The position numbers and the translations under genes were made by a program. Below are positions 1 to 64,000 of a stretch of DNA of 64,000 nt, piece by piece. Source of the DNA: Aequorivita antarctica (lineage in GTDB: Bacteria > Bacteroidota > Bacteroidia > Flavobacteriales > Flavobacteriaceae); contig NZ_VORT01000002.1 in the NCBI RefSeq assembly GCF_007997155.1, positions 310,001 to 374,000 on the forward strand, read 5' to 3'. The notes beneath the pieces are model-generated. The model worked only from the letters and a program-made list of their open reading frames with translations, was not told where the DNA came from and ran no database searches. The number at the start of each line of letters is the position of its first letter. The stretch's first letter is position 1.

Positions 1-545
1 CACCCACTGCCACTTTTCAATTGGAGGATTTTTCAATGGTGAACATTGTTAGCGCGGCAATCTTTGGTGATGGCGCCGCCTGTGTGTTGCTATCCTCTAA
101 TGAAGCAGATGAAGGCCCCGAAATACTCGCTGAAGAAATGTACCATTTTTATGACGCTACTGATATGATGGGCTTTAAACTTGTAAACACAGGACTTCAA
201 ATGATTCTCGACAAAAATGTTCCCGAAAAGATTACAGAACACTTTCCAGAAATTGTATATCCCTTTCTGAAAAAAAACAATCTTGAAATTAAAGATATTA
301 ACCACCTTATTTTTCATCCCGGGGGACGAAAAATATTGGAAACCGTTGAGGATTTGTTCGGCAGTTTGGGCAAAAATATTGAAGATACCAAAGAAGTGCT
401 TAAATTGTATGGCAATATGAGCAGTGCCACAGTGCTGTATGTTTTAGAACGCTTTATGGACCAAAAACCCAAAAGTGGGGATTTGGGCTTGATGCTCAGT
501 TTTGGTCCTGGTTTTTCGGCACAAAGAGTTTTACTTAAATTTTAA
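1..545 (+). CDS. Type III polyketide synthase (chalcone/stilbene synthase family), 3' part
   Basis: The gene enters from the left edge and the reading frame is open from base 3, so only the C-terminal ~180 residues are visible. The family condenses malonyl units on an acyl-CoA/ACP starter. Seen: a FGDGAA loop; the catalytic His in FHPGG and the catalytic Asn in YGNMSSA, 33 residues apart, the same spacing as His303-Asn336 of plant chalcone synthase; and a C-terminal SFGPGFS loop matching the family's GFGPG. The catalytic Cys lies outside the window. A TTG at base 21 is internal and not a start. It is followed co-directionally by a reductase, dehydratase, ketosynthase and ACP, so its product is probably processed by those enzymes. 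The final product is unknown; type III PKS loci of this kind are common in Flavobacteriaceae. Confidence 0.9.
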   Translation, partial: PTATFQLEDFSMVNIVSAAIFGDGAACVLLSSNEADEGPEILAEEMYHFYDATDMMGFKLVNTGLQMILDKNVPEKITEHFPEIVYPFLKKNNLEIKDINHLIFHPGGRKILETVEDLFGSLGKNIEDTKEVLKLYGNMSSATVLYVLERFMDQKPKSGDLGLMLSFGPGFSAQRVLLKF

Positions 546-607
546 AATTCGTTGTTCAATTATTTAATACCGGTTACTTAGCAGAGCCGTAGTGACATAG
601 ATTATTT

Positions 608-1381
608 ATGAAAGAATTCAAAAATCAATGGGCATTAATCCTTGGCGGAAGTAGCGGACTTGGCCTTGCCAGTGCTAAAAAACTTGCATCCGAAGGGATG
701 AATATTTGCATTGTCCATCGAGATTTGAAGAATAGTTTGGCTGCTTTTGAGGAAGAGATGAAAAAGATGAAATCCTATGGAGTTTTAGTAAAATCCTTTA
801 ATCAGGATGCTTTGAATGGAGATGTTAGAAACGAAATACTTAATGAGCTCCCGAAGCATAGCGTTAAAATACTTCTGCACAGCATTGCTAAAGGAAGTTT
901 AAAAAAAATGCACGACGATAAAAATGAAATCCTTTCAAAGCAGGATTTTGACATAACTATTCACGCAATGGCCGTTAGCTGGTATGAGTGGGTTCAAGCT
1001 TTAATTCAAAAAGAAATATTTGTTGCCAAAGCAAGAAGTATAGCTTTTACAAGCGAAGGAAACTCAAAAGTATGGCCTGGCTACGGGGCTGTTTCTGCGG
1101 CGAAGTCAGTACTGGAAGCTTTAATGCGAAATATGGCGGTAGAGTTGGCCCCATTGGGAATTACAACCAACTGTATTCAGGCCGGAACTACAAAAACACC
1201 TTCATTTTTGGCAATTCCCGGAAGTGATAAATTAGCTGAAATGGCTAAAATGAGAAATCCTTTCAATAGACTAACAACTCCAGAAGATGTTGCCAACGTT
1301 GTGTCGCTACTCTGTAAAAAAGAAGGAGATTGGATAAACGGAACCATAGTGAAAGTGGATGGAGGCGAAAGTTTAAGATGA
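608..1381 (+). CDS. Short-chain dehydrogenase/reductase, enoyl-ACP-reductase-like
   Basis: 257-residue Rossmann-fold SDR. The N-terminal dinucleotide site reads GGSSGLG (about 13-19), a variant of TGxxxGxG. The active site is Tyr159 and Lys166 separated by six residues (YGAVSAAK), the Y-x6-K spacing of FabI/FabL enoyl-ACP reductases rather than the Y-x3-K of FabG ketoreductases. The C-terminus has the usual INGTIVKVDGG ending. It lies 62 bases after the type III PKS and 15 bases before a FabZ-like gene. From motif and context I infer reduction of an acyl-ACP or polyketide intermediate with NAD(P)H. A ketoreductase role cannot be excluded. Confidence 0.82.
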   Translation: MKEFKNQWALILGGSSGLGLASAKKLASEGMNICIVHRDLKNSLAAFEEEMKKMKSYGVLVKSFNQDALNGDVRNEILNELPKHSVKILLHSIAKGSLKKMHDDKNEILSKQDFDITIHAMAVSWYEWVQALIQKEIFVAKARSIAFTSEGNSKVWPGYGAVSAAKSVLEALMRNMAVELAPLGITTNCIQAGTTKTPSFLAIPGSDKLAEMAKMRNPFNRLTTPEDVANVVSLLCKKEGDWINGTIVKVDGGESLR

Positions 1382-1396
1382 TTTTAAAAAGATAAT

Positions 1397-1873
1397 TTGA
1401 AGATTAACGAAATTATATTGCAGCTACCGTACTCCGAACCTTTTTTGTTTGTGGATGAAGTGCTTTCCGTTTCCGAAGAAACTATTTCTGGAACCTATAC
1501 TTTTCACAAAGACGCATTTTTTTATAAAGGTCATTTCAAAAACAATCCTGTTACTCCAGGTGTAATCTTGACGGAATGTATGGCGCAGATTGGGTTGGTA
1601 TGTCTTGGTATTTATCTTTTGGACAAAGAGAATAGTTTAACATCACCAACATTTGCTATGAGTAGTATCGAAATAGATTTTTACCTTCCTGTTTTTCCAG
1701 GTGAAAAAGTCAAAGTGCTTTCGGAAAAAAAATACTTCAGGTTTAATAAATTAAAATGTGAAGTGAAAATGCTAAATAATAATGATGAAATTGTTGCGAA
1801 AGGAACTATCAGTGGAATGATAATCAATAAGAAAAGAGAAGAAACAATTCATTCAAAGAAACTTCCTCAATAA
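1397..1873 (+). CDS. FabZ-like 3-hydroxyacyl-ACP dehydratase (hotdog fold)
   Basis: 158 residues, close to normal FabZ size. The hotdog active-site segment is present with His46 in GHFKNNPVTPG and Glu60 in LTECMAQ, the His/Glu dyad of FabZ/FabA dehydratases (14-residue spacing). The canonical HFPG is changed to HFKN. The start appears to be TTG at 1397: the frame is closed by a stop at 1385-1387, and the nearby ATG at 1378 leads into that short dead end. It is tightly packed between the SDR (15 bases) and the ketosynthase (8 bases), so it is probably translated from the same mRNA. It is distinct from the housekeeping FabZ fused to LpxC at 52.8 kb, so it is likely dedicated to this pathway. 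Confidence 0.83.
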   Translation: MKINEIILQLPYSEPFLFVDEVLSVSEETISGTYTFHKDAFFYKGHFKNNPVTPGVILTECMAQIGLVCLGIYLLDKENSLTSPTFAMSSIEIDFYLPVFPGEKVKVLSEKKYFRFNKLKCEVKMLNNNDEIVAKGTISGMIINKKREETIHSKKLPQ

Positions 1874-1881
1874 ACATTTAA

Positions 1882-3153
1882 ATGAAGAAACGTGTAGTAG
1901 TTACTGGTCTTGGAGTGGTTTCACCAAATGGGGTGGGTCTTCCGAAGTTTTCGGATTCCATAAAAAAAGGTATTTCCGGAATCCGCTTTTTCCCAGAACT
2001 ACGCGATCTCAAATTTTCATGTCAATTGGGAGCAATGCCCACTATCTCTGAAGAAAAAAAACGCGAATATCTTTCTGAACTTCAACTTCGCAACTTCAAT
2101 AGCAGCGGTATTTTATACGGCGTAATTGCTGGAATGGATGCATTGAAAGATGCAAAATTGGAACCAGCAAAAAATGAGGAAGAACCGTTATGGGATTTGG
2201 GAATAATATTCGGAAGCGGCACAAGCGGCGTCGAGAAATTTCGCGAGGCCATTTATAAAATTGACGATAAAAACGTGCGGCGATTGGGAAGCAATTCCGT
2301 TGCACAAACCATGACGAGTGGCGTGAGTGCCTATCTGGGAGGTATAATTGGTGCTGGAAATATGGTTACAGCCAATTCCTCCGCCTGTGCAACTGGTACC
2401 GAGGCACTTTTAATGGGTTACGACCACATAGCCAATGGTAAGGCAACTTATATGTTGTGTGGTAGCACAAGCGATTCTGGCCCTTATATTTGGGGTGGTT
2501 TTGACGCGATGAAGGTTACAACCTATAAATACAACGATTCCCCCGAAAATGTTGCAGGCCCAATGAGTGTTGACGCCAGTGGCTTTGTTCCCGGCAGTGG
2601 GGCAGGGGCATATATACTCGAATCTTTGGAAAACGCCCAAAAACGTGGTGCTACTATATATGCAGAAGTCTTGGGCGGAGCTATAAACAATGGAGGCCAA
2701 AGGGGAGGAGGCAGTATGACTGCGCCTAACAGTTTGGCTATTCAAAAATGTATAAAGGATGCATTAAAAAACTCAAATATTTCAGCTTCGGAAATTGATT
2801 ATATAAATGGACACCTTACCGCGACAATCAAAGACCCTGATGAAATAGAGAACTGGAGCATTGCGCTGAACAGGAAAGGGGAGGAGTTTCCCTATATCAA
2901 TTCGCTGAAAGGGATGGTGGGCCATTGTTTGGCGGCCAGTGGTAGTATTGAAATTGTTTCAGCAATTCTTCAACTGCACGAAGGCTTTGTTTTTCCCAAT
3001 GTAAATTGTGAAAAACTGCATCCAAAAATAGCAACAATGATTTCTTCTGAAAAAATTTCGATGAAACTACTCAAAACATCGTTACAAACCATAGCCAAGG
3101 CCAGTTTTGGTTTTGGTGATGTAAACGCATGTGTTATCTTTAAAAAAATTTAA
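1882..3153 (+). CDS. Beta-ketoacyl-ACP synthase, FabF-like
   Basis: 423-residue thiolase-fold ketosynthase. The catalytic set is complete: Cys169 in SSACATG, His311 in NGHLTAT, Lys343 and His348 in LKGMVGHCLAASG. The spacings equal those of E. coli FabF (C163/H303/K335/H340). The motif NAHGTST is altered to NGHLTAT, and the late glycine loop reads FGFGDVN instead of FGFGGTN, so it is a divergent KAS II rather than the housekeeping enzyme. It begins 8 bases after the dehydratase and ends 5 bases before the ACP. Inferred role: Claisen chain elongation on the adjacent ACP. Confidence 0.87.
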   Translation: MKKRVVVTGLGVVSPNGVGLPKFSDSIKKGISGIRFFPELRDLKFSCQLGAMPTISEEKKREYLSELQLRNFNSSGILYGVIAGMDALKDAKLEPAKNEEEPLWDLGIIFGSGTSGVEKFREAIYKIDDKNVRRLGSNSVAQTMTSGVSAYLGGIIGAGNMVTANSSACATGTEALLMGYDHIANGKATYMLCGSTSDSGPYIWGGFDAMKVTTYKYNDSPENVAGPMSVDASGFVPGSGAGAYILESLENAQKRGATIYAEVLGGAINNGGQRGGGSMTAPNSLAIQKCIKDALKNSNISASEIDYINGHLTATIKDPDEIENWSIALNRKGEEFPYINSLKGMVGHCLAASGSIEIVSAILQLHEGFVFPNVNCEKLHPKIATMISSEKISMKLLKTSLQTIAKASFGFGDVNACVIFKKI

Positions 3154-3158
3154 ATCCC

Positions 3159-3410
3159 ATGACTTCAGAAGAAATTTTCGCGCTTCTTGAACCCATAATT
3201 AAAACCTACTTACCAGAAGATGTTTCTGCTAAAGAAATAAATCATGAAAGTGATTTGACACGCGAATTGAATATTAATTCTGCCCATCTTGTAGATATTA
3301 TTTTGGACATAGAGGACGTTTTCAATATTGAATTCAAAAATGAAGATATGGAAAAACTGCGAAATGTGAACGATGTTACTTTTCTAATCCAACAAAAAAT
3401 TTCTGCTTAG
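3159..3410 (+). CDS. Acyl carrier protein
   Basis: 83-residue acidic helical protein. The phosphopantetheine attachment Ser is most likely Ser41 in ELNINSAHLVDIILDIED, where the family's usual DSL becomes NSA. The following LVDIILDIEDVF helix matches the ACP recognition helix. Last gene of the five-gene polyketide/fatty-acid group, starting 5 bases after the ketosynthase stop; presumably the dedicated carrier for it. The altered DSL makes phosphopantetheinylation plausible but unproven. The next gene is convergent. Confidence 0.85.
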   Translation: MTSEEIFALLEPIIKTYLPEDVSAKEINHESDLTRELNINSAHLVDIILDIEDVFNIEFKNEDMEKLRNVNDVTFLIQQKISA

Positions 3411-3432
3411 CACAATTGTAAATCGCGTTTGA

Positions 3433-3906
3433 TTATTCGTCTTTCTCAATAAAATTTTCATCCTCGGTTGTTCTCTCAATATCAAGATTCGCATCGTTTA
3501 ATGGACTTTGTTCCAAACCTGCAGAATCAACTTCAAAAAACTCCAAGATTTCTGGGGGATTGTCAATTTGTTTGGTTCGTTTTCCTTTAATGACAATAGG
3601 TCGTGATATTACAGAATCATTTTTCTGAATAATTTTAAGCCAATCATTTGAACCAAAATTCGTTGTGCTCTCATCGTCAATCTCTAGTTGTCTTTTATCA
3701 ACCAAATCACCAATCTTAACACCCAATTCATCTGCAATCTCGGCCCATTGGGTATCTGACACTTTGGTTTTTGCCAAATCTATTGCCAAATATCTTTCAT
3801 CACTTCCTGCTAGATAGCTCAACGTGTGTGTTCCAATGCGTGTATTACTACTGTATATAAGTGTAATTTGTTTATCGTTTCGAGCTATAACTCCCATATT
3901 TTTCAT
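3433..3906 (-). CDS. ArsC/Spx-family-like protein lacking the redox cysteine
   Basis: 157 residues. The central part resembles the arsenate reductase/Spx thioredoxin-like fold: an N-terminal strand with ITLIYSSNTRIG followed by a helix, and later VISRPIVIKGKRTKQI, which matches the conserved RPI(V/I) segment of ArsC. In ArsC the N-terminal loop carries the catalytic Cys (NPRCSKS); here that position is Ile/Gly and the protein has no cysteine at all, so it is unlikely to be a reductase. The C-terminus is an acidic tail. A second ATG three codons in is an alternative start. It follows the ribosome hibernation factor by only 4 bases, suggesting a shared mRNA and perhaps a stress-related role (inference). 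Confidence 0.62.
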   Translation of the reverse strand: MKNMGVIARNDKQITLIYSSNTRIGTHTLSYLAGSDERYLAIDLAKTKVSDTQWAEIADELGVKIGDLVDKRQLEIDDESTTNFGSNDWLKIIQKNDSVISRPIVIKGKRTKQIDNPPEILEFFEVDSAGLEQSPLNDANLDIERTTEDENFIEKDE

Positions 3907-3910
3907 ACAA

Positions 3911-4213
3911 TTAGTGTGCGTTCAGTTTTTCCTTACGTTTTTGAAGTTGTGAACGAAGCTCTGTAATTACTTTTGCAACTGAAGCTTCAAATGATGCAGT
4001 GGAGGTTTCTGCAAATATGGTAGGTCCAGGCATACCTAAGCGTACGCTGCAAATTTTTCCTATTTCAGGATTAGTTGTGTTTTCCTTTTTAAAGTAAACA
4101 TCTGCACTAACTATAGCGTCGTATTTTGATTCAAGTTTATTTAGTTTTTCAGCTACAAAAGCTTCCAATCTTGGGCTAGCTGCCACCTCGTGATACTCGA
4201 AGTTTATATTCAT
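3911..4213 (-). CDS. hpf: Ribosome hibernation promoting factor (HPF/YfiA, short form)
   Basis: 100 residues, the size of short HPF/RaiA proteins. It starts MNINFEYHEV and has the beta-alpha-beta fold signature with ADVYFKKEN, VRLGMPGPTIFAE and a basic C-terminal helix LRSQLQKRKEKL. It binds the 30S decoding centre and silences ribosomes in stationary phase. It lacks the long-form C-terminal dimerisation domain, so 100S formation would follow the short-form mode. First gene of a two-gene unit with the ArsC-like protein. A TATCTTTA box lies ~26 bases upstream. Confidence 0.9.
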   Translation of the reverse strand: MNINFEYHEVAASPRLEAFVAEKLNKLESKYDAIVSADVYFKKENTTNPEIGKICSVRLGMPGPTIFAETSTASFEASVAKVITELRSQLQKRKEKLNAH

Positions 4214-4238
4214 ATCTTGTTGATTTAGATTACAATTT

Positions 4239-4246
4239 TAAAGATA
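4239..4246 (-). promoter_or_regulatory. Candidate -7 box (TATCTTTA) for hpf
   Basis: On the minus strand this reads TATCTTTA, one mismatch from the Bacteroidota -7 consensus TAnnTTTG, about 26 bases before the hpf start. No convincing -33 element was located. Confidence 0.35.
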
Positions 4247-4292
4247 CGATAGCAAAAAAACCATTCCAAACTTTTAATAGGATTTTGTGAAA

Positions 4293-5255
4293 TTAATCTT
4301 CCTCAACCACAGAAGGCTTTGGGTCTGGTATTATCATTGAAGCAATAACGCCAGCTACAAGCGATACACCGATAACTCCGAGAGAAAGCCATTCAGGAAT
4401 TTCAACATTGTGAGAGAGAATCATTTTTACACCTACAAAAGCAAGAATTACTACCAAACTGTAATTGATATATCTAAATTTGGTCAACATTCTTGAAATT
4501 AAAAAATACATAGAACGCAGTCCCAAAATGGCTAAAATGTTTGAACTGAATACAATAAAAGGATCAGAAGTGATGGCAAGAATGGCTGGAATACTATCCA
4601 GAGCAAAAAGAATGTCCGTCAATTCTATGATTATAAGTGCAACAAAAAGTGGGGTAGCTGCACGGATCCCCATTCGTTTTATAAAAAACTTATCGCCTTC
4701 CATTTTGTAGCTTATAGGGAATAGTTTTTTAAGGAAACGAAACATTTTTGACTTTTTGGGGTCAAATTCTTCTTCTTTATGGAATAACATCCTAAAAGCT
4801 GTAATCAATAGAAACGCTCCAAAAACATAGATTATCCAGTCAAATTTATTGATTAATGCAACGCCAAAAAAGATCATTAACGCTCTAAAAACAATGGCTC
4901 CCAAGATTCCGTAAAATAGAACTTCGTGTTGGTATTTTTGTGGAATCTTGAACGAAGAGAAGATAACTGCTATAACAAAAACATTGTCTATACTTAGGGA
5001 AAGCTCAATTAAATAACCCGTTATATATTTTAAGACCGCAAGCTGGGGCGTTAGTTCGGTGGGGTTTTCAATAAGACCTCCCGGTTGAAATAACCAATAA
5101 ATAACACCTGAAAAACTTAGGGCTACAGTAATCCAAATTGTCGTCCAAATAGCAGCTTCCTTTGTTTTGATTACATGTGGAGTACGGTTGAAAATGCCCA
5201 AATCCAAAGCTAAAAATAAAATGATAAATGCAATAAAAATTCCCCAGACGAGCAT
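4293..5255 (-). CDS. TerC/Alx family integral membrane protein
   Basis: 320 residues with about nine hydrophobic helices. The N-terminus MLVWGIFIAFIILFLALDLG and the paired acidic segments ELSLSIDNVFVIAVIF (around 85-100) and ELTDILFALDSIPAI (around 210-225) are the signature metal-binding repeats of TerC/Alx proteins, which are linked to manganese export, protein metallation and tellurite resistance. Monocistronic by appearance: 79 bases separate it from hpf and the upstream region is intergenic. Confidence 0.9.
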   Translation of the reverse strand: MLVWGIFIAFIILFLALDLGIFNRTPHVIKTKEAAIWTTIWITVALSFSGVIYWLFQPGGLIENPTELTPQLAVLKYITGYLIELSLSIDNVFVIAVIFSSFKIPQKYQHEVLFYGILGAIVFRALMIFFGVALINKFDWIIYVFGAFLLITAFRMLFHKEEEFDPKKSKMFRFLKKLFPISYKMEGDKFFIKRMGIRAATPLFVALIIIELTDILFALDSIPAILAITSDPFIVFSSNILAILGLRSMYFLISRMLTKFRYINYSLVVILAFVGVKMILSHNVEIPEWLSLGVIGVSLVAGVIASMIIPDPKPSVVEED

Positions 5256-5320
5256 AAAATTAAAATTTTGAGTAAAAATAAGTGCATTTGAAGTTATAAC
5301 AATATAGGAAAATGTTAATA

Positions 5321-5481
5321 ATGAAGGAGAGCATTAAATCTTTTTTAAAACCATTGCTTTTGGCTATTTTGATGGTGATGTTGATGAGTTGCCGAAAAAT
5401 CTAAAAAAGCAAGAACTTAAAGAGATATGCAAACACAAAACGCGGGCTGAATTTGCCTTTAACGGAGATTTCAGCAAATAA
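5321..5481 (+). pseudogene. Tiny lipoprotein frame with a probable one-base deletion
   Basis: An ATG at 5321 opens a 27-codon frame encoding a perfect lipoprotein signal (hydrophobic LLLAILMVMLMSC, Cys24 in the lipobox) that stops almost at once, at 5402. One base shifted, across a poly-A run at 5394-5398, the reading continues without stop for ~27 codons (NLKKQELKEICKHKTRAEF...) to a TAA at 5479-5481. Restoring one A would give a ~53-residue lipoprotein. It could be a decayed gene, a sequencing error in the homopolymer, or chance. Confidence 0.35.
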
Positions 5482-5548
5482 TTAAAGCATTTTAAGCAGA
5501 CCTAATAAAAGTTTCATTTCTGATTGAATAATTAGATTTATCTTCGGA

Positions 5549-6433
5549 ATGGATTTTTTTCAAAAAACACTTATGGAAACAACTGACCAAAATAAATCTG
5601 AAGAGCAGCAAAATATCGACAATGAGCTGAAAAAATCTAAAACATCTGAAGCGGATACTGCAAAATCGCATGGCGAAATACTGAAACAACAGATTATAGA
5701 AGGGCAGGAGACCTATGATAAAAACCCTATAAGTATTCTCTTAAGTTCCCTAACAGCGGGATTGGAAATTGGTTTTAGTTATTTATTGATATGCGTTATG
5801 TTTTATTTCCTCAGTGGAAAGGTTGCTGAAGACACCATAATTAAATCATTGTCATTGGTTTATCCATTGGGGTTTATTATGATAATACTTGGCCAATCCA
5901 TACTTTTTACGGAACAGACTTCATTGCTTACATTACCGGTTTTAAATAAAAAAAGAAGTCTGCCCAGCCTTTTAAAACTTTGGGGGCTGGTTATAGCTGG
6001 AAACTTACTTGGTGGTTACCTGATTGCTTTTTTATTGGTTTGGCTTGGACCCCGTTTGGAGATATTTGATTTAAAAACAGTAGAAAAAATAGCGATACAC
6101 GTAACCCAATACAACAATATTGTTATTTTGGCCAGCAGTATACTTGCCGGTTGGTTAATGGGATTACTCTCGTGGTTAGTGGCAGCCTCCAAAGATACAT
6201 TGAGCCGCATTGTAATAATTTTTATGATAACCGCAGTTTTGGCGTTTACAGGCCTTCACCATAGTATAGTTGGCAATGTGGAAGTGTTTGCGGGATTAAT
6301 AACTTCATCTGCAATATCATTTTTAGACTATATCTCCTTCATTGCCTTGGCGCTTTTAGGAAATGCGCTTGGAGGATTTGTGTTTGTAGCCTTGCTTAAG
6401 TACCGGGCTTTTGTGTATGATGTGAAAGGCTAA
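5549..6433 (+). CDS. Formate/nitrite transporter (FNT) family protein
   Basis: 294 residues: a charged cytoplasmic N-terminus (1-60) followed by six hydrophobic helices. Segments such as ILLSSLTAGLEIGFSYLL, the LGQSILFTEQTSLLTLPVL loop and GNLLGGYLIAFLLVW match the FNT pentameric channel fold, closest in feel to the YfdC subgroup, whose substrate is not well defined. ATG at 5549 gives the longest protein; ATG at 5573 (METTDQ...) is an equally plausible start. It is followed by a strong hairpin terminator and a convergent small gene. Confidence 0.85.
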   Translation: MDFFQKTLMETTDQNKSEEQQNIDNELKKSKTSEADTAKSHGEILKQQIIEGQETYDKNPISILLSSLTAGLEIGFSYLLICVMFYFLSGKVAEDTIIKSLSLVYPLGFIMIILGQSILFTEQTSLLTLPVLNKKRSLPSLLKLWGLVIAGNLLGGYLIAFLLVWLGPRLEIFDLKTVEKIAIHVTQYNNIVILASSILAGWLMGLLSWLVAASKDTLSRIVIIFMITAVLAFTGLHHSIVGNVEVFAGLITSSAISFLDYISFIALALLGNALGGFVFVALLKYRAFVYDVKG

Positions 6434-6466
6434 TTCCTTCCTGTTGAGCGAAGCATTTTATAAAGA

Positions 6467-6492
6467 AAAATCCCTTTTATAAAAGGGATTTT
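6467..6492. terminator. Bidirectional intrinsic terminator
   Basis: A perfect 12-bp inverted repeat, AAAATCCCTTTT with a 2-base AT loop and AAAAGGGATTTT, lies 34 bases after the FNT-family stop. It ends in T-rich sequence on both strands, so it can serve both the FNT-family gene and the convergent small gene at 6523-6636. Confidence 0.8.
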
Positions 6493-6522
6493 AAATGTGT
6501 TTATTTAGCGAGTGAAAACCAA

Positions 6523-6636
6523 TTATCCTGGATTAATACCTCCAGCTGGCTTTTTTTTAATTTTTGGCGCTGGCTTAGGTGCTGGTTTAGCAGGTTTTGC
6601 TGGGGTTGCGGGCTTTTTTTTTGGTTCTGTTGGCAT
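6523..6636 (-). CDS. 37-residue Lys/Pro/Ala-rich basic peptide
   Basis: A short frame encoding a very basic, low-complexity peptide: MPTEPKKKPA, then KPA/KPAP repeats, then KIKKKPAGGINPG. About one third Pro/Ala and more than a quarter Lys, like the tails of histone H1-like or HU-type proteins. No membrane segment or signal. It ends 30 bases before the bidirectional terminator, which supports it being a real transcription unit. The composition makes chance less likely, but nothing else proves translation. Function unknown; nucleic-acid binding is a guess from charge. Confidence 0.5.
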   Translation of the reverse strand: MPTEPKKKPATPAKPAKPAPKPAPKIKKKPAGGINPG

Positions 6637-6763
6637 AATAAAAAGATTTTGGTTAAACAATAACTAAAGATAAGCATTTAGAAATTATCGGTTTAATTTT
6701 ATTTGAAATAAATCTTCGAAGACTATCTGAATTTAAGTATTTTAGCAATACTAACCGAATATT

Positions 6764-8731
6764 ATGACGCTTAACTCCTTTTTTAAGCAATGCCACGAAA
6801 AGGAAGTCTTTAAAATGTTGTCTATATATGTGGTGTCTGCATGGGTAATTTTGCAGGTACTATCAATAACGTGGCAACCTTTGGGACTTCCGCAAAAATC
6901 TGTTACTTTCCTAATAGTAGTCTTGCTTATATGCTTTCCACTTTATATTTTTTTTCTTTGGAAATTTAGAATTGTTCCCCTACAAAAAGCCGAAATAGAC
7001 ACTGATGAAAAAGATCAAAAGAAAAAAATAGCATTTCAGAAAATGTACTTTTCTGCTTTGGGTATTATTGCTTCTATCTGCGTAATAGCCGTTTTTTTTA
7101 TTGTGAATAAAAATTTCTTCCAAGGAAATAAAACGCTTCTTCCTAAAATAATACAAAGCGATAAAATTGCTGTTTTAAAATTTGGCAACAATACTGGCGA
7201 TCCACAATACGATATTGTGAGCAAAATGGCTTCAGATTGGATTATCCATGGTATTACCGAAAACAACGTAGCACAAGTAATAACACAGGATTTGGTAGAT
7301 GAATATAAAGCAATATTAAAAGGTAAAAATGTTGAAGAAGATGAAACCACCATCGTTAAAGAATATTTGAAGCCCAGCAAAATTATTTCTGGAAATTTCT
7401 ATCTAAAAAAGGGCAAACTAATTTTTCAAGGAATGTTAATAGATGGAAAAACGAACAAAACTATAATTTCATTTAAACCCACAGAATGTGCTACTGAAAA
7501 CCCATTAAAATGTATTGAAGATCTAAATGAATCTATTACAGGTTATTTTATTACGGCAGACAAGAAAAATCTAACAATTCAAGAAAGCCCACCTAAATAC
7601 GAGGCATACAAATATTTGATAGAAGCAAAAAACAGTAATGACGACCAAGAGTACATTACGCTATTAAACAAAGCTATTGAAACTGATTCCACGTATTTTG
7701 AGCCAAAAGTACTTCGGGTTCAACATTATTTTAATCAAAGAGAATTCAAAAAATCAGATTCGCTACTTAAACTTATAAAACCCGACTCCTATACCAATAA
7801 ACGCCAATTGAATCTACTAAATATGCACGAGGCGTTATTAAAGGGAAACAACCGCACAGTTTATAATACCTATTTAAAAGAATATGAAATAGCTCCTTCC
7901 GATTTAGGTAGCAATAGTACCATTATGATTTTTGCGCTTCAGTTTGTAAACAGACCCGAAGATGTTGAAGCAATTTACAAAACAGTTGTGATGGATAGCA
8001 TGAATCTCCAAAACTGCCGAGATTGCATTTTTCGTATATACGTAAAAGCGTATGCTGATATTGAATTGAAAAATTATAATTCAGCTATTAAAATAATTGA
8101 AACAGCCCAAAAAGAAAACGAAATTAAATATCTTAATAGACCTTTATTGATTGCATACATAAGGTCTGGAAGAGAAGAGGTTTTGGAACAATTTCTGCGA
8201 AAAATAGATATAACTGCAACATCCGCAGAGGCACAGGAGTTATATTTACAAGCAGGAAAAGAATATTTATTGAAAGGCAACAAGCCAAAAGCAGATGAAT
8301 ATTTCAACAAAATAATAAACTCCGAGCCCAACACAGTAGCTCCAGAAATGTTAGCTGACGCATTGTTTTATAAAGAAAATTATGCGATAGCTGAAAAAGT
8401 TTTAAGTAAAATTCATACCAATGAGCCAAAGAATAGTAATGTTTTATCAAAATTGGCAATCTGCAATTTTAAACTCGGCAATATTTCCGACGCAGAAAAA
8501 AATATCCAAAATTTGGAAAATATACGAGCTAACTTCCAATTTGGTGAAATAGATTATGCCCTTGCACAATATTACGCAGCAACAAAAAACAAAGCTGAGT
8601 TGTATAAATCTTTGTTGAAATCCGTTGCGAGTGGGCATGTGTTCCATTGGAAATACTATAAAAACGATCCTCAGTTTATAGATTATATAAATTCAAAAGA
8701 GTTTGAAGAAGTGTTGAATTTTTGGAAATAA
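6764..8731 (+). CDS. Membrane-anchored TolB-like/TPR protein
   Basis: 655 residues. Three hydrophobic helices lie in the first ~115 residues (about 18-40, 45-68 and 92-114), followed by a long soluble part. Residues ~130-260 resemble the TolB/FlgO-like domain found next to TPRs in cyclase-type signalling proteins (KIAVLKFGNNTGDPQYDIVSKMASDWIIHGI). Residues ~275-650 are helical repeats of TPR type, with recurring AYKYLIEAKN, AGKEYLLKGN and ALAQYYAATKN units. Many Bacteroidota proteins share this plan with an output domain in front; here no catalytic domain is present. It is the first gene of a co-directional set with the caspase-like and TIR genes (58-base gap to the next), so a sensory or scaffold role in that set is possible. 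The intergenic region upstream carries the terminator and the small KPA gene. Confidence 0.7.
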   Translation: MTLNSFFKQCHEKEVFKMLSIYVVSAWVILQVLSITWQPLGLPQKSVTFLIVVLLICFPLYIFFLWKFRIVPLQKAEIDTDEKDQKKKIAFQKMYFSALGIIASICVIAVFFIVNKNFFQGNKTLLPKIIQSDKIAVLKFGNNTGDPQYDIVSKMASDWIIHGITENNVAQVITQDLVDEYKAILKGKNVEEDETTIVKEYLKPSKIISGNFYLKKGKLIFQGMLIDGKTNKTIISFKPTECATENPLKCIEDLNESITGYFITADKKNLTIQESPPKYEAYKYLIEAKNSNDDQEYITLLNKAIETDSTYFEPKVLRVQHYFNQREFKKSDSLLKLIKPDSYTNKRQLNLLNMHEALLKGNNRTVYNTYLKEYEIAPSDLGSNSTIMIFALQFVNRPEDVEAIYKTVVMDSMNLQNCRDCIFRIYVKAYADIELKNYNSAIKIIETAQKENEIKYLNRPLLIAYIRSGREEVLEQFLRKIDITATSAEAQELYLQAGKEYLLKGNKPKADEYFNKIINSEPNTVAPEMLADALFYKENYAIAEKVLSKIHTNEPKNSNVLSKLAICNFKLGNISDAEKNIQNLENIRANFQFGEIDYALAQYYAATKNKAELYKSLLKSVASGHVFHWKYYKNDPQFIDYINSKEFEEVLNFWK

Positions 8732-8789
8732 GGTATTTTTAAATTTTCAGCTCCCCACTACTTTTTCTATTAAATTAAAAATAGATAAA

Positions 8790-11030
8790 ATGGCAAAACT
8801 AAAAAATGCACATGCACTAATTATTGGGGTAGGTAGCAAAGACTTACCAGAAACTGTAAACGACGCCAAGGCTTTACAAAAACTTCTTGGCGATAAAAAA
8901 TTTGGCGGTTATTATAAAAAAAACATAAAAGTACTTACCAGGAAAAAAGCTACTCGAAATGGAATTCTGAAAGCGTTTGATGAATTGCTTGAAAGAACCG
9001 ATGAAAATTCATCTGTATTTCTATATTATTCCGGTCACGGCGGTATGTATAGCGATAATACATTTATAAAAGATGAAGCAAAAAAGAAGCCCGAAGCAGA
9101 AAACCAAAAATATTTTCATCTCTGCCCAAATGATTATGATCCTGATAACTACAAAACTACGTGGATAAAGGCTGAAGAAGTAAAATATAAAATTTCGCAA
9201 CTACAATCCCGAAGACTAATATTCTTTTTAGATTGTTGCCACGCCTCAGGAATGACGGCAGGCGTTTCAAGACATACTGTGCAGCCAAAACACACAAACG
9301 CAGACGGCTTAGCGCAAAACTTAGACGATGGCCGTGGAATGACCATTGTTTCTGCCTGCCGTGCTGATCAGGAAAGTGGAATTGTAGAGGGGGAGGAGAA
9401 CAGCATTTTTACAAAATGTATGCTTGAAGTTTTAAGTGGAGAGGACAAGCATGAAGACGATGACCCATTTGTAACAATTTTTGAAGTGCTTATATATTTA
9501 TTCGATAAAGTTCCTAAAATAAATCCTGATCAAAAACCGTATGCTAATCTTCAGTCATATGAAAATTTCGTGGTTAGTATCTCTTCAAAATTTGAAAAAG
9601 ACAACCTTGAAGAGACTGAAGCTGAAACTTTAGAAAACAAACCAAAATCTCCTGAAAAAGAATTGGTTACAAAATTTAGAGAAAGTGAAAATGCCAATAG
9701 TGTTATTCTTTTTGTACACGGCTTTTCTGGCGAAGCAGAGAATACATTTGCACAAGCGCCAAAGTTGCTCATTAACAATAAAGGCGGATTAGACGGTTGG
9801 GATATGTTTCCGTTGGGTTATAGTAGTAATGTAGTGCCAGAAATGGGTAAGAGTGTTTGGGCATGCGCAAAAGATATTGAAAGAAACTCAGATTTCTTGC
9901 TTACTTCAATCAAAAATAAATTTTCAAAATATAAGCGTATCGCAATTGTAGCGCACGATTTGGGTGGAATTGTAGTTCAACAAGCAATGCTAGAATTAGA
10001 AGCGTATGATTTAGGTAGAATAAGTCACGTAATGTTTTATGCTACCCCAAGCTATGGCCTGCCTGAAATAGAACTTCAAAACTTTTTCACTTATGGCAAT
10101 GATGAAAAAGACCTGAAAGAAGGAAGCCAATATATGCGAAACCTTCGAAATCGTTGGGATGAGGCTTTTAAAGATGATTATCCTTTCACTTTTAAAACAG
10201 TTGCGGCTACTAAAGATGAATATGTACCCATTAGTTCAAGTTTGGAACCTTTTCCAAAAAAATACCACGAAATCATAGAGGGCGACCATTTTTCAATAGT
10301 ACAGATTACGAATGAAAATGACGATAGCTACCAACTACTTTTAAATACACTAACCAACAAAAGTTTTTTGAATAAATCTTCAAATACAGAAGAAATAAAT
10401 ATTGCAATAGGCGAGTATAGTGATGTTATAAACAAGCTCCTTCCAACGCTAGAAATGCTTGACAGTAAAGGCCTAGAGCAGCTAATTTATGCTTTAGAAG
10501 GCGCGGGTAGGGAAGAGGAGGCACTGAAAATTTTAAATGAACATCCAGAAGCAAAGGACAATTCGAACTTATTGGGAATAATGGGAGGGAGGTATAAGCG
10601 CCAATATTTGAAAACACATACAACTGAAGATTTGCGAATGGCTTTCAAACATTATAGCGATGCCTTGAATATTTCAGAAGCAAAAAATGATTATTCCCAA
10701 ATATATTATCACGCCATCAATCTGGCTTTTCTCTCTTTGATGAAAGGAGAGAAAGGCGATATGAATACTTTTGCAGACCAAGCATACCAAGCAACAGCGA
10801 AGGATCCATTCCCAAGTTTGTGGAAACTTGCAACTATGGGAGAGGCTTTTCTTTATAAAGGAGACTTTGAAAATTCAAAGGAGAATTATGCAAAAGCAGC
10901 AGCAATGGCTGGCTTGCGCGAAAAGATTTCAATACATTCCAATGCCTATAATGCTTACGTTAGTTTAATGCAAACAGACAATCCGGAAGACCCATTTATA
11001 AAATTCCTAAAAACGAACTTTTTAACTTAG
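8790..11030 (+). CDS. Caspase-family peptidase fused to alpha/beta-hydrolase and TPR-like domain
   Basis: 746 residues with three parts. Residues 1-265 form a peptidase C14 (metacaspase-like) domain with catalytic His83 in YYSGHGG and Cys150 in LDCCHASG. Residues ~295-500 form an alpha/beta-hydrolase: strand-oxyanion segment SVILFVHGFSGEAENTF and nucleophile elbow IAIVAHDLGGIVVQ. The nucleophile position, usually Ser in GHSxGG, is Asp here, as in haloalkane dehalogenases and epoxide hydrolases, so it may not act as a lipase. Residues ~530-740 are helical repeats resembling the TRAFs-binding/DUF4071 region (LLGIMGGRYKRQYL and EAFLYKGDFENSKENYAKAAAMAG) that accompanies bacterial caspase and TIR proteins. 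No signal peptide. It sits between a TolB/TPR membrane protein and PGDYG/TIR genes. Inferred: a stress- or defence-triggered protease effector. Confidence 0.85.
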   Translation: MAKLKNAHALIIGVGSKDLPETVNDAKALQKLLGDKKFGGYYKKNIKVLTRKKATRNGILKAFDELLERTDENSSVFLYYSGHGGMYSDNTFIKDEAKKKPEAENQKYFHLCPNDYDPDNYKTTWIKAEEVKYKISQLQSRRLIFFLDCCHASGMTAGVSRHTVQPKHTNADGLAQNLDDGRGMTIVSACRADQESGIVEGEENSIFTKCMLEVLSGEDKHEDDDPFVTIFEVLIYLFDKVPKINPDQKPYANLQSYENFVVSISSKFEKDNLEETEAETLENKPKSPEKELVTKFRESENANSVILFVHGFSGEAENTFAQAPKLLINNKGGLDGWDMFPLGYSSNVVPEMGKSVWACAKDIERNSDFLLTSIKNKFSKYKRIAIVAHDLGGIVVQQAMLELEAYDLGRISHVMFYATPSYGLPEIELQNFFTYGNDEKDLKEGSQYMRNLRNRWDEAFKDDYPFTFKTVAATKDEYVPISSSLEPFPKKYHEIIEGDHFSIVQITNENDDSYQLLLNTLTNKSFLNKSSNTEEINIAIGEYSDVINKLLPTLEMLDSKGLEQLIYALEGAGREEEALKILNEHPEAKDNSNLLGIMGGRYKRQYLKTHTTEDLRMAFKHYSDALNISEAKNDYSQIYYHAINLAFLSLMKGEKGDMNTFADQAYQATAKDPFPSLWKLATMGEAFLYKGDFENSKENYAKAAAMAGLREKISIHSNAYNAYVSLMQTDNPEDPFIKFLKTNFLT

Positions 11031-11128
11031 TATAAACCAGTTTATGTATTCTGAAAATTCGATTGATTCATTCATTAAACACCTAAGAACCAATTTTTTA
11101 TTGTAATTTAATTTTAAATTTATCAGCT

Positions 11129-11353
11129 ATGAAGAAATTCCTTCTAGACAAAACCCCAAAATTGGATTTCAAAAAAGCTTTAAAAAAACCTATTCCCATA
11201 AAATGTATACAAATAGACGAGCCTTTTCAAGTTGAAAGCATAGAAGGACTTGTTACGGGAAAAGCAGGCGACTGGTTGATGATAGGTATAAATGGGGAGA
11301 AATATATTTGTGACAATGCCATTTTCCATAAGACTTATGATATTATTGACTAA
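11129..11353 (+). CDS. Small PGDYG-like protein
   Basis: 74 residues. The core VESIEGLVTGKAGDWLMIGINGEKYICDNAIFHKTYDII resembles the PGDYG domain family: a small beta-rich module with a GKPGDY(L/W) turn, a GE.Y strand and a terminal FxKTY. Such domains occur alone or next to caspase/TRAF-type and defence genes; biochemical function unknown. It lies 98 bases after the caspase-like gene and 34 before the TIR gene, all on one strand, so it may be an accessory or regulator in that group. Confidence 0.6.
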   Translation: MKKFLLDKTPKLDFKKALKKPIPIKCIQIDEPFQVESIEGLVTGKAGDWLMIGINGEKYICDNAIFHKTYDIID

Positions 11354-11387
11354 CGCAAAACCAAATTAAATTTAAAATCGCTAAAAG

Positions 11388-12407
11388 ATGAGTGCAAAAA
11401 AAATATTTATCAGTTATTCAAGACGAGACACTGAATATGTAAAATCCTTGGTGGAAGCATTGCGAAAACAAGGGTTCGAGGTGTGGTTCGATAAGAATAT
11501 ACGCACAGGTACTGACTGGGACGACACTATAGAATCTGAATTGAAAAAGGCAGACGCCATAGTGTTGATACTGTCGAAAACCTCGGTGGCTTCAGAGAAT
11601 GTGAAGGATGAAATATCATACGCCATAGGGCTTGATAAGACAGTAAACCCAATAAAGATAGAGGAATGCGACGTGCCGATGCGTTTGGCGCGGAAGCAGT
11701 TTGTAGATTTTACGGTAATGGGCCACGAAGCGGGTTTTGAACGATTGGTGAACGATTTGAAGCATACCTTAAAATTGGCCGAAGAAAATAAAACGGTTCC
11801 AAAAGGTACTTTTAAGCCGCCAGTAACAGCTGCCAACCAAGGAAACGTGGTGCAAAAAGGCTCTAAAAAAATTATGCCATATGTAATTGGGGGGATTGCG
11901 ACCTTACTTGTTTTTGTTATTTTGATACTAAATTGTGATGACGGAACCACAGAAGATACCATAGAAAATGATACCCAAACAGCTACAGAAAGCACAAATC
12001 CTGATTGGGAGGATGCCGTAAGTTCAAATTCCATCGACAATTATTTAAAGTATATGTATAAAGTGGGCCCTGAGGATGAATACTTTATGGATGCAGCAGA
12101 TTCAATTGATATGTTAATGCCCAATATAGGAGTTGTAACCTATGCAGATCCTGACGGTACAAAACATTTTGTAAAGAATCTATTTACCAATGCGGAAGGA
12201 AATCTGGATTATGGACAAGATGACAACCAACTGCCCAGATCTGGAGATATTCTTTCAGCTATTAGCTTTGTAGATATATATGATGTTAATGACAAACAGA
12301 TTATTCATGGAGAGAATATTATCGCTGGAGAGAAAGTAAGAGTAATGGCTGTTGATTTTCCAGATGATGGATCTATTTTAGTAACAATCCAATTTCCAGA
12401 TAAGTAA
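11388..12407 (+). CDS. TIR-domain protein with a transmembrane helix and C-terminal extracytoplasmic domain
   Basis: 339 residues. Residues 4-130 are a TIR domain: KKIFISYSRRD at strand A, EVWFDKNIRTGTDW, then DDTIESELKKADAIVLILSKTS with the likely NAD-hydrolase Glu49 (or Glu51). A short linker is followed by one hydrophobic helix at ~165-183 (PYVIGGIATLLVFVILIL), then an acidic linker and a C-terminal ~140-residue region. The end of that region, with VDIYDVNDKQIIHGENIIAGEKVRVMAV, looks SH3-like. Bacterial TIR domains commonly degrade NAD+ or make signalling nucleotides in immunity. The orientation implied here (TIR in the cytoplasm, C-terminus outside) suggests a sensor-effector. Grouped with the caspase-like gene upstream. 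Confidence 0.83.
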   Translation: MSAKKIFISYSRRDTEYVKSLVEALRKQGFEVWFDKNIRTGTDWDDTIESELKKADAIVLILSKTSVASENVKDEISYAIGLDKTVNPIKIEECDVPMRLARKQFVDFTVMGHEAGFERLVNDLKHTLKLAEENKTVPKGTFKPPVTAANQGNVVQKGSKKIMPYVIGGIATLLVFVILILNCDDGTTEDTIENDTQTATESTNPDWEDAVSSNSIDNYLKYMYKVGPEDEYFMDAADSIDMLMPNIGVVTYADPDGTKHFVKNLFTNAEGNLDYGQDDNQLPRSGDILSAISFVDIYDVNDKQIIHGENIIAGEKVRVMAVDFPDDGSILVTIQFPDK

Positions 12408-12817
<410 letters not shown>

Positions 12818-13204
12818 TTATTCCTGTTTCGGTTTTAAAACATCAATAAATACCACCTTGAATTTTTCTCCATCAGCGTTATAAATCATTTCAGAAATTC
12901 CATTTACTATTGTTGGCTGCTGCTTTTCTGAATCTTAGAATTTCGCATCCATTAACTCATAGGTGTCATAATCATATTGCAAGAACACACTTACGATCTT
13001 GCTATCTTCTACACGTACTTTTCCTGAGATACATCTAGAAGCTCCATCTTCAAAATAGGAAATATATACATTTCGATGCATCCCATCTGCTACAGGATTT
13101 GCCCCTCTAGTATCAAATGCTTCCTGTAACCTATCAAAACAATCTTGTGCATTTGCTGATGAAGCAACTAAGCTAAAAATCATAATTATAAAAATAATTT
13201 TCAT
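12818..13204 (-). pseudogene. Secreted small protein gene interrupted by an in-frame stop
   Basis: From the start at 13204 the frame encodes 89 residues: a Sec signal peptide (MKIIFIIMIFSLVASSANA, cleavage before QDC) and a short mature domain with the strand-like pieces NVYISYFEDGASRCISGKV and IVSVFLQYDYDTYEL. It then meets TAA at 12935-12937. In the same frame, reading continues without another stop for 38 codons (DSEKQQPTIVNGISEMIYNA, then DGEKFKVVFIDVLKPKQE) to TAA at 12818-12820. The continuation looks protein-like and joins smoothly, so the ancestral gene was probably ~128 residues. Either a nonsense mutation or a sequencing error. Family not recognised. Confidence 0.6.
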
Positions 13205-13284
13205 CTTTTTGGATTTTCTTGAGTGTAAATGCTGATTTTTAATTTAATAAACGTCCAATTAAATCTGGTTGGGAACAACAAATA

Positions 13285-14490
13285 TTACACTAGTACAATG
13301 GCATCTGCGCTCAAAAGTTCCTGAATAAAACCAAAGGTTTCAACTAAATCCCAAGTAGGATCCATTAATTGGGTAAGGGAGCTTAGCGAGATTGCTTCGC
13401 CCCTATTTAGCCTGTCAATTACTGTTGCCAATTCGGGATGTTTTTGTTTTACAATGCGATGACCCCTTGCAAATAATAAAGTGCTTTTTGGGTCTTGTTC
13501 ATCAAGATAGATTGGGAATATTTTTTTCCCTTTTATAGAAAAAGCCTCCATTGAGGGGATTTTAGCCCTTATTTTGTTTGATTTTTTCCCAATGCCTCCA
13601 TTACTTTTCAAGCGGGCCATTTTTCTCTCAAGCGTAATTTCCATTTTTCTCTGAATGGACTGTAGGTTGATAAGTTCATTCAAATCAGACTGTGTTGCCG
13701 CTAACTTTATGGGTTTTTCATATGCTATTTGATGCATAAGATTTTCTTCGGCAGTTTCCTTTATGAGTTCATTTTCGAATAGGTCTTTGGAAGGGTTGAT
13801 ATAATCTAAAACAACACTCACGGAAAATTTCGGGCTGTTGGCAATATGATACACATAATGTGCAATAAACATAGCGTCTCCAGGCTCTAGATCATGAGCC
13901 TTACCCTCTGTAAGCATTTCAGAAACATTGTGAAAAACCTTAGAGTGATGTTCTATTGCGTTGTATTTTGGGTCATCCCAAGTGTAGAACTGCTTATTTC
14001 CTGGTCCTAGATGAAATAGAATCCCGTCCTCCCCAGGGGCATCTTTATGAATACCAAATGGCGTGAAACCATAGTTTCCCATAAAAAATAGGAAAGACAA
14101 ACCATGAAGAGGCAAGCCGGCAACTTTTATTAATGGGTGAACTATCGTGGCAGCTTTTTCAGCAAAAGAATTACTGTATTGTTCCAAACCCATGAGAATA
14201 ATCCCAAACTTTTGGTCACCAAAAATTTGTTGCGTCCAACTTTCAAGCGAATACTCCAACTTGGGCGGATTTGATGCCATTTTTGCAATAAAATCATTTC
14301 GAAGCTCATTATCAATATAGATTTTTAAACCATTATTTAGCTCCTCATTGGCTAAGTATCCATTTAAAACACTAATAAGCAATAACTCCATCTCCGAGAT
14401 ATCCTCTTTTGAAATTAACTGTTTTGCTTGTGCAGGTTTGCTGAGCTTATTGGTATTGTAAAAAAAGGTTTCCCAGGAATTTGAATTCAT
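13285..14490 (-). CDS. Cupin/JmjC-like protein, possible Fe(II)/2-oxoglutarate oxygenase
   Basis: 401 residues. The middle (about 120-235) looks like a cupin barrel: LHGLSFLFFMGNYGFTPFGIHKDAPGEDGILFHLGP carries an H-x-D pair, and LEPGDAMFIAHYVYHIANS a second His set, as in JmjC/RoxA-like oxygenases that bind iron through HxD/E...H. The C-terminal third is helical and lysine-rich with a winged-helix flavour, ending in QLMDPTWDLVETFGFIQELLSADAIVLV. Such two-part cupin proteins are sometimes RiPP- or protein-modifying hydroxylases. No partner gene is evident beside it. Substrate unknown. Confidence 0.6.
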   Translation of the reverse strand: MNSNSWETFFYNTNKLSKPAQAKQLISKEDISEMELLLISVLNGYLANEELNNGLKIYIDNELRNDFIAKMASNPPKLEYSLESWTQQIFGDQKFGIILMGLEQYSNSFAEKAATIVHPLIKVAGLPLHGLSFLFFMGNYGFTPFGIHKDAPGEDGILFHLGPGNKQFYTWDDPKYNAIEHHSKVFHNVSEMLTEGKAHDLEPGDAMFIAHYVYHIANSPKFSVSVVLDYINPSKDLFENELIKETAEENLMHQIAYEKPIKLAATQSDLNELINLQSIQRKMEITLERKMARLKSNGGIGKKSNKIRAKIPSMEAFSIKGKKIFPIYLDEQDPKSTLLFARGHRIVKQKHPELATVIDRLNRGEAISLSSLTQLMDPTWDLVETFGFIQELLSADAIVLV

Positions 14491-14573
14491 GTATCTAATT
14501 TATTGGTTGTAATTGGCTAAGGTAGCATATTATAAAGAAGCTTGTAAAACGGATTACTGGATTGCTGGATTGT

Positions 14574-14600
14574 TGGACTTTTGGACTTTTGGACTTTTGG
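14574..14600. repeat. Short tandem repeat, 9-base unit GGACTTTTG
   Basis: About three direct copies of GGACTTTTG, preceded by two looser GGATTGCT/GGATTGTT units, in the divergent intergenic region between the cupin-like gene and the BLUF gene. Units are adjoining, without spacers. Confidence 0.7.
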
Positions 14601-14781
14601 AATTCACTCGATTACCTTTCATCATCTGTTTTCATTTGAAGCAGCATACATAGACCCCTGAGTGTTTGGCTCAAAACCATTTAACTTCAACATTATCAAT
14701 ATCTTAAATTACGCCAATTAACACAACCTTGGTCATCTTTAAATATGAATAGCGGAATTTTGCATAAAACAACTATAGTAT

Positions 14782-15207
14782 ATGATTCGTACAATCGTCT
14801 ATATTAGCAATGCCGTTATGCTACTGGAAAAGAAACATTTGGATGAATTATTTTATCAATGCGTCCAAAATAATATTTCGAATAATGTAACTGGAATATT
14901 AATATATAAGGAAGGGACTTTTATTCAAGTTTTGGAAGGCAATGATCAGGATCTTAATAATTTATTTAAAACTATTCAACAGGATAAGCGTCATAATAAT
15001 ATAATGACAGTTCTGGACAGAATGAATACGAAAAGGCTCTTTACTAAATTTAGAACTGGTTTGAGCTCATTGAACAATGCGCGACAGCTTAATATATTGG
15101 AAACCTTTTTAAGAAATAGCAAAGGTTCTCCCCACTCCCAAACGATCCTAGCTTTGTTAGGTCCGTTTCTTAATAAAAAAAACACCTCAATGAACGTGAT
15201 TAATTAA
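14782..15207 (+). CDS. BLUF-domain blue-light (FAD) photoreceptor
   Basis: 141 residues, a stand-alone BLUF domain plus a short helical cap. The flavin-site residues are Tyr7 (TIVYISNA), Asn31 and Gln49 (FIQVLEG), whose spacings (24 and 18) equal Tyr21/Asn45/Gln63 of AppA. The family signature NNVTGILIYKEGTFIQVLEG is intact. The C-terminal ~45 residues probably form the capping helices; no effector domain is attached. Such short BLUF proteins signal by protein-protein contact, but no obvious partner is adjacent: upstream is a divergent cupin-like gene, downstream a convergent aldo/keto reductase. Confidence 0.9.
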   Translation: MIRTIVYISNAVMLLEKKHLDELFYQCVQNNISNNVTGILIYKEGTFIQVLEGNDQDLNNLFKTIQQDKRHNNIMTVLDRMNTKRLFTKFRTGLSSLNNARQLNILETFLRNSKGSPHSQTILALLGPFLNKKNTSMNVIN

Positions 15208-15254
15208 TGTTACCAGGCTAAATGATTTGAACTTATTCTTGTGTCGCTTATAAA

Positions 15255-16103
15255 TTAAACTCTGTCTGGCCAGATATTGGGTAATTCTCCACTAAAACCC
15301 ATTACAGGAAGCTTATCAATTAATTCCATATCTGTTGCAGTCAATTCAAAATCGAACAGCTTGATGTTTTCCGCTATTCTTTTGGGCGATGTTGATTTTG
15401 GAATAACGATTACTTCGTGCTGAATTATCCATCGCAAACAAACTTGTGAAATCGATCTATTGTGTTTTTTCGCGATTGTTTCCAAAACTTCGTTTTCAAA
15501 AACTTTTCCCCTAGCCAAAGGCGACCAAGACTCAACCGCTATACCTTTATTTTTGCAGTACGTCACTAATTCCTGCTGCCAATAGCCTGGATGAAACTCT
15601 ATTTGGTTAATTGCCGGCATCACCTTGGCGGTTTTAAATAAAGCTTCTAAATGCTCCTGAAAAAAATTACTTATCCCAATGGATTTTATCCTGCCTTCAG
15701 CTTGTAATTCTTCCATTGCCCGCCAACTATCGGCATTGGCTTTTTGCCAGTTATCGTAATTTTTAGCATTAGCAGGCCAGTGTATTAAGTATAAATCAAT
15801 GTAGTCTAGATTTAGTCTTTGTAAGGAATTTTCAAACTCCTTTTTCGTTGATTCATACCCTAAATGCTCCCGCCATAACTTAGTAGTTATAAAAAGATGC
15901 TCTCTTGCAACGCCACTGGCTTTCATACCTTTTCCAACAGCTTCTTCATTCCCATAAATCGCTGCGGTATCAATTAAAGAATACCCATTGGAAATAGCAG
16001 ATGTAACCGATTCAATTCCTTCTTGATCGATAGCTTTATAGGTTCCAAATCCTACTATCGGTATGCTATGCCCATCATTCAAGCTTATTTTTTTTTGAAT
16101 CAT
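15255..16103 (-). CDS. Aldo/keto reductase
   Basis: 282 residues, typical AKR size. Catalytic tetrad present: Asp45, Tyr50 (IDTAAIYGNEEAVG), Lys75 (ITTKLW) and His108 (DLYLIHWPA). The NADPH-binding end IPKSTSPKRIAENIKLFDFEL is complete. Closest in style to the 2,5-diketo-gluconate reductase/AKR5-type TIM barrels. Single gene; substrate cannot be told from sequence. Confidence 0.92.
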   Translation of the reverse strand: MIQKKISLNDGHSIPIVGFGTYKAIDQEGIESVTSAISNGYSLIDTAAIYGNEEAVGKGMKASGVAREHLFITTKLWREHLGYESTKKEFENSLQRLNLDYIDLYLIHWPANAKNYDNWQKANADSWRAMEELQAEGRIKSIGISNFFQEHLEALFKTAKVMPAINQIEFHPGYWQQELVTYCKNKGIAVESWSPLARGKVFENEVLETIAKKHNRSISQVCLRWIIQHEVIVIPKSTSPKRIAENIKLFDFELTATDMELIDKLPVMGFSGELPNIWPDRV

Positions 16104-16425
16104 TGCGCCAATTTTTTATTTCAGTTTTCTGGTCATAGTTCAAATGTAACAAAAATTCAAGCCCAAGAATTCTAAAATGGTTTTAGGTTTTAAGCTGTAG
16201 CTGTAAGCATTATACTTTATATTTCCCAAATCCCAAATCACCAATCTTATATCGTCAATCATAAATCAAAAGCTCCTTCCCCTATGCAATAAATACACAT
16301 TGGAAGAAAAAACAAAATTACAGGAAAAGGTGGCTCCCGACCTTTTCGTCGGGAGACGTAAGGGGTAATTTCAGAATCTAATTATTCATTACCCATTATT
16401 AATTACTAATTATTCATCATCCGTC
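16104..16425. other. Intergenic region, no gene seen
   Basis: AT-rich non-coding stretch between the aldo/keto reductase and the repeat at 16426. It contains low-complexity words such as CCCAAATCCCAAATCACC and TTATTCATTACCCATTATTAATT. No open frame or clear hairpin with a T-run. Confidence 0.4.
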
Positions 16426-16494
16426 CGTCATTTCGAAGGAGCGACTGCGGCAACCTGCCCAGTTGTAGTTCTATTCATGACGGCAAGTAGCCTC
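16426..16494. repeat. Partial copy of a dispersed palindromic repeat
   Basis: This segment (CGTCATTTCGAAGGAGCGAC...GACGGCAAGTAGCCTCA) is closely similar to the left two thirds of the element at 20556-20666. It lacks that element's right end (TTGCTTCGCTGCGCTCGCAATGACG). It lies just past the 3' end of the ABC permease gene. Confidence 0.7.
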
Positions 16495-16537
16495 ACAACC
16501 GACAACCGAGAACCCAAAACAGACAACTGACAACCCA

Positions 16538-19081
16538 TCACCCACTCTTTCGAAGCACCTCCAAAGGAGAGCTCCTCAAAACCTCCCGGATATTGCTTAA
16601 CCCAATCCCTAAAACCAAAAGAGAGATTCCAGGTAGAAAAACCAAGAACGGGATTAGCGAAGGTGTAAAGGGTTCTTCAAATACAAATATTGCCAAGAGC
16701 AAGCTGCTAACTAGCGCCAAAAGTATTCCCAAGAGACTGCCCAAAATTCCTAGAAATAGATATTCCAGGGCGGTAATGGTCAATATCTGTTTGTTTTTTG
16801 CACCCAGGGTTCGCAGTAAGACACTTTCCTTTATTCGCTGGTATTTACTGGTACGCACAGAGCCTATTAAAACAATAATCCCTGTAAGGATGCTGAAAAA
16901 CGCCATAAAATTAATAACCCACGAAACCTTATTCAGGATATCTTCTATTACCGTAAACATCTGTCTTAAATCTATAACAGACACATTTGGAAATTTAGTA
17001 ACCAAATCCCGTTGCAGTTTCGCAGAACTGGCTTCCGTTGGCGCATAGGTGGTCAACACATTAAACTGTGGCGCATTTTCCAAAACTCCACTTGGAAAAA
17101 CGATGGAGAAATTAGGTTGCAGGGTTGTCCAATCCACTTTTCGGATGCTTGTAACCACCGTTTCCATAAGTACGCCCTGCACATTAAAAACAATTGGGTC
17201 GCCAAGTGTTACCTTGGCGTCTTCAGCAAGATTCTCGGAGATGGAAATTTGGATGGTATCTTCTGCCTTGTGCAAAGCCACCCACTCCCCTGTTACAATT
17301 TCTTCGGAATCGGTAAGTTCACTGCGATAGGTGGTTCTAAACTCGTGATTTAAAAGCCAGCCTTTTACTTGGGAAGTAGTATCCGTTCGCAAGCTGTTTA
17401 CCAATTCATTTTTTATGCTATGCATCCGCATCGTAACAATCGGGATATTATCCAATACCGACAAGTCATTCGCCTTAAAGGTGTTTACAACCTCAGCTAT
17501 TTGGTCTGGCTGCACGTCCAAGGTTATCAAGTTTGCACTTTCTGAGGTTTGCCCCAATGCTGCTTTATCTAGTAAAATATCCTTTGTAAAGTAAAGCGTA
17601 CTGATTAAAAAGGTACCCAATCCAATAGCTACCAGCAACACAACGGTTTGGTTGTTGGGACGAAATAAATTCAGCAGACTTTGCCGTGTAGTAAAACCTG
17701 CACCCTTGGGAAAGTATCTTTTAACCAAGTTCATGCTCCCTATTGCAATACCTGCAAGGATACCGAAGGTTACGAGTATCCCGCCGATAAAGGCCAAGGC
17801 AAATAACCAATCTTTAAGCAACCAATAGGAAAAGGCGTATAAAAACAAAACAATCACGGCAATGACACTATAACGGGCCTTCGCAGATTGTTTAGAAGTA
17901 TCGCCGCTAACCCGCAGCACTTCCAAGGGGGAAACATACCAAGTGCGCAATAAAGGCAATAAAGCAAATAAAACCGACATCACCAAGCCTAAAAGAACGC
18001 CTATGATTAACGGTTGTGCAGTAATGCTAATGGTTAATTCGAACGGTAAAAACTCTTTTAATACAATGGGAAAAAGTTCTTGAAGCCCTACTCCTATTGC
18101 GGTTCCTATAATACCTCCTAAGATCCCTATGCCTGCAATCTGTATCAAGAAAATCAAAAAGCTTTGTTTTCTGGACGCTCCCAGACATTTTAATACTGCA
18201 ATGGCCTTTATTTTTTCCTTGATATAGATGTTTACCGAGCTGGCAATCCCTACGCAGCCTAGTAATAGCGCTATGAAGGCGGTTAGGTTTAAAAATGAGC
18301 CTACATTGTCATACCGGCGCCCCAATCTGCTGCTGGTGTTGGTGTGGGTATCCAAGTCTGCATTTTCTGCCTCGAGCATCGGTTGCAACTTTTTTTCCAG
18401 TGCCACCAGATCTGTATTGGGTTGCTTGAAAAAATACTGATACTGTTTTCGGCTTCCAAACTGTAACAATTCGGTGTCGGCTATAAATCGAAAAGGAATA
18501 ATCACCAAGGGTGCAACAGAATTGGAAACAGCGTTATTACCGGGAATAGCGTTTAATGCGCCGGCTATGGGCAAGGTTATTTCGCCTATTTTAATGGAGT
18601 CGCCCGCTTGAAGGTTGTATTGCAACATCAAAGTAGCATCAACCAAAGCCCCACCTAAAGCTTGATAGGAAGTAGCGGCTGTAACAGGCTGTGTTTTAAG
18701 CGTTCCGTAAAAAGGGAAATCGCCTTGTAAACCACGGACACGTACTAATTTAGTGCCGTTATTCTTAGGAAAAGCGGCCATCGATACAAAGTTTACTTCC
18801 GATGCATCTGGTTTTAAGGAATCTATAATTGCTTGCGCGCGTTCATTGGGAAGCTGATCCGTATCAATAAGGAAATCGGCCCCCATCAAGGATTTTGATT
18901 GCCGCTGAATATTAGCGGTTAGGTTCTGTCCGAACAACTGTATGGAAACTACGGCCGCAATCCCCAATATAATAGAGGCCATAAAAAGCAGTAAGCGCAC
19001 CCTACTGGCTTTGGCATCGCGCCAAGCCATTTTAAAAAGCCAAGCGGTGTTGGGTTTAGATTTTAACTGAGACTTGTTCAA
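16538..19081 (-). CDS. ABC transporter permease, FtsX/MacB type (YbbP-like)
   Basis: 847 residues. The N-terminus WRDAKASRVRLLLFMASIILGIAAVVSIQLFG is followed by a periplasmic MacB-PCD-like domain (about 55-250), four helices, a further pair of helices near 405-450, a second FtsX-like N-terminal helix (RPNNQTVVLLVAIGLGTFLIS), another periplasmic domain and three C-terminal helices ending in SPLEVLRKSG. The SPLEVLR coupling motif occurs twice (about 381-387 and at the end), typical of duplicated FtsX permeases. It overlaps the ATPase gene by 4 bases (ATGA), so the two form one transporter. With the adjacent esterase this mirrors the E. coli ybbP-ybbA-tesA set; cargo is unknown, possibly lipid or lipoprotein. 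Confidence 0.88.
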   Translation of the reverse strand: MNKSQLKSKPNTAWLFKMAWRDAKASRVRLLLFMASIILGIAAVVSIQLFGQNLTANIQRQSKSLMGADFLIDTDQLPNERAQAIIDSLKPDASEVNFVSMAAFPKNNGTKLVRVRGLQGDFPFYGTLKTQPVTAATSYQALGGALVDATLMLQYNLQAGDSIKIGEITLPIAGALNAIPGNNAVSNSVAPLVIIPFRFIADTELLQFGSRKQYQYFFKQPNTDLVALEKKLQPMLEAENADLDTHTNTSSRLGRRYDNVGSFLNLTAFIALLLGCVGIASSVNIYIKEKIKAIAVLKCLGASRKQSFLIFLIQIAGIGILGGIIGTAIGVGLQELFPIVLKEFLPFELTISITAQPLIIGVLLGLVMSVLFALLPLLRTWYVSPLEVLRVSGDTSKQSAKARYSVIAVIVLFLYAFSYWLLKDWLFALAFIGGILVTFGILAGIAIGSMNLVKRYFPKGAGFTTRQSLLNLFRPNNQTVVLLVAIGLGTFLISTLYFTKDILLDKAALGQTSESANLITLDVQPDQIAEVVNTFKANDLSVLDNIPIVTMRMHSIKNELVNSLRTDTTSQVKGWLLNHEFRTTYRSELTDSEEIVTGEWVALHKAEDTIQISISENLAEDAKVTLGDPIVFNVQGVLMETVVTSIRKVDWTTLQPNFSIVFPSGVLENAPQFNVLTTYAPTEASSAKLQRDLVTKFPNVSVIDLRQMFTVIEDILNKVSWVINFMAFFSILTGIIVLIGSVRTSKYQRIKESVLLRTLGAKNKQILTITALEYLFLGILGSLLGILLALVSSLLLAIFVFEEPFTPSLIPFLVFLPGISLLVLGIGLSNIREVLRSSPLEVLRKSG

Positions 19082-19767
19082 ATTTGTACAGTTGTTTCAT
19101 TCGTTAAAATCTTGCCCCCTTTCAATCTTAAGATTTGCTGTGTTCTTGCAGCCAAATCTAAGTCGTGGGTAATAATCACTAGTGTAGTTCCTGCCTCTTC
19201 ATTGAGGTTAAAAAGCAACTGTATCACTTTCTCGCCGGTTTCTTCGTCTAGGTTGCCAGTAGGCTCGTCAGCAAATAAAATTGAAGGGCTATTTGAAAAA
19301 GCCCTTGCTACTGCTACCCGCTGCTGCTCCCCACCCGATAGTTGTGATGGATAGTGATGAATGCGATCTCCCAAGCCAACTTTTTCCAATAATTCCTTCG
19401 CTCTGGCAGTGGCATTTTTTGCGCCTTGTAGCTCTAAAGGCACACTAACGTTTTCAAGGGCCGTTAAGGTTGGTAACAACTGAAAATCCTGAAAAATAAA
19501 CCCCACTTCTTCATTGCGCAATTGCGCCCGTTCATCTTCGTTAAGGGTGTTTAAAGTATGTCCGCATAATTCAACCGTGCCAGCACTGGGCGTATCTAGG
19601 CCTGCAGCTAAGCCCAATAAGGTGGTCTTCCCACTTCCCGAGGGGCCAACAATGGAGAATGTTTGTCCTTTTTCAACTTCAAAGGAAACATTATGAAGGA
19701 CCGTTAATTCCTTGGAACCACTTTTATAAGTCTTTTCCAGCCCGTTAATCTTTAATATCTTTACCAT
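19078..19767 (-). CDS. ABC transporter ATP-binding protein (YbbA/LolD-like)
   Basis: 229 residues. Walker A GPSGSGKTT (41-49), Q-loop FQDFQL, signature LSGGEQQ (143-149), Walker B ILFADEP (163-169) and His switch ITHD are all intact. It belongs to the MacB/LolD/YbbA subgroup that pairs with FtsX-type permeases; the 4-base overlap with the permease shows the partner. It is divergent from the SGNH esterase gene across only 27 bases, so their promoters must be interleaved. Confidence 0.93.
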   Translation of the reverse strand: MVKILKINGLEKTYKSGSKELTVLHNVSFEVEKGQTFSIVGPSGSGKTTLLGLAAGLDTPSAGTVELCGHTLNTLNEDERAQLRNEEVGFIFQDFQLLPTLTALENVSVPLELQGAKNATARAKELLEKVGLGDRIHHYPSQLSGGEQQRVAVARAFSNSPSILFADEPTGNLDEETGEKVIQLLFNLNEEAGTTLVIITHDLDLAARTQQILRLKGGKILTNETTVQI

Positions 19768-19794
19768 TTAAATTTTATAATAATCAGCGTCCTT

Positions 19795-20553
19795 ATGCCG
19801 AAGTCCAAAATTACAGAAACCCTTTTAAATAGTACAGTTTCCAAATATCGAAACCTCTTAAAGTTTTGTTATTTCCTGATGGTTTTTGTTGTAATCTCCT
19901 GTGGAAATGACACAAAATCAAAAGTCTCTGCAGATACAAACGAAAATGCCACTACTGAAACTGAAACGGAAGCTCCAGCAACCACTTCCAGCAAGACCAT
20001 CCTATTTTATGGCGACAGCATTACTGCCGGCTATGGGCTAGATGATACTAACGATGCTTTTCCGGGGATTATTCAGTTTAAAATTGATTCCTTGGACTTA
20101 AACTATGAGGTTGTAAACTCTGGCCTAAGTGGCGAAACCTCCGCTGGCGGCAAAAGTAGAATCGATTGGATTCTCAACCAGGATATCGATATATTCGTGC
20201 TGGAGCTAGGCGCAAACGACGGCCTGCGCGGTCTGCCTATAACAGAAACCAAAGCGAATTTGCAAGCGATTATAGATGCCGTAAAAGCCAAAAGCCCAAG
20301 CACAAAAATCGTTTTGGCAGGCATGCAATTACCCCCCAATATGGGACAAGCGTACACAACCCAATTTAAAGCCGTTTTCTCTGATCTGGCTTCAGAAAAT
20401 AAAATTGCCTTCATTCCTTTTATTTTGAAAGACGTAGGTGGTGTAAAAGAATTAAATCAGAGTGATGGTATTCACCCGACTGTTGAAGGACATAGGATAG
20501 TAGCCAATACTGTATGGGAGGTGTTGGGGCCTGTTCTTAATTCTGAGTTGTAG
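19795..20553 (+). CDS. SGNH/GDSL esterase (TesA-like arylesterase), lipoprotein
   Basis: 252 residues. A signal sequence with lipobox VISC (Cys36) precedes a Thr/Glu-rich linker, so it should be lipid-anchored outside the inner membrane. SGNH blocks: GDS with Ser75 (FYGDSITAGYG), block II LSGETSAGG, block III LGANDG with Asn141, and block V SDGIHP with Asp224/His227. This matches the TesA multifunctional acyl-esterase/lysophospholipase family, and its position next to ybbA/ybbP-like genes is a conserved association. A shorter start at Met29 would still give a lipoprotein signal, but a very short one. Confidence 0.9.
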   Translation: MPKSKITETLLNSTVSKYRNLLKFCYFLMVFVVISCGNDTKSKVSADTNENATTETETEAPATTSSKTILFYGDSITAGYGLDDTNDAFPGIIQFKIDSLDLNYEVVNSGLSGETSAGGKSRIDWILNQDIDIFVLELGANDGLRGLPITETKANLQAIIDAVKAKSPSTKIVLAGMQLPPNMGQAYTTQFKAVFSDLASENKIAFIPFILKDVGGVKELNQSDGIHPTVEGHRIVANTVWEVLGPVLNSEL

Positions 20554-20555
20554 TT

Positions 20556-20666
20556 CGTCATTGCGAAGGAGCGACCCAAGGAGCGACTGTGGCAATCTGC
20601 TCAGGTGTAGTTTATTCATGATGGCAAGTGGTTTCATGAGATTGCTTCGCTGCGCTCGCAATGACG
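20556..20666. repeat. Miniature palindromic repeat with 11-bp terminal inverted repeats
   Basis: The element begins CGTCATTGCGA (20556-20566) and ends TCGCAATGACG (20656-20666), a perfect 11-bp inverted pair. Inside are a 12-base tandem duplication (GGAGCGACCCAA then GGAGCGAC) and a segment shared with 16426-16494. No open frame. It is located just downstream of the esterase stop. Elements rich in GTCATTGCGA/GCTTCGCTGCGCTCGCAATGAC are frequent in bacterial intergenic regions. Confidence 0.75.
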
Positions 20667-20711
20667 GTTTGGATCATTACCCAAGTCACAATCACGAATG
20701 GTGACCGAGTG

Positions 20712-20740
20712 AATTCCAAAGAGCGAAGCGAAGTGGAATT
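20712..20740. repeat. Second palindrome in the esterase/helicase intergenic region
   Basis: Inverted pair AATTCCA (20712-20718) and TGGAATT (20734-20740) around a purine-rich GAGCGAAGCGAAG core, similar in word content to the element 46 bases upstream. It may be another repeat copy or a weak hairpin. No T-run follows. Confidence 0.5.
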
Positions 20741-20855
20741 AGTATCGAGGCCACCAAAATAGAAAACCCAACAACGCACCCCTATGTCGTTTGTAGGCAG
20801 TATCTTTACCGTTATTAGCATAATCGTACGCTAAGCCTTCATTTATTAAATTCCT

Positions 20856-21470
20856 ATGCCTTTTAAAAAATTACATCCCGATATACTAGAGAAGCTAGCG
20901 GCTTTAGAAATAACTACTCCTACTCCTTTTCAAAGCGCGAGCATTCCTGTTATAAAAAGTGGCGCCAATGTGTATTGCACGGCCCCACAGGATAGTGGAA
21001 AAACGACCACGCTTATAATTACCACTTTGCAAAAATTGAAGTGTAAGGAAGTTGGAAATGCCCCAAGGGCGGTAGTTCTTGTTGAAAACAAGGAAAAGGC
21101 CATGGAGTTATACGATGCGTTTTTATTCTATACCAAACATACTTCGTTACGGGTTTATGTAGGCTATGAAGAGCTGCACATTGATGTGCAGAAATCCGAA
21201 ATAGCTATGGGTACAGACATTCTTATTACCACGCCCAAGAGTATGAATAAGTTGTTTTTATTGAACGGGGTGAGTATCTCTCAATTAAAGATGTTCAGTA
21301 TAGACGACGCTGAATTTCTAACCCAAAAATCATCATATGAAGCTATTATGTCCATTACTCAAAGTATCCATAAATGTCAGTATGTGATTTATTCAGAAAA
21401 AATGCATCCCATTTTGAAGCGGTTTGAAGGGTATTTTATGGCGTATTCTAAGGTTGTTAGTATTGAGTAG
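20856..21470 (+). CDS. Single-domain DEAD-box helicase-like protein
   Basis: 204 residues covering only the first RecA-like domain. It has a Q-motif-like PTPFQSASIP (23-32), Walker A altered to APQDSGKTT (family AxTGSGKT), motif Ib-like TDILITTPKSMNKLF and, at motif II, IDDAEFL instead of DEAD. Motifs III-VI and the second RecA domain are missing and the gene ends cleanly at a stop, so this is a complete short protein rather than an obvious frameshift. ATP binding is possible, hydrolysis and unwinding unlikely. It could be a regulator or an RNA-binding remnant. ThiE follows 44 bases on. Confidence 0.72.
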   Translation: MPFKKLHPDILEKLAALEITTPTPFQSASIPVIKSGANVYCTAPQDSGKTTTLIITTLQKLKCKEVGNAPRAVVLVENKEKAMELYDAFLFYTKHTSLRVYVGYEELHIDVQKSEIAMGTDILITTPKSMNKLFLLNGVSISQLKMFSIDDAEFLTQKSSYEAIMSITQSIHKCQYVIYSEKMHPILKRFEGYFMAYSKVVSIE

Positions 21471-21514
21471 TGAGTATTGAGACGTTAAACAAAATTAAAA
21501 ATTGATTGATATTT

Positions 21515-22156
21515 ATGATCCCTAAACTACATTATATAACCCAAGGAAGTTCTCCAAAGGAGCATTTGGAAAACATTCAAAAGGCTTGTAACTCTGGGGC
21601 GGAATTGGTGCAATTGCGTTTGAAAGGTCTTGCGGAAAAGAAATTATTAAAATTTGCTAATGAGGCCAGAGAAATCACTTCTCATTTTCAAACCAGGCTA
21701 ATCATTAACGATCATTATAAAATATCAAGAGAAGTTAAAGCAGATGGGGTGCATTTAGGAAAAACAGATGTCTCCCCTACTATAGCTAGAAAGCATTTAT
21801 ACTCTTGGCAAATCATTGGCGGTACGGCAAATACTATGCAAGATTGTGAAGCATTGCTTGATGAACAAGTAAACTATATAAGCTTAGGTCCCTTTAGAGC
21901 AACAGCAACTAAAGCTGATTTACCACCCGCTTTAGGTTTAGCTGGCTATACTGCCATTACAGATATATTGAAAACCGGCACCCCCATTATTGGCGTTGGA
22001 GGCATTACAACAGATGACGTTACTGCCATTTTAGAAACAGGTATATCTGGAATTGCTGTTTCCGAAGCAATTACCCGCGATTTTAATAATATTAAAGTCT
22101 TTAACCAATTGCTAAACGCGTCTTCTACTGCCGAACAACGGTATACTTTTGAATAA
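21515..22156 (+). CDS. thiE: Thiamine phosphate synthase
   Basis: 213 residues from ATG 21515 (MIPKLHYITQG); a TTG three codons upstream is less likely. TIM-barrel enzyme joining HMP-PP and thiazole phosphate. Signature segments: VQLRLKG (pyrophosphate/substrate strand), RLIINDHYKISREVKADGVHLGKTD, and IIGGTANTMQD. The usual GPFRPTxTK loop is present as LGPFRATATKADLP, and IGVGGITTDDV near the end forms the phosphate cup. Other thiamine genes are not nearby, so this is an isolated or partial pathway gene here. A TACGAGCGACGAG repeat directly follows the stop. Confidence 0.92.
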   Translation: MIPKLHYITQGSSPKEHLENIQKACNSGAELVQLRLKGLAEKKLLKFANEAREITSHFQTRLIINDHYKISREVKADGVHLGKTDVSPTIARKHLYSWQIIGGTANTMQDCEALLDEQVNYISLGPFRATATKADLPPALGLAGYTAITDILKTGTPIIGVGGITTDDVTAILETGISGIAVSEAITRDFNNIKVFNQLLNASSTAEQRYTFE

Positions 22157-22158
22157 GA

Positions 22159-22181
22159 AGTACGAGCGACGAGGTACGAAC
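22159..22181. repeat. Copy of the CGACGAG/TACGA dispersed repeat
   Basis: AAGTACGAGCGACGAGGTACGAA directly after the thiE stop. Related word-rich sequence occurs at 35911-35940, 36421-36453 and 41310-41335, mostly at the 3' ends of biosynthetic genes. Confidence 0.6.
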
Positions 22182-22228
22182 TATGAGATTTGGAATTATG
22201 AAAAATACTCTATTCTAATTTTGATATA

Positions 22229-22453
22229 ATGAAATTAAACTTATTATCCTGTGATGCGCAGCGGCCTGATAAAAGAGCTATAGCCCAATGTATTGTAGCC
22301 ATTTCATTAAACATAAGCGAATCTTTAGCCAATGAACTTACGGATATACTCTTAGAGGGAGATGCTGTAGATATTGAAGTGAAAGACAAAGACAGTGGTT
22401 CTGCTTTAAGAGCTTTACGAAAACTAGCTATTGACTACGAAATTATTGAATGA
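22229..22453 (+). CDS. Unrecognised 74-residue protein
   Basis: Small acidic alpha/beta protein with LSCDAQRPDKRAIAQCIVAISLNISESLANELTDILL followed by VDIEVKDKDSGSALRALRKLAIDYEI. The pattern (helix-helix-strand) recalls the C-terminal domain of ribosomal L7/L12, but the resemblance is too weak to name it. It is a likely real gene: clear ATG, conserved-looking composition, 49 bases before tspO on the same strand. Confidence 0.55.
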   Translation: MKLNLLSCDAQRPDKRAIAQCIVAISLNISESLANELTDILLEGDAVDIEVKDKDSGSALRALRKLAIDYEIIE

Positions 22454-22502
22454 AACAAATTGTTATTTTCAAATAACTGAATATTTTAAAAAGCACATTC
22501 AA

Positions 22503-22961
22503 ATGATTTACAGACTTATACTATTCTTAATACTAAATTTTGGTTCTATCGGACTTGGAAGTGTCCTTGCAGGAAAAGGACCTAGGTCTGAATGGTATGC
22601 CGGTATTAACAAAGCGCCTTGGACGCCACCGGGTTGGGTATTTGGTGCCTCGTGGACGTTGATAATGATTTGTTTCAGTATTTACCTGGCTTATTTATGG
22701 CCTGTGGTCGAGAATAAAAAAATGCTTATTGGTGTATTGCTTCTTCATTATATCCTGAATCTAGCTTGGAATCCGGTTTTCTTCCATTACCATCAAGTTT
22801 TAGCAGGACTATTTATAATAACCGGGCTTACGCTGGTTATTGGGTTCTTTATGTATTTTTATTGGTCGCATTTGGATTTTAAATCGTTATTGATAGCCCC
22901 CTATCTTGTTTGGCTTCTTATTGCCACCTCTTTAAATGCTTATGTTCTTTTAAAAAATTAA
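22503..22961 (+). CDS. tspO: TspO/MBR family membrane protein
   Basis: 152 residues starting MIYRLILFLIL; an upstream TTG at 22431 would overlap the preceding gene and is not preferred. Five hydrophobic helices. TspO signature WYAGINKAPWTPPGWVFGASWT (about 31-52), then YILNLAWNPVFFHYH, which includes the ligand-pocket WNxxFF. Bacterial TspO proteins bind porphyrins and related ligands and are linked to stress, light and oxygen responses. Confidence 0.92.
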   Translation: MIYRLILFLILNFGSIGLGSVLAGKGPRSEWYAGINKAPWTPPGWVFGASWTLIMICFSIYLAYLWPVVENKKMLIGVLLLHYILNLAWNPVFFHYHQVLAGLFIITGLTLVIGFFMYFYWSHLDFKSLLIAPYLVWLLIATSLNAYVLLKN

Positions 22962-23042
22962 TTTGTTTCCCACACATCTTCACTCGCTAATGCTTTAGTG
23001 GCAGACTACTTTTTTATGGATTTACTTTTAAATATATGGATA

Positions 23043-23072
23043 AAAAAAAGCCCATCGATTAAGACGGGCTTT
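23043..23072 (-). terminator. Intrinsic terminator of the cold shock gene
   Basis: On the minus strand AAAGCCC - loop - GGGCTTT runs into a T-rich tail (the A-run at 23042-23049 on the plus strand), 24 bases past the csp stop. Confidence 0.8.
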
Positions 23073-23096
23073 GTTTGAAAATATAAGAATATTTAT

Positions 23097-23288
23097 TTAG
23101 ACAACTTTTACGTTTACTGCGTTTAATCCTTTGTTTCCTTCTTGAAGGTCAAATGTAACTTCATCACCTTCTCTAATCTCATCGATTAATCCAGAAATGT
23201 GTACAAAGTGATCTTTTTCAACTCCTTCTTCAGTGATGAATCCAAAACCTTTAGCGTCGTTGAAAAATTTTACTGTTCCTTTACTCAT
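23097..23288 (-). CDS. CspA-family cold shock protein
   Basis: 63 residues, a single cold shock OB-fold. RNP1 KGFGFI (13-18) and RNP2 HFVHIS (27-32) bind single-stranded nucleic acid. The usual VFVH is HFVH here. Monocistronic with its own terminator. The long 5' region upstream (no gene to 23.03 kb on the other side, next gene 125 bases away) would allow an mRNA leader. Confidence 0.93.
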   Translation of the reverse strand: MSKGTVKFFNDAKGFGFITEEGVEKDHFVHISGLIDEIREGDEVTFDLQEGNKGLNAVNVKVV

Positions 23289-23413
23289 TGTAATGTATTT
23301 TAATTTATTAATAATTAATAGTTTGCAAAGATGGTGCCATTAAATTTAATTACCGCCAATTAGTCTGTTTATTATTAGGGCATAAAGAAAATAGTCAATT
23401 ATTTGAACTAAAC

Positions 23414-24799
23414 TCATTTCTTAATATTCTGATTTACTCTAAATAAGTTCTCTGGATCGTAGGTAGTTTTAATTTTAACCAATCTATCATAGTTCTGCTT
23501 ATAACTGGCTTTAACACGATCTTGCCCTTCTTCCATCATAAAGTTTGAATAGGCACCACCTGCAGAATATGTATGCAAAGCCTCATAATACGCTTTACAC
23601 CAATCGGTAATTTTAGTCGCATTTGCAGGATCTGGATCTACTCCTATATAAACACCTGCATATTTGGCATCTCTATATGCCCAAGGAGTATCTGTCGCCC
23701 CAACTCTACTGGCTGCGCCAGTTATTGGATATAAATGCATTTGCGATAAAGGGGTTGGTACATTAGAACCGAATTTTAAATGCTGTGCGCTTATCTCTGG
23801 GCTTAATTCGTTGAAAAAATCCGCTCTCCAGTACCACTGCAATCCTTTTGGCAATAATCCGTCAAATAAGGTTTGTAAGGCTGGATAAGGCATTTCACCA
23901 ACATGTGAAAAAACTGGATCGAGATCTAGTACTGGTTTAAAGATTGCTTCAAACTTTTCAGGATCACCCACATAACACCAAACAATGCCACAAAACTTTT
24001 TGTTGTGTAAATGCGTTGGAAACGGAGATTCTGGAATAATCATGGTTGCAATAAATCCATTTAAATCTTCTGGCGCTTCTTGAATAAAAGTGTCATACCA
24101 GGCCATTATTTCTTCCACTCTTTCTATTGGCCATAAGGTAGGTCCGCCCATTAGCATTTTAACAGCATGCGCCTGAAATGTAAATGAAGTAACCACACCA
24201 AAATTGCCACCACCCCCGCGAATGGCCCAAAACAAGTCGGTATTTTCGCTAGCATTAACGGTAACAAAGCTGCCATCTGCCAAAACCATATCTGCTTCTA
24301 ATAGATTGTCTATAGTCAGCCCATACTTTCGCGTTAAATAGCCTACACCTCCTCCAAGTGTTAACCCTCCTACTCCTGTTGTTGAAATCATTCCTGAAGG
24401 AATTGCCAAACCAAATTCATGGGTTGCCTTATCTACTTCATTCCAAATGTTTCCCCCTCCCACTTTTACGGTGTTGTTAGCGGTATCTACGTCTACGAAC
24501 TTAATACCTGATAAATCTATTACCAAGCCATCATTACATAAGCCTAAGCCTGCTCCGTTATGGCCACCTCCTCTTATGGCAACCAACAAATTGTTTTCTC
24601 TTCCAAAATTTACAGACGCTATCACATCCTTAGCATCTTCACACATAGCGAATACCCCCGGATGTTTATCTATCATGCCATTGTACACTTTACGTGTTTC
24701 ATTATAGGCTGCGTCTGTTGGTAAAATAAGCCTGCCTTTTAATTGTGAGGCAAATGCTTTTATGATGTGTGGAGATATCTCTTTAACTGAATTCTTCAT
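23414..24799 (-). CDS. FAD-binding oxidoreductase (BBE-like/PCMH type)
   Basis: 461 residues. The N-terminal FAD-binding PCMH domain has the GREN..LLVAIRGGGHNGAGLGL loop (His and Gly-rich pyrophosphate site), STTGVGGLTLGGGVGYLTRKYGLTID and FWAIRGGGGNFGVVTSF. The C-terminus has the berberine-bridge-like signature YDPENLFRVNQNI. No signal peptide, so probably cytoplasmic. Family members oxidise sugars, alcohols or alkaloid-like compounds. It starts immediately next to a truncated haemoglobin gene (1-base spacing), so the two are surely co-transcribed. Confidence 0.88.
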   Translation of the reverse strand: MKNSVKEISPHIIKAFASQLKGRLILPTDAAYNETRKVYNGMIDKHPGVFAMCEDAKDVIASVNFGRENNLLVAIRGGGHNGAGLGLCNDGLVIDLSGIKFVDVDTANNTVKVGGGNIWNEVDKATHEFGLAIPSGMISTTGVGGLTLGGGVGYLTRKYGLTIDNLLEADMVLADGSFVTVNASENTDLFWAIRGGGGNFGVVTSFTFQAHAVKMLMGGPTLWPIERVEEIMAWYDTFIQEAPEDLNGFIATMIIPESPFPTHLHNKKFCGIVWCYVGDPEKFEAIFKPVLDLDPVFSHVGEMPYPALQTLFDGLLPKGLQWYWRADFFNELSPEISAQHLKFGSNVPTPLSQMHLYPITGAASRVGATDTPWAYRDAKYAGVYIGVDPDPANATKITDWCKAYYEALHTYSAGGAYSNFMMEEGQDRVKASYKQNYDRLVKIKTTYDPENLFRVNQNIKK

Positions 24800-24800
24800 G

Positions 24801-25175
24801 TTATTTTGAAATTATCATATCTTTTAAGGACCAGAGTATGGCCAATACTTCTGTTTTTGAATCTTCAGAAATGGAATTCTTATCCAAGGCAATAAAAATA
24901 TCATCCATTACGTGCAAATATTCCCCAGGACTTATATTCATACCTGTATGCGTCATTACCATATCTTTTCCTCCATAATGGGCAGGGCCTCCGCTTCCAG
25001 CACTAAAAAAATCTACAGTGTGTTTTTTAATAACAGCCAACTGTTCGGGTTTGTCCTTAAAAGGCAGAAAACGCGCACTTATAGCGGGGTTATTCATATG
25101 GGCAGTAACAGTATCGTCTACTATCAATTTAATTCCTTCTTCGCCACCTAAGCGTTCGTAAAGTGTTGTCTTCAT
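24801..25175 (-). CDS. Group I truncated haemoglobin
   Basis: 124 residues, typical trHbN size. YERLGGEEGIKLIVDD at the start and the F-helix MVMTHTGMNIS with the proximal His76 are conserved. It could bind O2 or detoxify NO. First gene of a pair with the FAD oxidoreductase (1-base gap). A regulator gene lies upstream on the same strand. Confidence 0.9.
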   Translation of the reverse strand: MKTTLYERLGGEEGIKLIVDDTVTAHMNNPAISARFLPFKDKPEQLAVIKKHTVDFFSAGSGGPAHYGGKDMVMTHTGMNISPGEYLHVMDDIFIALDKNSISEDSKTEVLAILWSLKDMIISK

Positions 25176-25198
25176 AATATTTTGTTTTAGTTATATTC

Positions 25199-25206
25199 CA
25201 AAACTA
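25199..25206 (-). promoter_or_regulatory. Candidate -7 box TAGTTTTG for the haemoglobin/oxidoreductase pair
   Basis: Minus strand TAGTTTTG, a match to TAnnTTTG, 24 bases before the haemoglobin start, between it and the AraC-type regulator gene. No -33 element was recognised. Confidence 0.4.
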
Positions 25207-25287
25207 AAGAGACAAAAGAGGACACACCGCTAAAATTAATTCAAAAAATGAGAATTTTGAACCATTGGGAATTCGGAGAAATTGAAC

Positions 25288-26385
25288 TTAGACTATATAC
25301 TGCTGTATGTATGTGGAAGGAAGTATACCATATTTTTCCATAAAGCATTTTGAGAAGTAGGCAGGACTATTAAAGCCTATTTTAAAGGCAGCCTCAGAGA
25401 TATTATCTGTTTTTTTCTGTAGTAAAAGTAAGGCTTGTTCCAAACGGTAATCCTTTATAAATGTATTGGGGGATTTTCCCAGGACGGCCATCATTTTACG
25501 ATAGAGCTGCGACTTGCTGTAACCTAAATCTTTACTAAAGTCGCTTGCATTTAAAGTGGTTTGATCCCATACCTGCTCTGTATGATCCATAAGGTGGTTA
25601 AGAAATTTTTCGTCGGTGTTACTTAATGTATGTACAAGACTACTGTTAATAGGAACATTTAAATGCTCACTTTCGTATAAATCCTTCACTTCAGATGTTA
25701 TGGAGACAGGTTTGTTTACATACTCACATAAACGCTCGGCCATTTTTATGGTGTCTTCGAAAATGCCCTCTTTTTCAGTAACAGGAATCCCAGCGCTTAT
25801 TCCTATTTTAAAGTCTAAATCAGGGGTTATAACACAATTTTGAGTTCCTTTAATTTTTAGCCCACAATGTATCGCATCGGTAACAGAAGCAAAAGACATT
25901 AAAAAGCTATTGGCTTCTTGCCGAACCAAACGGCCATTAAATTCAGACGTCAGGGTTTTTATTGAAGAAGTGTAGCCTCTAATTGCGGCTTTTAAGGTTT
26001 TTATTTCGGTTAGTCTTAAGGTTTTATGCTTTATAGTAACAACCATAAGCGTTCTAAAAGCTGGATCGTTAATAATGTTAAGACTGGTTTTTTTAGACTT
26101 TTCCGGGTCTTCTATACGTCCTAAAAAAGATTCTACAATGGTGTCATTAACTTCAATAATACGTTGTGGAACAGCACCGTGCGAATGATGGTGCAAATTT
26201 AAAACCGCTTGTTTATCTGGTGCATCTATTAAACAAAAGGCTGTTTGTCTTTTTTCATCACACCAATAGGTTAATCCGCGACAATTATATTTGTGCTCAA
26301 TATCTAAATCTGCTTGATGCATTTCTGCAACATGCTTGGCTGAAACGCCGTCAGGCAGATCATGGAAGTCCATAAATATTGGCAT
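25288..26385 (-). CDS. DUF4242-like + degenerate cyclase-like + AraC DNA-binding regulator
   Basis: 365 residues, three segments. 1-90: DUF4242-like small ferredoxin-fold domain with DLPDGVSAKHVAEMHQADLDIEHKYNCRGLTYWCDE and LHHHSHGAVP, rich in His. 120-260: class III cyclase-like fold (GRLVRQEANSFLMSFASVTDAIHCGLKIKG, then FKIGISAGIPV...AERLCEYVN) without the catalytic metal Asp pair I would expect, so probably a sensor rather than an enzyme. 270-365: AraC HTH (FSKDLGYSKSQLYRKMMAVLG, then ISEAAFKIGFNSPAYFSKCF). This fused architecture next to a truncated haemoglobin and FAD enzyme suggests it controls them, in response to a metal, gas or small ligand (inference). Confidence 0.75.
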   Translation of the reverse strand: MPIFMDFHDLPDGVSAKHVAEMHQADLDIEHKYNCRGLTYWCDEKRQTAFCLIDAPDKQAVLNLHHHSHGAVPQRIIEVNDTIVESFLGRIEDPEKSKKTSLNIINDPAFRTLMVVTIKHKTLRLTEIKTLKAAIRGYTSSIKTLTSEFNGRLVRQEANSFLMSFASVTDAIHCGLKIKGTQNCVITPDLDFKIGISAGIPVTEKEGIFEDTIKMAERLCEYVNKPVSITSEVKDLYESEHLNVPINSSLVHTLSNTDEKFLNHLMDHTEQVWDQTTLNASDFSKDLGYSKSQLYRKMMAVLGKSPNTFIKDYRLEQALLLLQKKTDNISEAAFKIGFNSPAYFSKCFMEKYGILPSTYIQQYIV

Positions 26386-26533
26386 ACTTGATGGTTTTGA
26401 TTGTAAGATACATTTTTTTTATTGCAAAAGTCAAATTGCAAAAGTGGTTTAAACGCTCTTTTATGGAGTATTTTATAATAGTTTCTGCTTAATGTGATGA
26501 TTAAAGAAATTTATATTTGATATTAATGTTCTT

Positions 26534-27346
26534 TTAAACCCAATCTATATATAATGGATTTTCCATCCACGGCAGCTTAATTAGAGAAATATTCCAGGGG
26601 ATGGTTTGCATTAATACATCAACTCCCGTTTGTTCAACCCTCAGTTTACTTCTATCCTCTTCAATTTTTAAAATTCCATTTCGTTGTAAAAAGGTTTCTT
26701 GAACCCCTTCTATAGTTGTATTTTTTATTTTATCCCAGTTTTGAATAAGCCCATTCAAAAGGCTTTCTGCTAGGTCTTTTTCTTGTTGTGTTAATTCAGT
26801 AATAGGCTCCAATTGGTCTTCTATGGGCATTCCAACCAATAGTTTGTTTAGCACAAGCTCATGCTCAGGAAAATCAATTTGGTTATAAACAAGTTGTTGT
26901 ATTAAATACACCCCTCTATTTCTGTTTTCACTATTAATAAATTCACCGTTTTCAAGCATATCCAATTGCTCAAAAAAGCGTGGTAAAAAAGGCCATACTA
27001 TGATTAAGCCTGAATTATTTATATATATTTCATCTTCCATTTCTTGTAAATTGTTATTCTTTAAGTTTAATTTAGTATCCAAAGCCTGTTGGAAAGCAAT
27101 TTCAATACGTTTCGGTAGTTCTGATTCAAGTTCTTTTTCAGAAATAGTGCCTATGTCTATTTCTAAAATATCCAATTCGATACTAATTTCATTTGGGATT
27201 TTACATGAAATAGCATTTTCCAGGGCAGCGTGTATCTGAGAATCAAAAACAGTTTCAATCACATTATTGCATCGAGAAGCCAAAGCCTTATTTTCATAGT
27301 TGAAGTTGAAAATAGATTTATAAATACTGCTTTGCTCCTGCTTCAT
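26534..27346 (-). CDS. Short contractile injection system tape-measure-like protein
   Basis: 270 residues. The N-terminal part (ISIELDILEIDIGTISEKELESELPKRIEIAFQQAL) and C-terminal part (GLIQNWDKIKNTTIEGVQETFLQRNGILK, then QTGVDVLMQTIPWNISLIKLPWMENPLYIDW) match the two ends of the CIS tape-measure family, which are usually separated by several hundred residues. Here the middle is nearly absent, giving a minimal version. It is the last gene of the unit DUF5908-like/PAAR/VgrG (1-base overlap with the preceding gene). No sheath, tube, ATPase or baseplate genes are in the window. It may therefore assemble with a machine encoded elsewhere or be a reduced remnant. Confidence 0.68.
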   Translation of the reverse strand: MKQEQSSIYKSIFNFNYENKALASRCNNVIETVFDSQIHAALENAISCKIPNEISIELDILEIDIGTISEKELESELPKRIEIAFQQALDTKLNLKNNNLQEMEDEIYINNSGLIIVWPFLPRFFEQLDMLENGEFINSENRNRGVYLIQQLVYNQIDFPEHELVLNKLLVGMPIEDQLEPITELTQQEKDLAESLLNGLIQNWDKIKNTTIEGVQETFLQRNGILKIEEDRSKLRVEQTGVDVLMQTIPWNISLIKLPWMENPLYIDWV

Positions 27347-27528
27347 TATCGTTTTGATTTTGATTCTAATTTTGATAAAACCGTTTCAATACATTCCTCT
27401 TTAATTGACTTTTTCATTTGTTCCATGTATTGCAATAAATCCTCATTATTCAATGATTCTTCATTCTTATCTGAAGTGCTTTTAGTTACAACCCCTCGTA
27501 TTATCAATTCTTTTATAATTAATGTCAT
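27346..27528 (-). CDS. DUF5908-like small protein
   Basis: 60 residues, mainly helical, acidic/basic mix (MTLIIKELIIRGVVTKS..., then QYMEQMKKSIKEECIETVLSKL). This size, the starting strand MxIxIKELxIRxVV and position between PAAR and tape-measure genes match small DUF5908 proteins found in contractile injection clusters. Function unknown, perhaps an assembly or adaptor protein. It overlaps the following gene by one base. Confidence 0.6.
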   Translation of the reverse strand: MTLIIKELIIRGVVTKSTSDKNEESLNNEDLLQYMEQMKKSIKEECIETVLSKLESKSKR

Positions 27529-27598
27529 GAAAATTTAATTTTAGTTTATGGAAACTTTTTTAAGGATCTCTCTTAATTAATACCTTAGTAAATCAACA

Positions 27599-27898
27599 TC
27601 AACCCCCTATTATTACAGTGGGGCATCCTAAAACAATGGTACCGCCATGGGCAGTGGCATCACCCATTCTTGCTGCTGGCATACCGCCAATCAATACTGT
27701 AGCTGAACCTGTTATAATGGTGTCTGGAGGTCCTACGCAAACACAACTATCGCCAACAACGGCTGCGGGCATACTACCAATTAATACTGTAGGTACTCCG
27801 GGGCCAACAATTGGACCGCCCACATGAGGAATAGGTGGAAGTCCTGGGGTTTCCATTGGACAAGTGTGCATATCTGTAAGTCTTGCTGCTAATGACAT
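27599..27898 (-). CDS. PAAR-domain spike tip protein
   Basis: 99 residues with little beyond the PAAR fold: AARLTDMHTCPM..., repeated PTVLIGSMPAAVVGD, ATVLIGGMPAARMGDATAHGG, and terminal PTVIIGG. The His and Cys residues (H11, C13, H near 83) are the usual zinc ligands. PAAR proteins cap VgrG spikes and sharpen the injection tip. Located between VgrG and the DUF5908-like gene. No toxin domain is attached. Confidence 0.9.
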   Translation of the reverse strand: MSLAARLTDMHTCPMETPGLPPIPHVGGPIVGPGVPTVLIGSMPAAVVGDSCVCVGPPDTIITGSATVLIGGMPAARMGDATAHGGTIVLGCPTVIIGG

Positions 27899-27912
27899 AG
27901 TTTTTTTGTTTT

Positions 27913-29706
27913 TTAATTAATCATTACCATAGCCCCTTTTACAGTAGTTTGGCCAGAGGCTGAGAGTTCTGCTGAGGCATTAGCTTTTGCTGTAAATGAG
28001 GTTTGGGCACTTTGTTTAATATTTAATCCATCCAATGTTACATCAGCCATTGCCTTCATTGCTAAATTAGATTTTGCTATAAGGTTAATGTTTCCATCGG
28101 CGTTTAAATTTATATCCTTTGATGAATTCATTGTTATTCCTGATTCATCCATAACTAAGGTGTTTTCATTGACATCAGTAATATTGATGCTTTTATTTTT
28201 ATCATCGAACACAATTGTATTCTTTTCTGGAGTCTCAATGGTTAAAATTTTATCTTCATCATCAAAGGTTATATGGATACCAGATTTAGAATAAATGGAT
28301 TTGAATTGGTTCTTTTCATCGGGTGTTTCCTTAGGCTTATTTTTAGCACTATAAAGCGATCCGATTATGACTGGAAATCGCGGGTCATTATTCATAAAAG
28401 TTAGGAGAACCTCATCCCCTACTTCAGGAAAGAAGAAAAGGCCAGCATCTGCAGAAGCATAAGGGACTGAAATTCTAGCCCAAATAGCTAAGTCTTCCCC
28501 ATTTCCATTACTTATTGGCAAGCTTACCAAAATTCGATACTTATTAGAAGGGTCTTCATGTATTTGTTTAACCGTTGCAATTTGAGTACCTCTTAAAGCG
28601 GGTGACAATCCTGATGCCCCTAAATCTTCAACATCATTTAAAGCGGCATGAAGTTTTGCCGATCTACCCACATATAATTCAGTTAACCATTCGCCATCTT
28701 GCAAACTATGTGTAACTTTTGAAATAAAGGCATTACCATTAAAGCGAGCGCTAAATCCTGAAAGCTTAATAATATTGCCCGGAATAACTTTTGTAGTTCC
28801 TAGAACAGTAATTTTCCCCTGAATCTTTTCCAGAATCGCTGAATTTGCCCGCGATGCTAACCAAACTTTCATTTCATCAGTATCAAGAGAAGTTGATGAA
28901 TAACTGTTTGAAGTATTGCTTAACACTGCAGACAGTTTTTTAGCGTTTAAATTTCCTTGATTTAAAGAATCCTCAATGAGGTGCGTACTCTTTATTTCTT
29001 GTTGTGTATCTGGATTCCATGCTGACATATTATAAGCTTCGGAAAGGTTTTCGCTTTGCAATCTTAGATCAATATCAATTATAAATTGAGTAGCATTTAT
29101 TTCCAACTCAGGCGTTGTGTTAAAGTCAATCTTCTTTACACTAAGTTTATTTTGATAGGTAGTTACGAGCATATTATTGGCTTCTGCTCTTATAACAAGA
29201 TAATCCCAATCTGAACAGTTATACTGCATTAAAACTGGATGTGAAACAGTTGTAGCATCTATTTCAAGTTTTAATCCATAATTTTTAACAATGCTTTTTA
29301 AAGCATCTGAATCTATAATATTTTGAAATACAGCATTGTGCCTGCCTTTTGTCATTTTCACTGCTTTGTCTTTGCATAAAACCGTAAGCTGTGATTTATA
29401 GCCTTTAACTTTGAGTTGTTGGGAAATAATTAATCCTTTAAAAACCTCTTCCTTTTTATTATTATAACCAAGACGTATTTCAATTTCGTTACCAGGAATA
29501 AAGTCTGAACCCTCACTATTTATATAAGACTCATTTTCTGAACCATCTGCTCCCCCATCGTGAACAACAATCATGGCTGACGTTATTCGATTAACCTCCA
29601 TTTCAATTAACAGCTCTTTTACCTCGATAGTATCCTTAATTTTAGTGCCATTAATTAAAATTTCAAAATCGATTATACCTTCGGGATATTGCAGTGCCTT
29701 TGCCAT
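27913..29706 (-). CDS. VgrG-like spike protein
   Basis: 597 residues. N-terminal gp27-like domains (about 1-350: IDFEILINGTKIKDT, then GNEIEIRLGYNNKKEEVFKGLIISQQLKVKG) are followed by a gp5-like OB domain around 365-450 (PSNKYRILVSLPISNGNGED..IWARISVPYASADAGLFFFPEVGDEVLLTF) and a C-terminal beta-helix of repeated [DK]-[IL]-[TN] turns (ITMNSSKDINLNADGNINLIAKSNLAMKA). It trimerises with PAAR on top. Belongs to the extracellular-type (eCIS/T6SS-iii-like) family. 14 bases from the PAAR gene. Confidence 0.9.
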   Translation of the reverse strand: MAKALQYPEGIIDFEILINGTKIKDTIEVKELLIEMEVNRITSAMIVVHDGGADGSENESYINSEGSDFIPGNEIEIRLGYNNKKEEVFKGLIISQQLKVKGYKSQLTVLCKDKAVKMTKGRHNAVFQNIIDSDALKSIVKNYGLKLEIDATTVSHPVLMQYNCSDWDYLVIRAEANNMLVTTYQNKLSVKKIDFNTTPELEINATQFIIDIDLRLQSENLSEAYNMSAWNPDTQQEIKSTHLIEDSLNQGNLNAKKLSAVLSNTSNSYSSTSLDTDEMKVWLASRANSAILEKIQGKITVLGTTKVIPGNIIKLSGFSARFNGNAFISKVTHSLQDGEWLTELYVGRSAKLHAALNDVEDLGASGLSPALRGTQIATVKQIHEDPSNKYRILVSLPISNGNGEDLAIWARISVPYASADAGLFFFPEVGDEVLLTFMNNDPRFPVIIGSLYSAKNKPKETPDEKNQFKSIYSKSGIHITFDDEDKILTIETPEKNTIVFDDKNKSINITDVNENTLVMDESGITMNSSKDINLNADGNINLIAKSNLAMKAMADVTLDGLNIKQSAQTSFTAKANASAELSASGQTTVKGAMVMIN

Positions 29707-29886
29707 GGGTTCTCTTTTTAATGGGTTCTGTTTACTTTTTGGATCAAATTAGTAAATAAATTATTCAATAGAGATCAACATTGAATATAATCTATTTGTC
29801 TGGTTGTAGGTTTTTCAGCCCACACACCATTTTTTTTACTATAGCTTTAGTTGAAAAAGCATTATGCTTCCCTCATGGGCCTCGAC

Positions 29887-31698
29887 TTAATTGTTGTTTA
29901 TAAAATACATTTTCATTGCGCCTCTATTTTTGACAGCTATTTCTCCTCTATATTCACATTCAAAAGTATCTTTTACAAGTTCATAGGTGTTTTCCCCAAT
30001 ATTTATTTTTCCGGGCTCAGACATGGTTTCCATACGGGAAGCTACATTTACGGTATCTCCCCATATATCATAGGCAAATTTCTTGGTTCCCACTACGCCC
30101 GCAACAACGGGCCCCGTATTGATGCCTATTCGGATATCAAAAGTGAGTTCGCTTGCTGATACATCTTTTTTTGTTTTCTCTACAAATGCGGCGATTTCAA
30201 TAGCGGCCAATATCATTCTTTTGGCGTGATCTTCCGTATTGCTATGCAGCCCCCCTGCACACATATAGGCATCGCCTATGGTCTTGATTTTTTCCAGACC
30301 GTGTTTTTCTACAATTTCATCAAACCTTGAAAAGTAAAAGCTCACTGTTTCTACCAAGGCTTCTGGCGATAGCTTTTCCGAATAATTGGTGAATCCCTTA
30401 AAATCGGTAAATAACACTGTCACGGAATCGTATTTTTTGGCTTTTACCGCACCATTTTGCTTTAATTCGGCTGCAGTTTCCTCGGGAAGTATATTTAGCA
30501 ATAAACTATCTGAGCGATCCCGTTCTTGTTCAATAATCTTTTTTGTTTTTCTTATGAAGTTGTTGCGCCTATATAAGCCAATGGCCATGAGTATTATCAA
30601 AAACAGGGCGATAGCAGTGGCAATTATTATATTGCGTTGGTTTTTTCTTTTTTGGTCCAGTAAATCTACTTCTATCTGTTTTTGCGAAACTTCATAATTT
30701 GTGCGCAAATCGCCCATTTGTTGCACATTTTTTACATTGACAACACTATCCCTATAAATGATATACGACTTATAATATTTGTAGGATAGCACAGAGTCAC
30801 CGGCCTGCTCGTAAAGTTCAGCTATTTTTTTATTGGCATCACCAATCTGTTCCTTTAAACCATATTGTTTTGCAAGCGTGAGACTTCTTTTAGAATAATC
30901 AATTGCGGCCTGCCATTGCCCTTTTTCTAAGTAGATATCAGACATTGCCATGAGATAAACACTAATTGGGTAATAATCCTCAGATTCTTGCAAAATATGG
31001 ATAGCTTCATTGATGTTCTTTTCGGCCAACTCTTTTTTCCCAGTATTGGCATATACCATACCTATGTTGCCTAGATTATATGCTTTTCCAGTAGCATAAT
31101 TAAGCTGTTCAAAAATTTCACCTGATTCTTTGAAGTACACAAGTGCAGAATCGTACTTCTTTTTAGTGAGGAGCGCGTCTCCAGCATTTAATATTGTTGA
31201 TGCTAATGCCACTTTATCTTTATCTTTTCGGAGTGTGGCAATAGCCTTGTTATAGTAGAGCATTGCATTTTTATGATTGTCTGTGATGGAATATACACTA
31301 GCAATTGCGCCATAGGCACTGCCCTCTAAAGAAAATTTATTTATTTTTCTTGCAAATTCTGCACTTTTGAAAAAAGCCTTTACGGCTTCTTCTAGATTGC
31401 CCAACAATCTATGAGCACTCCCCTTTTGATAATACCCTTGCGATAAATAGGGATAATCACCCATTTTTTCAGATAGCTGTATTAACTCTTCAGCATATTG
31501 AAGGCTACGTTGATTGTCCTTTACTTCATTAAAAGACAGCTCTCTAAGTAATTCTAACTTTTCATTGCCTTTAAGAGTATCTGCACGATATATCCCCGCC
31601 AGGCTGTCTGCAATACGCTGATCCTGAGCAATAATAGTACTATTGAAAAGGCAAAAAAAGCCTATTATTAAGAAATAGGCTTTTCTATTAACAATCAT
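29887..31698 (-). CDS. TPR-containing class III adenylate cyclase
   Basis: 603 residues: Sec signal (MIVNRKAYFLIIGFFCLFNSTIIAQ), about seven TPR units (about 60-330; GNIGMVYANTGKKELAEKNINEAI type), a coiled segment, one membrane helix (~348-370), and a cyclase domain (~400-600). The catalytic set looks complete: metal Asp in VTVLFTDFKGFT and IKTIGDAYM, base-specifying region KKFAYDIWGDTVNVASRM (Asp favours ATP), with the Asn/Arg for the transition state. TPRs face outside the membrane, as in typical Bacteroidota histidine-kinase-like sensors. It follows the small gene at 31701-32087 by 2 bases. cAMP is likely the product. Confidence 0.88.
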   Translation of the reverse strand: MIVNRKAYFLIIGFFCLFNSTIIAQDQRIADSLAGIYRADTLKGNEKLELLRELSFNEVKDNQRSLQYAEELIQLSEKMGDYPYLSQGYYQKGSAHRLLGNLEEAVKAFFKSAEFARKINKFSLEGSAYGAIASVYSITDNHKNAMLYYNKAIATLRKDKDKVALASTILNAGDALLTKKKYDSALVYFKESGEIFEQLNYATGKAYNLGNIGMVYANTGKKELAEKNINEAIHILQESEDYYPISVYLMAMSDIYLEKGQWQAAIDYSKRSLTLAKQYGLKEQIGDANKKIAELYEQAGDSVLSYKYYKSYIIYRDSVVNVKNVQQMGDLRTNYEVSQKQIEVDLLDQKRKNQRNIIIATAIALFLIILMAIGLYRRNNFIRKTKKIIEQERDRSDSLLLNILPEETAAELKQNGAVKAKKYDSVTVLFTDFKGFTNYSEKLSPEALVETVSFYFSRFDEIVEKHGLEKIKTIGDAYMCAGGLHSNTEDHAKRMILAAIEIAAFVEKTKKDVSASELTFDIRIGINTGPVVAGVVGTKKFAYDIWGDTVNVASRMETMSEPGKINIGENTYELVKDTFECEYRGEIAVKNRGAMKMYFINNN

Positions 31699-31700
31699 AA

Positions 31701-32087
31701 TTATTGCTGAGGATTAATTTTCATTACTGGATCTTGACAATAGCAGTCACAAGGTGCTCCACTTACGGCATAGACAATGCTATATGATTTTTCGTTTCCT
31801 GCTGGAAAATTACCAACTACGGCCTGCCAGGTTCCGTCTGGTTGCAGCGTGGGGTTGGAACTAAATACATCATCCCCGCCAGTTTCTACAATTGCAATAA
31901 TCTTGGAAACATCTTCTGATTTTTTCCAAATCATAATGTTTCCAGGGCTTACTAGGGTAACTGTGTTTTTGTCTCCCGGTTCTGTAATAGACGTAAAACC
32001 ACCATCATCTGTTAAAGTAGGTGGAAATGGGTTGGCTGTTGTTGCGCCAATGGTAAGGGTAATCTTGGTTGGTTTTGTCCCGCACAT
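31701..32087 (-). CDS. Unrecognised 128-residue protein
   Basis: Acidic, Thr/Gly/Pro-rich, apparently beta-structured (TKITLTIGATTANPF, then NTVTLVSPGNIMIWKKSEDVSKIIAIVE, then SYSIVYAVSG). Ends with a CDCYC cluster and a hydrophilic tail. No signal peptide or membrane helix. It precedes the cyclase by two bases and so is almost certainly co-transcribed; could be a ligand-binding partner. No named family was recognised. Confidence 0.55.
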   Translation of the reverse strand: MCGTKPTKITLTIGATTANPFPPTLTDDGGFTSITEPGDKNTVTLVSPGNIMIWKKSEDVSKIIAIVETGGDDVFSSNPTLQPDGTWQAVVGNFPAGNEKSYSIVYAVSGAPCDCYCQDPVMKINPQQ

Positions 32088-32227
32088 AATTTTATTTTTT
32101 AAGGTTAGTAGTACTGCTCATAAATTAAGTGTTAAGGTAACAAAATACTGTGAATCAATATATTAAAACTGTATAAAACCCTTCAATTACTGTCCGAAGC
32201 TGTTAATTTCATTATCGAATGGGCTTG

Positions 32228-32252
32228 AAAATAACTTCCAATAGTTATTTTT
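32228..32252 (-). terminator. Weak terminator after the acetyltransferase-like gene
   Basis: AT-rich inverted pair AAAATAACT/AGTTATTTT with a 6-base loop, ~70 bases downstream (minus strand) of the gene at 32319-32795. Confidence 0.4.
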
Positions 32253-32318
32253 AGAGATAACAGTCAAGATTTTTCACGTTTGATTTGGGCGTTATTTAGC
32301 TTGTAGGAAAACTTTTTG

Positions 32319-32795
32319 TTAGCTATTCGACGGTTTGTATTCAAAATATCGGGTATTGCCTAGATCTCCCTCCGGGATATAGCTAAAGCCTAGAAACCGA
32401 AACCAGTTAATTTGACTGGGATGGTCTGAGGTAGAGTACAATCCACAGGAGCATCCTTTATAAATAGAAGTTTTTTCCTTTAAAATCTTGCGCATATCAA
32501 AGCTTAATTTCAGTGCAGATTCATCCATGTGTTTGCTTGCAATAAAGAAGGTTTCATATTTTTTATCCTCAACTTTATGAACCCCTAAAATGGCTATAGG
32601 TTCATTAGTTGGTGTTCTCCATATATTGGAAAAACCATCTGCAGCAGTTAATTTAAGACGTCTAACTATTTCTGAAAGGGTATTGTTTCGTGAACTTTTA
32701 TTGTGTAAGCTCCACTCGCTTTCAGTTAGGCCCCATGAGTTATCTAGAATATACGAAATATCAACTGTGCTTATTTCATTGGGAGATTCAGGCAT
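32319..32795 (-). CDS. GNAT-like acetyltransferase family protein
   Basis: 158 residues. The C-terminal half resembles GNAT fold ends: IAILGVHKVEDKKYETFFIASKHMDE, then DMRKILKEKTSIYKGCSCGLYSTSDHPSQINWFRFLGFSYIPEG. The Asn-containing SQINWFRFLGF matches the 'xxAxxFYxxxGF' ending of GNATs. The canonical acetyl-CoA loop (Q/RxxGxG/A) is not obvious. Phage-like acetyltransferases of this form exist. Single gene. Confidence 0.5.
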   Translation of the reverse strand: MPESPNEISTVDISYILDNSWGLTESEWSLHNKSSRNNTLSEIVRRLKLTAADGFSNIWRTPTNEPIAILGVHKVEDKKYETFFIASKHMDESALKLSFDMRKILKEKTSIYKGCSCGLYSTSDHPSQINWFRFLGFSYIPEGDLGNTRYFEYKPSNS

Positions 32796-32901
32796 AATAC
32801 TAACTTAAAAGTATAAAATTTCTTACAGGCTTTGGAATAAATACATAATCAAGGTGCTTGGGTGCGCGCAAGGGAAGTATAAATTACAGCTTTAAAATAT
32901 G

Positions 32902-33315
32902 CTATTCCGGATATAATTTATCGATATGCAGCATATAGATGGATAAGGAATTCAGTTCTTCGTCGGTTATTTTTTTTAAGAAACCATCGATATTCTTTTG
33001 CATAATGGCCACTTGAGTAGCCGTGGTGTCAACAATGGGTTGTGCGTTTCCCTTTAAAAACGCAACGATGTCACCATTTTTTTCTTTATAAACAGCCATG
33101 ATTTCCTTGACGGAAGGTGCTTTTTTTACCCGGTTTACATCATGGCAGGTTATACATGTTTTCTCTGAAAACAATCGATTTCCAAGAAAAATTTGGGAGT
33201 CAAAGCTCAGTTCTGCACGTTTGGGTTCAACAATATCCATGGCTTCATTTGATTTCTTTTCACTTTTACAACTGCACCCCAAGAGAATCAAAATAAAGAA
33301 TAAAAATAATCGCAT
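32902..33315 (-). CDS. Class I cytochrome c, lipoprotein
   Basis: 137 residues. A signal with lipobox LLGCSC puts Cys14 or Cys16 as the lipid anchor. The haem motif CITCH is followed by KKAPSVKEIM and an axial Met in ...QVAIMQKNI, as in small monohaem cytochromes c. C-terminal helix ELNSLSIYMLHI is typical. Electron carrier for a periplasmic or surface oxidoreductase; partner unknown. Confidence 0.85.
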   Translation of the reverse strand: MRLFLFFILILLGCSCKSEKKSNEAMDIVEPKRAELSFDSQIFLGNRLFSEKTCITCHDVNRVKKAPSVKEIMAVYKEKNGDIVAFLKGNAQPIVDTTATQVAIMQKNIDGFLKKITDEELNSLSIYMLHIDKLYPE

Positions 33316-33384
33316 AATTTTTGGATATAAATAACGACATGCCTAAATATAGTGAAAATAGATATACGGTGGAAAATCAGTACC

Positions 33385-34473
33385 CTACAACCACTTCTTT
33401 CTTTTAAAATACCAAATCATTGCAAAGAACACTAAAACCATAGAACCCAATAGGTAGTAGTATCCGTACTTAAAGTCAAGTTCGGGCATGTTTTTAAAAT
33501 TCATCCCATAAATTCCTGCAAGGAAGGTCAAAGGAATAAAAATGGAAGCCATAATGGTCAGCACCTTCATCACTTCGTTCATCTTATTGCTAATGGTGGT
33601 CATATACATATCCATCAAGCCCCAGATCATATCGCGGTATATTTCAACGCTTTCGTTTACTTGAATAATGTGGTCATAAAGATCGCGGATGTACTTATTG
33701 GTCCGTTCTTCAATAAGTGGAGTTTCTATTTTTTCAAGCCTGTTTATCACTTCCCTTAAAGGCACTACAGCCTTTCGGATTTTTAATATTTCCTTTTTAA
33801 GCTCTTGGATATCTTCCGTGATATTTGGGTCTTCTTTATCACCAAAAAGCTTGTCTTCCAGTAATTCTAATTTATTGCTTAAAAAATCAATGACAGTAAA
33901 ATAATTATCCACAACCGCATCCAAGATAGCGAACATTAAATAATCAGCTCCTACACCTCTTATTCTTCCTTTTCCGTGCTCCAAACGTTCTCGGAGATCT
34001 CCAAAAACATCGCCTTCAGCCTCTTGAAAGGTAAGAACGTAATCTTTCCCCATTACCATACTCACATGTTCATTGGTTAACAGCTCGTTATCGTCATAAT
34101 GCAACATCTTAAAGACAATGAAGAGATATTCTTCATACTCGTCAATCTTTGGGCGTTGGTTGGTGGTAACGATGTCTTCCTGTATCAACGGGTGCAATTC
34201 AAAGTGATTACCCAAGGTTATTATATCATCCGCATTGCTCAAGCCGTTTACATTTATCCAGGTAATATGTGTGGAATCCTCATATTTGAATGCATCCTCG
34301 ATAGCATGCGTTTCAAAACGGTTATAATGTTCTTTTGAATAATCAATTATATCAAGCTGCGTATTGGTAATTGTTTTTTTTCCCGTGTAGCTAACAGTTC
34401 CCGGAGAAAGATTTTTGGCTCTTTTGGGTTGTATTTTAGTGGTTTGTTGTTTTTTTCTTCTTTTAGCAGACAT
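33385..34473 (-). CDS. corA: CorA family magnesium/cobalt transporter
   Basis: 362 residues. A large cytoplasmic domain is followed by two C-terminal helices, the second after the diagnostic GMN in AGIYGMNFKNMPELDFKYGYYY. Ends in the short basic FKRKKWL. Monocistronic by spacing. Confidence 0.92.
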   Translation of the reverse strand: MSAKRRKKQQTTKIQPKRAKNLSPGTVSYTGKKTITNTQLDIIDYSKEHYNRFETHAIEDAFKYEDSTHITWINVNGLSNADDIITLGNHFELHPLIQEDIVTTNQRPKIDEYEEYLFIVFKMLHYDDNELLTNEHVSMVMGKDYVLTFQEAEGDVFGDLRERLEHGKGRIRGVGADYLMFAILDAVVDNYFTVIDFLSNKLELLEDKLFGDKEDPNITEDIQELKKEILKIRKAVVPLREVINRLEKIETPLIEERTNKYIRDLYDHIIQVNESVEIYRDMIWGLMDMYMTTISNKMNEVMKVLTIMASIFIPLTFLAGIYGMNFKNMPELDFKYGYYYLLGSMVLVFFAMIWYFKRKKWL

Positions 34474-34516
34474 AAAAAAATGGATTATTTTTTAAAGGTA
34501 GGAAAAAGTATAAAGA

Positions 34517-35122
34517 TTATTCCTGTTTATGGCGTTTCCGAAGTATTTTCTCTACATCACTCAGCGTAAAACCCTTTGCCTGAAGCAGAATCAAGTAATG
34601 AAAAAGCAAATCTGCGCTTTCTCCCAAAAATAGTTCGTCATTGTTGTCCTTTGCTTCAATAACCACTTCCACTGCTTCCTCACCTACTTTCTGGGCTATT
34701 TTGTTTATCCCTTTTCTGAAAAGGGATGAAACATACGAATCCTCATTATCAGCGTGATCTTTTCTATTTTCAATAATATTTTCTAATTCTGAAAGAAAGC
34801 CAAAATTTGAAATATTCTCTTCCTCCCAACAAGTATCAGTGCCTTTGTGACAAACGGGACCTGTGGGTTTCACCTTTATAAGTAGAGCATCATTATCACA
34901 ATCTACCGCAATTGAAACGAGATTCAAAAAATTGCCACTTTCTTCCCCTTTTGTCCAAAGTCTTTGCTTGCTCCTGCTGAAAAAAGTAACTTTTTTGGAC
35001 TGGTTGGTTTTCAAAAAAGCCTCTTCGTTCATATAGCCCAACATCAATACCTTATTGGTGGTATTATCCTGAATTATCGCTGGCACTAGCTCATCACTGT
35101 ATTTTTTAAAATCTATATTCAT
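34517..35122 (-). CDS. hisIE: Bifunctional phosphoribosyl-AMP cyclohydrolase/phosphoribosyl-ATP pyrophosphatase
   Basis: 201 residues. HisI part (~1-105): VTFFSRSKQRLWTKGEESG and the zinc-binding VDCDNDALLIKV...PVCHKGTDTCW. HisE part (~110-200): acidic helix pairs with EVGEEAVEVVIEAKD and ESADLLFHYLILLQ. Catalyses steps 2 and 3 of histidine synthesis. Last gene of the his operon, 20 bases after hisF. Confidence 0.95.
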   Translation of the reverse strand: MNIDFKKYSDELVPAIIQDNTTNKVLMLGYMNEEAFLKTNQSKKVTFFSRSKQRLWTKGEESGNFLNLVSIAVDCDNDALLIKVKPTGPVCHKGTDTCWEEENISNFGFLSELENIIENRKDHADNEDSYVSSLFRKGINKIAQKVGEEAVEVVIEAKDNNDELFLGESADLLFHYLILLQAKGFTLSDVEKILRKRHKQE

Positions 35123-35142
35123 CGTTTAATTTTTTTTTGTTC

Positions 35143-35904
35143 TTAAGTTATAATTCGAACCGGAATTCCCTGTGTTTGTAATTCGTTTTTTAAATCTGAT
35201 ATTGTAATTTCTTTAAAGTGAAAAACACTGGCAGCTAAAGCGGCATCTGCCTTTCCTTCAACAAAAGCATCAGTAAAATGCTGCATAGTTCCCGCCCCTC
35301 CGGAAGCGATTATAGGAATGTTCAATCCCGTTGAGAGTTTTGACAAAGCCTCATTTGCAAACCCATTTTTGGTCCCGTCGTTATTCATCGATGTAAAAAG
35401 AATTTCTCCAGCACCTCGCTGTTCTACTTCTTTTGCCCACTCAAACAAATCTAACTCGGTAGGTACCTTCCCTCCCACTAAATGAACTTTCCAGTTTCCG
35501 TCAATCTGTTTTGCATCAATGGCCACTACGATGCACTGTGAACCAAACCTTGAAGCCAGGTCATTTATTAATTGCGGATTTTTTACTGCGGAAGAATTTA
35601 TAGAAACCTTATCAGCTCCGTTATTCAGCAGAATTTCTACATCTTCCACTGAAGAAATACCACCACCCACTGTAAAGGGGATATTAATGGTTTCTGCTAC
35701 CTTTAAAACTAAGTCAGCCAACGTTTTTCTCCGTTCTTCAGTCGCTGAAATATCCAAAAAAACTAACTCATCCGCTCCGTTTTCAGAATAGAATTTTGCA
35801 AGTTCTACAGGATCTCCGGCGTCACGCAAATCGAGGAAATTTATTCCTTTCACGGTTCTGCCGTTTTTTATATCCAAACACGGTATTATTCTTTTAGTCA
35901 ACAT
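35143..35904 (-). CDS. hisF: Imidazole glycerol phosphate synthase, cyclase subunit
   Basis: 253-residue TIM barrel. [14 protein letters not shown] contains catalytic Asp11; the second Asp is in [10 protein letters not shown]; phosphate loops [10 protein letters not shown] and [11 protein letters not shown] are present. It works with HisH (gene further upstream), using ammonia from glutamine to make IGP and AICAR. It is separated from hisA by a four-helix-bundle gene and repeats, an unusual break in the operon. Confidence 0.95.
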
Positions 35905-35910
35905 ATCTTG

Positions 35911-35940
35911 AAGTACGAGTTACGATCGACGAGCGACGAG
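35911..35940. repeat. CGACGAG/TACGA dispersed repeat, plus orientation
   Basis: AAGTACGAGTTACGATCGACGAGCGACGAG, directly upstream of hisF on the operon. An inverted relative (CTCGTCGCTCGTCG) lies at 36421-36453, so the two flank the four-helix-bundle gene. Confidence 0.65.
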
Positions 35941-35969
35941 ATTGAGTTTTGAGATTTGAAAAATATTTA

Positions 35970-36317
35970 TCATAATCTTTTTCTTGCTGTTTTTATGGAA
36001 GCGACGGTAATGGCTACCAATTCGTTGCTTTCGTTTATTAATTGTTGAATGGTTTTGTTGTTTTTTGAATCAATCTCTAATAATATTTCCAACCAAAACA
36101 TGCTTTCGTCTGCTTCTTCCTCCACAATTTTTAGTTTGTTTATAAAATCGCGATCGGATTTTGCGCGGTTAGCTGCCCGATAATTTGCACCAACGGAACT
36201 TGATGAGCGAATAAGTTGGCGAACTATGGAATCATATTCCCTTGACTTTGGGATTTTTGCACATAATCCCAAACAGTCCAAAGTAAATTGTTTGGTTCTA
36301 ACTTTTAAATCCTGCAT
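35970..36317 (-). CDS. Four-helix-bundle protein (23S rRNA intervening-sequence type)
   Basis: 115 residues, all helical. The conserved core QLIRSSSSVGANYRAANRAKSDRDFINKLKIVEEEADESMFWLEIL matches the S23/IVP four-helix-bundle family, which is encoded in rRNA intervening sequences and elsewhere in Bacteroidota. Function unknown. It interrupts the his operon between hisA and hisF and is flanked by inverted copies of a CGACGAG repeat (about 30 bases and about 100 bases away), hinting that it arrived as a unit. It is in operon orientation, so transcription through is preserved. Confidence 0.9.
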   Translation of the reverse strand: MQDLKVRTKQFTLDCLGLCAKIPKSREYDSIVRQLIRSSSSVGANYRAANRAKSDRDFINKLKIVEEEADESMFWLEILLEIDSKNNKTIQQLINESNELVAITVASIKTARKRL

Positions 36318-36417
36318 ATCATTAATTTTTAATAATTTATGAATTTAAAATAGATATTATTTCGAATATTTCATAACAGCTACTCTTCACACATTCTTCA
36401 TTTTTCATAAATCTTGT

Positions 36418-37200
36418 TCATCGCTCGTCGTTCGTCGCTCGTCGCTCGTCGCTCAAAATATAGTTTTCAAGTTGTTTTAAACTTATTCGGTTTTCATAAA
36501 TTGCTTTTCCAATTATTACGCCTTCGCATCCTATTTCAGCTAACTTTGGCAATTCTTCGAAAGTGGAGATTCCACCGGAAGCTATTAGTTTGATTTCGCT
36601 GCTATTAGGTCTTCGACTGCGCTCAGACTGACATTCGACAATAATTTTCTGGTATAATTCAAAGGATGGGCCTTGTAACATTCCATCTTTACTGATATCT
36701 GTACAAATTACGTAGCTAATTCCTTCTTCTAAATATTTCTGTATAAAAGGAATGACGTCTTCATTTGAATCTTCTGTCCAACCGCTTATTGCGACTCTTT
36801 CATCCTTTGCATCAGCACCCAAGATGATTTTTTCACTTCCGTATACTTGTAGCCAACTTTTAAAAGTATCTGGATTTTTAACGGCTATACTGCCACCAGT
36901 GATTTGATTTGCACCGCATTCAAAGGCAATACGTAAATCCTCATCGGTTTTTAAACCGCCGCCAAAATCTATTTTTAATGATGTCTGTGAAGCGATTTCT
37001 TCCAAAACCGTATGGTTTACAATGTGCTTACTTTTGGCGCCGTCCAAATCTACCAAATGCAAATATTGAATTCCGTGGGCTTCAAATTGTTTTGCGATTT
37101 CTAGTGGATTTTCGTTATAAATTTTTTTCGTGCTGTAATCGCCTTTTGAAAGGCGCACGCACTTGCCGTCTATGATATCTATTGCTGGTATTATTCGCAT
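36418..37200 (-). CDS. hisA: Phosphoribosylformimino-AICAR ribotide isomerase with repeat-derived insertions
   Basis: 260 residues, roughly 15-20 longer than most His[19 protein letters not shown] holds catalytic Asp8 and the second Asp is in [33 protein letters not shown] forms the phosphate site. Two additions are visible. An internal insert, [13 protein letters not shown] before IKLIASGG, is encoded by a dispersed repeat (GTCAGTCTGAGCGCAGTCGAAGAC, minus strand). The C-terminal tail [11 protein letters not shown], after the expected end ENYIL, is encoded by the CGACGAG repeat. Catalytic residues are intact, so the enzyme is likely functional. Start overlaps nothing; hisH ends 1 base upstream. 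Confidence 0.93.
36421..36453. repeat. CGACGAG repeat in the 3' end of hisA
   Basis: On the minus strand GAGCGACGAGCGACGAGCGA(ACGACGAGCG): near-tandem 7-base units. It is read in the hisA frame as the final residues and stop context; inverted relative to 35911-35940. Confidence 0.75.
36607..36634. repeat. GTCTGAGCGCAGTCGAAG-type repeat inside hisA
   Basis: Plus strand GTCTTCGACTGCGCTCAGAC followed by TGACATTC. The word CTTCGACTGCGCTCAGACTGAC is one I know as a frequent intergenic repeat in Flavobacteria (established knowledge, not searched). It contains an imperfect palindrome (GTCT...AGAC) and is translated in frame. Confidence 0.65.
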
Positions 37201-37201
37201 T

Positions 37202-37783
37202 TTATAGTTCTAAAAAGTTCTTTAAAATTTGTTCTCCTGCTGTGCTGCTTTTTTCAGGGTGAAATTGCAAACCGTAAAAATTGCCTTTTTGTAACGCCGA
37301 AGTATATTGAATCCCGTAGTCTGAAGTTGCAATGGCTCCTTCACATAGGGGCACGTAGTAGCTATGCACCAAATACATAAATTCGTTTTCTGCAATATTT
37401 TGAAACAGCTCTGATTTCAGGTTCTGAATTTGATTCCACCCAATTTGTGGCACCTTTACTTCGTTAGAAAATCGTATTACATCAACATCAAAAACGCCCA
37501 AGCCTTTTGTATTTCCTTCTTCGGAAGAATTACAGAGCAATTGCATTCCCAAACAGATTCCCAAAACGGGTTGTTTTAATGTGGGAATAACTTTGTCCAA
37601 GCCACTAGCTTTCAACTTTTGCATCGCGCTACTCGCCTCGCCTACACCGGGGAAAATTACTTTATCTGCATTTCGGATTTCAGTCTCACTATCTGTCAAA
37701 ATAGCCTCAACGCCTAAGCGTTTCAAAGCAAATTGGATACTTTGGATATTACCAGCTCCATAATTAATAATTACTATTTTCAT
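37202..37783 (-). CDS. hisH: Imidazole glycerol phosphate synthase, glutamine amidotransferase subunit
   Basis: 193 residues. Class I amidotransferase with nucleophile Cys in [11 protein letters not shown] and His/Glu in [22 protein letters not shown] start is typical. Supplies ammonia to HisF. One base from hisA and adjacent to hisB (ends 37783, hisB ends at 37784). Confidence 0.95.
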
Positions 37784-38920
37784 TTACAGCATTCCTTTAG
37801 TTGATGGCAAAATCATTTTTTCGGCATCCCGTTTAACCGCCATCTTTATTGCTTTTGCAAAAGCCTTGAATATGGCTTCTATTTTGTGGTGCTCGTTGGT
37901 TCCCTCGGCTTTAATGTTGAGGTTGGCTTTTGCGCCATCGGTAAAGCTTTTAAAGAAATGGTAAAACATTTCCGTTGGCATTTGGCCTATCATTTCGCGT
38001 TTGAAATCTGCATCCCAAACCAACCAATTGCGTCCGCCGAAGTCAATCGCAACCTGCGCCAAACAGTCGTCCATTGGCAAACAGAATCCGTAGCGCTCCA
38101 TTCCAAGCTTACTCCCAAGCGCTTTATTAAAAACTTCACCCAGCGCAATAGCTGTATCTTCGATGGTGTGGTGCTCATCTACTTCTAAATCGCCTTTTAC
38201 GGTGATTTCTAAGTCCATTTGACCGTGTCGCGCCAATTGGTCCAGCATATGGTCAAAAAATGCAATACCAGTATTAATATTGCTTTTCCCAGTCCCGTCA
38301 AGGTTTAACTTTATTGAAATATCAGTTTCGTTTGTTTTACGGGCAATTTCAGCAAGGCGTTTATTCAATTTTAAAAACTCATAAATATGCTGCCAATCAT
38401 TGGTTTCTAAAGCGATGTATGCTTGAATCTCTTCAATTTTCAAGGAAATTTCGCCCGTACCCAAATTGGTATTGTCGTTAATGAAAATTCCTTTGGAACC
38501 AAGATTTTTGGCAAGTTCCATATCGGTAAGCCTATCACCTATCACGAATGAATTTTGAAGGTCATATTCTTCAGAAAAATATTTTTTCAATAAGCCTGTC
38601 CCCGGTTTACGCGTTTCAGCATTTTCCTTTGGAAAGGTTCGGTCTATCAATATTTCGCTAAACGACACTCCTTCATTTTCAAAGGATTTTATAATGAAAT
38701 TATGCACGGGCCAAAAGGTTTCCTCTGGAAATTCAACCGTTCCCAAACCGTCTTGGTTGGTAATCATCACCAATTCAAAATCCAGTTCCTTTGCGATCTT
38801 CCCCAGATAGGTGAATACTTTCGGATAAAAAATCATTTTATCAAAAGCATCAATTTGCTCATCCACGGTTTCTTTTATAATTGTGCCGTCGCGGTCTATA
38901 AATAATACGCGTTTCTTCAT
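37784..38920 (-). CDS. hisB: Bifunctional histidinol-phosphatase/imidazoleglycerol-phosphate dehydratase
   Basis: 378 residues from [14 protein letters not shown] at 38920. The N-terminal HAD phosphatase shows DRDGTI and later [23 protein letters not shown]. The C-terminal IGPD domain holds the paired Mn-site motifs [15 protein letters not shown] and [15 protein letters not shown]. An upstream Met at 39001 would add 27 residues that overlap hisC and are not preferred. The hisC stop and this start overlap by one base (TAATG), indicating translational coupling. Confidence 0.95.
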
Positions 38921-39972
38921 TATTTCAATGTTTTTAAAATGGTGATTAGTTTTTTGTTTTCGGAAGTTGTACCAATAGTTATACGAAGGGTGTTCTCGCA
39001 AAGTGATTGTGAACTTCTGTTTCGCACTACAATGTCTTTTTGCAATAATTGTGAATAGCGTTTTTCGGCATTGTCCACTTTTATGAGTATGAAATTCGCA
39101 TCTGTTGGATACACTTTCTCAATAAAATTCACTTGAACTAAAACTTTAAGTAAATTGCCTCTTTCTTCATTTAATAAGGCTATATAACCTTCGGTTTTTT
39201 TGGTATCTTCTAGTCGCTCAATTGCAAATTGCTGTGTTAATTTATTGATATTGTAAGGAGGTTTTATTTTGTTTAAAACCGCAATTATTTCTGTGGAAGA
39301 GTAACAAATTCCTAAGCGAATTCCAGCCAAACCGTATGCTTTTGACAAGGTTTGGGTAACAATTAAATTGGGGAATTCGTTCAGTTTTGTAGTCCAGCTT
39401 TCCTCCTTTGCGAAATCAATATAAGCTTCGTCAATTACTATTAAACCATTAAAGGTTTTCAACAGTTTTAAAATCTTTTCCGAAGTAATTAAATTCCCCG
39501 TTGGATTATTAGGAGAACAAATGAATAAAAGTTTGGTGTGTGTATCCGTAGTTCTTGAAATTTCAACTAAATCAGGCTGAAAATCTGAATCGAGTAGCAC
39601 TTCCCTATTTTCTATATTGTTCAAATTTGCCAAAACACTATACATTCCATACGTTGGCGGCAAAGTGATAATGTTGTCTTTAGAAGGTTCGCAAAAAGCT
39701 CTGAAAATTAAGTCCAGCACTTCGTCGCTTCCATTGCCTAATAGAATTTGATTGGATGGAATGTTTTTCTGTTTTGAGAGAATGCTTTTCAGTTTTTGCT
39801 GCTTTGGATCCGGATAACGGTTTACGTTGGTTTCAAAAGGGTTTTCGTTAGCGTCCAGAAAAATCATTTCACTATCAAAATCCTTGAATTCATCGCGAGC
39901 AGAACTATAAGGCTTCATCTTGGCCACATTTGGGCGAATCAAACTGTTTATATCAAAATTGACCTTATTCAT
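38920..39972 (-). CDS. hisC: Histidinol-phosphate aminotransferase
   Basis: 350 residues, class I/II PLP aminotransferase. Seen: [17 protein letters not shown] (phosphate loop), [16 protein letters not shown] (Asp to pyridine N) and [14 protein letters not shown] with the PLP Lys. Overlaps hisD by 8 bases and shares a base with hisB. Confidence 0.95.
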
Positions 39973-41263
39973 CGTTTTTCTTTTTTAAACTTTCCAACCT
40001 TAATGTCACAGCATTTTTGTGCGCCTGCAAACCTTCGGCTTCTGCCATTATTTCTATTGCCCTGCCAATATTTTGGATTCCCTTTTTTGAAATTTTCTGA
40101 AACGTCATACTTTTCATGAAACTGTCTAGATTTACCCCGCTATATTGCTTCGCATAACCGTTGGTTGGCAGGGTGTGATTGGTGCCAGAAGCATAATCTC
40201 CAGCGCTTTCAGGAGTGTAATCTCCTATAAAAACCGAACCTGCATTTTGGATATTTTCTATGAAAAACTCTTCGTCTTTCGAAACAACTATAAAATGCTC
40301 AGGACCGTATTCATTAATAAGATTTATTGCATCTGAATTATTTTGTACCAATATCAATTTTGAGTTATCAATAGCTTGTTCGGCCGTTGATTTACGTGGC
40401 AACACTTGAAGTTGTTTTTCAATCTCCCTTTCCACGGAATTCAATAGCTTTTCCGATGTCGTAACCAGAATTACTTGGCTGTCTGCACCGTGTTCCGCTT
40501 GCGACAAAAGATCGGAAGCCACGAAAGATGCATTGGCAGTTTCATCTGCAAACACCAACAATTCCGAAGGTCCCGCGGGCATATCGATAGCCACGCCGTG
40601 TTTTGTTGCAATCTGTTTTGCAACTGTCACAAACTGGTTTCCTGGACCAAATATTTTATAAACAGAAGGAACCGTTTTAGTGCCAAAGGTCATTGCCGCT
40701 ATAGCTTGTATTCCGCCTATTTTGAAGATTTTTGTAACACCACACAACTTGGCAGCATATAAAATAGCCGGATTGATATTACCATTTTTATCGGGCGGCG
40801 TGCAAAGAATTATTTCGTTGCAAGCTGCGATATTTGCTGGAATGGCCAACATCAAAACTGTAGAAAACAATGGCGCTGAGCCACCAGGAATGTAAAGACC
40901 TACTTTTTGAATTGGTCTTTTTTCTTGCCAACAAATCACGCCCTCGGTAGTCTCAATGGTTATTTTTTCTGTTTTTTGTGCGTTGTGGAATTTTTCAATA
41001 TTTGCCTTTGCGAGATAAATGGCGTCTTTCAATTCAAGTGGAACTTCTTTATCCGCAGTAGCTATTTCATCGTTTGAAACCAAAAGCTGATCAATTGAAA
41101 TTCCATCGAAGAGTTGGGTATATTTTTTTACAGCTTCATCACCTTTTGTTTTAACCTCAGAAAATATTTCGTTTACTCTGGCTTCAATATCGGCAATAGT
41201 TTGGGTGGGCCTTTTTAAAAGAACACCCCAGTTTTCAGGTTTTGGATTATTTATTTTTTTCAT
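39965..41263 (-). CDS. hisD: Histidinol dehydrogenase
   Basis: 432 residues. Signature GPGNQFVTVAKQIATKHGVAIDMPAGPSELLVFAD and LLSQAEHGADSQVILVTTS (Zn/His region), with YIPGGSAPLFSTVLM for NAD binding. Ends in a charged helix overlapping hisC by 8 bases. Final two oxidations to histidine. Confidence 0.95.
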   Translation of the reverse strand: MKKINNPKPENWGVLLKRPTQTIADIEARVNEIFSEVKTKGDEAVKKYTQLFDGISIDQLLVSNDEIATADKEVPLELKDAIYLAKANIEKFHNAQKTEKITIETTEGVICWQEKRPIQKVGLYIPGGSAPLFSTVLMLAIPANIAACNEIILCTPPDKNGNINPAILYAAKLCGVTKIFKIGGIQAIAAMTFGTKTVPSVYKIFGPGNQFVTVAKQIATKHGVAIDMPAGPSELLVFADETANASFVASDLLSQAEHGADSQVILVTTSEKLLNSVEREIEKQLQVLPRKSTAEQAIDNSKLILVQNNSDAINLINEYGPEHFIVVSKDEEFFIENIQNAGSVFIGDYTPESAGDYASGTNHTLPTNGYAKQYSGVNLDSFMKSMTFQKISKKGIQNIGRAIEIMAEAEGLQAHKNAVTLRLESLKKKNDE

Positions 41264-41309
41264 CTTAAGTATTGTAATTTAGAATTCGTATTTCACCCCA
41301 AATACTTCA

Positions 41310-41335
41310 TAGCTCGCACTTCGTACCTCGTCGTT
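41310..41335. repeat. Diverged CGACGAG/TACGA repeat at the hisG 3' end
   Basis: TAGCTCGCACTTCGTACCTCGTCGTT (minus strand: AACGACGAGGTACGAAGTGCGAGCTA), touching the hisG stop at 41335. Same word set as at 22159. Confidence 0.55.
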
Positions 41336-42192
41336 CAAAATATCATTTTCTCAATTGGGCATACTAAAATCCCTTCAGCTCCTGCTTCTTTGAGTTCTTC
41401 AATCACCTCCCAAAAAACATCTCTATTTACTACAGAATGTAAACTGCTCCAGCCGTCTTTTGCTAAGGGAAGTAAAGTGGGGCTTTTCATTCCAGGAAGG
41501 ATTTTAATGATAGCGTCAATTTTATCGTTGGGGGCATTCAAAAGAACATAACGGGAGTCGCGACCTTGTAAAACAGATTCGATTCGGAAACGAAGTTTGT
41601 CTAAAATCTTATTATTATTTTCTGAAATAGTTGGGGAAACGGCCAGTACCGCTTCACTTTTCATAATAACCTCAACTTCTTTTAAGTTGTTTTTAAAAAG
41701 TGTACTACCACTGCTTACTATATCGCAAATAGCATCTGCCAAGCCTATGTTTGGTGCAATTTCCACGCTGCCGTTAATGATGTGCAGCTCTGCCTCTACT
41801 CCATTTTGTTTTAGATAATTCCGCGTTGTTTCTGGGTAACTAGTGGCGATTCGTTTGCCGTTTAAATCGGCAATAGTTTTATATTTAAATGTTTTTGAAA
41901 CTGCTAATGAAACTCGGCATTTAGAAAACCCCAGTCTACCAACTACGTTTATGCCATCACCTTTTTCAACTAAAAGGTTTTCACCTATAATGGCACAATC
42001 TACCACACCATCTTTCAAGTATTGTGGAATATCACCATTGCGCAGGTAATATATTTCCAAAGGGAAGTTAGTGGATACAGCCTTCAATTGATCGCGGCCA
42101 TTGTCAATGTAAATACCGCAATCTTTTAAAAGCGCTAAAGATTCATCGTGCAGACGCCCTGATTTTTGTACAGCAATTTTTAATTTTTTCAT
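41335..42192 (-). CDS. hisG: ATP phosphoribosyltransferase, long form
   Basis: 285 residues from MKKLKIAVQKSGRL at 42192. Long-form HisG with the C-terminal ACT-like regulatory part (DKIDAIIKILPGMKSPTLLPL), so likely feedback-inhibited by His without HisZ. The DIVSSGSTL phosphate loop is present. An in-frame upstream Met at 42294 would run through the terminator hairpin, so it is rejected as the start. The hisD start lies 72 bases after the hisG stop, across the 41310 repeat. Confidence 0.95.
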   Translation of the reverse strand: MKKLKIAVQKSGRLHDESLALLKDCGIYIDNGRDQLKAVSTNFPLEIYYLRNGDIPQYLKDGVVDCAIIGENLLVEKGDGINVVGRLGFSKCRVSLAVSKTFKYKTIADLNGKRIATSYPETTRNYLKQNGVEAELHIINGSVEIAPNIGLADAICDIVSSGSTLFKNNLKEVEVIMKSEAVLAVSPTISENNNKILDKLRFRIESVLQGRDSRYVLLNAPNDKIDAIIKILPGMKSPTLLPLAKDGWSSLHSVVNRDVFWEVIEELKEAGAEGILVCPIEKMIF

Positions 42193-42227
42193 TTTTTTGA
42201 AATAGTGTTTAGTTGAGTTATAGGCAT

Positions 42228-42261
42228 AAAAAAACCCGTTTGATTGCTCAAACGGGTTTTT
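42228..42261 (-). terminator. His operon attenuator terminator
   Basis: Minus strand AAAAACCCGTTTGA-GCAA-TCAAACGGGTTTTT followed by more T: a near-perfect 14-bp hairpin with T-run, placed between the leader peptide stop (42291) and hisG (42192). I did not find an unambiguous antiterminator pairing; a 6-bp alternative hairpin (ATCACC at 42323-42328 with GGTGAT at 42290-42295, minus strand) sits in the leader codons. Confidence 0.85.
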
Positions 42262-42290
42262 GAATATTGTTAAGTTATACAACAGCCATA

Positions 42291-42347
42291 TCACCTCGCG
42301 TGAGCGTGGAAAATAATATGATGGTGATGTAAAATTGTTCTGTTCAT
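42291..42347 (-). CDS. His leader peptide (18 residues, six His)
   Basis: Reads MNRTILHHHHIIFHAHAR and stop: four consecutive His codons (CAT CAC CAT CAT), then two more (CAC, CAC). It lies between a TAGATTTG box and the terminator, directly upstream of hisG. By analogy to enterobacterial hisL, ribosome stalling at His codons would control the terminator. The frame is far too short to be found by default gene callers. hisL is not used as symbol because homology to the enterobacterial gene is not claimed. Confidence 0.85.
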   Translation of the reverse strand: MNRTILHHHHIIFHAHAR

Positions 42348-42358
42348 AATTGTGTGGA

Positions 42359-42366
42359 CAAATCTA
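42359..42366 (-). promoter_or_regulatory. TAGATTTG -7 box of the his operon
   Basis: Perfect TAnnTTTG 12 bases before the leader peptide ATG, which implies a very short 5' leader before translation of the His-rich peptide begins. The opposite strand serves the divergent symporter at 42479. Confidence 0.55.
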
Positions 42367-42478
42367 AACAAAAATATGTTCAAAACACTGTGAATATAAA
42401 AATTAACGATTTATTAATTTTTAGTTCTATTTCTTTACTTTAACCGAACTTAAAATACCTAAACCAAAAATCAATAAT

Positions 42479-44206
42479 ATGCAATTAAGCACCATCGATT
42501 GGATAATCATTATTTCCTTTTTTATTGTTTTTATCATTATTGGATTAGTAGTAGCAAAAAAGTCTGGGAAAGACTCAAAATCATTTTTTCTTTCTGATAG
42601 GAATATGCCTTGGTGGCTACTTGGTGTTAGTATGGTAGCTACAACGTTTGCTGCCGATACGCCCAATTTTGTAGCTGGCGTTATACGTGAAGATGGCGTA
42701 TTCGGAAACTGGATTTGGTGGAGTTTTCTTTTAACAGGAATGTTGACCGTGTTCTTTTATGCAAAATTATGGCGTAGAAGTGGAATAACCACAGATTTAG
42801 AATTTTATGAATTGAGATACAGTGGCAAGAGCGCTGCTTTTTTACGGGGCTTTCGCGCTATCTATCTTGGTGTTTTCTTCAACATTGTGATTATGGCCAA
42901 TGTTTGTTTGGCCGCTATAAAAATCGGTCACGTGATGTTTGGCTTGTCTTCTTATCAAGTTTTATTGATTGCTTCTCCCGTGGTTGTTATTTATTCAGCT
43001 TTTGGTGGATTGAAAGGAGTTTTATTGACCGACTTTGTGCAATTTATAATTGCAATGGTCGGAAGTATTTGGGCAACCATCTATATTGTAAATATGCCAG
43101 AAATTGGAGGGATTGAGAAACTGCTCTCCACTCCTGCTGTTGCCGCTAAAACTGCGATGCTTCCAGATTTTTCAAAACCAGAATTGTTAATTCCGTTGCT
43201 TATTGTTCCGCTTGCTGTACAATGGTGGAGTGTTTGGTATCCTGGGGCTGAGCCTGGTGGAGGTGGTTATATTGCCCAGCGGATGTTGGCCGCGAAAGAT
43301 GAAAAGCATGCAACTTGGGCTACCTTATTTTTCAACTTTGCACATTATGCACTTCGACCCTGGCCTTGGATTATTATTGGATTAGCATCAATTATCGTTT
43401 TTCCCAATCTTGAAAGTTTGCAAGCTGCATTTCCAGATTTAAATCCAGCTTTTGTGAAAAATGATTTATCCTACCCTGCAATGCTTACTTTTTTACCGGC
43501 TGGATTGTTGGGGATTGTAATTACATCGCTTATTGCCGCGTTTATGAGTACAATTTCTACACACTTAAACTGGGGAAGTTCCTATGTAGTTAATGACTTT
43601 TATGTTCGTTTTATTCGAAAAGAAGCTACGGGCAAGGAACAAGTAGCCGTTGGAAGAATTTCTACGGTAGTAATGATGATTTTTGCGGCCTTGCTTGCCC
43701 TAGTTTTAGAAGAAGCTCGTGATGGTTTTAACTTACTGCTTTCAATAGGTGCGGGTACTGGGTTACTCTTTATTTTGCGATGGTTTTGGAGCAGAATAAA
43801 CCCTTATAGCGAGATTGCCGCGATGTTAATTTCTTTCGTAATTGCCGCCTTTTTCTTTATAAACGGAAAAATGGAAACCCCAATGGTTAATATTGCTGGC
43901 CATTGGCAATTAGTTTTGGGCGTAGTAATCACAACCATTGGTTGGGTACTTGTTACACTTTTAACGAAACCATCAAAGGCCGAAACCCTGAACAGTTTCA
44001 ACAGCCTTATTTTTGGAAATGAATCCAAATTCAAAGGTTTTGGAATGAAGATTCTTGGATTCTTTGCTGGGGTAGTCGGTGTTTATTGCTCTTTGTTTGC
44101 CATTGGGAACTTTATTTATGGCAATAATGTTTTAGCTTTTAGTTTATCTGCAGTAGTCTTGGTTTGTGGCTTTGTGATTATAAAGTCGTTTCAGAAGACT
44201 GATTAG
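42479..44206 (+). CDS. Sodium/solute symporter (SSS family)
   Basis: 575 residues with about 13-14 hydrophobic helices, LeuT-fold SSS plan (GRNMPWWLLGVSMVATTFAADTPNFVAGVI, GLKGVLLTDFVQF, TLPAGLLGIVITSLIAAFMSTISTHLNWGSSYVVNDFY with the Na2-site Ser/Thr). The C-terminal extension adds two helices. Substrate not determinable. Divergent from the his operon. Confidence 0.88.
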   Translation: MQLSTIDWIIIISFFIVFIIIGLVVAKKSGKDSKSFFLSDRNMPWWLLGVSMVATTFAADTPNFVAGVIREDGVFGNWIWWSFLLTGMLTVFFYAKLWRRSGITTDLEFYELRYSGKSAAFLRGFRAIYLGVFFNIVIMANVCLAAIKIGHVMFGLSSYQVLLIASPVVVIYSAFGGLKGVLLTDFVQFIIAMVGSIWATIYIVNMPEIGGIEKLLSTPAVAAKTAMLPDFSKPELLIPLLIVPLAVQWWSVWYPGAEPGGGGYIAQRMLAAKDEKHATWATLFFNFAHYALRPWPWIIIGLASIIVFPNLESLQAAFPDLNPAFVKNDLSYPAMLTFLPAGLLGIVITSLIAAFMSTISTHLNWGSSYVVNDFYVRFIRKEATGKEQVAVGRISTVVMMIFAALLALVLEEARDGFNLLLSIGAGTGLLFILRWFWSRINPYSEIAAMLISFVIAAFFFINGKMETPMVNIAGHWQLVLGVVITTIGWVLVTLLTKPSKAETLNSFNSLIFGNESKFKGFGMKILGFFAGVVGVYCSLFAIGNFIYGNNVLAFSLSAVVLVCGFVIIKSFQKTD

Positions 44207-44232
44207 CAGGTTTTAGAAAATCCACGGTTTGG

Positions 44233-44868
44233 TTAATTTCGTTTTTTTAATATTAAAACTGTGTGCCGCTCTTCAGTTCCGTCTGTTTTTTTATACTTTT
44301 TATGAAGCAATTCATTTGTTTCAAATGAATTCGCTTTTAGTTCATTTTCGAGAAAATCTAAATTATGATAATAGAAATACGCTCTTTCTCCAGTACTTCC
44401 TGATATAAAGCCTGAATTTTCAAAATTTCCTTCAACAAAACTTAAGTAAAGTATTCCAGATTCATTGAGTAGGTTTTTGCAATCGGTAATCAGTTTTGAA
44501 CAATCATTTTGAGATAGATAAGGAATACAAAACCCACAGATTATAGCATCAAACTTACCATTAATACTATCTATTTTTCGGATGTCCATGGTTTCGAATA
44601 CAGCAGATGGATTATTCTTTCTAGCTAGGCTAACCATATTCTCTGAAATATCAATTCCTTTTATTTTTAAATCGGGGCGCTTGGCAACAAGGTATTTGGT
44701 AATATTAGCAGGACCACAACCAGCCTCTAAAACCGAAGCGTTTGCCTTTGAAATTGAATCAAGGAAAATGTCATAGGTATCATTATACAAGTCTAAATCC
44801 ATAAACTTGTCTTCGTATATTTTAGCTATATTATTCCAAGTATTAAATGTTTCTTGGTATTTATCCAT
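44233..44868 (-). CDS. SAM-dependent methyltransferase
   Basis: 211 residues, class I fold: motif I VLEAGCGPANITKYL, then IKGIDISEN and FDAIICGFCIPYLS. Target unknown; the size and LSFVEGNFE strand fit small-molecule methyltransferases. Convergent with the symporter, single gene. Confidence 0.85.
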   Translation of the reverse strand: MDKYQETFNTWNNIAKIYEDKFMDLDLYNDTYDIFLDSISKANASVLEAGCGPANITKYLVAKRPDLKIKGIDISENMVSLARKNNPSAVFETMDIRKIDSINGKFDAIICGFCIPYLSQNDCSKLITDCKNLLNESGILYLSFVEGNFENSGFISGSTGERAYFYYHNLDFLENELKANSFETNELLHKKYKKTDGTEERHTVLILKKRN

Positions 44869-44998
44869 GTTTCAGTTCAAATATTATACAACAGACTGTA
44901 TATGCCAGATTGTTTATTTCCAAATTTAGCAAAACCAAATAATAATCAAAGAGTTATTGGTTATTATAAAGTCTTTCAGAACAAGACATTCCAAAAAA

Positions 44999-45023
44999 AA
45001 AACCTTCCACAAGGGAAGGTTTT
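44999..45023 (-). terminator. Terminator of the SPFH gene
   Basis: Minus strand AAAACCTTCC-CTTGT-GGAAGGTTTT followed by T-run, 30 bases past the SPFH stop. Confidence 0.8.
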
Positions 45024-45052
45024 CTGTTTATTATTTAAATCGTGCTGAGATC

Positions 45053-45868
45053 TTAGTTATTCCCTAAAATTAAAGGTAAGCCACTATCGCCAGAACCAAC
45101 TATCACTACTTTGGCGTTGGGTGATTTGGCAAGCTCTAAAGTAGCATCAATACCTTTGTCCTGAAGAATCTTATCTGTCAAGGAAGCACTTAAAATAGCG
45201 TTGGCATCTGCTTTTCCTTGAGCTTCAATCCGTACCTTCTGAGCCTCTTTGGTAGCTTTTTCCAAACGGAATTCATACTCCAAAGATTCCTGCTCTTGGC
45301 GAAGTTTGCGCTCAATAGCATCTTTAATTGCATCCGGAAGCGTTACATCGCGAACCAAAATTTCATTCAGTTGAATGTATTGCTTGTCCAGAATCTTCTT
45401 TGTTTCTTCAAAAATTTCTTCTTGAATGGCGTCACGCTTGGTAGAATAAAGTTGTTCGGGAGTATAACGCCCTACAACACTTCTTGCGGCACTTCTTATA
45501 GCTGGCTGAATAACACGTTGTAAATAGTTTTCTCCTTTTTCTTGGTGAAGTTTTGCAATGTCAGTGCTTATAGGTTGGTACCAAGCAGAAGCATCAAGCT
45601 TTATTTCAAGTCCGTTAGAAGAAAGCACCTGCATTTTTTCGCTAAGTTCTTGCTGGCGTACTTCGTAAACAAAAACTCTGTTCCAAGGAGCGATGATGTG
45701 AAAACCTTCGCCCAATGGTGGTTCGTCGGTTACCACACCATTGCCGAAAGTTTGATAAAGCACCCCGGCATGACCAGAACTAATTGTTACAGAAGATTTT
45801 GCTATTAAAATGATGAGCAAAATAACTCCTACGATTACGGGTATTGTAAGTTTGGGTAATTTTTCCAT
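45053..45868 (-). CDS. SPFH/prohibitin family protein
   Basis: 271 residues: N-terminal membrane helix (8-26) and SPFH domain (RQQELSEKMQVLSSNGLEIKLDASAWYQ..., IRSAARSVVGRYTPEQLYSTKRDAIQEEI), then a coiled coil. Prohibitin-like membrane scaffolds organise proteases or lipid microdomains. It is followed 25 bases earlier on the strand by the VWA protein, so probably co-transcribed. Confidence 0.88.
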   Translation of the reverse strand: MEKLPKLTIPVIVGVILLIILIAKSSVTISSGHAGVLYQTFGNGVVTDEPPLGEGFHIIAPWNRVFVYEVRQQELSEKMQVLSSNGLEIKLDASAWYQPISTDIAKLHQEKGENYLQRVIQPAIRSAARSVVGRYTPEQLYSTKRDAIQEEIFEETKKILDKQYIQLNEILVRDVTLPDAIKDAIERKLRQEQESLEYEFRLEKATKEAQKVRIEAQGKADANAILSASLTDKILQDKGIDATLELAKSPNAKVVIVGSGDSGLPLILGNN

Positions 45869-45893
45869 TGTATATTTTTCTATTGATTAATTT

Positions 45894-47927
45894 TTAGATG
45901 AGTCCGTTATACTTTCTGATAAACCATTCTGCAGCGAGGGCGAGAACGATAAGAGCGAGTAGATATTTCCAATCGATCAAAGGTACCACTTTTTGTTCGC
46001 TTCTCTCAATGTTTTGGTAGTTAGTATTCTCAATCAATGCATTAATTAAAGAATCGCTTTGTGTTGCAAAATAAGCTTTTCCATTAGTATTTTGTGCAAC
46101 ACGACGCAATTTGGATATGTCTGCATTAAGGAATTGTTGTTCCACATTAAAATCCAAAATGGTGAAGTTACCACTGCTAGAAACTGCCTCATTTGCAGCG
46201 GAAACGGTATAATTATATTCTCCTGCTGCAAGACTGTTGAGATCCACTTCGTAATAGTTGTTCCGCAAAAGCATTGGAAAGACAGTTTGCTTTTCGGTTT
46301 CACTGTTTTTTATTGTAATATTCAGAGAGGCGCGATTGTCGAAAACATAGTTTTTGTCGAAGTACTGGGCTGAAATCTTGATTGGGCTGTTGTTGTAATA
46401 AAACGTTTCTGAAGAAACCTCTAGCCTGCTTCGCCGTTTATTTGAAGCCAAATACTGAACAAGGTTTCCTATGAAATCATCAAAACTCTGGAAGCTTTCC
46501 GTTTCCACATAACTGTGCGCTCGCCAACGCCAAAAGCCTTCACCATCCCATATTGCATCTCGCTTGCCGTTTATTTCCATTGTGGCTAGCAAGGGATTTC
46601 CGTTGGCTATGCCATTTACATTTTGTTCCAACATTACTTCGTTTGGCACGCTAATAACCAGTGCACCAAACTCTGTGTAAAGCGGTGGAAAGTTATCAAA
46701 ACCAATATCTTCCACAGCGAAAGTGCCGTAATTGCTATTCAATTCAGCTTGAATATCCTCGTTTTGACTGGATGCCTCTTTGTTGAAGTTGTCCTGTGCC
46801 CCGTTTAGAAAATACCAATCCGTTTGCAGACCAGAGATTACCCAAGTGTTTTTGTTCAATTTTTCAATTTCTGAAAACACCGATGCGAAACTTCTGTCTG
46901 GTTGATAAAGGATTACAAGTTGGTAATCATTCAGTGCACTTACCGCTTCTGCAGGTTTTTTGAATGTTACTGTGCGTTGCTCATTAGTGGTAATTGCTTT
47001 TTTGAGCGCCCCCAAATCTGGGTGTGTGAATTTACTAACTACCAAAACATTGGTGGCTTGGTCTATCACTTCAACTGCGAACTGCTTGATATTGTTGGTT
47101 TTGTTCTTTTCATCCGCAAGCGGAAGTACTTGTGCGGTATATTTTTGAAGTCCTACAGAGTTTGCGGGAAGTGTGAAATTTAATGTTTTTGAAGATTCAT
47201 TTTCTGAAAAGGAAACCTTTGTGCGATATGCGGTTGATGCGCCTTGAGTAACGACAAACTCAGAATTTACAGTAGTTGTTCCACTGTAATTCAAGATAAC
47301 CTCAACGGGAAACTGGTTTTTCAGGAAAGCGTAGCGATTGGTGTTCAATTGCTCAATCTTGAGGTCGGTGTATTTTATGGAATCGCCCAGTATAACTGGA
47401 TAGATTTCATTTTTAAAGGTTGCTGAAGAAAACTCGTAATCATTCCCAAGAGTCTGGTTTCCATCAGTAATTATAATTGTTGGTGCCATTTGGTTTTTGA
47501 ATAGTTCGTTTATAGAAGAAAGTGCTTTGGAAATATTCGTGTTCTTATCAGCAAAAGAAAGGGAATCACTTTCTCTGAAATCACTTCCGAAGGAATAATA
47601 GGAAAGATCGAATTTATCGTTTAGCGCACTATTCTCTTTTATTTTTTGAAGGAACTGCGAAACATTCTCTTTTTGGTTCAACTCCCCTACCGAGGCTGAA
47701 TTATCAATTAAAACAGGCAGTTTCGGTTTTTCAATAGTATAAGTTTCACTTTTGAATTTCGGATTGATAATCAAAAGTAAAATGGAGAAGAGCGTGATAA
47801 AACGAAGTACTCCAAAAGTCCAACGAAGCGAACCTTTTTGTTTTGACTTATAGCCATACATAAAAACCGCCAGAGCAATTGACAGTACTCCGGCGAGAAT
47901 TATGTAAAGTATGGTTTCTGTGGTCAC
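45894..47927 (-). CDS. VWA-like membrane protein
   Basis: 677 residues: two N-terminal helices (6-25, 35-58), a von Willebrand A-like domain (70-190) with MIDAS-type DNSAS and IIITDGNQT, beta domains with CARDB-like repeats (NRYAFLKNQFPVEVILNYSG), a glutamine-amidotransferase-like Rossmann part (LVVSKFTHPDLGALKKAI), and one C-terminal helix (WKYLLALIVLALAAEWFIRK). Typical of Bat-operon-like envelope proteins. Upstream partner of the SPFH gene. Exact function unknown. Confidence 0.72.
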   Translation of the reverse strand: MTTETILYIILAGVLSIALAVFMYGYKSKQKGSLRWTFGVLRFITLFSILLLIINPKFKSETYTIEKPKLPVLIDNSASVGELNQKENVSQFLQKIKENSALNDKFDLSYYSFGSDFRESDSLSFADKNTNISKALSSINELFKNQMAPTIIITDGNQTLGNDYEFSSATFKNEIYPVILGDSIKYTDLKIEQLNTNRYAFLKNQFPVEVILNYSGTTTVNSEFVVTQGASTAYRTKVSFSENESSKTLNFTLPANSVGLQKYTAQVLPLADEKNKTNNIKQFAVEVIDQATNVLVVSKFTHPDLGALKKAITTNEQRTVTFKKPAEAVSALNDYQLVILYQPDRSFASVFSEIEKLNKNTWVISGLQTDWYFLNGAQDNFNKEASSQNEDIQAELNSNYGTFAVEDIGFDNFPPLYTEFGALVISVPNEVMLEQNVNGIANGNPLLATMEINGKRDAIWDGEGFWRWRAHSYVETESFQSFDDFIGNLVQYLASNKRRSRLEVSSETFYYNNSPIKISAQYFDKNYVFDNRASLNITIKNSETEKQTVFPMLLRNNYYEVDLNSLAAGEYNYTVSAANEAVSSSGNFTILDFNVEQQFLNADISKLRRVAQNTNGKAYFATQSDSLINALIENTNYQNIERSEQKVVPLIDWKYLLALIVLALAAEWFIRKYNGLI

Positions 47928-47985
47928 TAAAGTGGTTTCAAGTTCAAAATTTCAGGTTTCAGCATACTGCCACTGAATACTTTTT

Positions 47986-48732
47986 TTAAGTAAGCATTCC
48001 TCCATCAACATTCAAGACTTGTCCAGTAACATAGGCAGAAAGATCACTGGCCAAGAAAACACAGGCATTTGCAATGTCTTCTGGTGTTCCGCCACGTTTT
48101 AATGGAATAGCGTCACGCCAACTTTGTACAGTAGCTTCGTCTAATTTTCCTGTCATTTCGGTTTCAATGAAACCAGGTGCAATGGCATTGCAGCGGATGT
48201 CGCGGGATCCTAACTCCAAAGCAACCGATTTTGTGAAACCAATAATTCCTGCCTTTGAAGCTGCGTAATTGGTTTGTCCGGCGTTTCCTTTAACACCAAC
48301 AATAGAACTCATATTGATTATAGAACCTTTGCGTTGCTTCAACATGGCGCGCTGAACAGCTTTGGTCATATTGAAAACCGATTTTAGGTTTACCTCGATT
48401 ACTTTATCAAAGTCTTGTTCGGAAATACGCATCAACAGGTTGTCTTTGGTGATTCCTGCGTTATTTACAAGAATATCGATACTTCCGAAGTCTTTCAAAA
48501 CTTCTTCCGCTAATTTTTGTGATTCATCATAGGAAGCCGCATCACTTTTGTATGCTTTGGCTTTTACACCAGTTTTTGAAACTTCATCTGCTAGAGCGTT
48601 TGCAGCTTCAGCTGAAGAGCTATAGGTAAAAGCTACATTGGCACCGTGTTGTGCGAATGTCTCAACAATTCCTTTTCCAATTCCGCGGCTACCGCCAGTT
48701 ATGATTGCTGTTTTTCCTTCTAATAATTTCAT
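47986..48732 (-). CDS. fabG: 3-oxoacyl-ACP reductase
   Basis: 248 residues. GGSRGIGKG cofactor motif, NNAG, and S-Y-K with YAASK ([23 protein letters not shown]); ending [10 protein letters not shown]. Housekeeping FabG, in contrast to the Y-x6-K enzyme at 608. Separate transcription unit by spacing. Confidence 0.92.
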
Positions 48733-48890
48733 ATTTAGGTCAGTTTTATTGGTCTATTTTAAATACTTACAAGGAGATTAACATGCCTCGCAATGACATA
48801 CATCAACATACTCAGCACATCGCCTTGCAGTAAAAGCTGCCCCTTTGTGTCGGGAATTCAAATATAACAAAAGGTTGCGGGTTCTCCATA

Positions 48891-48921
48891 AAAAAAGCCC
48901 CGCGAATTTAGCAGAGCTTCT
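48891..48921 (-). terminator. Terminator of sucD
   Basis: Minus strand AAGCTCTGC-TAAATTC-GCGGGGCTT followed by TTTTTT; G-U pairs in the stem. 19 bases past the sucD stop. Confidence 0.8.
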
Positions 48922-48939
48922 TTTGTATATTTTGAAAAA

Positions 48940-49812
48940 TTAGCCTAAAATCTCGGCTACTTTCTTTCCTATTTCCGCTGGAGATTCCACAACGTGGATG
49001 CCACACTCGCGCATTACTTTTTTCTTTGCTTGTGCAGTGTCGTCGCTTCCGCCAACGATTGCTCCGGCGTGACCCATTGTACGTCCAGCTGGCGCAGTTT
49101 CACCAGCAATAAAACCAATTACCGGTTTTTTGATACCGCTATTCTTATACCAATTGGCAGCGTCAATCTCCAATTGTCCTCCAATTTCACCAATCATTAC
49201 TACTGCTTCACTTTCAGGATCCATAATCAGCATTTCCAAAGCTTCTTTTGTTGTGGTTCCAATAATTGGGTCACCACCAATACCTATTGCAGTTGTAATG
49301 CCAAGACCTTGTTTTACTACTTGATCAGCGGCTTCATACGTAAGTGTTCCTGATTTTGAAACGATTCCCACCGTTCCTTTTTTGAATACGAAACCTGGCA
49401 TAATACCAACCTTTGCTTCACCTGGAGTGATAACGCCTGGGCAGTTAGGGCCAATAAGGCGACAATCTCTGTCTTTTATATAATCTGAAGCAGTAATCAT
49501 ATCTTTTACTGGAATACCTTCGGTAATGGTGATAATTACTTTAATACCTGCGTCTGCAGCTTCCATAATGGCGTCTGCAGCAAATGCTGGCGGAACGAAA
49601 ATAATAGTGGTATCAGCACCTGTTTTTTCAACTGCTTCTGATACTGTATTGAAAACAGGCCTGTCAAGATGTTTTTGACCACCTTTTCCTGGAGTAACGC
49701 CACCCACAACATTGGTTCCGTACTCAATCATTTGTTCAGCGTGAAAAGTACCTTCACTTCCTGTGAATCCTTGAACTATTATTTTTGAATTTTTATTTAC
49801 TAAAACGCTCAT
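48940..49812 (-). CDS. sucD: Succinyl-CoA ligase, alpha subunit
   Basis: 290 residues. CoA-binding VQGFTGSEGTFHAEQMI, phospho-His site GHAGAIVGG (TMGHAGAIVGGSDDTAQAKK). Citric acid cycle enzyme working with SucC, which is not in the window. Own terminator and a perfect TATCTTTG box 75 bases upstream. Confidence 0.95.
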   Translation of the reverse strand: MSVLVNKNSKIIVQGFTGSEGTFHAEQMIEYGTNVVGGVTPGKGGQKHLDRPVFNTVSEAVEKTGADTTIIFVPPAFAADAIMEAADAGIKVIITITEGIPVKDMITASDYIKDRDCRLIGPNCPGVITPGEAKVGIMPGFVFKKGTVGIVSKSGTLTYEAADQVVKQGLGITTAIGIGGDPIIGTTTKEALEMLIMDPESEAVVMIGEIGGQLEIDAANWYKNSGIKKPVIGFIAGETAPAGRTMGHAGAIVGGSDDTAQAKKKVMRECGIHVVESPAEIGKKVAEILG

Positions 49813-49886
49813 TTTTAAGTATTTTCTATTGATTGTTTATACTGATTGTTCAAAAGAAATGTTTCTTTTTTTCTTTAGAATTGCCG

Positions 49887-49894
49887 CAAAGATA
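49887..49894 (-). promoter_or_regulatory. TATCTTTG -7 box for sucD
   Basis: Perfect TAnnTTTG match, 75 bases before the sucD start. A -33 element is not clear. Confidence 0.5.
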
Positions 49895-49922
49895 CAGCTT
49901 TTGACAAGGGTATTAAAAGATA

Positions 49923-50336
49923 TTACACCTTAACTCTATGATAGCTTTCGTTAGTATCATCTTTATCCGTAACAGGCTGGCTCACTTGGTAGCCACGATA
50001 TAGCTTGTCGTCTTTCACCTCCCATATTGCGATAAAATGGGCAATCCCCAGCTCCTCGTCAGGATTTTCCATAGTTCGAATATAATATTTATAGCGGATG
50101 GTTACGTGTGGGCCGTCAGCCAATAAATGACTCACTTCTAATCGAAGATCGTTATAAGACCTTCTCACTTCGCTAAAAAACTTTATAATATCATCATAAT
50201 GCATAATGGTAAGACCATTGGCACTGTTCCAAATAAGGACCAATTCAGGATGAAAAAAACGCTTCATTACAGTTTCATCCCTTAAAATATCTGATCTATA
50301 AAAATCTCTTACAATCTCTTTTGCTTTGTTATTCAT
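49923..50336 (-). CDS. SnoaL/NTF2-like protein
   Basis: 137 residues, alpha+beta barrel: FYRSDILRDETVMKRFFHPELVLIWNSANGLTIMHYDDIIKFFSE, then HVTIRYKYYIRTMENPDEELGIAHFIAIWEVKDDKLYRGYQVSQP. NTF2-like small-molecule binding or isomerase fold. Overlaps the 2nd LpxD-like gene by 4 bases, so same operon. Confidence 0.75.
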   Translation of the reverse strand: MNNKAKEIVRDFYRSDILRDETVMKRFFHPELVLIWNSANGLTIMHYDDIIKFFSEVRRSYNDLRLEVSHLLADGPHVTIRYKYYIRTMENPDEELGIAHFIAIWEVKDDKLYRGYQVSQPVTDKDDTNESYHRVKV

Positions 50337-51271
50337 GTTAATTTATCCAATTTTTCAATAATGTCTGGAATAAGTCTAATGGAGGCCAATTCCTTGTATT
50401 TTTTTCTGAATTCGTCTGCGGGTGAACCAAAATATGATTTATGACCGAGTAACGATTTACTTACACCGCTTTGTGCCGAAATCACCGCTTTTTCACCAAT
50501 AGTGATACCACTGGTTATTCCAACCTGTCCCCAAATGGTTACAAAATCCTCAATCAAAACACAACCTGCAATACCTACTTGCGAGGCAATCAAACAACGT
50601 TTGCCAATCACTGTATCATGGCCCACTTGGACTTGGTTATCCAATTTGGAACCTTCGCCAATTGTTGTTGACGCAGTTACACCCTTGTCAATCGTGCACA
50701 ATGCACCCAGATCAACATTGTCTTCAATCACCACATTGCCGCCGCTTAAAAGCTTGTCAAATTTTTCTGGCCGATTTTTGTAATAAAAAGCATCGCTGCC
50801 CAAAACGGTTCCGGCATGTATTGTTACGTTGTTGCCAATAACTGTATTGTCATAAATACAAACATTTGAATGTATTAAACAATTACTGCCTATTTTCACA
50901 TTGTTGCCAATAAAAACATTGGGTTGAATAATAGTCCCCTCTCCTATTTCTGCAGATTCTGAAATTGCAGTATTGGCGCTTTGGAAAGGTTTAAAATGAT
51001 AGGTAAGCTTATTAAAATCACGAAAAGGGTCTTCGGAAATCAACAAAGCTTTCCCAATGGGGCAATCTACTTTTTTATTGATAAGAATTACCGTCGCTTG
51101 TGATTGCAACGCTTTATCGTAATACTTTGGATGGTCAACAAAAACAATATCTCCCGGCTGCACCACGTGAATCTCATTCATACCAAAAACTGGAAAACTA
51201 GCTTCACCTACATAATCTGAACCGATAATGACTGCTATATTTTCAAGGGTTTGGGGAGTTGGAAATTTCAC
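50333..51271 (-). CDS. Second LpxD-like acyltransferase
   Basis: 312 residues of left-handed beta-helix type with hexapeptides (IGEGTIIQPNVFIGNNVKIGSN). The LpxD-type N-terminal uridine-binding domain (GSDYVGEASFPVFGMNEIHVVQPGDIVFVDHPKYYDKAL) precedes it. Catalytic-type His in VGHDTVIG. A paralogue of the 341-residue LpxD 3 kb away; such a second LpxD is a known Flavobacteriaceae feature, but its acyl substrate is unknown. Confidence 0.85.
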   Translation of the reverse strand: MKFPTPQTLENIAVIIGSDYVGEASFPVFGMNEIHVVQPGDIVFVDHPKYYDKALQSQATVILINKKVDCPIGKALLISEDPFRDFNKLTYHFKPFQSANTAISESAEIGEGTIIQPNVFIGNNVKIGSNCLIHSNVCIYDNTVIGNNVTIHAGTVLGSDAFYYKNRPEKFDKLLSGGNVVIEDNVDLGALCTIDKGVTASTTIGEGSKLDNQVQVGHDTVIGKRCLIASQVGIAGCVLIEDFVTIWGQVGITSGITIGEKAVISAQSGVSKSLLGHKSYFGSPADEFRKKYKELASIRLIPDIIEKLDKLT

Positions 51272-51317
51272 GTGTTGTGTTTGTTATTTGAGGTTTATTG
51301 TTTTGTGTTTTTGGAAT

Positions 51318-51884
51318 TTATTCCTTCATTCTTTCCTGATACTGACCTTTTTCAGTGTCAATCCTTATTTTATCACCTTCGTTTATGAAAAGTGGAACGT
51401 TTATTTCTGCTCCTGTTTCAACAATTGCGGGTTTTGTAGCGTTTGTAGCTGTGTTTCCTTTCACGCCTGGTTCGGTTGAAGTCACTTCCAAAACTACGTG
51501 GGCTGGCATTTCAACAGAAAGCGGTGAGCTATCTTCAGTATTGATAAGTACGGTAACTATTTCGCCTTCTTTCATTAATTCTGGGGTGTCCAATATATCT
51601 TTCATTAAGCGAATCTGGGAATAATCCTCTGTATTCATAAAATGATACATATCTCCCTCGTTGTATAAATATTGGAATTTATGGGTTTCAACACGAACGT
51701 CATCTATTTTATGGCCTGCGGAAAAGGTGTTATCAATTACTTTTCCAGTGGTAACGCTTCTCAACTTAGTACGCACAAACGCTGGACCTTTACCGGGTTT
51801 TACGTGAAGAAATTCAATAATTTTAAATATGTCATTATTATAGCGTATGCAAAGTCCTTTTCTAATATCTGATGATGTTGCCAT
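51318..51884 (-). CDS. efp: Elongation factor P
   Basis: 188 residues. Three OB-like domains; the loop HVKPGKGPAFVRTKL carries the tip Lys. Ends in IRIDTEKGQYQERMKE. Relieves ribosome stalling at Pro-rich sites. Embedded in the lipid A gene group. Confidence 0.95.
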   Translation of the reverse strand: MATSSDIRKGLCIRYNNDIFKIIEFLHVKPGKGPAFVRTKLRSVTTGKVIDNTFSAGHKIDDVRVETHKFQYLYNEGDMYHFMNTEDYSQIRLMKDILDTPELMKEGEIVTVLINTEDSSPLSVEMPAHVVLEVTSTEPGVKGNTATNATKPAIVETGAEINVPLFINEGDKIRIDTEKGQYQERMKE

Positions 51885-51913
51885 TATGTGGGTTTATTTT
51901 TTGTTATTTATTT

Positions 51914-52699
51914 TTAATTTGAATTGAAATAGCCTTTCATTATTCCTCTTTTGGAATTCTTAATGAATTGAAGGATTTCATCCCGTTCTGGGGTAGCTTC
52001 CATTTCAGCTTCAATGATTTCGGTAGCTTGGGTGGTGTTGTAATTTTTTTGGTATAGAAGTCTGTAAATATTCTGAATTTCAGTGATTTTTTGTGGGGAG
52101 AAACCTCTTCTTCTCAAACCAATAGAATTAATTCCCACATAACTAAGTGGTTCGCGAGCAGCCTTTACGAATGGTGGAACGTCCTTGCGAACTAATGATC
52201 CTCCAGTTACAAAGGCGTGGTTACCAATCATACAAAACTGGTGTACAGCGGTCATCCCTGCCAAAACTACGTGATCACCTACGGTTACGTGCCCTGCTAA
52301 TGTACTGTTATTTGAAAAAATGCAGTTATCACCAACAATACAATCATGTGCAATATGGCAATAGGCCATTATCCAACAGTTCTTGCCAACTACAGTTTTT
52401 CCACGGTCAATGGTTCCTCGATTGATAGTTACATATTCACGAATTGTTGTACCGTCTCCAATTTCAACAGTGGTGTCTTCATCTTTAAATTTAAGATCCT
52501 GTGGAATTCCCGAAATTACGGCTCCTGGAAAAATATTGCAATTTTTTCCAATGCGCGCACCTTCCATAATGGTTACGTTGCTCCCAATCCAGGTTCCTTC
52601 GCCAATTACGACGTTGTTGTGAATGGTCGTAAAGGGTTCAATTACTACGTTTTTGGCTATTTTTGCGCCCGGATGGACGTATGCAAGTGGTTGGTTCAT
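51914..52699 (-). CDS. lpxA: UDP-N-acetylglucosamine acyltransferase
   Basis: 261 residues. Beta-helix with hexapeptide repeats, catalytic His in GMTAVHQF, C-terminal helical part (EIQNIYRLLYQ). First step of lipid A assembly. 30 bases from efp. Confidence 0.94.
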   Translation of the reverse strand: MNQPLAYVHPGAKIAKNVVIEPFTTIHNNVVIGEGTWIGSNVTIMEGARIGKNCNIFPGAVISGIPQDLKFKDEDTTVEIGDGTTIREYVTINRGTIDRGKTVVGKNCWIMAYCHIAHDCIVGDNCIFSNNSTLAGHVTVGDHVVLAGMTAVHQFCMIGNHAFVTGGSLVRKDVPPFVKAAREPLSYVGINSIGLRRRGFSPQKITEIQNIYRLLYQKNYNTTQATEIIEAEMEATPERDEILQFIKNSKRGIMKGYFNSN

Positions 52700-52788
52700 T
52701 TCTCTTGTTTATTGTTCTTAATGGGTGAAATGTATTCGCGATATAAAACTATTCTTTTTAATCAGCTTCATACACGCGCTAGGTTCAT

Positions 52789-54195
52789 TTATAAATTTTT
52801 TGTTTTTACCATTTGTGCCATTAGTTCTGCTTCTGTTACTAATTTGCCATTGGCGTAAGCGTTTCCTTGCATATGAACAATCCCACGGCGAATGGGAGAT
52901 ATTAGTTCTAATTTAAAAATAAGGGTATCTCCAGGATTTACTTGTTGCTTGAACTTTACATTGTTTATTTTCATAAAAAAAGTAAGATAGTTCTCAGGAT
53001 CCGGAACCGTGCTCAATGCCAGTATTCCTCCCGTTTGTGCCATTGCTTCAACTATTAAAACTCCAGGCATTACAGGTGTTCCCGGAAAGTGACCAACAAA
53101 GAATGGCTCATTCATTGTCACGTTTTTAAGGCCTACCACACTGGTGTCTGTCATTTCCATAATTTTATCTACCAACAAAAACGGCGGCCTGTGTGGAAGC
53201 ATTGCCATTATTTGGTTCACATCTTTTACAGGTGGTTGGTTAATATCAAATTTTGGAATGTTATTTCGAGCTTCCAGTTTTATAATTTTCGAAAGTTTTT
53301 TTGCAAACTGGGTGTTTACATGATGGCCTGGCTTGTTGGCGATCACTTTTCCCCGAATGCGAGTACCCACCAAGGCCAAATCGCCAATCACATCTAAGAG
53401 TTTGTGTCTGGCGGCTTCATTGGGATAATGCAAGGTAAGGTTGTCTAAAATTCCGTTTGGTTTTACCGAAATTGAATCTTTGCCGAAAGCGGTGCGAAGC
53501 TTGTCCATTGTGCTTGGAGAGAGTTCTTTGTCCACATAAACTATTGCATTGTTTAAATCGCCACCTTTAATAAGGCCGTTTTCAAGCAACATTTCTATTT
53601 CGTGAAGAAAGCTGAAAGTTCTTGCATTCGCAATTTCATTTTTAAACTCCGAAATGTGTTTAAGGGAAGCATTCTGGGTACCCAAAACTTTAGTGCCAAA
53701 GTCAACCATTGTGGTTACCTGGTACTCGTCAGCGGGCATTACTATTATCTCGCTTCCCGTTTCTTCGTCTAAATAGGAAATTACCTCCTTCACCACATAT
53801 TCCTCTCTAGGAGCATCTTGCTCCACTACCCCAGCCTTTTCAACTGCTTCCACAAAAAACTTTGAGGAACCGTCCATAATTGGTGGTTCGGAAGCGTTGA
53901 GTTCCATAATGCAGTTATCTACTTCAAGACCTACCAAAGCAGCAAGAACGTGTTCCGAAGTTTGAATTTTAACACCGCGCTTTTCAAGGTTTGTACCGCG
54001 TTGGGTGTTCACTACATAGTTGGCATCTGCCTCAATTACGGGATGTCCCTCCAAATCGATTCTCACGAATGTATATCCGTGATTTTCAGGTGCTGGTTTA
54101 AACGTTATCGTAACTTCTTTGCCAGTATGCAATCCCACTCCCGTAAGGGAAATTTCCTTACCAATGGTGCGCTGTTTTACAACACTTTCATTCAT
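52789..54195 (-). CDS. lpxC/fabZ: Bifunctional UDP-3-O-acyl-GlcNAc deacetylase/3-hydroxyacyl-ACP dehydratase
   Basis: 468 residues from [12 protein letters not shown] at 54195; a Met six codons earlier (54213) is possible. LpxC part: [17 protein letters not shown] and [14 protein letters not shown] with the zinc His/Asp. FabZ part (~325-460): [22 protein letters not shown]. This fusion is diagnostic of Bacteroidota. Start overlaps the lpxD stop by 8 bases (ATGAATGA). Confidence 0.95.
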
Positions 54196-55213
54196 TATCA
54201 AGTTTTTTTTCAACTGTATTAAACCTTTCCATTATTTTAGGAAGGTTTTTAAAATAAACATAACTTTTATTAAAATCACCATAACCAAATGCGGGAGAGC
54301 CCTGCAAGGTTTCGTTGTCTTTTACATTTCTTCCAATTCCGCTTTGGGCTTGTATTTTTACGTTATCGCCAATAACAATATGCCCAGCGATACCTACTTG
54401 GCCGCCAATGATACAATTCTTTCCTATTTTGGTAGAACCAGCCACCCCCGTTTGTGCTGCAATTACGGTGTTTTCACCGATAGTAACATTGTGTGCTATC
54501 TGAATTTGATTGTCGAGTTTTACCCCTTTCTTAATAAGAGTAGAGCCTAAAGTTGCTCGATCTATGGTTGTTCCGGGGCCAACATCTACATTGTCCTCCA
54601 GGATTACATTGCCCGTTTGTGGTACTTTGTGGTATTCGCCTTTTTCATTTGGTGTAAACCCAAAACCATCCGCTCCAATAACAACACCGCTGTTTATTAC
54701 ACAAGATTCGCCTATTACAGTCTCAGAATAAATTTTGGCACCCGTGAACAAGGTGGTATTATTACCAACTGTTACGTTATCGCCGATATATACATTGGGA
54801 TAAATTTTAACGTTATCACCAATTTTTACATTTTCACCTATATAAGAAAAGGCGCCTAAATATAAATTTTCACCGTATTTGGCGCTTTCAGAAACAAAAA
54901 CAGGTTTTTCAATTCCAGTCTTGTTCATCTTCACTTGGTTGTAATATTCCAACAACTGTGAAAAGGCTTTGTAAGCATTTTCTACGCGTATTAGCGTAGT
55001 CGATAATTCACTAGATGCTACAAAATCATTGTTAACAATAGTAATTGAAGCTTGGGTTGAATAAATGTAGTGAGTGTATTTGGGGTTGGCCAAAAAAGTC
55101 AGGCTGCCTTTGCGTCCTTCTTCAATTTTTGCGAGTTTTGAAACCGCTACGCTTTCATCACCATCTACGGTACCGTTCAGAATTCCTGCTATTTGGGCTG
55201 CTGTAAATTTCAT
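54188..55213 (-). CDS. lpxD: UDP-3-O-(acyl)glucosamine N-acyltransferase
   Basis: 341 residues. N-terminal uridine domain ([49 protein letters not shown]), then hexapeptides, catalytic-type His in [10 protein letters not shown]-terminal helix. First gene of the lipid A group here. Confidence 0.95.
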
Positions 55214-55425
55214 CTGTCTATCCTATTTTGTTTTTTTAAAGACAGATGGAACAACCTTAATAAAGGGTTCACTGTATGTTTAAAAATTAAGCATGGATGT
55301 TTCATTGGGCGTGTTGGTTATCTTTGACCAAATTGCATAAAAAGCGCAACCGCAAATTAGTGTTTTTTATATGAATTGAACATTGGTCGTTAGTTTTCAT
55401 TGTTGCAAAAATAGAAAAAAAGGAC

Positions 55426-56670
55426 TTAGCCTCGATAGCTGTGGGTATTGTTTTTTGGATAGCACATATAGTATTTCACTACAGACTTTGAAAGTGCTTC
55501 CAAATTGAGCTGGTCGCTAGCTTTTGCCACATCTATAATTTTCCCGTTTTGCTTCAGTAAATTTATGGTATCTTTTTCCATGCTGTAGGCTTGGTTTTCA
55601 AGCTTTCCGGCAAAAACAAAAAAGGAAGCTTCTTCTTCTGAAATATTAAATGTTTCAATAAGATATTTTCGTTTTTCCTTTATTTTTTGAATTGGAAAAG
55701 GCTGTGATTTCACTTTTACTTTTAATAAATCTCTATTCAGAAGCATTTTGGAAAGATTATTTAAAACAAAATCATCGCTTCCTACCCACATCTTCATTGC
55801 TGAAATAATATCATAATCGTCCAGTTTTGAAAAAGTATTGAGCACTTCTTCTGAAAAATCATCCAAGCTTATATTATTATTTAGAAAAAATTTTAAAGCT
55901 TTGCTTGCAGGAAGATCAACCCCTTGTGCTGAAAGTTGCTTGGCACGTTTCAAAACTCGAACCAATAACTGTTCGGCTACAATTCCAGTTTTGTGAAGAT
56001 AGACTTGCCAATACATTAAGCGACGGGCAACGAGAAAATTCTCAACCGAATATATTCCCTTCTCCTCTACCACCAATTCATCATTTTTCACATTCAGCAT
56101 TGCTATTAGGCGCTGCGCGTTTACGGTACCTTCTGGCACACCAGTGTAAAAACTATCTCGTTTTAAATAATCTAAACGATCCATGTCCAACTGACCAGAA
56201 ACCAATTGATGAAAAAATTTCCGAGGATGAGCATCCTTGAATATCTGTATAGCAAGCGTTAATTGCTTGTTAAACTTCTCGTTCAACGCTTCCATAAAAA
56301 GAAGAGAAATATGCTCGTGGCTAATGTTTTCAACGATGCTATTCTCCATAGCATGTGAAAAAGGGCCATGACCAATATCGTGCAAAAGGATGGCAATATA
56401 AAGTGCTTCTTCTTCCTCTTCTGAAATCTCAATTCCTTTTGATTGAAGCACTTGCACTGCTTTTTGCATTAAAAACATAGCGCCCAGCGCATGATGAAAA
56501 CGGGTGTGATGCGCGCCCGGATAAACAATATATGAAAAGCCCATTTGCGAAATCCGACGAAGCCTTTGGAAGTATTTATGCTCCATCAAATCGAAAACCA
56601 GCTTGTTGGGTATGGTAATAAAACCATATATGGGATCGTTAATGATTTTAAGCTTTGGAAGTGTTTTCAA
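55426..56670 (-). CDS. HD-domain phosphohydrolase (dNTPase-like)
   Basis: 414 residues. HD residues in RFHHALGAMFLM and LHDIGHGPFSHAMEN, later FHQLVSGQLDMDRLDYLKRD. SAMHD1/YpgQ-like architecture. Divergent from porX. Function probably nucleotide triphosphohydrolase. Confidence 0.88.
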   Translation of the reverse strand: MKTLPKLKIINDPIYGFITIPNKLVFDLMEHKYFQRLRRISQMGFSYIVYPGAHHTRFHHALGAMFLMQKAVQVLQSKGIEISEEEEEALYIAILLHDIGHGPFSHAMENSIVENISHEHISLLFMEALNEKFNKQLTLAIQIFKDAHPRKFFHQLVSGQLDMDRLDYLKRDSFYTGVPEGTVNAQRLIAMLNVKNDELVVEEKGIYSVENFLVARRLMYWQVYLHKTGIVAEQLLVRVLKRAKQLSAQGVDLPASKALKFFLNNNISLDDFSEEVLNTFSKLDDYDIISAMKMWVGSDDFVLNNLSKMLLNRDLLKVKVKSQPFPIQKIKEKRKYLIETFNISEEEASFFVFAGKLENQAYSMEKDTINLLKQNGKIIDVAKASDQLNLEALSKSVVKYYMCYPKNNTHSYRG

Positions 56671-56824
56671 ACTTTAACTTTAAATTAATAGCTGCGGCGG
56701 TTTTTTGAACCAATTCAGGGCTATTTTTGAAGGGAATTCTTCAAAGCAACTAGAATTATTCACAAATTGAATTTAATGATACTCCTACGCTAAAGTTTCG
56801 GAGTAATAAGACAAATATACATAT

Positions 56825-58375
56825 ATGAGCGACATAAAAGTACTATGGGTAGATGACGAGATAGATTTGCTTAAACCACACATTCTTTTTCTTGAAAGCA
56901 GAAATTACAAAGTGACTACCGCACAGAGCGGTACCGATGCCTTGGAAGAAATAAAAAAGGAAACATTCGATATTGTTTTTTTAGATGAAAACATGCCAGG
57001 ACTCTCTGGACTTGAAACACTGGCGGAAATCAAGGAGCAACAAGCTTCCATTCCAGTGGTGATGATCACGAAAAGCGAAGAAGAATATATCATGGAAGAA
57101 GCTATCGGTTCCAAAATAGCCGATTACTTAATAAAACCCGTGAACCCCCACCAAATCCTTCTGAGCTTAAAAAAGAATTTGGACCACAGCAGATTGGTTT
57201 CAGAAAAAACAACTTCAAACTATCAACAGGAATTCAGAAAAATAGCAATGGATCTTTCCATGGTGAACAGTTTTGAAGAATGGAAAGACCTTTATCAAAA
57301 ATTAGTTTACTGGGAATTGGAACTTGAAAACATTGAGGATTCTGGAATGTTTGAAATTTTGGAATCGCAAAAAACAGAGGCCAATAATCAGTTCTGTAAA
57401 TTTATTGACAAAAATTACCCAAAATGGTTTGAAGATCCAAGCGAGGCTCCCACAATGTCTCATACGTTATTCAAAGAAAAAATACAGCCACATTTACAGC
57501 AAGGAACACCTACTCTATTAGTGGTTGTGGACAATTTAAGATTTGATCAATGGAAAGCTTTTGAGCCAACGATTGCAAATATTTATAAAAAAACCAACGA
57601 AGATCTTTTCTGCAGTATTTTGCCCACAGCTACCCAATATGCTCGAAATGCTATTTTTTCTGGCCTTATGCCAAGTGATATGGAAAAATTACATCCCGAC
57701 CTTTGGCTGAACGATACTGAGGAAGGCGGGAAAAACATGAAAGAAGAAGAGTTTTTGGCCGCCCAGCTAAAACGCCTCGGTTTATCATTAAATTGGAGTT
57801 ATCATAAAATTTCAAGTTTAAAGCAAGGAAAAAAACTTGTAGAAAACTTCAAAAGCCATAAAGACGAAGATTTAACTGTAGTGGTCTATAACTTTGTGGA
57901 TATGCTGTCCCACTCAAAAACTGAAATGGAGGTTATTAAGGAATTGGCTTCCACAGATAAATCATACCGCTCCTTAACTCAAAGCTGGTTTAAAAACTCG
58001 CCACTGCTAGAGGTTATTCAACAAGCTGCACGATTGGGTTTCAAGCTTATAATCACTACAGATCACGGAACCATTAATGTAAAAAACCCTTCAAAAGTAA
58101 TCGGCGATAAAAACACCAGTCTTAATCTTCGTTACAAAACAGGGAAGAGTTTAACGTATGAAGACAAAGAGGTTTTGGCGGCTAAAGACCCTAAGTCCAT
58201 TTGTTTACCTACGATTAATATGAGTAGTTCATTTATATTTGCCAAGAGTGATTATTTCTTTGCATACCCAAACAACTATAATCATTATGTAAGTTATTAC
58301 AGAAACACCTACCAGCACGGGGGAGTTTCTTTGGAAGAAATGATAATTCCTTTTGCAGTCTTAACACCAAGATAA
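56825..58375 (+). CDS. porX: Type IX secretion system response regulator/PglZ phosphodiesterase
   Basis: 516 residues. Receiver domain 1-120 with Asp54 (VFLDENMPG), Thr82 and Lys104, VDDE acid pocket. Residues ~160-516 form a PglZ domain with alkaline-phosphatase-like metal sites (LVVVDNLRFDQWKAF, ITTDHGTINVKNP). PorX with PorY/SigP regulates T9SS in Porphyromonas and relatives; no kinase or T9SS genes are adjacent here. tsaE follows 87 bases on, the conserved Flavobacteria order. Confidence 0.93.
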   Translation: MSDIKVLWVDDEIDLLKPHILFLESRNYKVTTAQSGTDALEEIKKETFDIVFLDENMPGLSGLETLAEIKEQQASIPVVMITKSEEEYIMEEAIGSKIADYLIKPVNPHQILLSLKKNLDHSRLVSEKTTSNYQQEFRKIAMDLSMVNSFEEWKDLYQKLVYWELELENIEDSGMFEILESQKTEANNQFCKFIDKNYPKWFEDPSEAPTMSHTLFKEKIQPHLQQGTPTLLVVVDNLRFDQWKAFEPTIANIYKKTNEDLFCSILPTATQYARNAIFSGLMPSDMEKLHPDLWLNDTEEGGKNMKEEEFLAAQLKRLGLSLNWSYHKISSLKQGKKLVENFKSHKDEDLTVVVYNFVDMLSHSKTEMEVIKELASTDKSYRSLTQSWFKNSPLLEVIQQAARLGFKLIITTDHGTINVKNPSKVIGDKNTSLNLRYKTGKSLTYEDKEVLAAKDPKSICLPTINMSSSFIFAKSDYFFAYPNNYNHYVSYYRNTYQHGGVSLEEMIIPFAVLTPR

Positions 58376-58462
58376 AACTTCATTTCGTTTTATTAATTTT
58401 GTCATTTGTTCAATAAATGCTGATTTTATTGATATATTTTTTATATTCGTTCCGTTTTTTAA

Positions 58463-58876
58463 ATGGAAATAACATACACCCAAAACGAAATTTCCGAAGT
58501 TGCTGAACAAATCCTGACAGCATCAGCATCAAATATATTCCTACTTTATGGAGAAATGGGGGTAGGCAAAACCACACTCATTAAGGAAATTGTAAGGCAA
58601 CTTGGGGTTCTTGAATTATCTGGAAGCCCTTCCTTTTCAATTGTAAATGAATATGAGGCTAAAGATGGTGTAGTGTACCACTTTGATTTTTATAGAATTA
58701 CTAATATAGAGGAAGCTTATGATATTGGAGTGGAAGATTATTTTTACAGTGGAAATTTTATTTTTATAGAATGGCCTGAGAAAATAATCGAATTGTTACC
58801 CGAAAGTGCAAATAGCATATATATTATAAAAAATAATAACGGAAGTAGAACCTTAAAATTAATGCCCGTGAAGTAA
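58463..58876 (+). CDS. tsaE: tRNA threonylcarbamoyladenosine biosynthesis ATPase
   Basis: 137 residues. Walker A LYGEMGVGKTTL (29-40), SPSFSIVNEY, and IEWPEKI motif. Works with TsaB/C/D. Confidence 0.92.
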   Translation: MEITYTQNEISEVAEQILTASASNIFLLYGEMGVGKTTLIKEIVRQLGVLELSGSPSFSIVNEYEAKDGVVYHFDFYRITNIEEAYDIGVEDYFYSGNFIFIEWPEKIIELLPESANSIYIIKNNNGSRTLKLMPVK

Positions 58877-59015
58877 AATTGCAGCGAGACATACCTGTTT
58901 ATAAATTTATTCTTAATCGTTTGCCCCAAATCGCAATAATTATAGAGAAGGGACTTTATTACCAAAAAATTTATAAATATATAATAATAATAATTAATAT
59001 ACTTTTCAATTTTCG

Positions 59016-59023
59016 CAGTAGGT
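59016..59023 (+). promoter_or_regulatory. -7 box TAGGTTTG of the first lipoprotein/membrane pair
   Basis: Matches TAnnTTTG 43 bases before the lipoprotein ATG. The following segment ATATTAACCTCACAAAA-CTTAT...ATGAAAA is nearly identical to that before the second pair at 60006. Confidence 0.5.
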
Positions 59024-59058
59024 TTGGTGTAATATTAACCTCACAAAACTTATTTATT

Positions 59059-59199
59059 ATGAAAACAGTAAAGTACTTATTTATCGCAGCAATTTTTTCA
59101 TTAGGAACTTTAGCTTCTTGTACCCCAGAAAGCATCCAGGATGAACAAACACCCCAACAGATCAACAAAGCGGACATCATCGTACCTCGTAACGGGTAG
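59059..59199 (+). CDS. 46-residue lipoprotein, copy 1
   Basis: MKTVKYLFIAAIFSLGTLASC with lipobox LASC (Cys21), then TPESIQDEQTPQQINKADII. Very like copy 2 at 60045 (same length, same CTPExIQDEQTPQQI core). Its 3' 59 bases overlap the next gene in a different frame. A longer in-frame opening from 58879 is not preferred because the ATG at 59059 begins a proper signal peptide. Small CTP.. lipoproteins in this genomic position are common in Flavobacteriaceae. Function unknown. Confidence 0.75.
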   Translation: MKTVKYLFIAAIFSLGTLASCTPESIQDEQTPQQINKADIIVPRNG

Positions 59200-59653
59200 T
59201 ATTATAGCTCTTATTATAGCGGCTACGCCCTATATATTTTATTCTTATGAAAGTTTCCCAAAAGAACAGACTTGGGAAACTTTCTTTTTTACCTATCATT
59301 CCAATTGGTACAAGATGGTGTATGTGTCCGTATGGACAATGATGGGGAAATTCGTTCCCTTATTACTGCTCATTATCTGGTTTATTACATGTAAACATTG
59401 GTGGTACCATGTTATTTTGATACCTATCGGAATGTTTGCCTTTCAGCTTTTCAGTGTAATAAATGACGATGCTAGTTTTGTAGACGAGGTTGAAATCTGG
59501 TGGCTTTTCCCTATAATGTTGGTTATTATTCCGTTGGTTTATCTCATAAGAGCCCAGCTATCAAACAAATTGTTGGGCAAAGATTTAAAAAGTTTTGAAG
59601 AAGATTTGGTAACCAAAAAGAACCTTTGGCAACAGATCAAAGATCTTTTTTGA
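59141..59653 (+). CDS. Four-helix membrane protein, copy 1
   Basis: 170 residues. TM helices near 15-36, 66-84, 90-110 and 124-142, with WETFFFTYHSNWYK between the first two and TCKHWW after the second; charged C-terminal KSFEEDLVTKKNLWQQIKDLF. No named family was recognised. It starts inside copy 1 of the lipoprotein gene (59-base overlap). Paralogue of copy 2: shared ATPYIFYSYESF/ACTPLIYYAYESF, FFTCKHWW, SFEE.L...WQQI.DLF. Confidence 0.8.
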   Translation: MNKHPNRSTKRTSSYLVTGSIIALIIAATPYIFYSYESFPKEQTWETFFFTYHSNWYKMVYVSVWTMMGKFVPLLLLIIWFITCKHWWYHVILIPIGMFAFQLFSVINDDASFVDEVEIWWLFPIMLVIIPLVYLIRAQLSNKLLGKDLKSFEEDLVTKKNLWQQIKDLF

Positions 59654-59891
59654 TTCACCGCTTTTATTCAATATCAAATTTAATATGTACCTTAGTGCGT
59701 TGTTATTTTTGTGAAATAACAATTTATAAATTACAACTGCTGTCACAAAAAAATGATATTATATCATAAATTCCTTGAGATAGCATTAAATAAAAACCTC
59801 AAAACTAACTAAGATACTAACTAAAAAACTAGAAGCAAATCAACCAATAATTGCCGGTGAAATAAAAAATATAATTACTGCGTTATTTGAA

Positions 59892-59909
59892 GTGTTAAGG
59901 TTTTAACAC
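59892..59909. repeat. Perfect 7-bp inverted repeat
   Basis: GTGTTAA-GGTT-TTAACAC; operator-like, not followed by a T-run. Unassigned. Confidence 0.45.
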
Positions 59910-59972
59910 CAATTTGAAGATTAGAATGCATTTCAAAGCATTTTATTGCAGAATAACCTGTAAAGATACCAT

Positions 59973-60000
59973 AAACTTAATTATTATGTTTAAGTTTTTT
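59973..60000 (+). terminator. Hairpin AAACTTAA/TTAAGTTT with T-run
   Basis: Perfect 8-bp stem, 9-base loop, then TTT. Positioned upstream of the second promoter box, so it could end copy 1 transcripts. AT-rich, weak. Confidence 0.45.
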
Positions 60001-60005
60001 GATTG

Positions 60006-60013
60006 TAAGTTTG
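60006..60013 (+). promoter_or_regulatory. -7 box TAAGTTTG of the second pair
   Basis: TAnnTTTG match 39 bases before copy 2 ATG; shares the flanking ATATTAACCTCACAAAA word with copy 1. Confidence 0.5.
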
Positions 60014-60044
60014 GACCATATTAACCTCACAAAAACTTATTATT

Positions 60045-60185
60045 ATGAAAAACCTAAAACTTATTATCGTAGCCGCAATTTTTGCCGCAGGACTTTTTGC
60101 TTCTTGCACCCCAGAAGGAATCCAAGATGAACAAACCCCACAACAAATCGACGTCAGGACGGTTTCAGTTCCGCCAGCCGGATAA
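60045..60185 (+). CDS. 46-residue lipoprotein, copy 2
   Basis: MKNLKLIIVAAIFAAGLFASC with lipobox FASC (Cys21), then TPEGIQDEQTPQQIDVRTVS. Same length as copy 1. Overlaps the following membrane gene by exactly 59 bases in the same relative frame as copy 1. Not detectable at a 60-codon length cutoff. Confidence 0.78.
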   Translation: MKNLKLIIVAAIFAAGLFASCTPEGIQDEQTPQQIDVRTVSVPPAG

Positions 60186-60660
60186 AAAAAGCCTTATACA
60201 GGGAGGCATTATCGTTTTTATAATGGCTTGCACTCCTTTAATATACTATGCATATGAAAGTTTCTCAAGCGATACTCAAGTTTGGGAAACTTCTTTTTTT
60301 ACCTTCACAACAAAATACCCTTCTCTTTATCAATACGCATGGTTTTTAACCGGTAAGGTTATTCCCGTAATTTTATTGCTTATATGGTTTTTTACATGTA
60401 AACACTGGTGGCACTGGATAATTCTCGTTCCTCTGTCCATGTATGTTTTTCAATTATTCAATATTTTAAAGCAAAATTTAAATGCTGATGAAGTTGAAAT
60501 AATATATGTAATACCAGTAATGATGGTAGTTATTCCATCTGTTTATTTGATTCGCGCCAAACTTTTCAGCCAAATGAGAGCAGACGACCTAAAGTCCTTT
60601 GAAGAGGAACTTCTCCAAAGAAGAACTTTTTGGCAACAAATAAGAGACCTGTTTCGGTAA
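60127..60660 (+). CDS. Four-helix membrane protein, copy 2
   Basis: 177 residues from ATG 60127 (MNKPHNKST); an upstream in-frame ATG (60082) lies deeper inside the lipoprotein gene and is not preferred. Same topology and motifs as copy 1 (ACTPLIYYAYESF, VWETSFFT, FFTCKHWWHW, KSFEEELLQRRTFWQQIRDLF). ald follows 63 bases on, across an inverted repeat CCGTA/TACGG at 60691-60706. Confidence 0.82.
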   Translation: MNKPHNKSTSGRFQFRQPDKKSLIQGGIIVFIMACTPLIYYAYESFSSDTQVWETSFFTFTTKYPSLYQYAWFLTGKVIPVILLLIWFFTCKHWWHWIILVPLSMYVFQLFNILKQNLNADEVEIIYVIPVMMVVIPSVYLIRAKLFSQMRADDLKSFEEELLQRRTFWQQIRDLFR

Positions 60661-60723
60661 TTTTTAACTTGATTAAATATTAAAATTATTCCGTAAATTG
60701 ATACGGTCAAGCAAGTTTAAACT

Positions 60724-61923
60724 ATGCCAAAACCAAAAACACCTTTCACAATTGCACAACTGCTTCCTCAAGAAGAAACCCTTGAAATAGCAAAACAAAG
60801 AGGAGAACTATATATAGGTATTCCCAAAGAAACCTATTTCCAGGAAAAACGAATTTGTCTTACTCCAGATGCGGTTAATGCCATTGTGAGCAATGGCCAC
60901 AGGGTTTTAATTGAAAAAGGAGCCGGAAATGAAGCAGGGTTTTCAGACCAAGATTACTCAGAAGCCGGCGCACAATTGACTGAGGATACAAAAAAAGTAT
61001 TTGGCTGCCCAATGGTCCTAAAAGTAGAGCCCCCTACCCTGGAAGAATTGGAAATAATTAAACCAAAAACAGTACTCATTTCGGCACTTCAATTAAAAAC
61101 CAGGCAAAAATCTTACTTTGATGCGCTCTCAAAAAAGAAAATTACCGCTCTTGCTTTTGAGTTTATCAAAGACGAAGATCACAGTTATCCTGCCGTTAAG
61201 GCTTTAAGCGAAATTGCGGGAACGGCCTCTGTACTGATTGCTGCAGAGTTAATGGTTAATGCAAAAAAGGGAAATGGCCTTCTTTTTGGAAATATTAGTG
61301 GCGTCCCTCCTATTGAAGTTGTTGTAATTGGTGCAGGGACTGTAGGCGAATTTGCGGTTCGGTCTGCCCTTGGCTTGGGTGCAAACGTTAAAGTTTTTGA
61401 TAGCTCCATTACCAAATTAAGAACAATTCAAACGAATGTTAACCGTATTCTGTACACTTCTACTGTACAACCAAAAAATTTGATGAAAGCTCTTTTGCGC
61501 TGTGATGTTGCCATTGGCGCTGTCCGCGGGCATAATCGAGCACCCATAATCGTTACGGAAGAAATGGTGCGCAATATGAAAAAAGGAGCGGTAATTATAG
61601 ATGTTTGTGTAGATATGGGAGGTTGTTTTGAAACGACCGAAATGACCAGCCACGACAGCCCAACAATCATAAAACATGACGTGATCCATTATGGGGTACC
61701 CAATATCCCCGCGCGTTATCCCAAAACCGCCTCTATTTCAATAAGTAATATCTTCACACCCTATATTTTGGAAATTGCCGAAAGTGGCGGACTCGAAAAT
61801 GCCATTCGTTTTGATAACGGTTTAAAAAATGGGTTGTACTTTTACCGCGGAATTTTGACCAATAAGGCAGTTGCAGATTGGTTTGATATGCCTTATAGCG
61901 ATCTTAATTTATTGATTTTTTAA
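60724..61923 (+). CDS. ald: Alanine dehydrogenase
   Basis: 399 residues. AlaDH/PNT fold: GIPKETYFQEKRICLTPDAV at the start, a Rossmann segment VVVIGAGTVGEFAVRSALGLGANVKVFD, and catalytic region RAPIIVTEEMV/VIIDVCVDMGGCFET. NAD-dependent alanine-pyruvate interconversion. Conserved neighbour of porX-tsaE. Confidence 0.9.
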   Translation: MPKPKTPFTIAQLLPQEETLEIAKQRGELYIGIPKETYFQEKRICLTPDAVNAIVSNGHRVLIEKGAGNEAGFSDQDYSEAGAQLTEDTKKVFGCPMVLKVEPPTLEELEIIKPKTVLISALQLKTRQKSYFDALSKKKITALAFEFIKDEDHSYPAVKALSEIAGTASVLIAAELMVNAKKGNGLLFGNISGVPPIEVVVIGAGTVGEFAVRSALGLGANVKVFDSSITKLRTIQTNVNRILYTSTVQPKNLMKALLRCDVAIGAVRGHNRAPIIVTEEMVRNMKKGAVIIDVCVDMGGCFETTEMTSHDSPTIIKHDVIHYGVPNIPARYPKTASISISNIFTPYILEIAESGGLENAIRFDNGLKNGLYFYRGILTNKAVADWFDMPYSDLNLLIF

Positions 61924-61973
61924 GTTTTAACAAATCAAATTCCTAATTAATCAACAATCCCTAATCCCAAATA

Positions 61974-62351
61974 ATGAAGTTAGCATACCGATTGGTCTAT
62001 TTTTCAGGAGGTTTTATAGTTGGAATTGCCCTGCTGTTTTTTATTCTGAGCGGAAAAAAAACATCTTGTGCCTACGGTTTGGATGCAAGAACCCTTAAAA
62101 ACATCCGACTGAAAGAACGCGCCTTTTCTGAAAAAACACTAGCAGTTCTCCGGGAAAATCAAATGGATACCTCGGCGATTTCAACTTTATTGGAAGACGG
62201 CGATGTAGTGTTCTCTGAAAGCAATACCAATCTGGATTCCTGCAAACAATATGTTGTTGAAGGGAGAATTTTGGAAAAAAACCTGAAAATCAGAATTGAA
62301 AATTGCGACAGCTTAGCAACCGTCACCGAAGCAAACATTATTCAGAAGTAA
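61974..62351 (+). CDS. DUF4258-like membrane-anchored protein
   Basis: 125 residues. N-terminal helix (7-27), then SCAYGLDARTLKNIRLKERAFSE, DGDVVFSESNTNLDSCKQYVV and IRIENCDSLATV. The conserved Cys and CAYGxDARTLKNIR pattern match DUF4258 proteins that follow ald in Flavobacteria. Function unknown. Confidence 0.72.
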   Translation: MKLAYRLVYFSGGFIVGIALLFFILSGKKTSCAYGLDARTLKNIRLKERAFSEKTLAVLRENQMDTSAISTLLEDGDVVFSESNTNLDSCKQYVVEGRILEKNLKIRIENCDSLATVTEANIIQK

Positions 62352-62411
62352 TCGCGCTTTCACTTTAAAGTATACCCTCTAAATTTTTAAACACTTACCT
62401 TCTAAATTTCT

Positions 62412-63584
62412 TTAAAGCTTCCTTCGCTTCTTCTCCTTTTTCAAAAGGGTAAGCTCCCTACTAGTTTGTCCTGCAACCGAAGTATTTTCCTCTGCACGTC
62501 TTATTAAATAAGGCATAACGTCTTTCACAGGACCAAAAGGAATATACTTCGCAGCATTGTACCCAACTGCCCCCAGATTAAATGAAATGTGATCACTCAT
62601 CCCGAAAAGTTGGCCAAACCAAACACGATCATCACTTTTTGAAATTTCTTTTTGTTTCATCATATCCATTGTCAGATATGTGCTGGATTCATTATGTGTT
62701 CCTACGAACAATTCAATATCATTTAGGTTGTCCAAAATATATTTCATTACTTCGTTGAAATTGTCATCAGTGGCTTTTTTGCTCTCACAGATTGGGCTTT
62801 TATACCCTTTTTCTAATGCACGCTCGTTTTCCTTTTCCATATAAGCGCCACGAACAATTTTAAAGCCAAGCTTGTATCCCTTTGCTTTGGCCTTTTGATG
62901 TAAATCTTTTAAATACTCCAACCGGTCCCAACGATAGCACTGCAAAGTATTAAAAACTATAGGACGTTCCGTATTGTATTTTTCCATCATTATTTCACAA
63001 AGTTCATCGGCAGCGTCCTGCATCCAGGATTCTTCAGCGTCAATAAGCAGACGTATCCCGCAATCATGAGCTGTCTTTGAAACTCGGTCATAACGATTTT
63101 CTATATTCTTCCAATACACTTTTTCAACATCAGTCAACGGCTGGTTTTCGGTAATTTTTTGGTACACTTTAAACCTTCCAAATCCTGTAGGTTTAAAGAC
63201 CGAAAATGGCATCGCATCCATGTTTTTGGAAAGCTCGGTCAGCTCCATTACTTTAGCCGCAGTGGCCTCAAATTGTGCATCTTCCTCTTTTCCTTCAACA
63301 GAAAAATCCAATACGGAAGATACTCCAACGTCATAAAGTTTATCGACTGTAGACATACAGTCTCTTTCATTCACGCCACCACAAAAATGGTCAAACACAG
63401 TAGAGCGGATAAGTCCTTCTACAGGAAGGTTTAAATTCAGTGCAAATTTTGTAACCGCTGAACCAATTTTCACTAATGGTTCCATAGAAATCATTTTGAA
63501 AAGAAAGTATGCGCGTTCCAGTTCGGAATCACTTTTTAGCTTGAATGCAGTTTCGGTATTATCAAAGAGGGAGTTTGATGTCAT
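62412..63584 (-). CDS. Proline dehydrogenase
   Basis: 390 residues from MTSNSLFDNTETAFKL at 63584; the frame is open 66 codons further upstream but that part crosses the promoter boxes and reads as non-coding. FAD-dependent TIM barrel: LLIDAEESWMQDAAD, KLGFKIVRGAYMEKE, ENTSVAGQTSREL at the end. First step of proline breakdown. Divergent from aroB. Confidence 0.92.
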   Translation of the reverse strand: MTSNSLFDNTETAFKLKSDSELERAYFLFKMISMEPLVKIGSAVTKFALNLNLPVEGLIRSTVFDHFCGGVNERDCMSTVDKLYDVGVSSVLDFSVEGKEEDAQFEATAAKVMELTELSKNMDAMPFSVFKPTGFGRFKVYQKITENQPLTDVEKVYWKNIENRYDRVSKTAHDCGIRLLIDAEESWMQDAADELCEIMMEKYNTERPIVFNTLQCYRWDRLEYLKDLHQKAKAKGYKLGFKIVRGAYMEKENERALEKGYKSPICESKKATDDNFNEVMKYILDNLNDIELFVGTHNESSTYLTMDMMKQKEISKSDDRVWFGQLFGMSDHISFNLGAVGYNAAKYIPFGPVKDVMPYLIRRAEENTSVAGQTSRELTLLKKEKKRRKL

Positions 63585-63606
63585 ATAAAAAATAAAATAA
63601 AGTGTG

Positions 63607-63614
63607 CAAATATA
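63607..63614 (-). promoter_or_regulatory. TATATTTG -7 box for proline dehydrogenase
   Basis: Perfect TAnnTTTG 23 bases before the start. Confidence 0.45.
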
Positions 63615-63616
63615 GT

Positions 63617-63624
63617 TAGATTTG
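63617..63624 (+). promoter_or_regulatory. TAGATTTG -7 box for aroB
   Basis: Perfect TAnnTTTG 34 bases before the aroB ATG, back-to-back with the minus-strand box. Confidence 0.45.
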
Positions 63625-63657
63625 AACTCTGAATATAAGAGAACAATCAATAAGTTT

Positions 63658-64000
63658 ATGGGAAAATTACTAAATGAAAAAGGACAGGTATATCGCAATG
63701 AAATTGCTTGGGAAATCTTTTCAGATTCAATAAAGAAATTACAACCCTCAGGAATATTTATTCTTACCGATGAAAACATCAATAAACACTGCCTACCCTA
63801 TTTTTTGAAAAGGAACAATTTTGAAATCGTTCCCCAAATCATCACAATTCCAGCAGGCGAAATCCATAAAAACATAAATACATGCTTAAAAGTTTGGGAA
63901 ACACTTTCAGAAAAAGGTGCCGATAAAAATAGTTTAATAATTAACCTCGGTGGTGGCGTAATCACCGATCTTGGAGGTTTTGTAGCTTCTACTTTTATGC
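63658..64000 (+). CDS. aroB: 3-dehydroquinate synthase, 5' part
   Basis: The frame runs from ATG 63658 to the right edge, 114 codons. GIFILTDENINKHCLPYF, ITIPAGEIHKNINTCLKVWETL and the NAD-binding LGGGVITDLGGFVAST are AroB signatures. Shikimate pathway step 2. The rest lies outside the window. Confidence 0.92.
   Translation, partial: MGKLLNEKGQVYRNEIAWEIFSDSIKKLQPSGIFILTDENINKHCLPYFLKRNNFEIVPQIITIPAGEIHKNINTCLKVWETLSEKGADKNSLIINLGGGVITDLGGFVASTFM

Follow-up and report, generated by a model that had tools for sequence, protein, structure and literature searches.

An Exceptionally Long, Ancient Overlap between the Genes of Two Predicted Envelope Proteins in Flavobacteriaceae

In most genera of Flavobacteriaceae, the gene of a small predicted membrane protein (MP) is adjacent to that of a tiny exported protein (LP) and usually begins inside it, in a second reading frame, which makes for an overlap of unusual length and age. 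Two tandem copies of the pair lie in the window analyzed here, a 64,000-nt stretch of the Aequorivita antarctica genome (NZ_VORT01000002.1, positions 310,001 to 374,000), to which all coordinates refer. Sequence comparisons demonstrate the architecture, spread, and phase of the pair, a forced MP start in the commonest layout, the pattern of selection, and an asymmetry between the two start sites. The best reading, which we hold with modest confidence, is an abundant membrane-anchored periplasmic peptide (LP) docking onto a less abundant partner with four helices (MP).

Two Tandem Units in Aequorivita antarctica

The initial annotation described two tandem units, each with a 46-residue lipoprotein overlapping a four-helix membrane protein by 59 nt, and the open reading frames (ORFs) of both were confirmed. 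In unit 1, a TAnnTTTG promoter-like box (TAGGTTTG; 59019..59026, + strand) lies 40 nt 5′ of the start of LP1 (59059..59199, +), a 46-aa lipoprotein with lipobox Cys21, the C-terminal sequence INKADIIVPRNG, and the stop codon TAG. MP1 (59141..59653, +), a 170-aa membrane protein with four long helices in an AlphaFold2 model, shares 59 nt with LP1 (59141..59199, +) and is read in the +1 frame relative to it. The TAG that ends LP1 sits within the MP codons for Gly-Ser, and the first Met to follow the MP1 start, residue 59, lies behind helix 1.

In unit 2, the box (TAAGTTTG; 60006..60013, +) lies 39 nt 5′ of the start of LP2 (60045..60185, +; 46-aa lipoprotein, lipobox Cys21, C-terminal IDVRTVSVPPAG), and the 59-nt overlap with MP2 (60127..60185, +) has the same phase as unit 1. 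MP2 (60127..60660, +; 177-aa membrane protein) is 49% identical to MP1, and the two fall in different clades of the MP tree. Its Gly-Gly codons begin 16 nt after the end of the LP stop, and its next Met past the start, residue 33, falls inside the predicted first helix, as judged by alignment to MP1. Between the two units, the LP and leader sequences form direct repeats at a 986-nt spacing (80% and 83% identical), and a search of the organism's own genome retrieved no third MP copy. The units are flanked by genes for PorX (56825..58375, +; NF052313, 861.7 bits, cut-off 300) and TsaE (58463..58876, +; TIGR00150, 103.8 bits, cut-off 60.1) upstream and by that of an alanine dehydrogenase family protein (60724..61923, +) downstream, which displays two Pfam domains and scores 318.6 bits against TIGR00518, under the cut-off of 391.85.

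Distribution and Genomic Context

MP relatives were retrieved from 276 of the 397 Flavobacteriaceae genomes searched, representing 177 of 237 genera; the other 121 genomes gave no MP match. Using an LP HMM, LP was located directly upstream of 213 of the 220 MP copies examined and upstream of none of 12 long MP paralogue frames, and MP-only relatives also occur. Among 20 listed MP-negative genomes, 19 are without an LP match better than 1e-6, and the match in the sole exception (G022) is an unrelated basic protein. A whole-genome LP search, which matches 364 of 397 genomes at E 0.01, was not taken as a measure of presence because its weak matches resemble any lipoprotein signal. LP genes also form arrays: at six loci, two to three of them lie within 900 nt before a single MP, and one of these genomes (G021) carries six LP genes in a longer stretch.

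Across 80 loci, the pair is neighbored by TsaE (79/80), alanine dehydrogenase (78/80), and PorX (73/80). The overlap is conserved, as initially proposed, and it is found throughout the family, not just in this genome. The suggestion of a secretion link came from the porX–ald position, which is still what speaks for it; there is also a second, unlinked copy of the pair. LP1, LP2, MP1, and MP2 gave no Pfam or NCBIfam match above cut-offs, type IX secretion system (T9SS) families included, and a T9SS link for the pair is unsupported.

Overlap Length and Phase

Among 213 LP–MP pairs, 162 have an MP ATG inside LP, 5 have an alternative start only, and 46 are separate. All 162 overlapping copies display the same phase, with MP in the +1 frame of LP, and so constitute a phase-1 same-strand overlapping pair whose downstream gene begins within the upstream gene. 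Phases of the separate copies are random (19/12/15; p 0.45 against equal, n=46). Counted from the first ATG, the 162 overlaps range from 47 to 98 nt in steps of 3 and measure 59 nt in 89 copies; 143 exceed 56 nt (134 by the last ATG) and 54 span 62–98 nt (32 by the last ATG). More than one ATG lies inside LP in 32 of the 162 copies, and by the last ATG the overlap shrinks to 8 nt in two copies and 35 nt in one. Of the conserved length and phase initially proposed, the phase therefore held throughout while the length proved variable. Loci with a broken LP frame or a freely varying phase had been named as evidence against the proposal: 46 separate copies and one broken LP frame (L061) were indeed found, whereas no free phase variation occurs within the overlaps.

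When LP was recoded at random with synonymous codons, an average of 38% of draws left an open MP frame (154 different overlapping LPs); given this fraction and the recurrence of the 59-nt length, the overlap is beyond chance. The constant phase is no separate proof of function: once both frames are required, it follows from shared ancestry, and long phase-1 overlaps are described as favored by composition (PMC2542354). As a sign of the direction in which overlaps change, the 46 separate copies were searched for a remnant of an overlapping LP, with 20 shuffles each. A single lineage (L034 and L084, which have the same LP) yielded one, at 14.5 bits versus 8.6 for the best shuffled interval, and the other separate copies yielded nothing.

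Internal Start and Selection in the Overlap

In the commonest layout (d=5), the MP frame of all 78 copies lacks a start codon between the LP stop and the Gly codon, and in 71 it has no ATG, GTG, or TTG as far as the end of helix 1, a scan reaching 21 codons from the Gly codon; MP must therefore start inside LP in these copies. The other layouts comprise 84 copies, window unit 2 included. Before the end of helix 1, a later ATG is present in 22 of them, a later GTG or TTG in 37, and no later start in 25, while 17 have a later start before the Gly-Ser codons. Judged from the codons alone, the internal start is not forced in these layouts.

Frame-specific substitution patterns, recommended in the initial annotation as a check, separate the two frames. 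The LP frame of the overlap is under purifying selection (omega_LP 0.27–0.73; kappa 1–4, four pair sets), and selection on the MP frame is weak or absent (omega_MP 0.53–1.21 under the same settings), so that selection on amino acids is clear for LP and not for MP. For Aequorivita copy 1, constraint is apparent in both frames (omega_LP 0.15, omega_MP 0.30; 9 pairs, 28 changes). The MP tail has a net charge of 4.08 versus 4.19 after synonymous LP recoding, a comparison by which the basic charge of the tail is a by-product of LP codons. An open +1 frame occurs in 13 of 36 separate LPs, versus 12.0 expected.

Promoter Box and Start-Site Strength

The promoter-like box seen in the window recurs across the family: TAnnTTTG was detected in 174 of 197 LP upstreams (120 nt each), versus 19.3 expected by shuffling, and most LPs thus have a box of their own. 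Shine–Dalgarno sites are missing in this phylum, and start strength was scored as favorable A at −3, −6, −12, and −13, determinants as measured in F. johnsoniae (PMC6847099). Out of four, LP starts average 3.22 favorable A, internal MP starts 1.77, and separate MP starts 1.47 (154 pairs, 34 separate), and the median folding at the start is −0.30 kcal/mol for LP and −3.20 kcal/mol for internal MP (154 pairs). Whether or not the genes overlap, LP starts appear strong and MP starts weak, which points to LP probably being made in excess over MP. Translational coupling, as first envisaged, finds little favor here: termination-reinitiation fits badly because the MP start lies far 5′ of the LP stop (47–98 nt, first ATG) and coupling is reported to need very short distances (PMC10666635).

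Properties of the Two Proteins

A recount on whole ORFs identified a lipobox in 89 of the 162 overlapping LPs and none in 73, and 42 of the 46 separate LPs are lipoproteins; the lipoprotein nature assigned to LP from the window is accordingly not general. The part common to LPs is instead a C-terminal I-D-K-x-x-I-x-x-P-x-x-G-like motif, which is repeated within 11 of 39 distinct separate LPs versus 0 of 157 others, with six units in L095; by eye, nearly all repeat-bearing LPs carry a Cys. The mature LP of the window comprises 26 residues, and the last 13 residues of LP have a charge of +1.61 (210 copies). For MP, the AlphaFold2 model (pLDDT 73.4, pTM 0.58, moderate) displays four long helices with short loops. 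Over 210 copies, MP charges are −2.32 in loop 1, −3.65 in loop 3 (negative in 208), and +4.74 in the N-tail.

Family and fold searches returned little. LP1, LP2, MP1, and MP2 retrieved nothing above cut-offs in Pfam and NCBIfam and no PHROGs match better than E 0.017, and together with two long MP paralogues they had no match among the anti-phage defense models of PADLOC (2023 library). Nothing convincing emerged from 78 MPs (best E 2.5e-4, DUF2070, in 2 members) or six long MP relatives against Pfam, or from 52 LPs against NCBIfam (PG1828 in 8, best E 9.1e-6). PDB sequences gave no match at E up to 1, and fold searches gave none at E ≤ 0.001 in Foldseek against PDB (best 2.7) or in BFVD; VIA-align gave mixed helical proteins with a best Z of 6.9, under the tool's own warning level. 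These results do not imply a new fold, and for MP they include no protease-like or transporter-like match. An AgrB/AgrD-like pair was considered on account of size and rejected: LP has an ordinary export signal, and MPs of the second locus lack the conserved MP Cys (TSRNWW in L196). No description of the pair was found in the titles and abstract openings listed by searches of open-licence papers, which does not imply absence from print, nor is the pair mentioned in an excerpt of a study on conserved frame transitions (PMC3711429).

Proposed Role and Alternative Explanations

We propose that each unit encodes two envelope proteins. LP would be a small exported peptide that is lipid-anchored, signal-anchored, or free in the periplasm depending on lineage, with the short basic C-terminal motif as its shared part. 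MP would be a four-helix inner-membrane protein whose predicted topology places the basic N-tail inside and the acidic loops outside. The MP AUG is formed where two LP codons meet as xAT-Gxx, most often Asp or Asn ahead of Glu, Asp, Gly, or Ala. The overlap may represent an old frozen state in which the LP amino acids are selected; as the +1 frame of LP automatically spells a basic tail adequate for MP, only the AUG and an open frame would need keeping. As a small subunit or a tethered ligand, the LP tail may dock with MP at its acidic outer surface, of which the charge complementarity between tail and loops gives a faint hint. A bolder version, which we advance only tentatively, is a previously undescribed flavobacterial peptide system in which an excess exported peptide with a repeatable I-D-K-x-x-I-x-x-P-x-x-G-like unit is the ligand of MP, the MP start became trapped within the peptide gene early in the history of the family, and lineages escaping the overlap became free to multiply the ligand as repeats in the peptide or as gene arrays.

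LP might alternatively be the precursor of a secreted signal acting outside its own cell, with MP exporting, processing, or sensing the peptide. Known peptide precursors carry repeats of a unit, as do 11 of 39 separate LPs (six units in L095) and none of the 157 others, and LP gene arrays and the 73 overlapping LPs with an export signal lacking a lipobox are consistent with this idea. However, the 89 overlapping and 42 separate LPs that are lipoproteins should stay in the membrane, nearly all repeat-bearing LPs among those with a Cys; signaling peptides tend towards strain specificity, whereas the LP motif is alike across genera, and MP resembles neither proteases nor transporters in the searches above. 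We regard a secreted signal as unlikely. Still less probable is that the overlap is kept as a fixed-ratio expression device, in which LP translation controls MP translation by coupling or occlusion and the LP protein itself has a small role. The conserved overlap and phase and the weaker, more structured MP start would suit such a device, but LP is under purifying selection, many separate-gene LPs retain the C-terminal motif, LP genes have multiplied into arrays away from MP, and a start usually 47–98 nt 5′ of the LP stop departs from termination-reinitiation geometry (PMC10666635).

A spanin-like pair, with an outer-membrane lipoprotein contacting its inner-membrane partner across the periplasm, would account for a lipoprotein and a membrane protein whose overlapping genes are also found separated, as in phage spanins (PMC6139136). 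The 26-residue mature LP of the window, the four helices and short loops of the MP model, the 73 overlapping LPs without lipobox, and the conserved chromosomal locus make this very improbable. A programmed +1 frameshift that fuses LP to MP, the fusion being the working form, would explain the constant phase of 162 copies; yet in 46 copies the genes are separate and their phase is free, the overlap length is variable, and a fusion would be expected to leave the basic MP tail periplasmic, in conflict with the positive-inside rule, making this idea hardly credible. Docking of an abundant LP on a scarcer MP is the explanation we favor.

Significance

The pair defines a widespread couple of unnamed predicted envelope proteins, and its LP gene, being short and overlapping MP, may be overlooked by gene finders. 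The naturally separated versions provide a control freed from the second-frame constraint, and the system offers a test bed for the origin of long overlaps, their tolerance, and the escape from them, as well as for internal translation starts in a phylum without Shine–Dalgarno sites (PMC6847099).

Comparison with Known Systems

The NCBIfam PG1828 family lipoprotein (NF050142) is, like LP, a model of a very small lipoprotein and matches the 8 of 52 LPs noted above; LP2 scores 15.2 bits, under the cut-off of 50, with only residues 1–31 covered. Two-component phage spanins (Rz/Rz1) likewise combine a small lipoprotein with an inner-membrane protein encoded in different frames, and PMC6139136 counts 228 overlapped and 118 separated architectures among 528 systems. 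In LP/MP, however, the lipoprotein gene comes first, the lipobox is present in both window copies and lost in 73 of 162 overlapping LPs, and the modeled MP has four long helices with short loops in place of the single N-terminal helix and long periplasmic domain of a spanin. The pair is also chromosomal, at one site across genera with TsaE beside 79 of 80 loci, and the PHROGs search gave no sign of a phage lysis cassette.

Short coupled overlaps of 1–4 nt similarly involve neighboring genes, the products of which may assemble into a complex. The LP/MP start usually lies 47–98 nt 5′ of the stop, a distance at which termination-reinitiation is not expected (PMC10666635), and by the first ATG none of the 162 copies has a start only a few nt from the LP stop. 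The closest parallel in length is holD-rimI, a real same-strand overlap conserved among orthologues that reaches 56 bp in some enterobacteria; in a 338-genome survey (PMC2478687), it is the longest real co-directional overlap that could be identified, with none above 60 bp. LP/MP overlaps exceed that 56-bp length, by the first ATG in 143 of 162 copies, across a family.

The LP–MP locus and its distribution

The gene order in the window is PorX, TsaE, two tandem LP–MP units and then an alanine-dehydrogenase-family gene. In each unit, a TAnnTTTG box and a leader nearly identical between the two precede a 46-codon lipoprotein gene (LP), which is followed by a gene for a four-helix membrane protein (MP), whose ATG lies within LP in the +1 frame. 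The overlap is 59 nt in both units, bearing out as described the duplicated lipoprotein/membrane-protein pair with a 59-base overlap claimed in the initial annotation. An MP search of the window's own genome gave no match to a third MP copy. At window positions 61974-62348, 3′ of the alanine dehydrogenase gene, lies the coding sequence of a 125-residue protein that matched nothing in NCBIfam at 1e-10 or in Pfam at 1e-5; a protein resembling it by eye also lies 3′ of alanine dehydrogenase in the fetched loci L051 and L095.

The MP of unit 1 was used as the query in one scan of genome contigs, and the best 80 of 88 confirmed loci were taken. These are Flavobacteriaceae by label, except for one Cytophagaceae-labelled MAG (L073), and their fetched stretches, two of which (L003, L082) end at contig ends, contain TsaE in 79/80, alanine dehydrogenase in 78/80 and PorX in 73/80 cases. 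Searching with a 34-row MP alignment matched 276 of 397 family genomes (177 of 237 genera), 19 of 296 genomes drawn from the order and 12 of 395 from the phylum, the latter two sets belonging to the same family throughout with the exceptions of G398 and G412. Thirteen of the 20 listed MP-negative family genomes are at most 2.3 Mb in size, and the listed members of genus g127 lack MP save for one weak match containing a stop (G127). With 76 further stretches added, the analysed set comprised 192 loci including the window, with some species counted twice, and 220 short MP copies.

An LP HMM grown from 19 seeds in three rounds matched upstream of MP in 213 of these 220 copies. Among the seven misses, an LP-like secreted protein is visible by eye in L051, L095 and L154. 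That of L095 (1068-1400, reverse complement) occupies the LP position and has 110 residues with six units IDKFQKPPKHGFAF or nearly so; that of L154 (2377-2580, reverse complement) lies downstream, not upstream, of MP and carries three IEKAR-TKQMIA-type units. In L061 a run of T breaks the LP frame, which may reflect a sequencing error. The third MP of L112 was wrongly anchored, and the genome concerned (G353) contains three LPs; L039(-) and L165(+) represent divergent fragments. In 19 of the 20 listed MP-negative family genomes, LP matches better than 1e-6 were absent; the match in MP-negative G022 was rejected as an unrelated basic protein. G123 encodes a solitary lipoprotein without the C-terminal motif. 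G396, outside the MP-positive list, encodes an LP-like protein that overlaps, in the usual phase and by 62 nt, a membrane protein of 171 residues similar to MP by eye.

Several genomes carry a second, unlinked locus. It encodes a 40-42 residue lipoprotein which, in six of seven regions fetched (L196, L197, L198, L199, L201 and L202, about 1357-2045), overlaps an MP of 171-173 residues by 50 nt with the phase seen at the main locus; in the seventh, L203, the frames listed include no ATG-started MP. A MutS-like sequence was seen by eye near the pair in L197 and L201. Near an alanine dehydrogenase gene, L200:1600-4084 contains four successive MP-like genes (203-215 residues) with mutual overlaps of 1-8 nt and no LP among the frames listed.

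Overlap geometry and the internal start

The 213 LP–MP pairs divide into 162 with an ATG inside LP, 5 with an alternative start only and 46 separate pairs. Measured from the first ATG, overlaps span 47-98 nt (59 in 89 copies, 71 in 15, 53 in 10, 62 in 9, 74 in 7, 56 in 6, and others); 32 of the 162 copies contain at least two ATGs within LP, and measurement from the last ATG gives 8 nt in two copies and 35 in one. Phase is identical in 162/162 overlapping copies, while separate copies spread 19, 12 and 15 over the three phases (p 0.45 versus equal). The MP ATG is provided by LP dipeptide codons xAT-Gxx, encoding DE (77), DG (19), ND (17), NE (15), DD (10), DA (7) and others. Phase 1 is the composition-favoured overlap phase according to PMC2542354, and common descent keeps phase once both frames are needed; the constant phase thus shows one kept architecture, not function.

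In 78 copies the layout is that of window unit 1, where the LP stop extends into the MP Gly-Ser codons by 5 nt (d=5). Because 71 of these have no MP-frame ATG, GTG or TTG between the LP stop and the end of helix 1, and the remaining seven only GTG or TTG, the internal MP start is forced in this layout. Among the 84 copies with other layouts, including window unit 2, a later start is absent in 25, GTG or TTG only in 37 and ATG in 22, with a start codon even before the Gly-Ser codons in 17. The next Met of the unit 2 MP is residue 33, within helix 1 by alignment.

The LP and MP proteins

A lipobox is present in 89/162 overlapping and 42/46 separate LPs, and lineages without it retain the LP export signal. 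The C-terminal end is P, one or two residues, G in 148 of 196 distinct LPs, and [IVL][DE][KR] occurs within the last 24 residues in 124 of 196 (19.9 after shuffling). The motif unit is repeated in 11/39 distinct separate LPs and 0/157 others, a difference whose Fisher p of 5e-9 is overstated because most of the 11 fall in one MP-tree clade. Two to three LP genes lie within 900 nt of a single MP at six loci; at one of these, a longer stretch of G021 (L206:1501-2654) carries a series of six almost identical LP genes at intervals of about 200 nt ahead of a single MP.

MP gave no family match (Pfam, PDB sequences) and its AlphaFold2 model no fold match (Foldseek versus PDB, VIA-align, BFVD). The model, built from 78 rows, has four long helices (pLDDT 73.4, pTM 0.58), and conservation is highest around WFFTCKHWWYHVILIP. 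Mean charges of +4.74 (N-tail), -2.32 (loop 1) and -3.65 (loop 3), with loops cut by a sequence rule, are compatible with an N-in topology. The four-helix unit is present in duplicate in longer relatives of MP, most of which have 300-420 residues. They lie on the opposite (minus) strand, upstream of TsaE, in nine of the best 80 loci (L032, L033, L038, L039, L040, L044, L052, L063 and L082), and also occur in L194. No LP HMM match precedes any of the 12 long relatives scanned.

Selection on the overlap

Across 53 independent sister pairs, the fractions of overlap sites that differ are 0.159, 0.127 and 0.246 at first, second and third LP codon positions, the pattern of LP-coding sequence. Joint classes from the same pairs gave omega_LP of 0.43, 0.56 and 0.72 and omega_MP of 0.72, 0.94 and 1.21 at kappa values of 1, 2 and 4, respectively. 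Over three divergence bins, omega_LP was 0.27-0.73 and omega_MP 0.53-1.02, so the MP tail could be under weak constraint. At kappa 2, LPs without Cys, as classed by an earlier lipobox count, gave omega_LP and omega_MP of 0.53 and 0.86 (15 pairs) and of 0.70 and 0.87 (13 pairs). Within Aequorivita, the values were 0.46 and 0.91 for copy 2 (9 pairs) and 0.15 and 0.30 for copy 1 (9 pairs), so both overlap frames of copy 1 may be constrained in the window's genus.

The basic MP tail is a free by-product of LP amino acids and codon usage, since the mean net charge of the overlap-encoded tail is 4.08, against 4.19 from recoding alone. When LP is recoded at random with synonymous codons, 38% of draws leave the MP frame open and 68% retain the ATG. 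In separate LPs, the +1 frame is open in 13/36 against 12.0 expected, indicating that second-frame constraint was lost after the genes parted. Third codon positions of overlapping copies differ less in the LP-only part (0.257) than in the MP-only part (0.418); the LP 5′ part, ahead of the MP start, would appear to carry extra constraint.

Evolutionary history

A quick MP tree (188 rows, LG+G4, SH-aLRT only) was rooted at its midpoint rather than by inference. The overlapping or separate state changes at least four times on it, and the d=5 layout is seen to either side of the midpoint, in Kordia, Neptunitalea and Pustulibacterium on one and in Aequorivita, Mesonia and Gramella on the other. With this midpoint root, the distribution suggests that the overlap arose once, with separations coming later. 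In one lineage (L034/L084), an apparent decayed LP remains at the former overlapping position. Window copy 2 falls within a 30-row set (support 99) and copy 1 within a 23-row set with Mesonia and Altibacter (95). Both copies are tandem in all 15 Aequorivita-labelled loci, in L088 and L091 (the two further genomes that share the window's genus code), in L019 and in the window. Three MP copies occur in L035, L043 (Kordia), L092 and L112, and one in L018 and L020.

Expression signals

The TAnnTTTG box is found in 174/197 LP upstream regions versus 19.3 expected, most commonly 36-40 nt before the start. In Flavobacterium johnsoniae, initiation is favoured by A at -3, -6, -12 and -13 and by low mRNA structure, as given in PMC6847099. 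The mean count of these four A residues is 3.22 at LP starts, 1.77 at internal MP starts and 1.47 at separate MP starts, and median start-region folding is -0.30 (LP) and -3.20 kcal/mol (internal MP) in overlapping pairs and -0.65 and -2.85 kcal/mol in separate ones. As LP starts look the stronger in both architectures, these start-site features lead us to infer that LP would be made in excess over MP in both. Coupling through termination-reinitiation is unlikely at 47-98 nt, judging from PMC10666635.

Comparison with known systems

LP–MP is a pair of overlapping genes that encode members of two protein families without names. We have very high confidence in the genetic architecture as described, and consider the proposed mechanism as a whole slightly favoured. 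Like phage spanins, as portrayed in PMC6139136, the pair combines similar protein types encoded by overlapping or separated genes, but it falls outside the spanins on helices, lipobox and context. In a 338-genome survey (PMC2478687), none of 715 co-directional overlaps >60 bp was judged real and the longest real overlap was holD-rimI, at up to 56 bp; the LP–MP overlap exceeds 56 nt in 143 of 162 copies by the first ATG and in 134 by the last.
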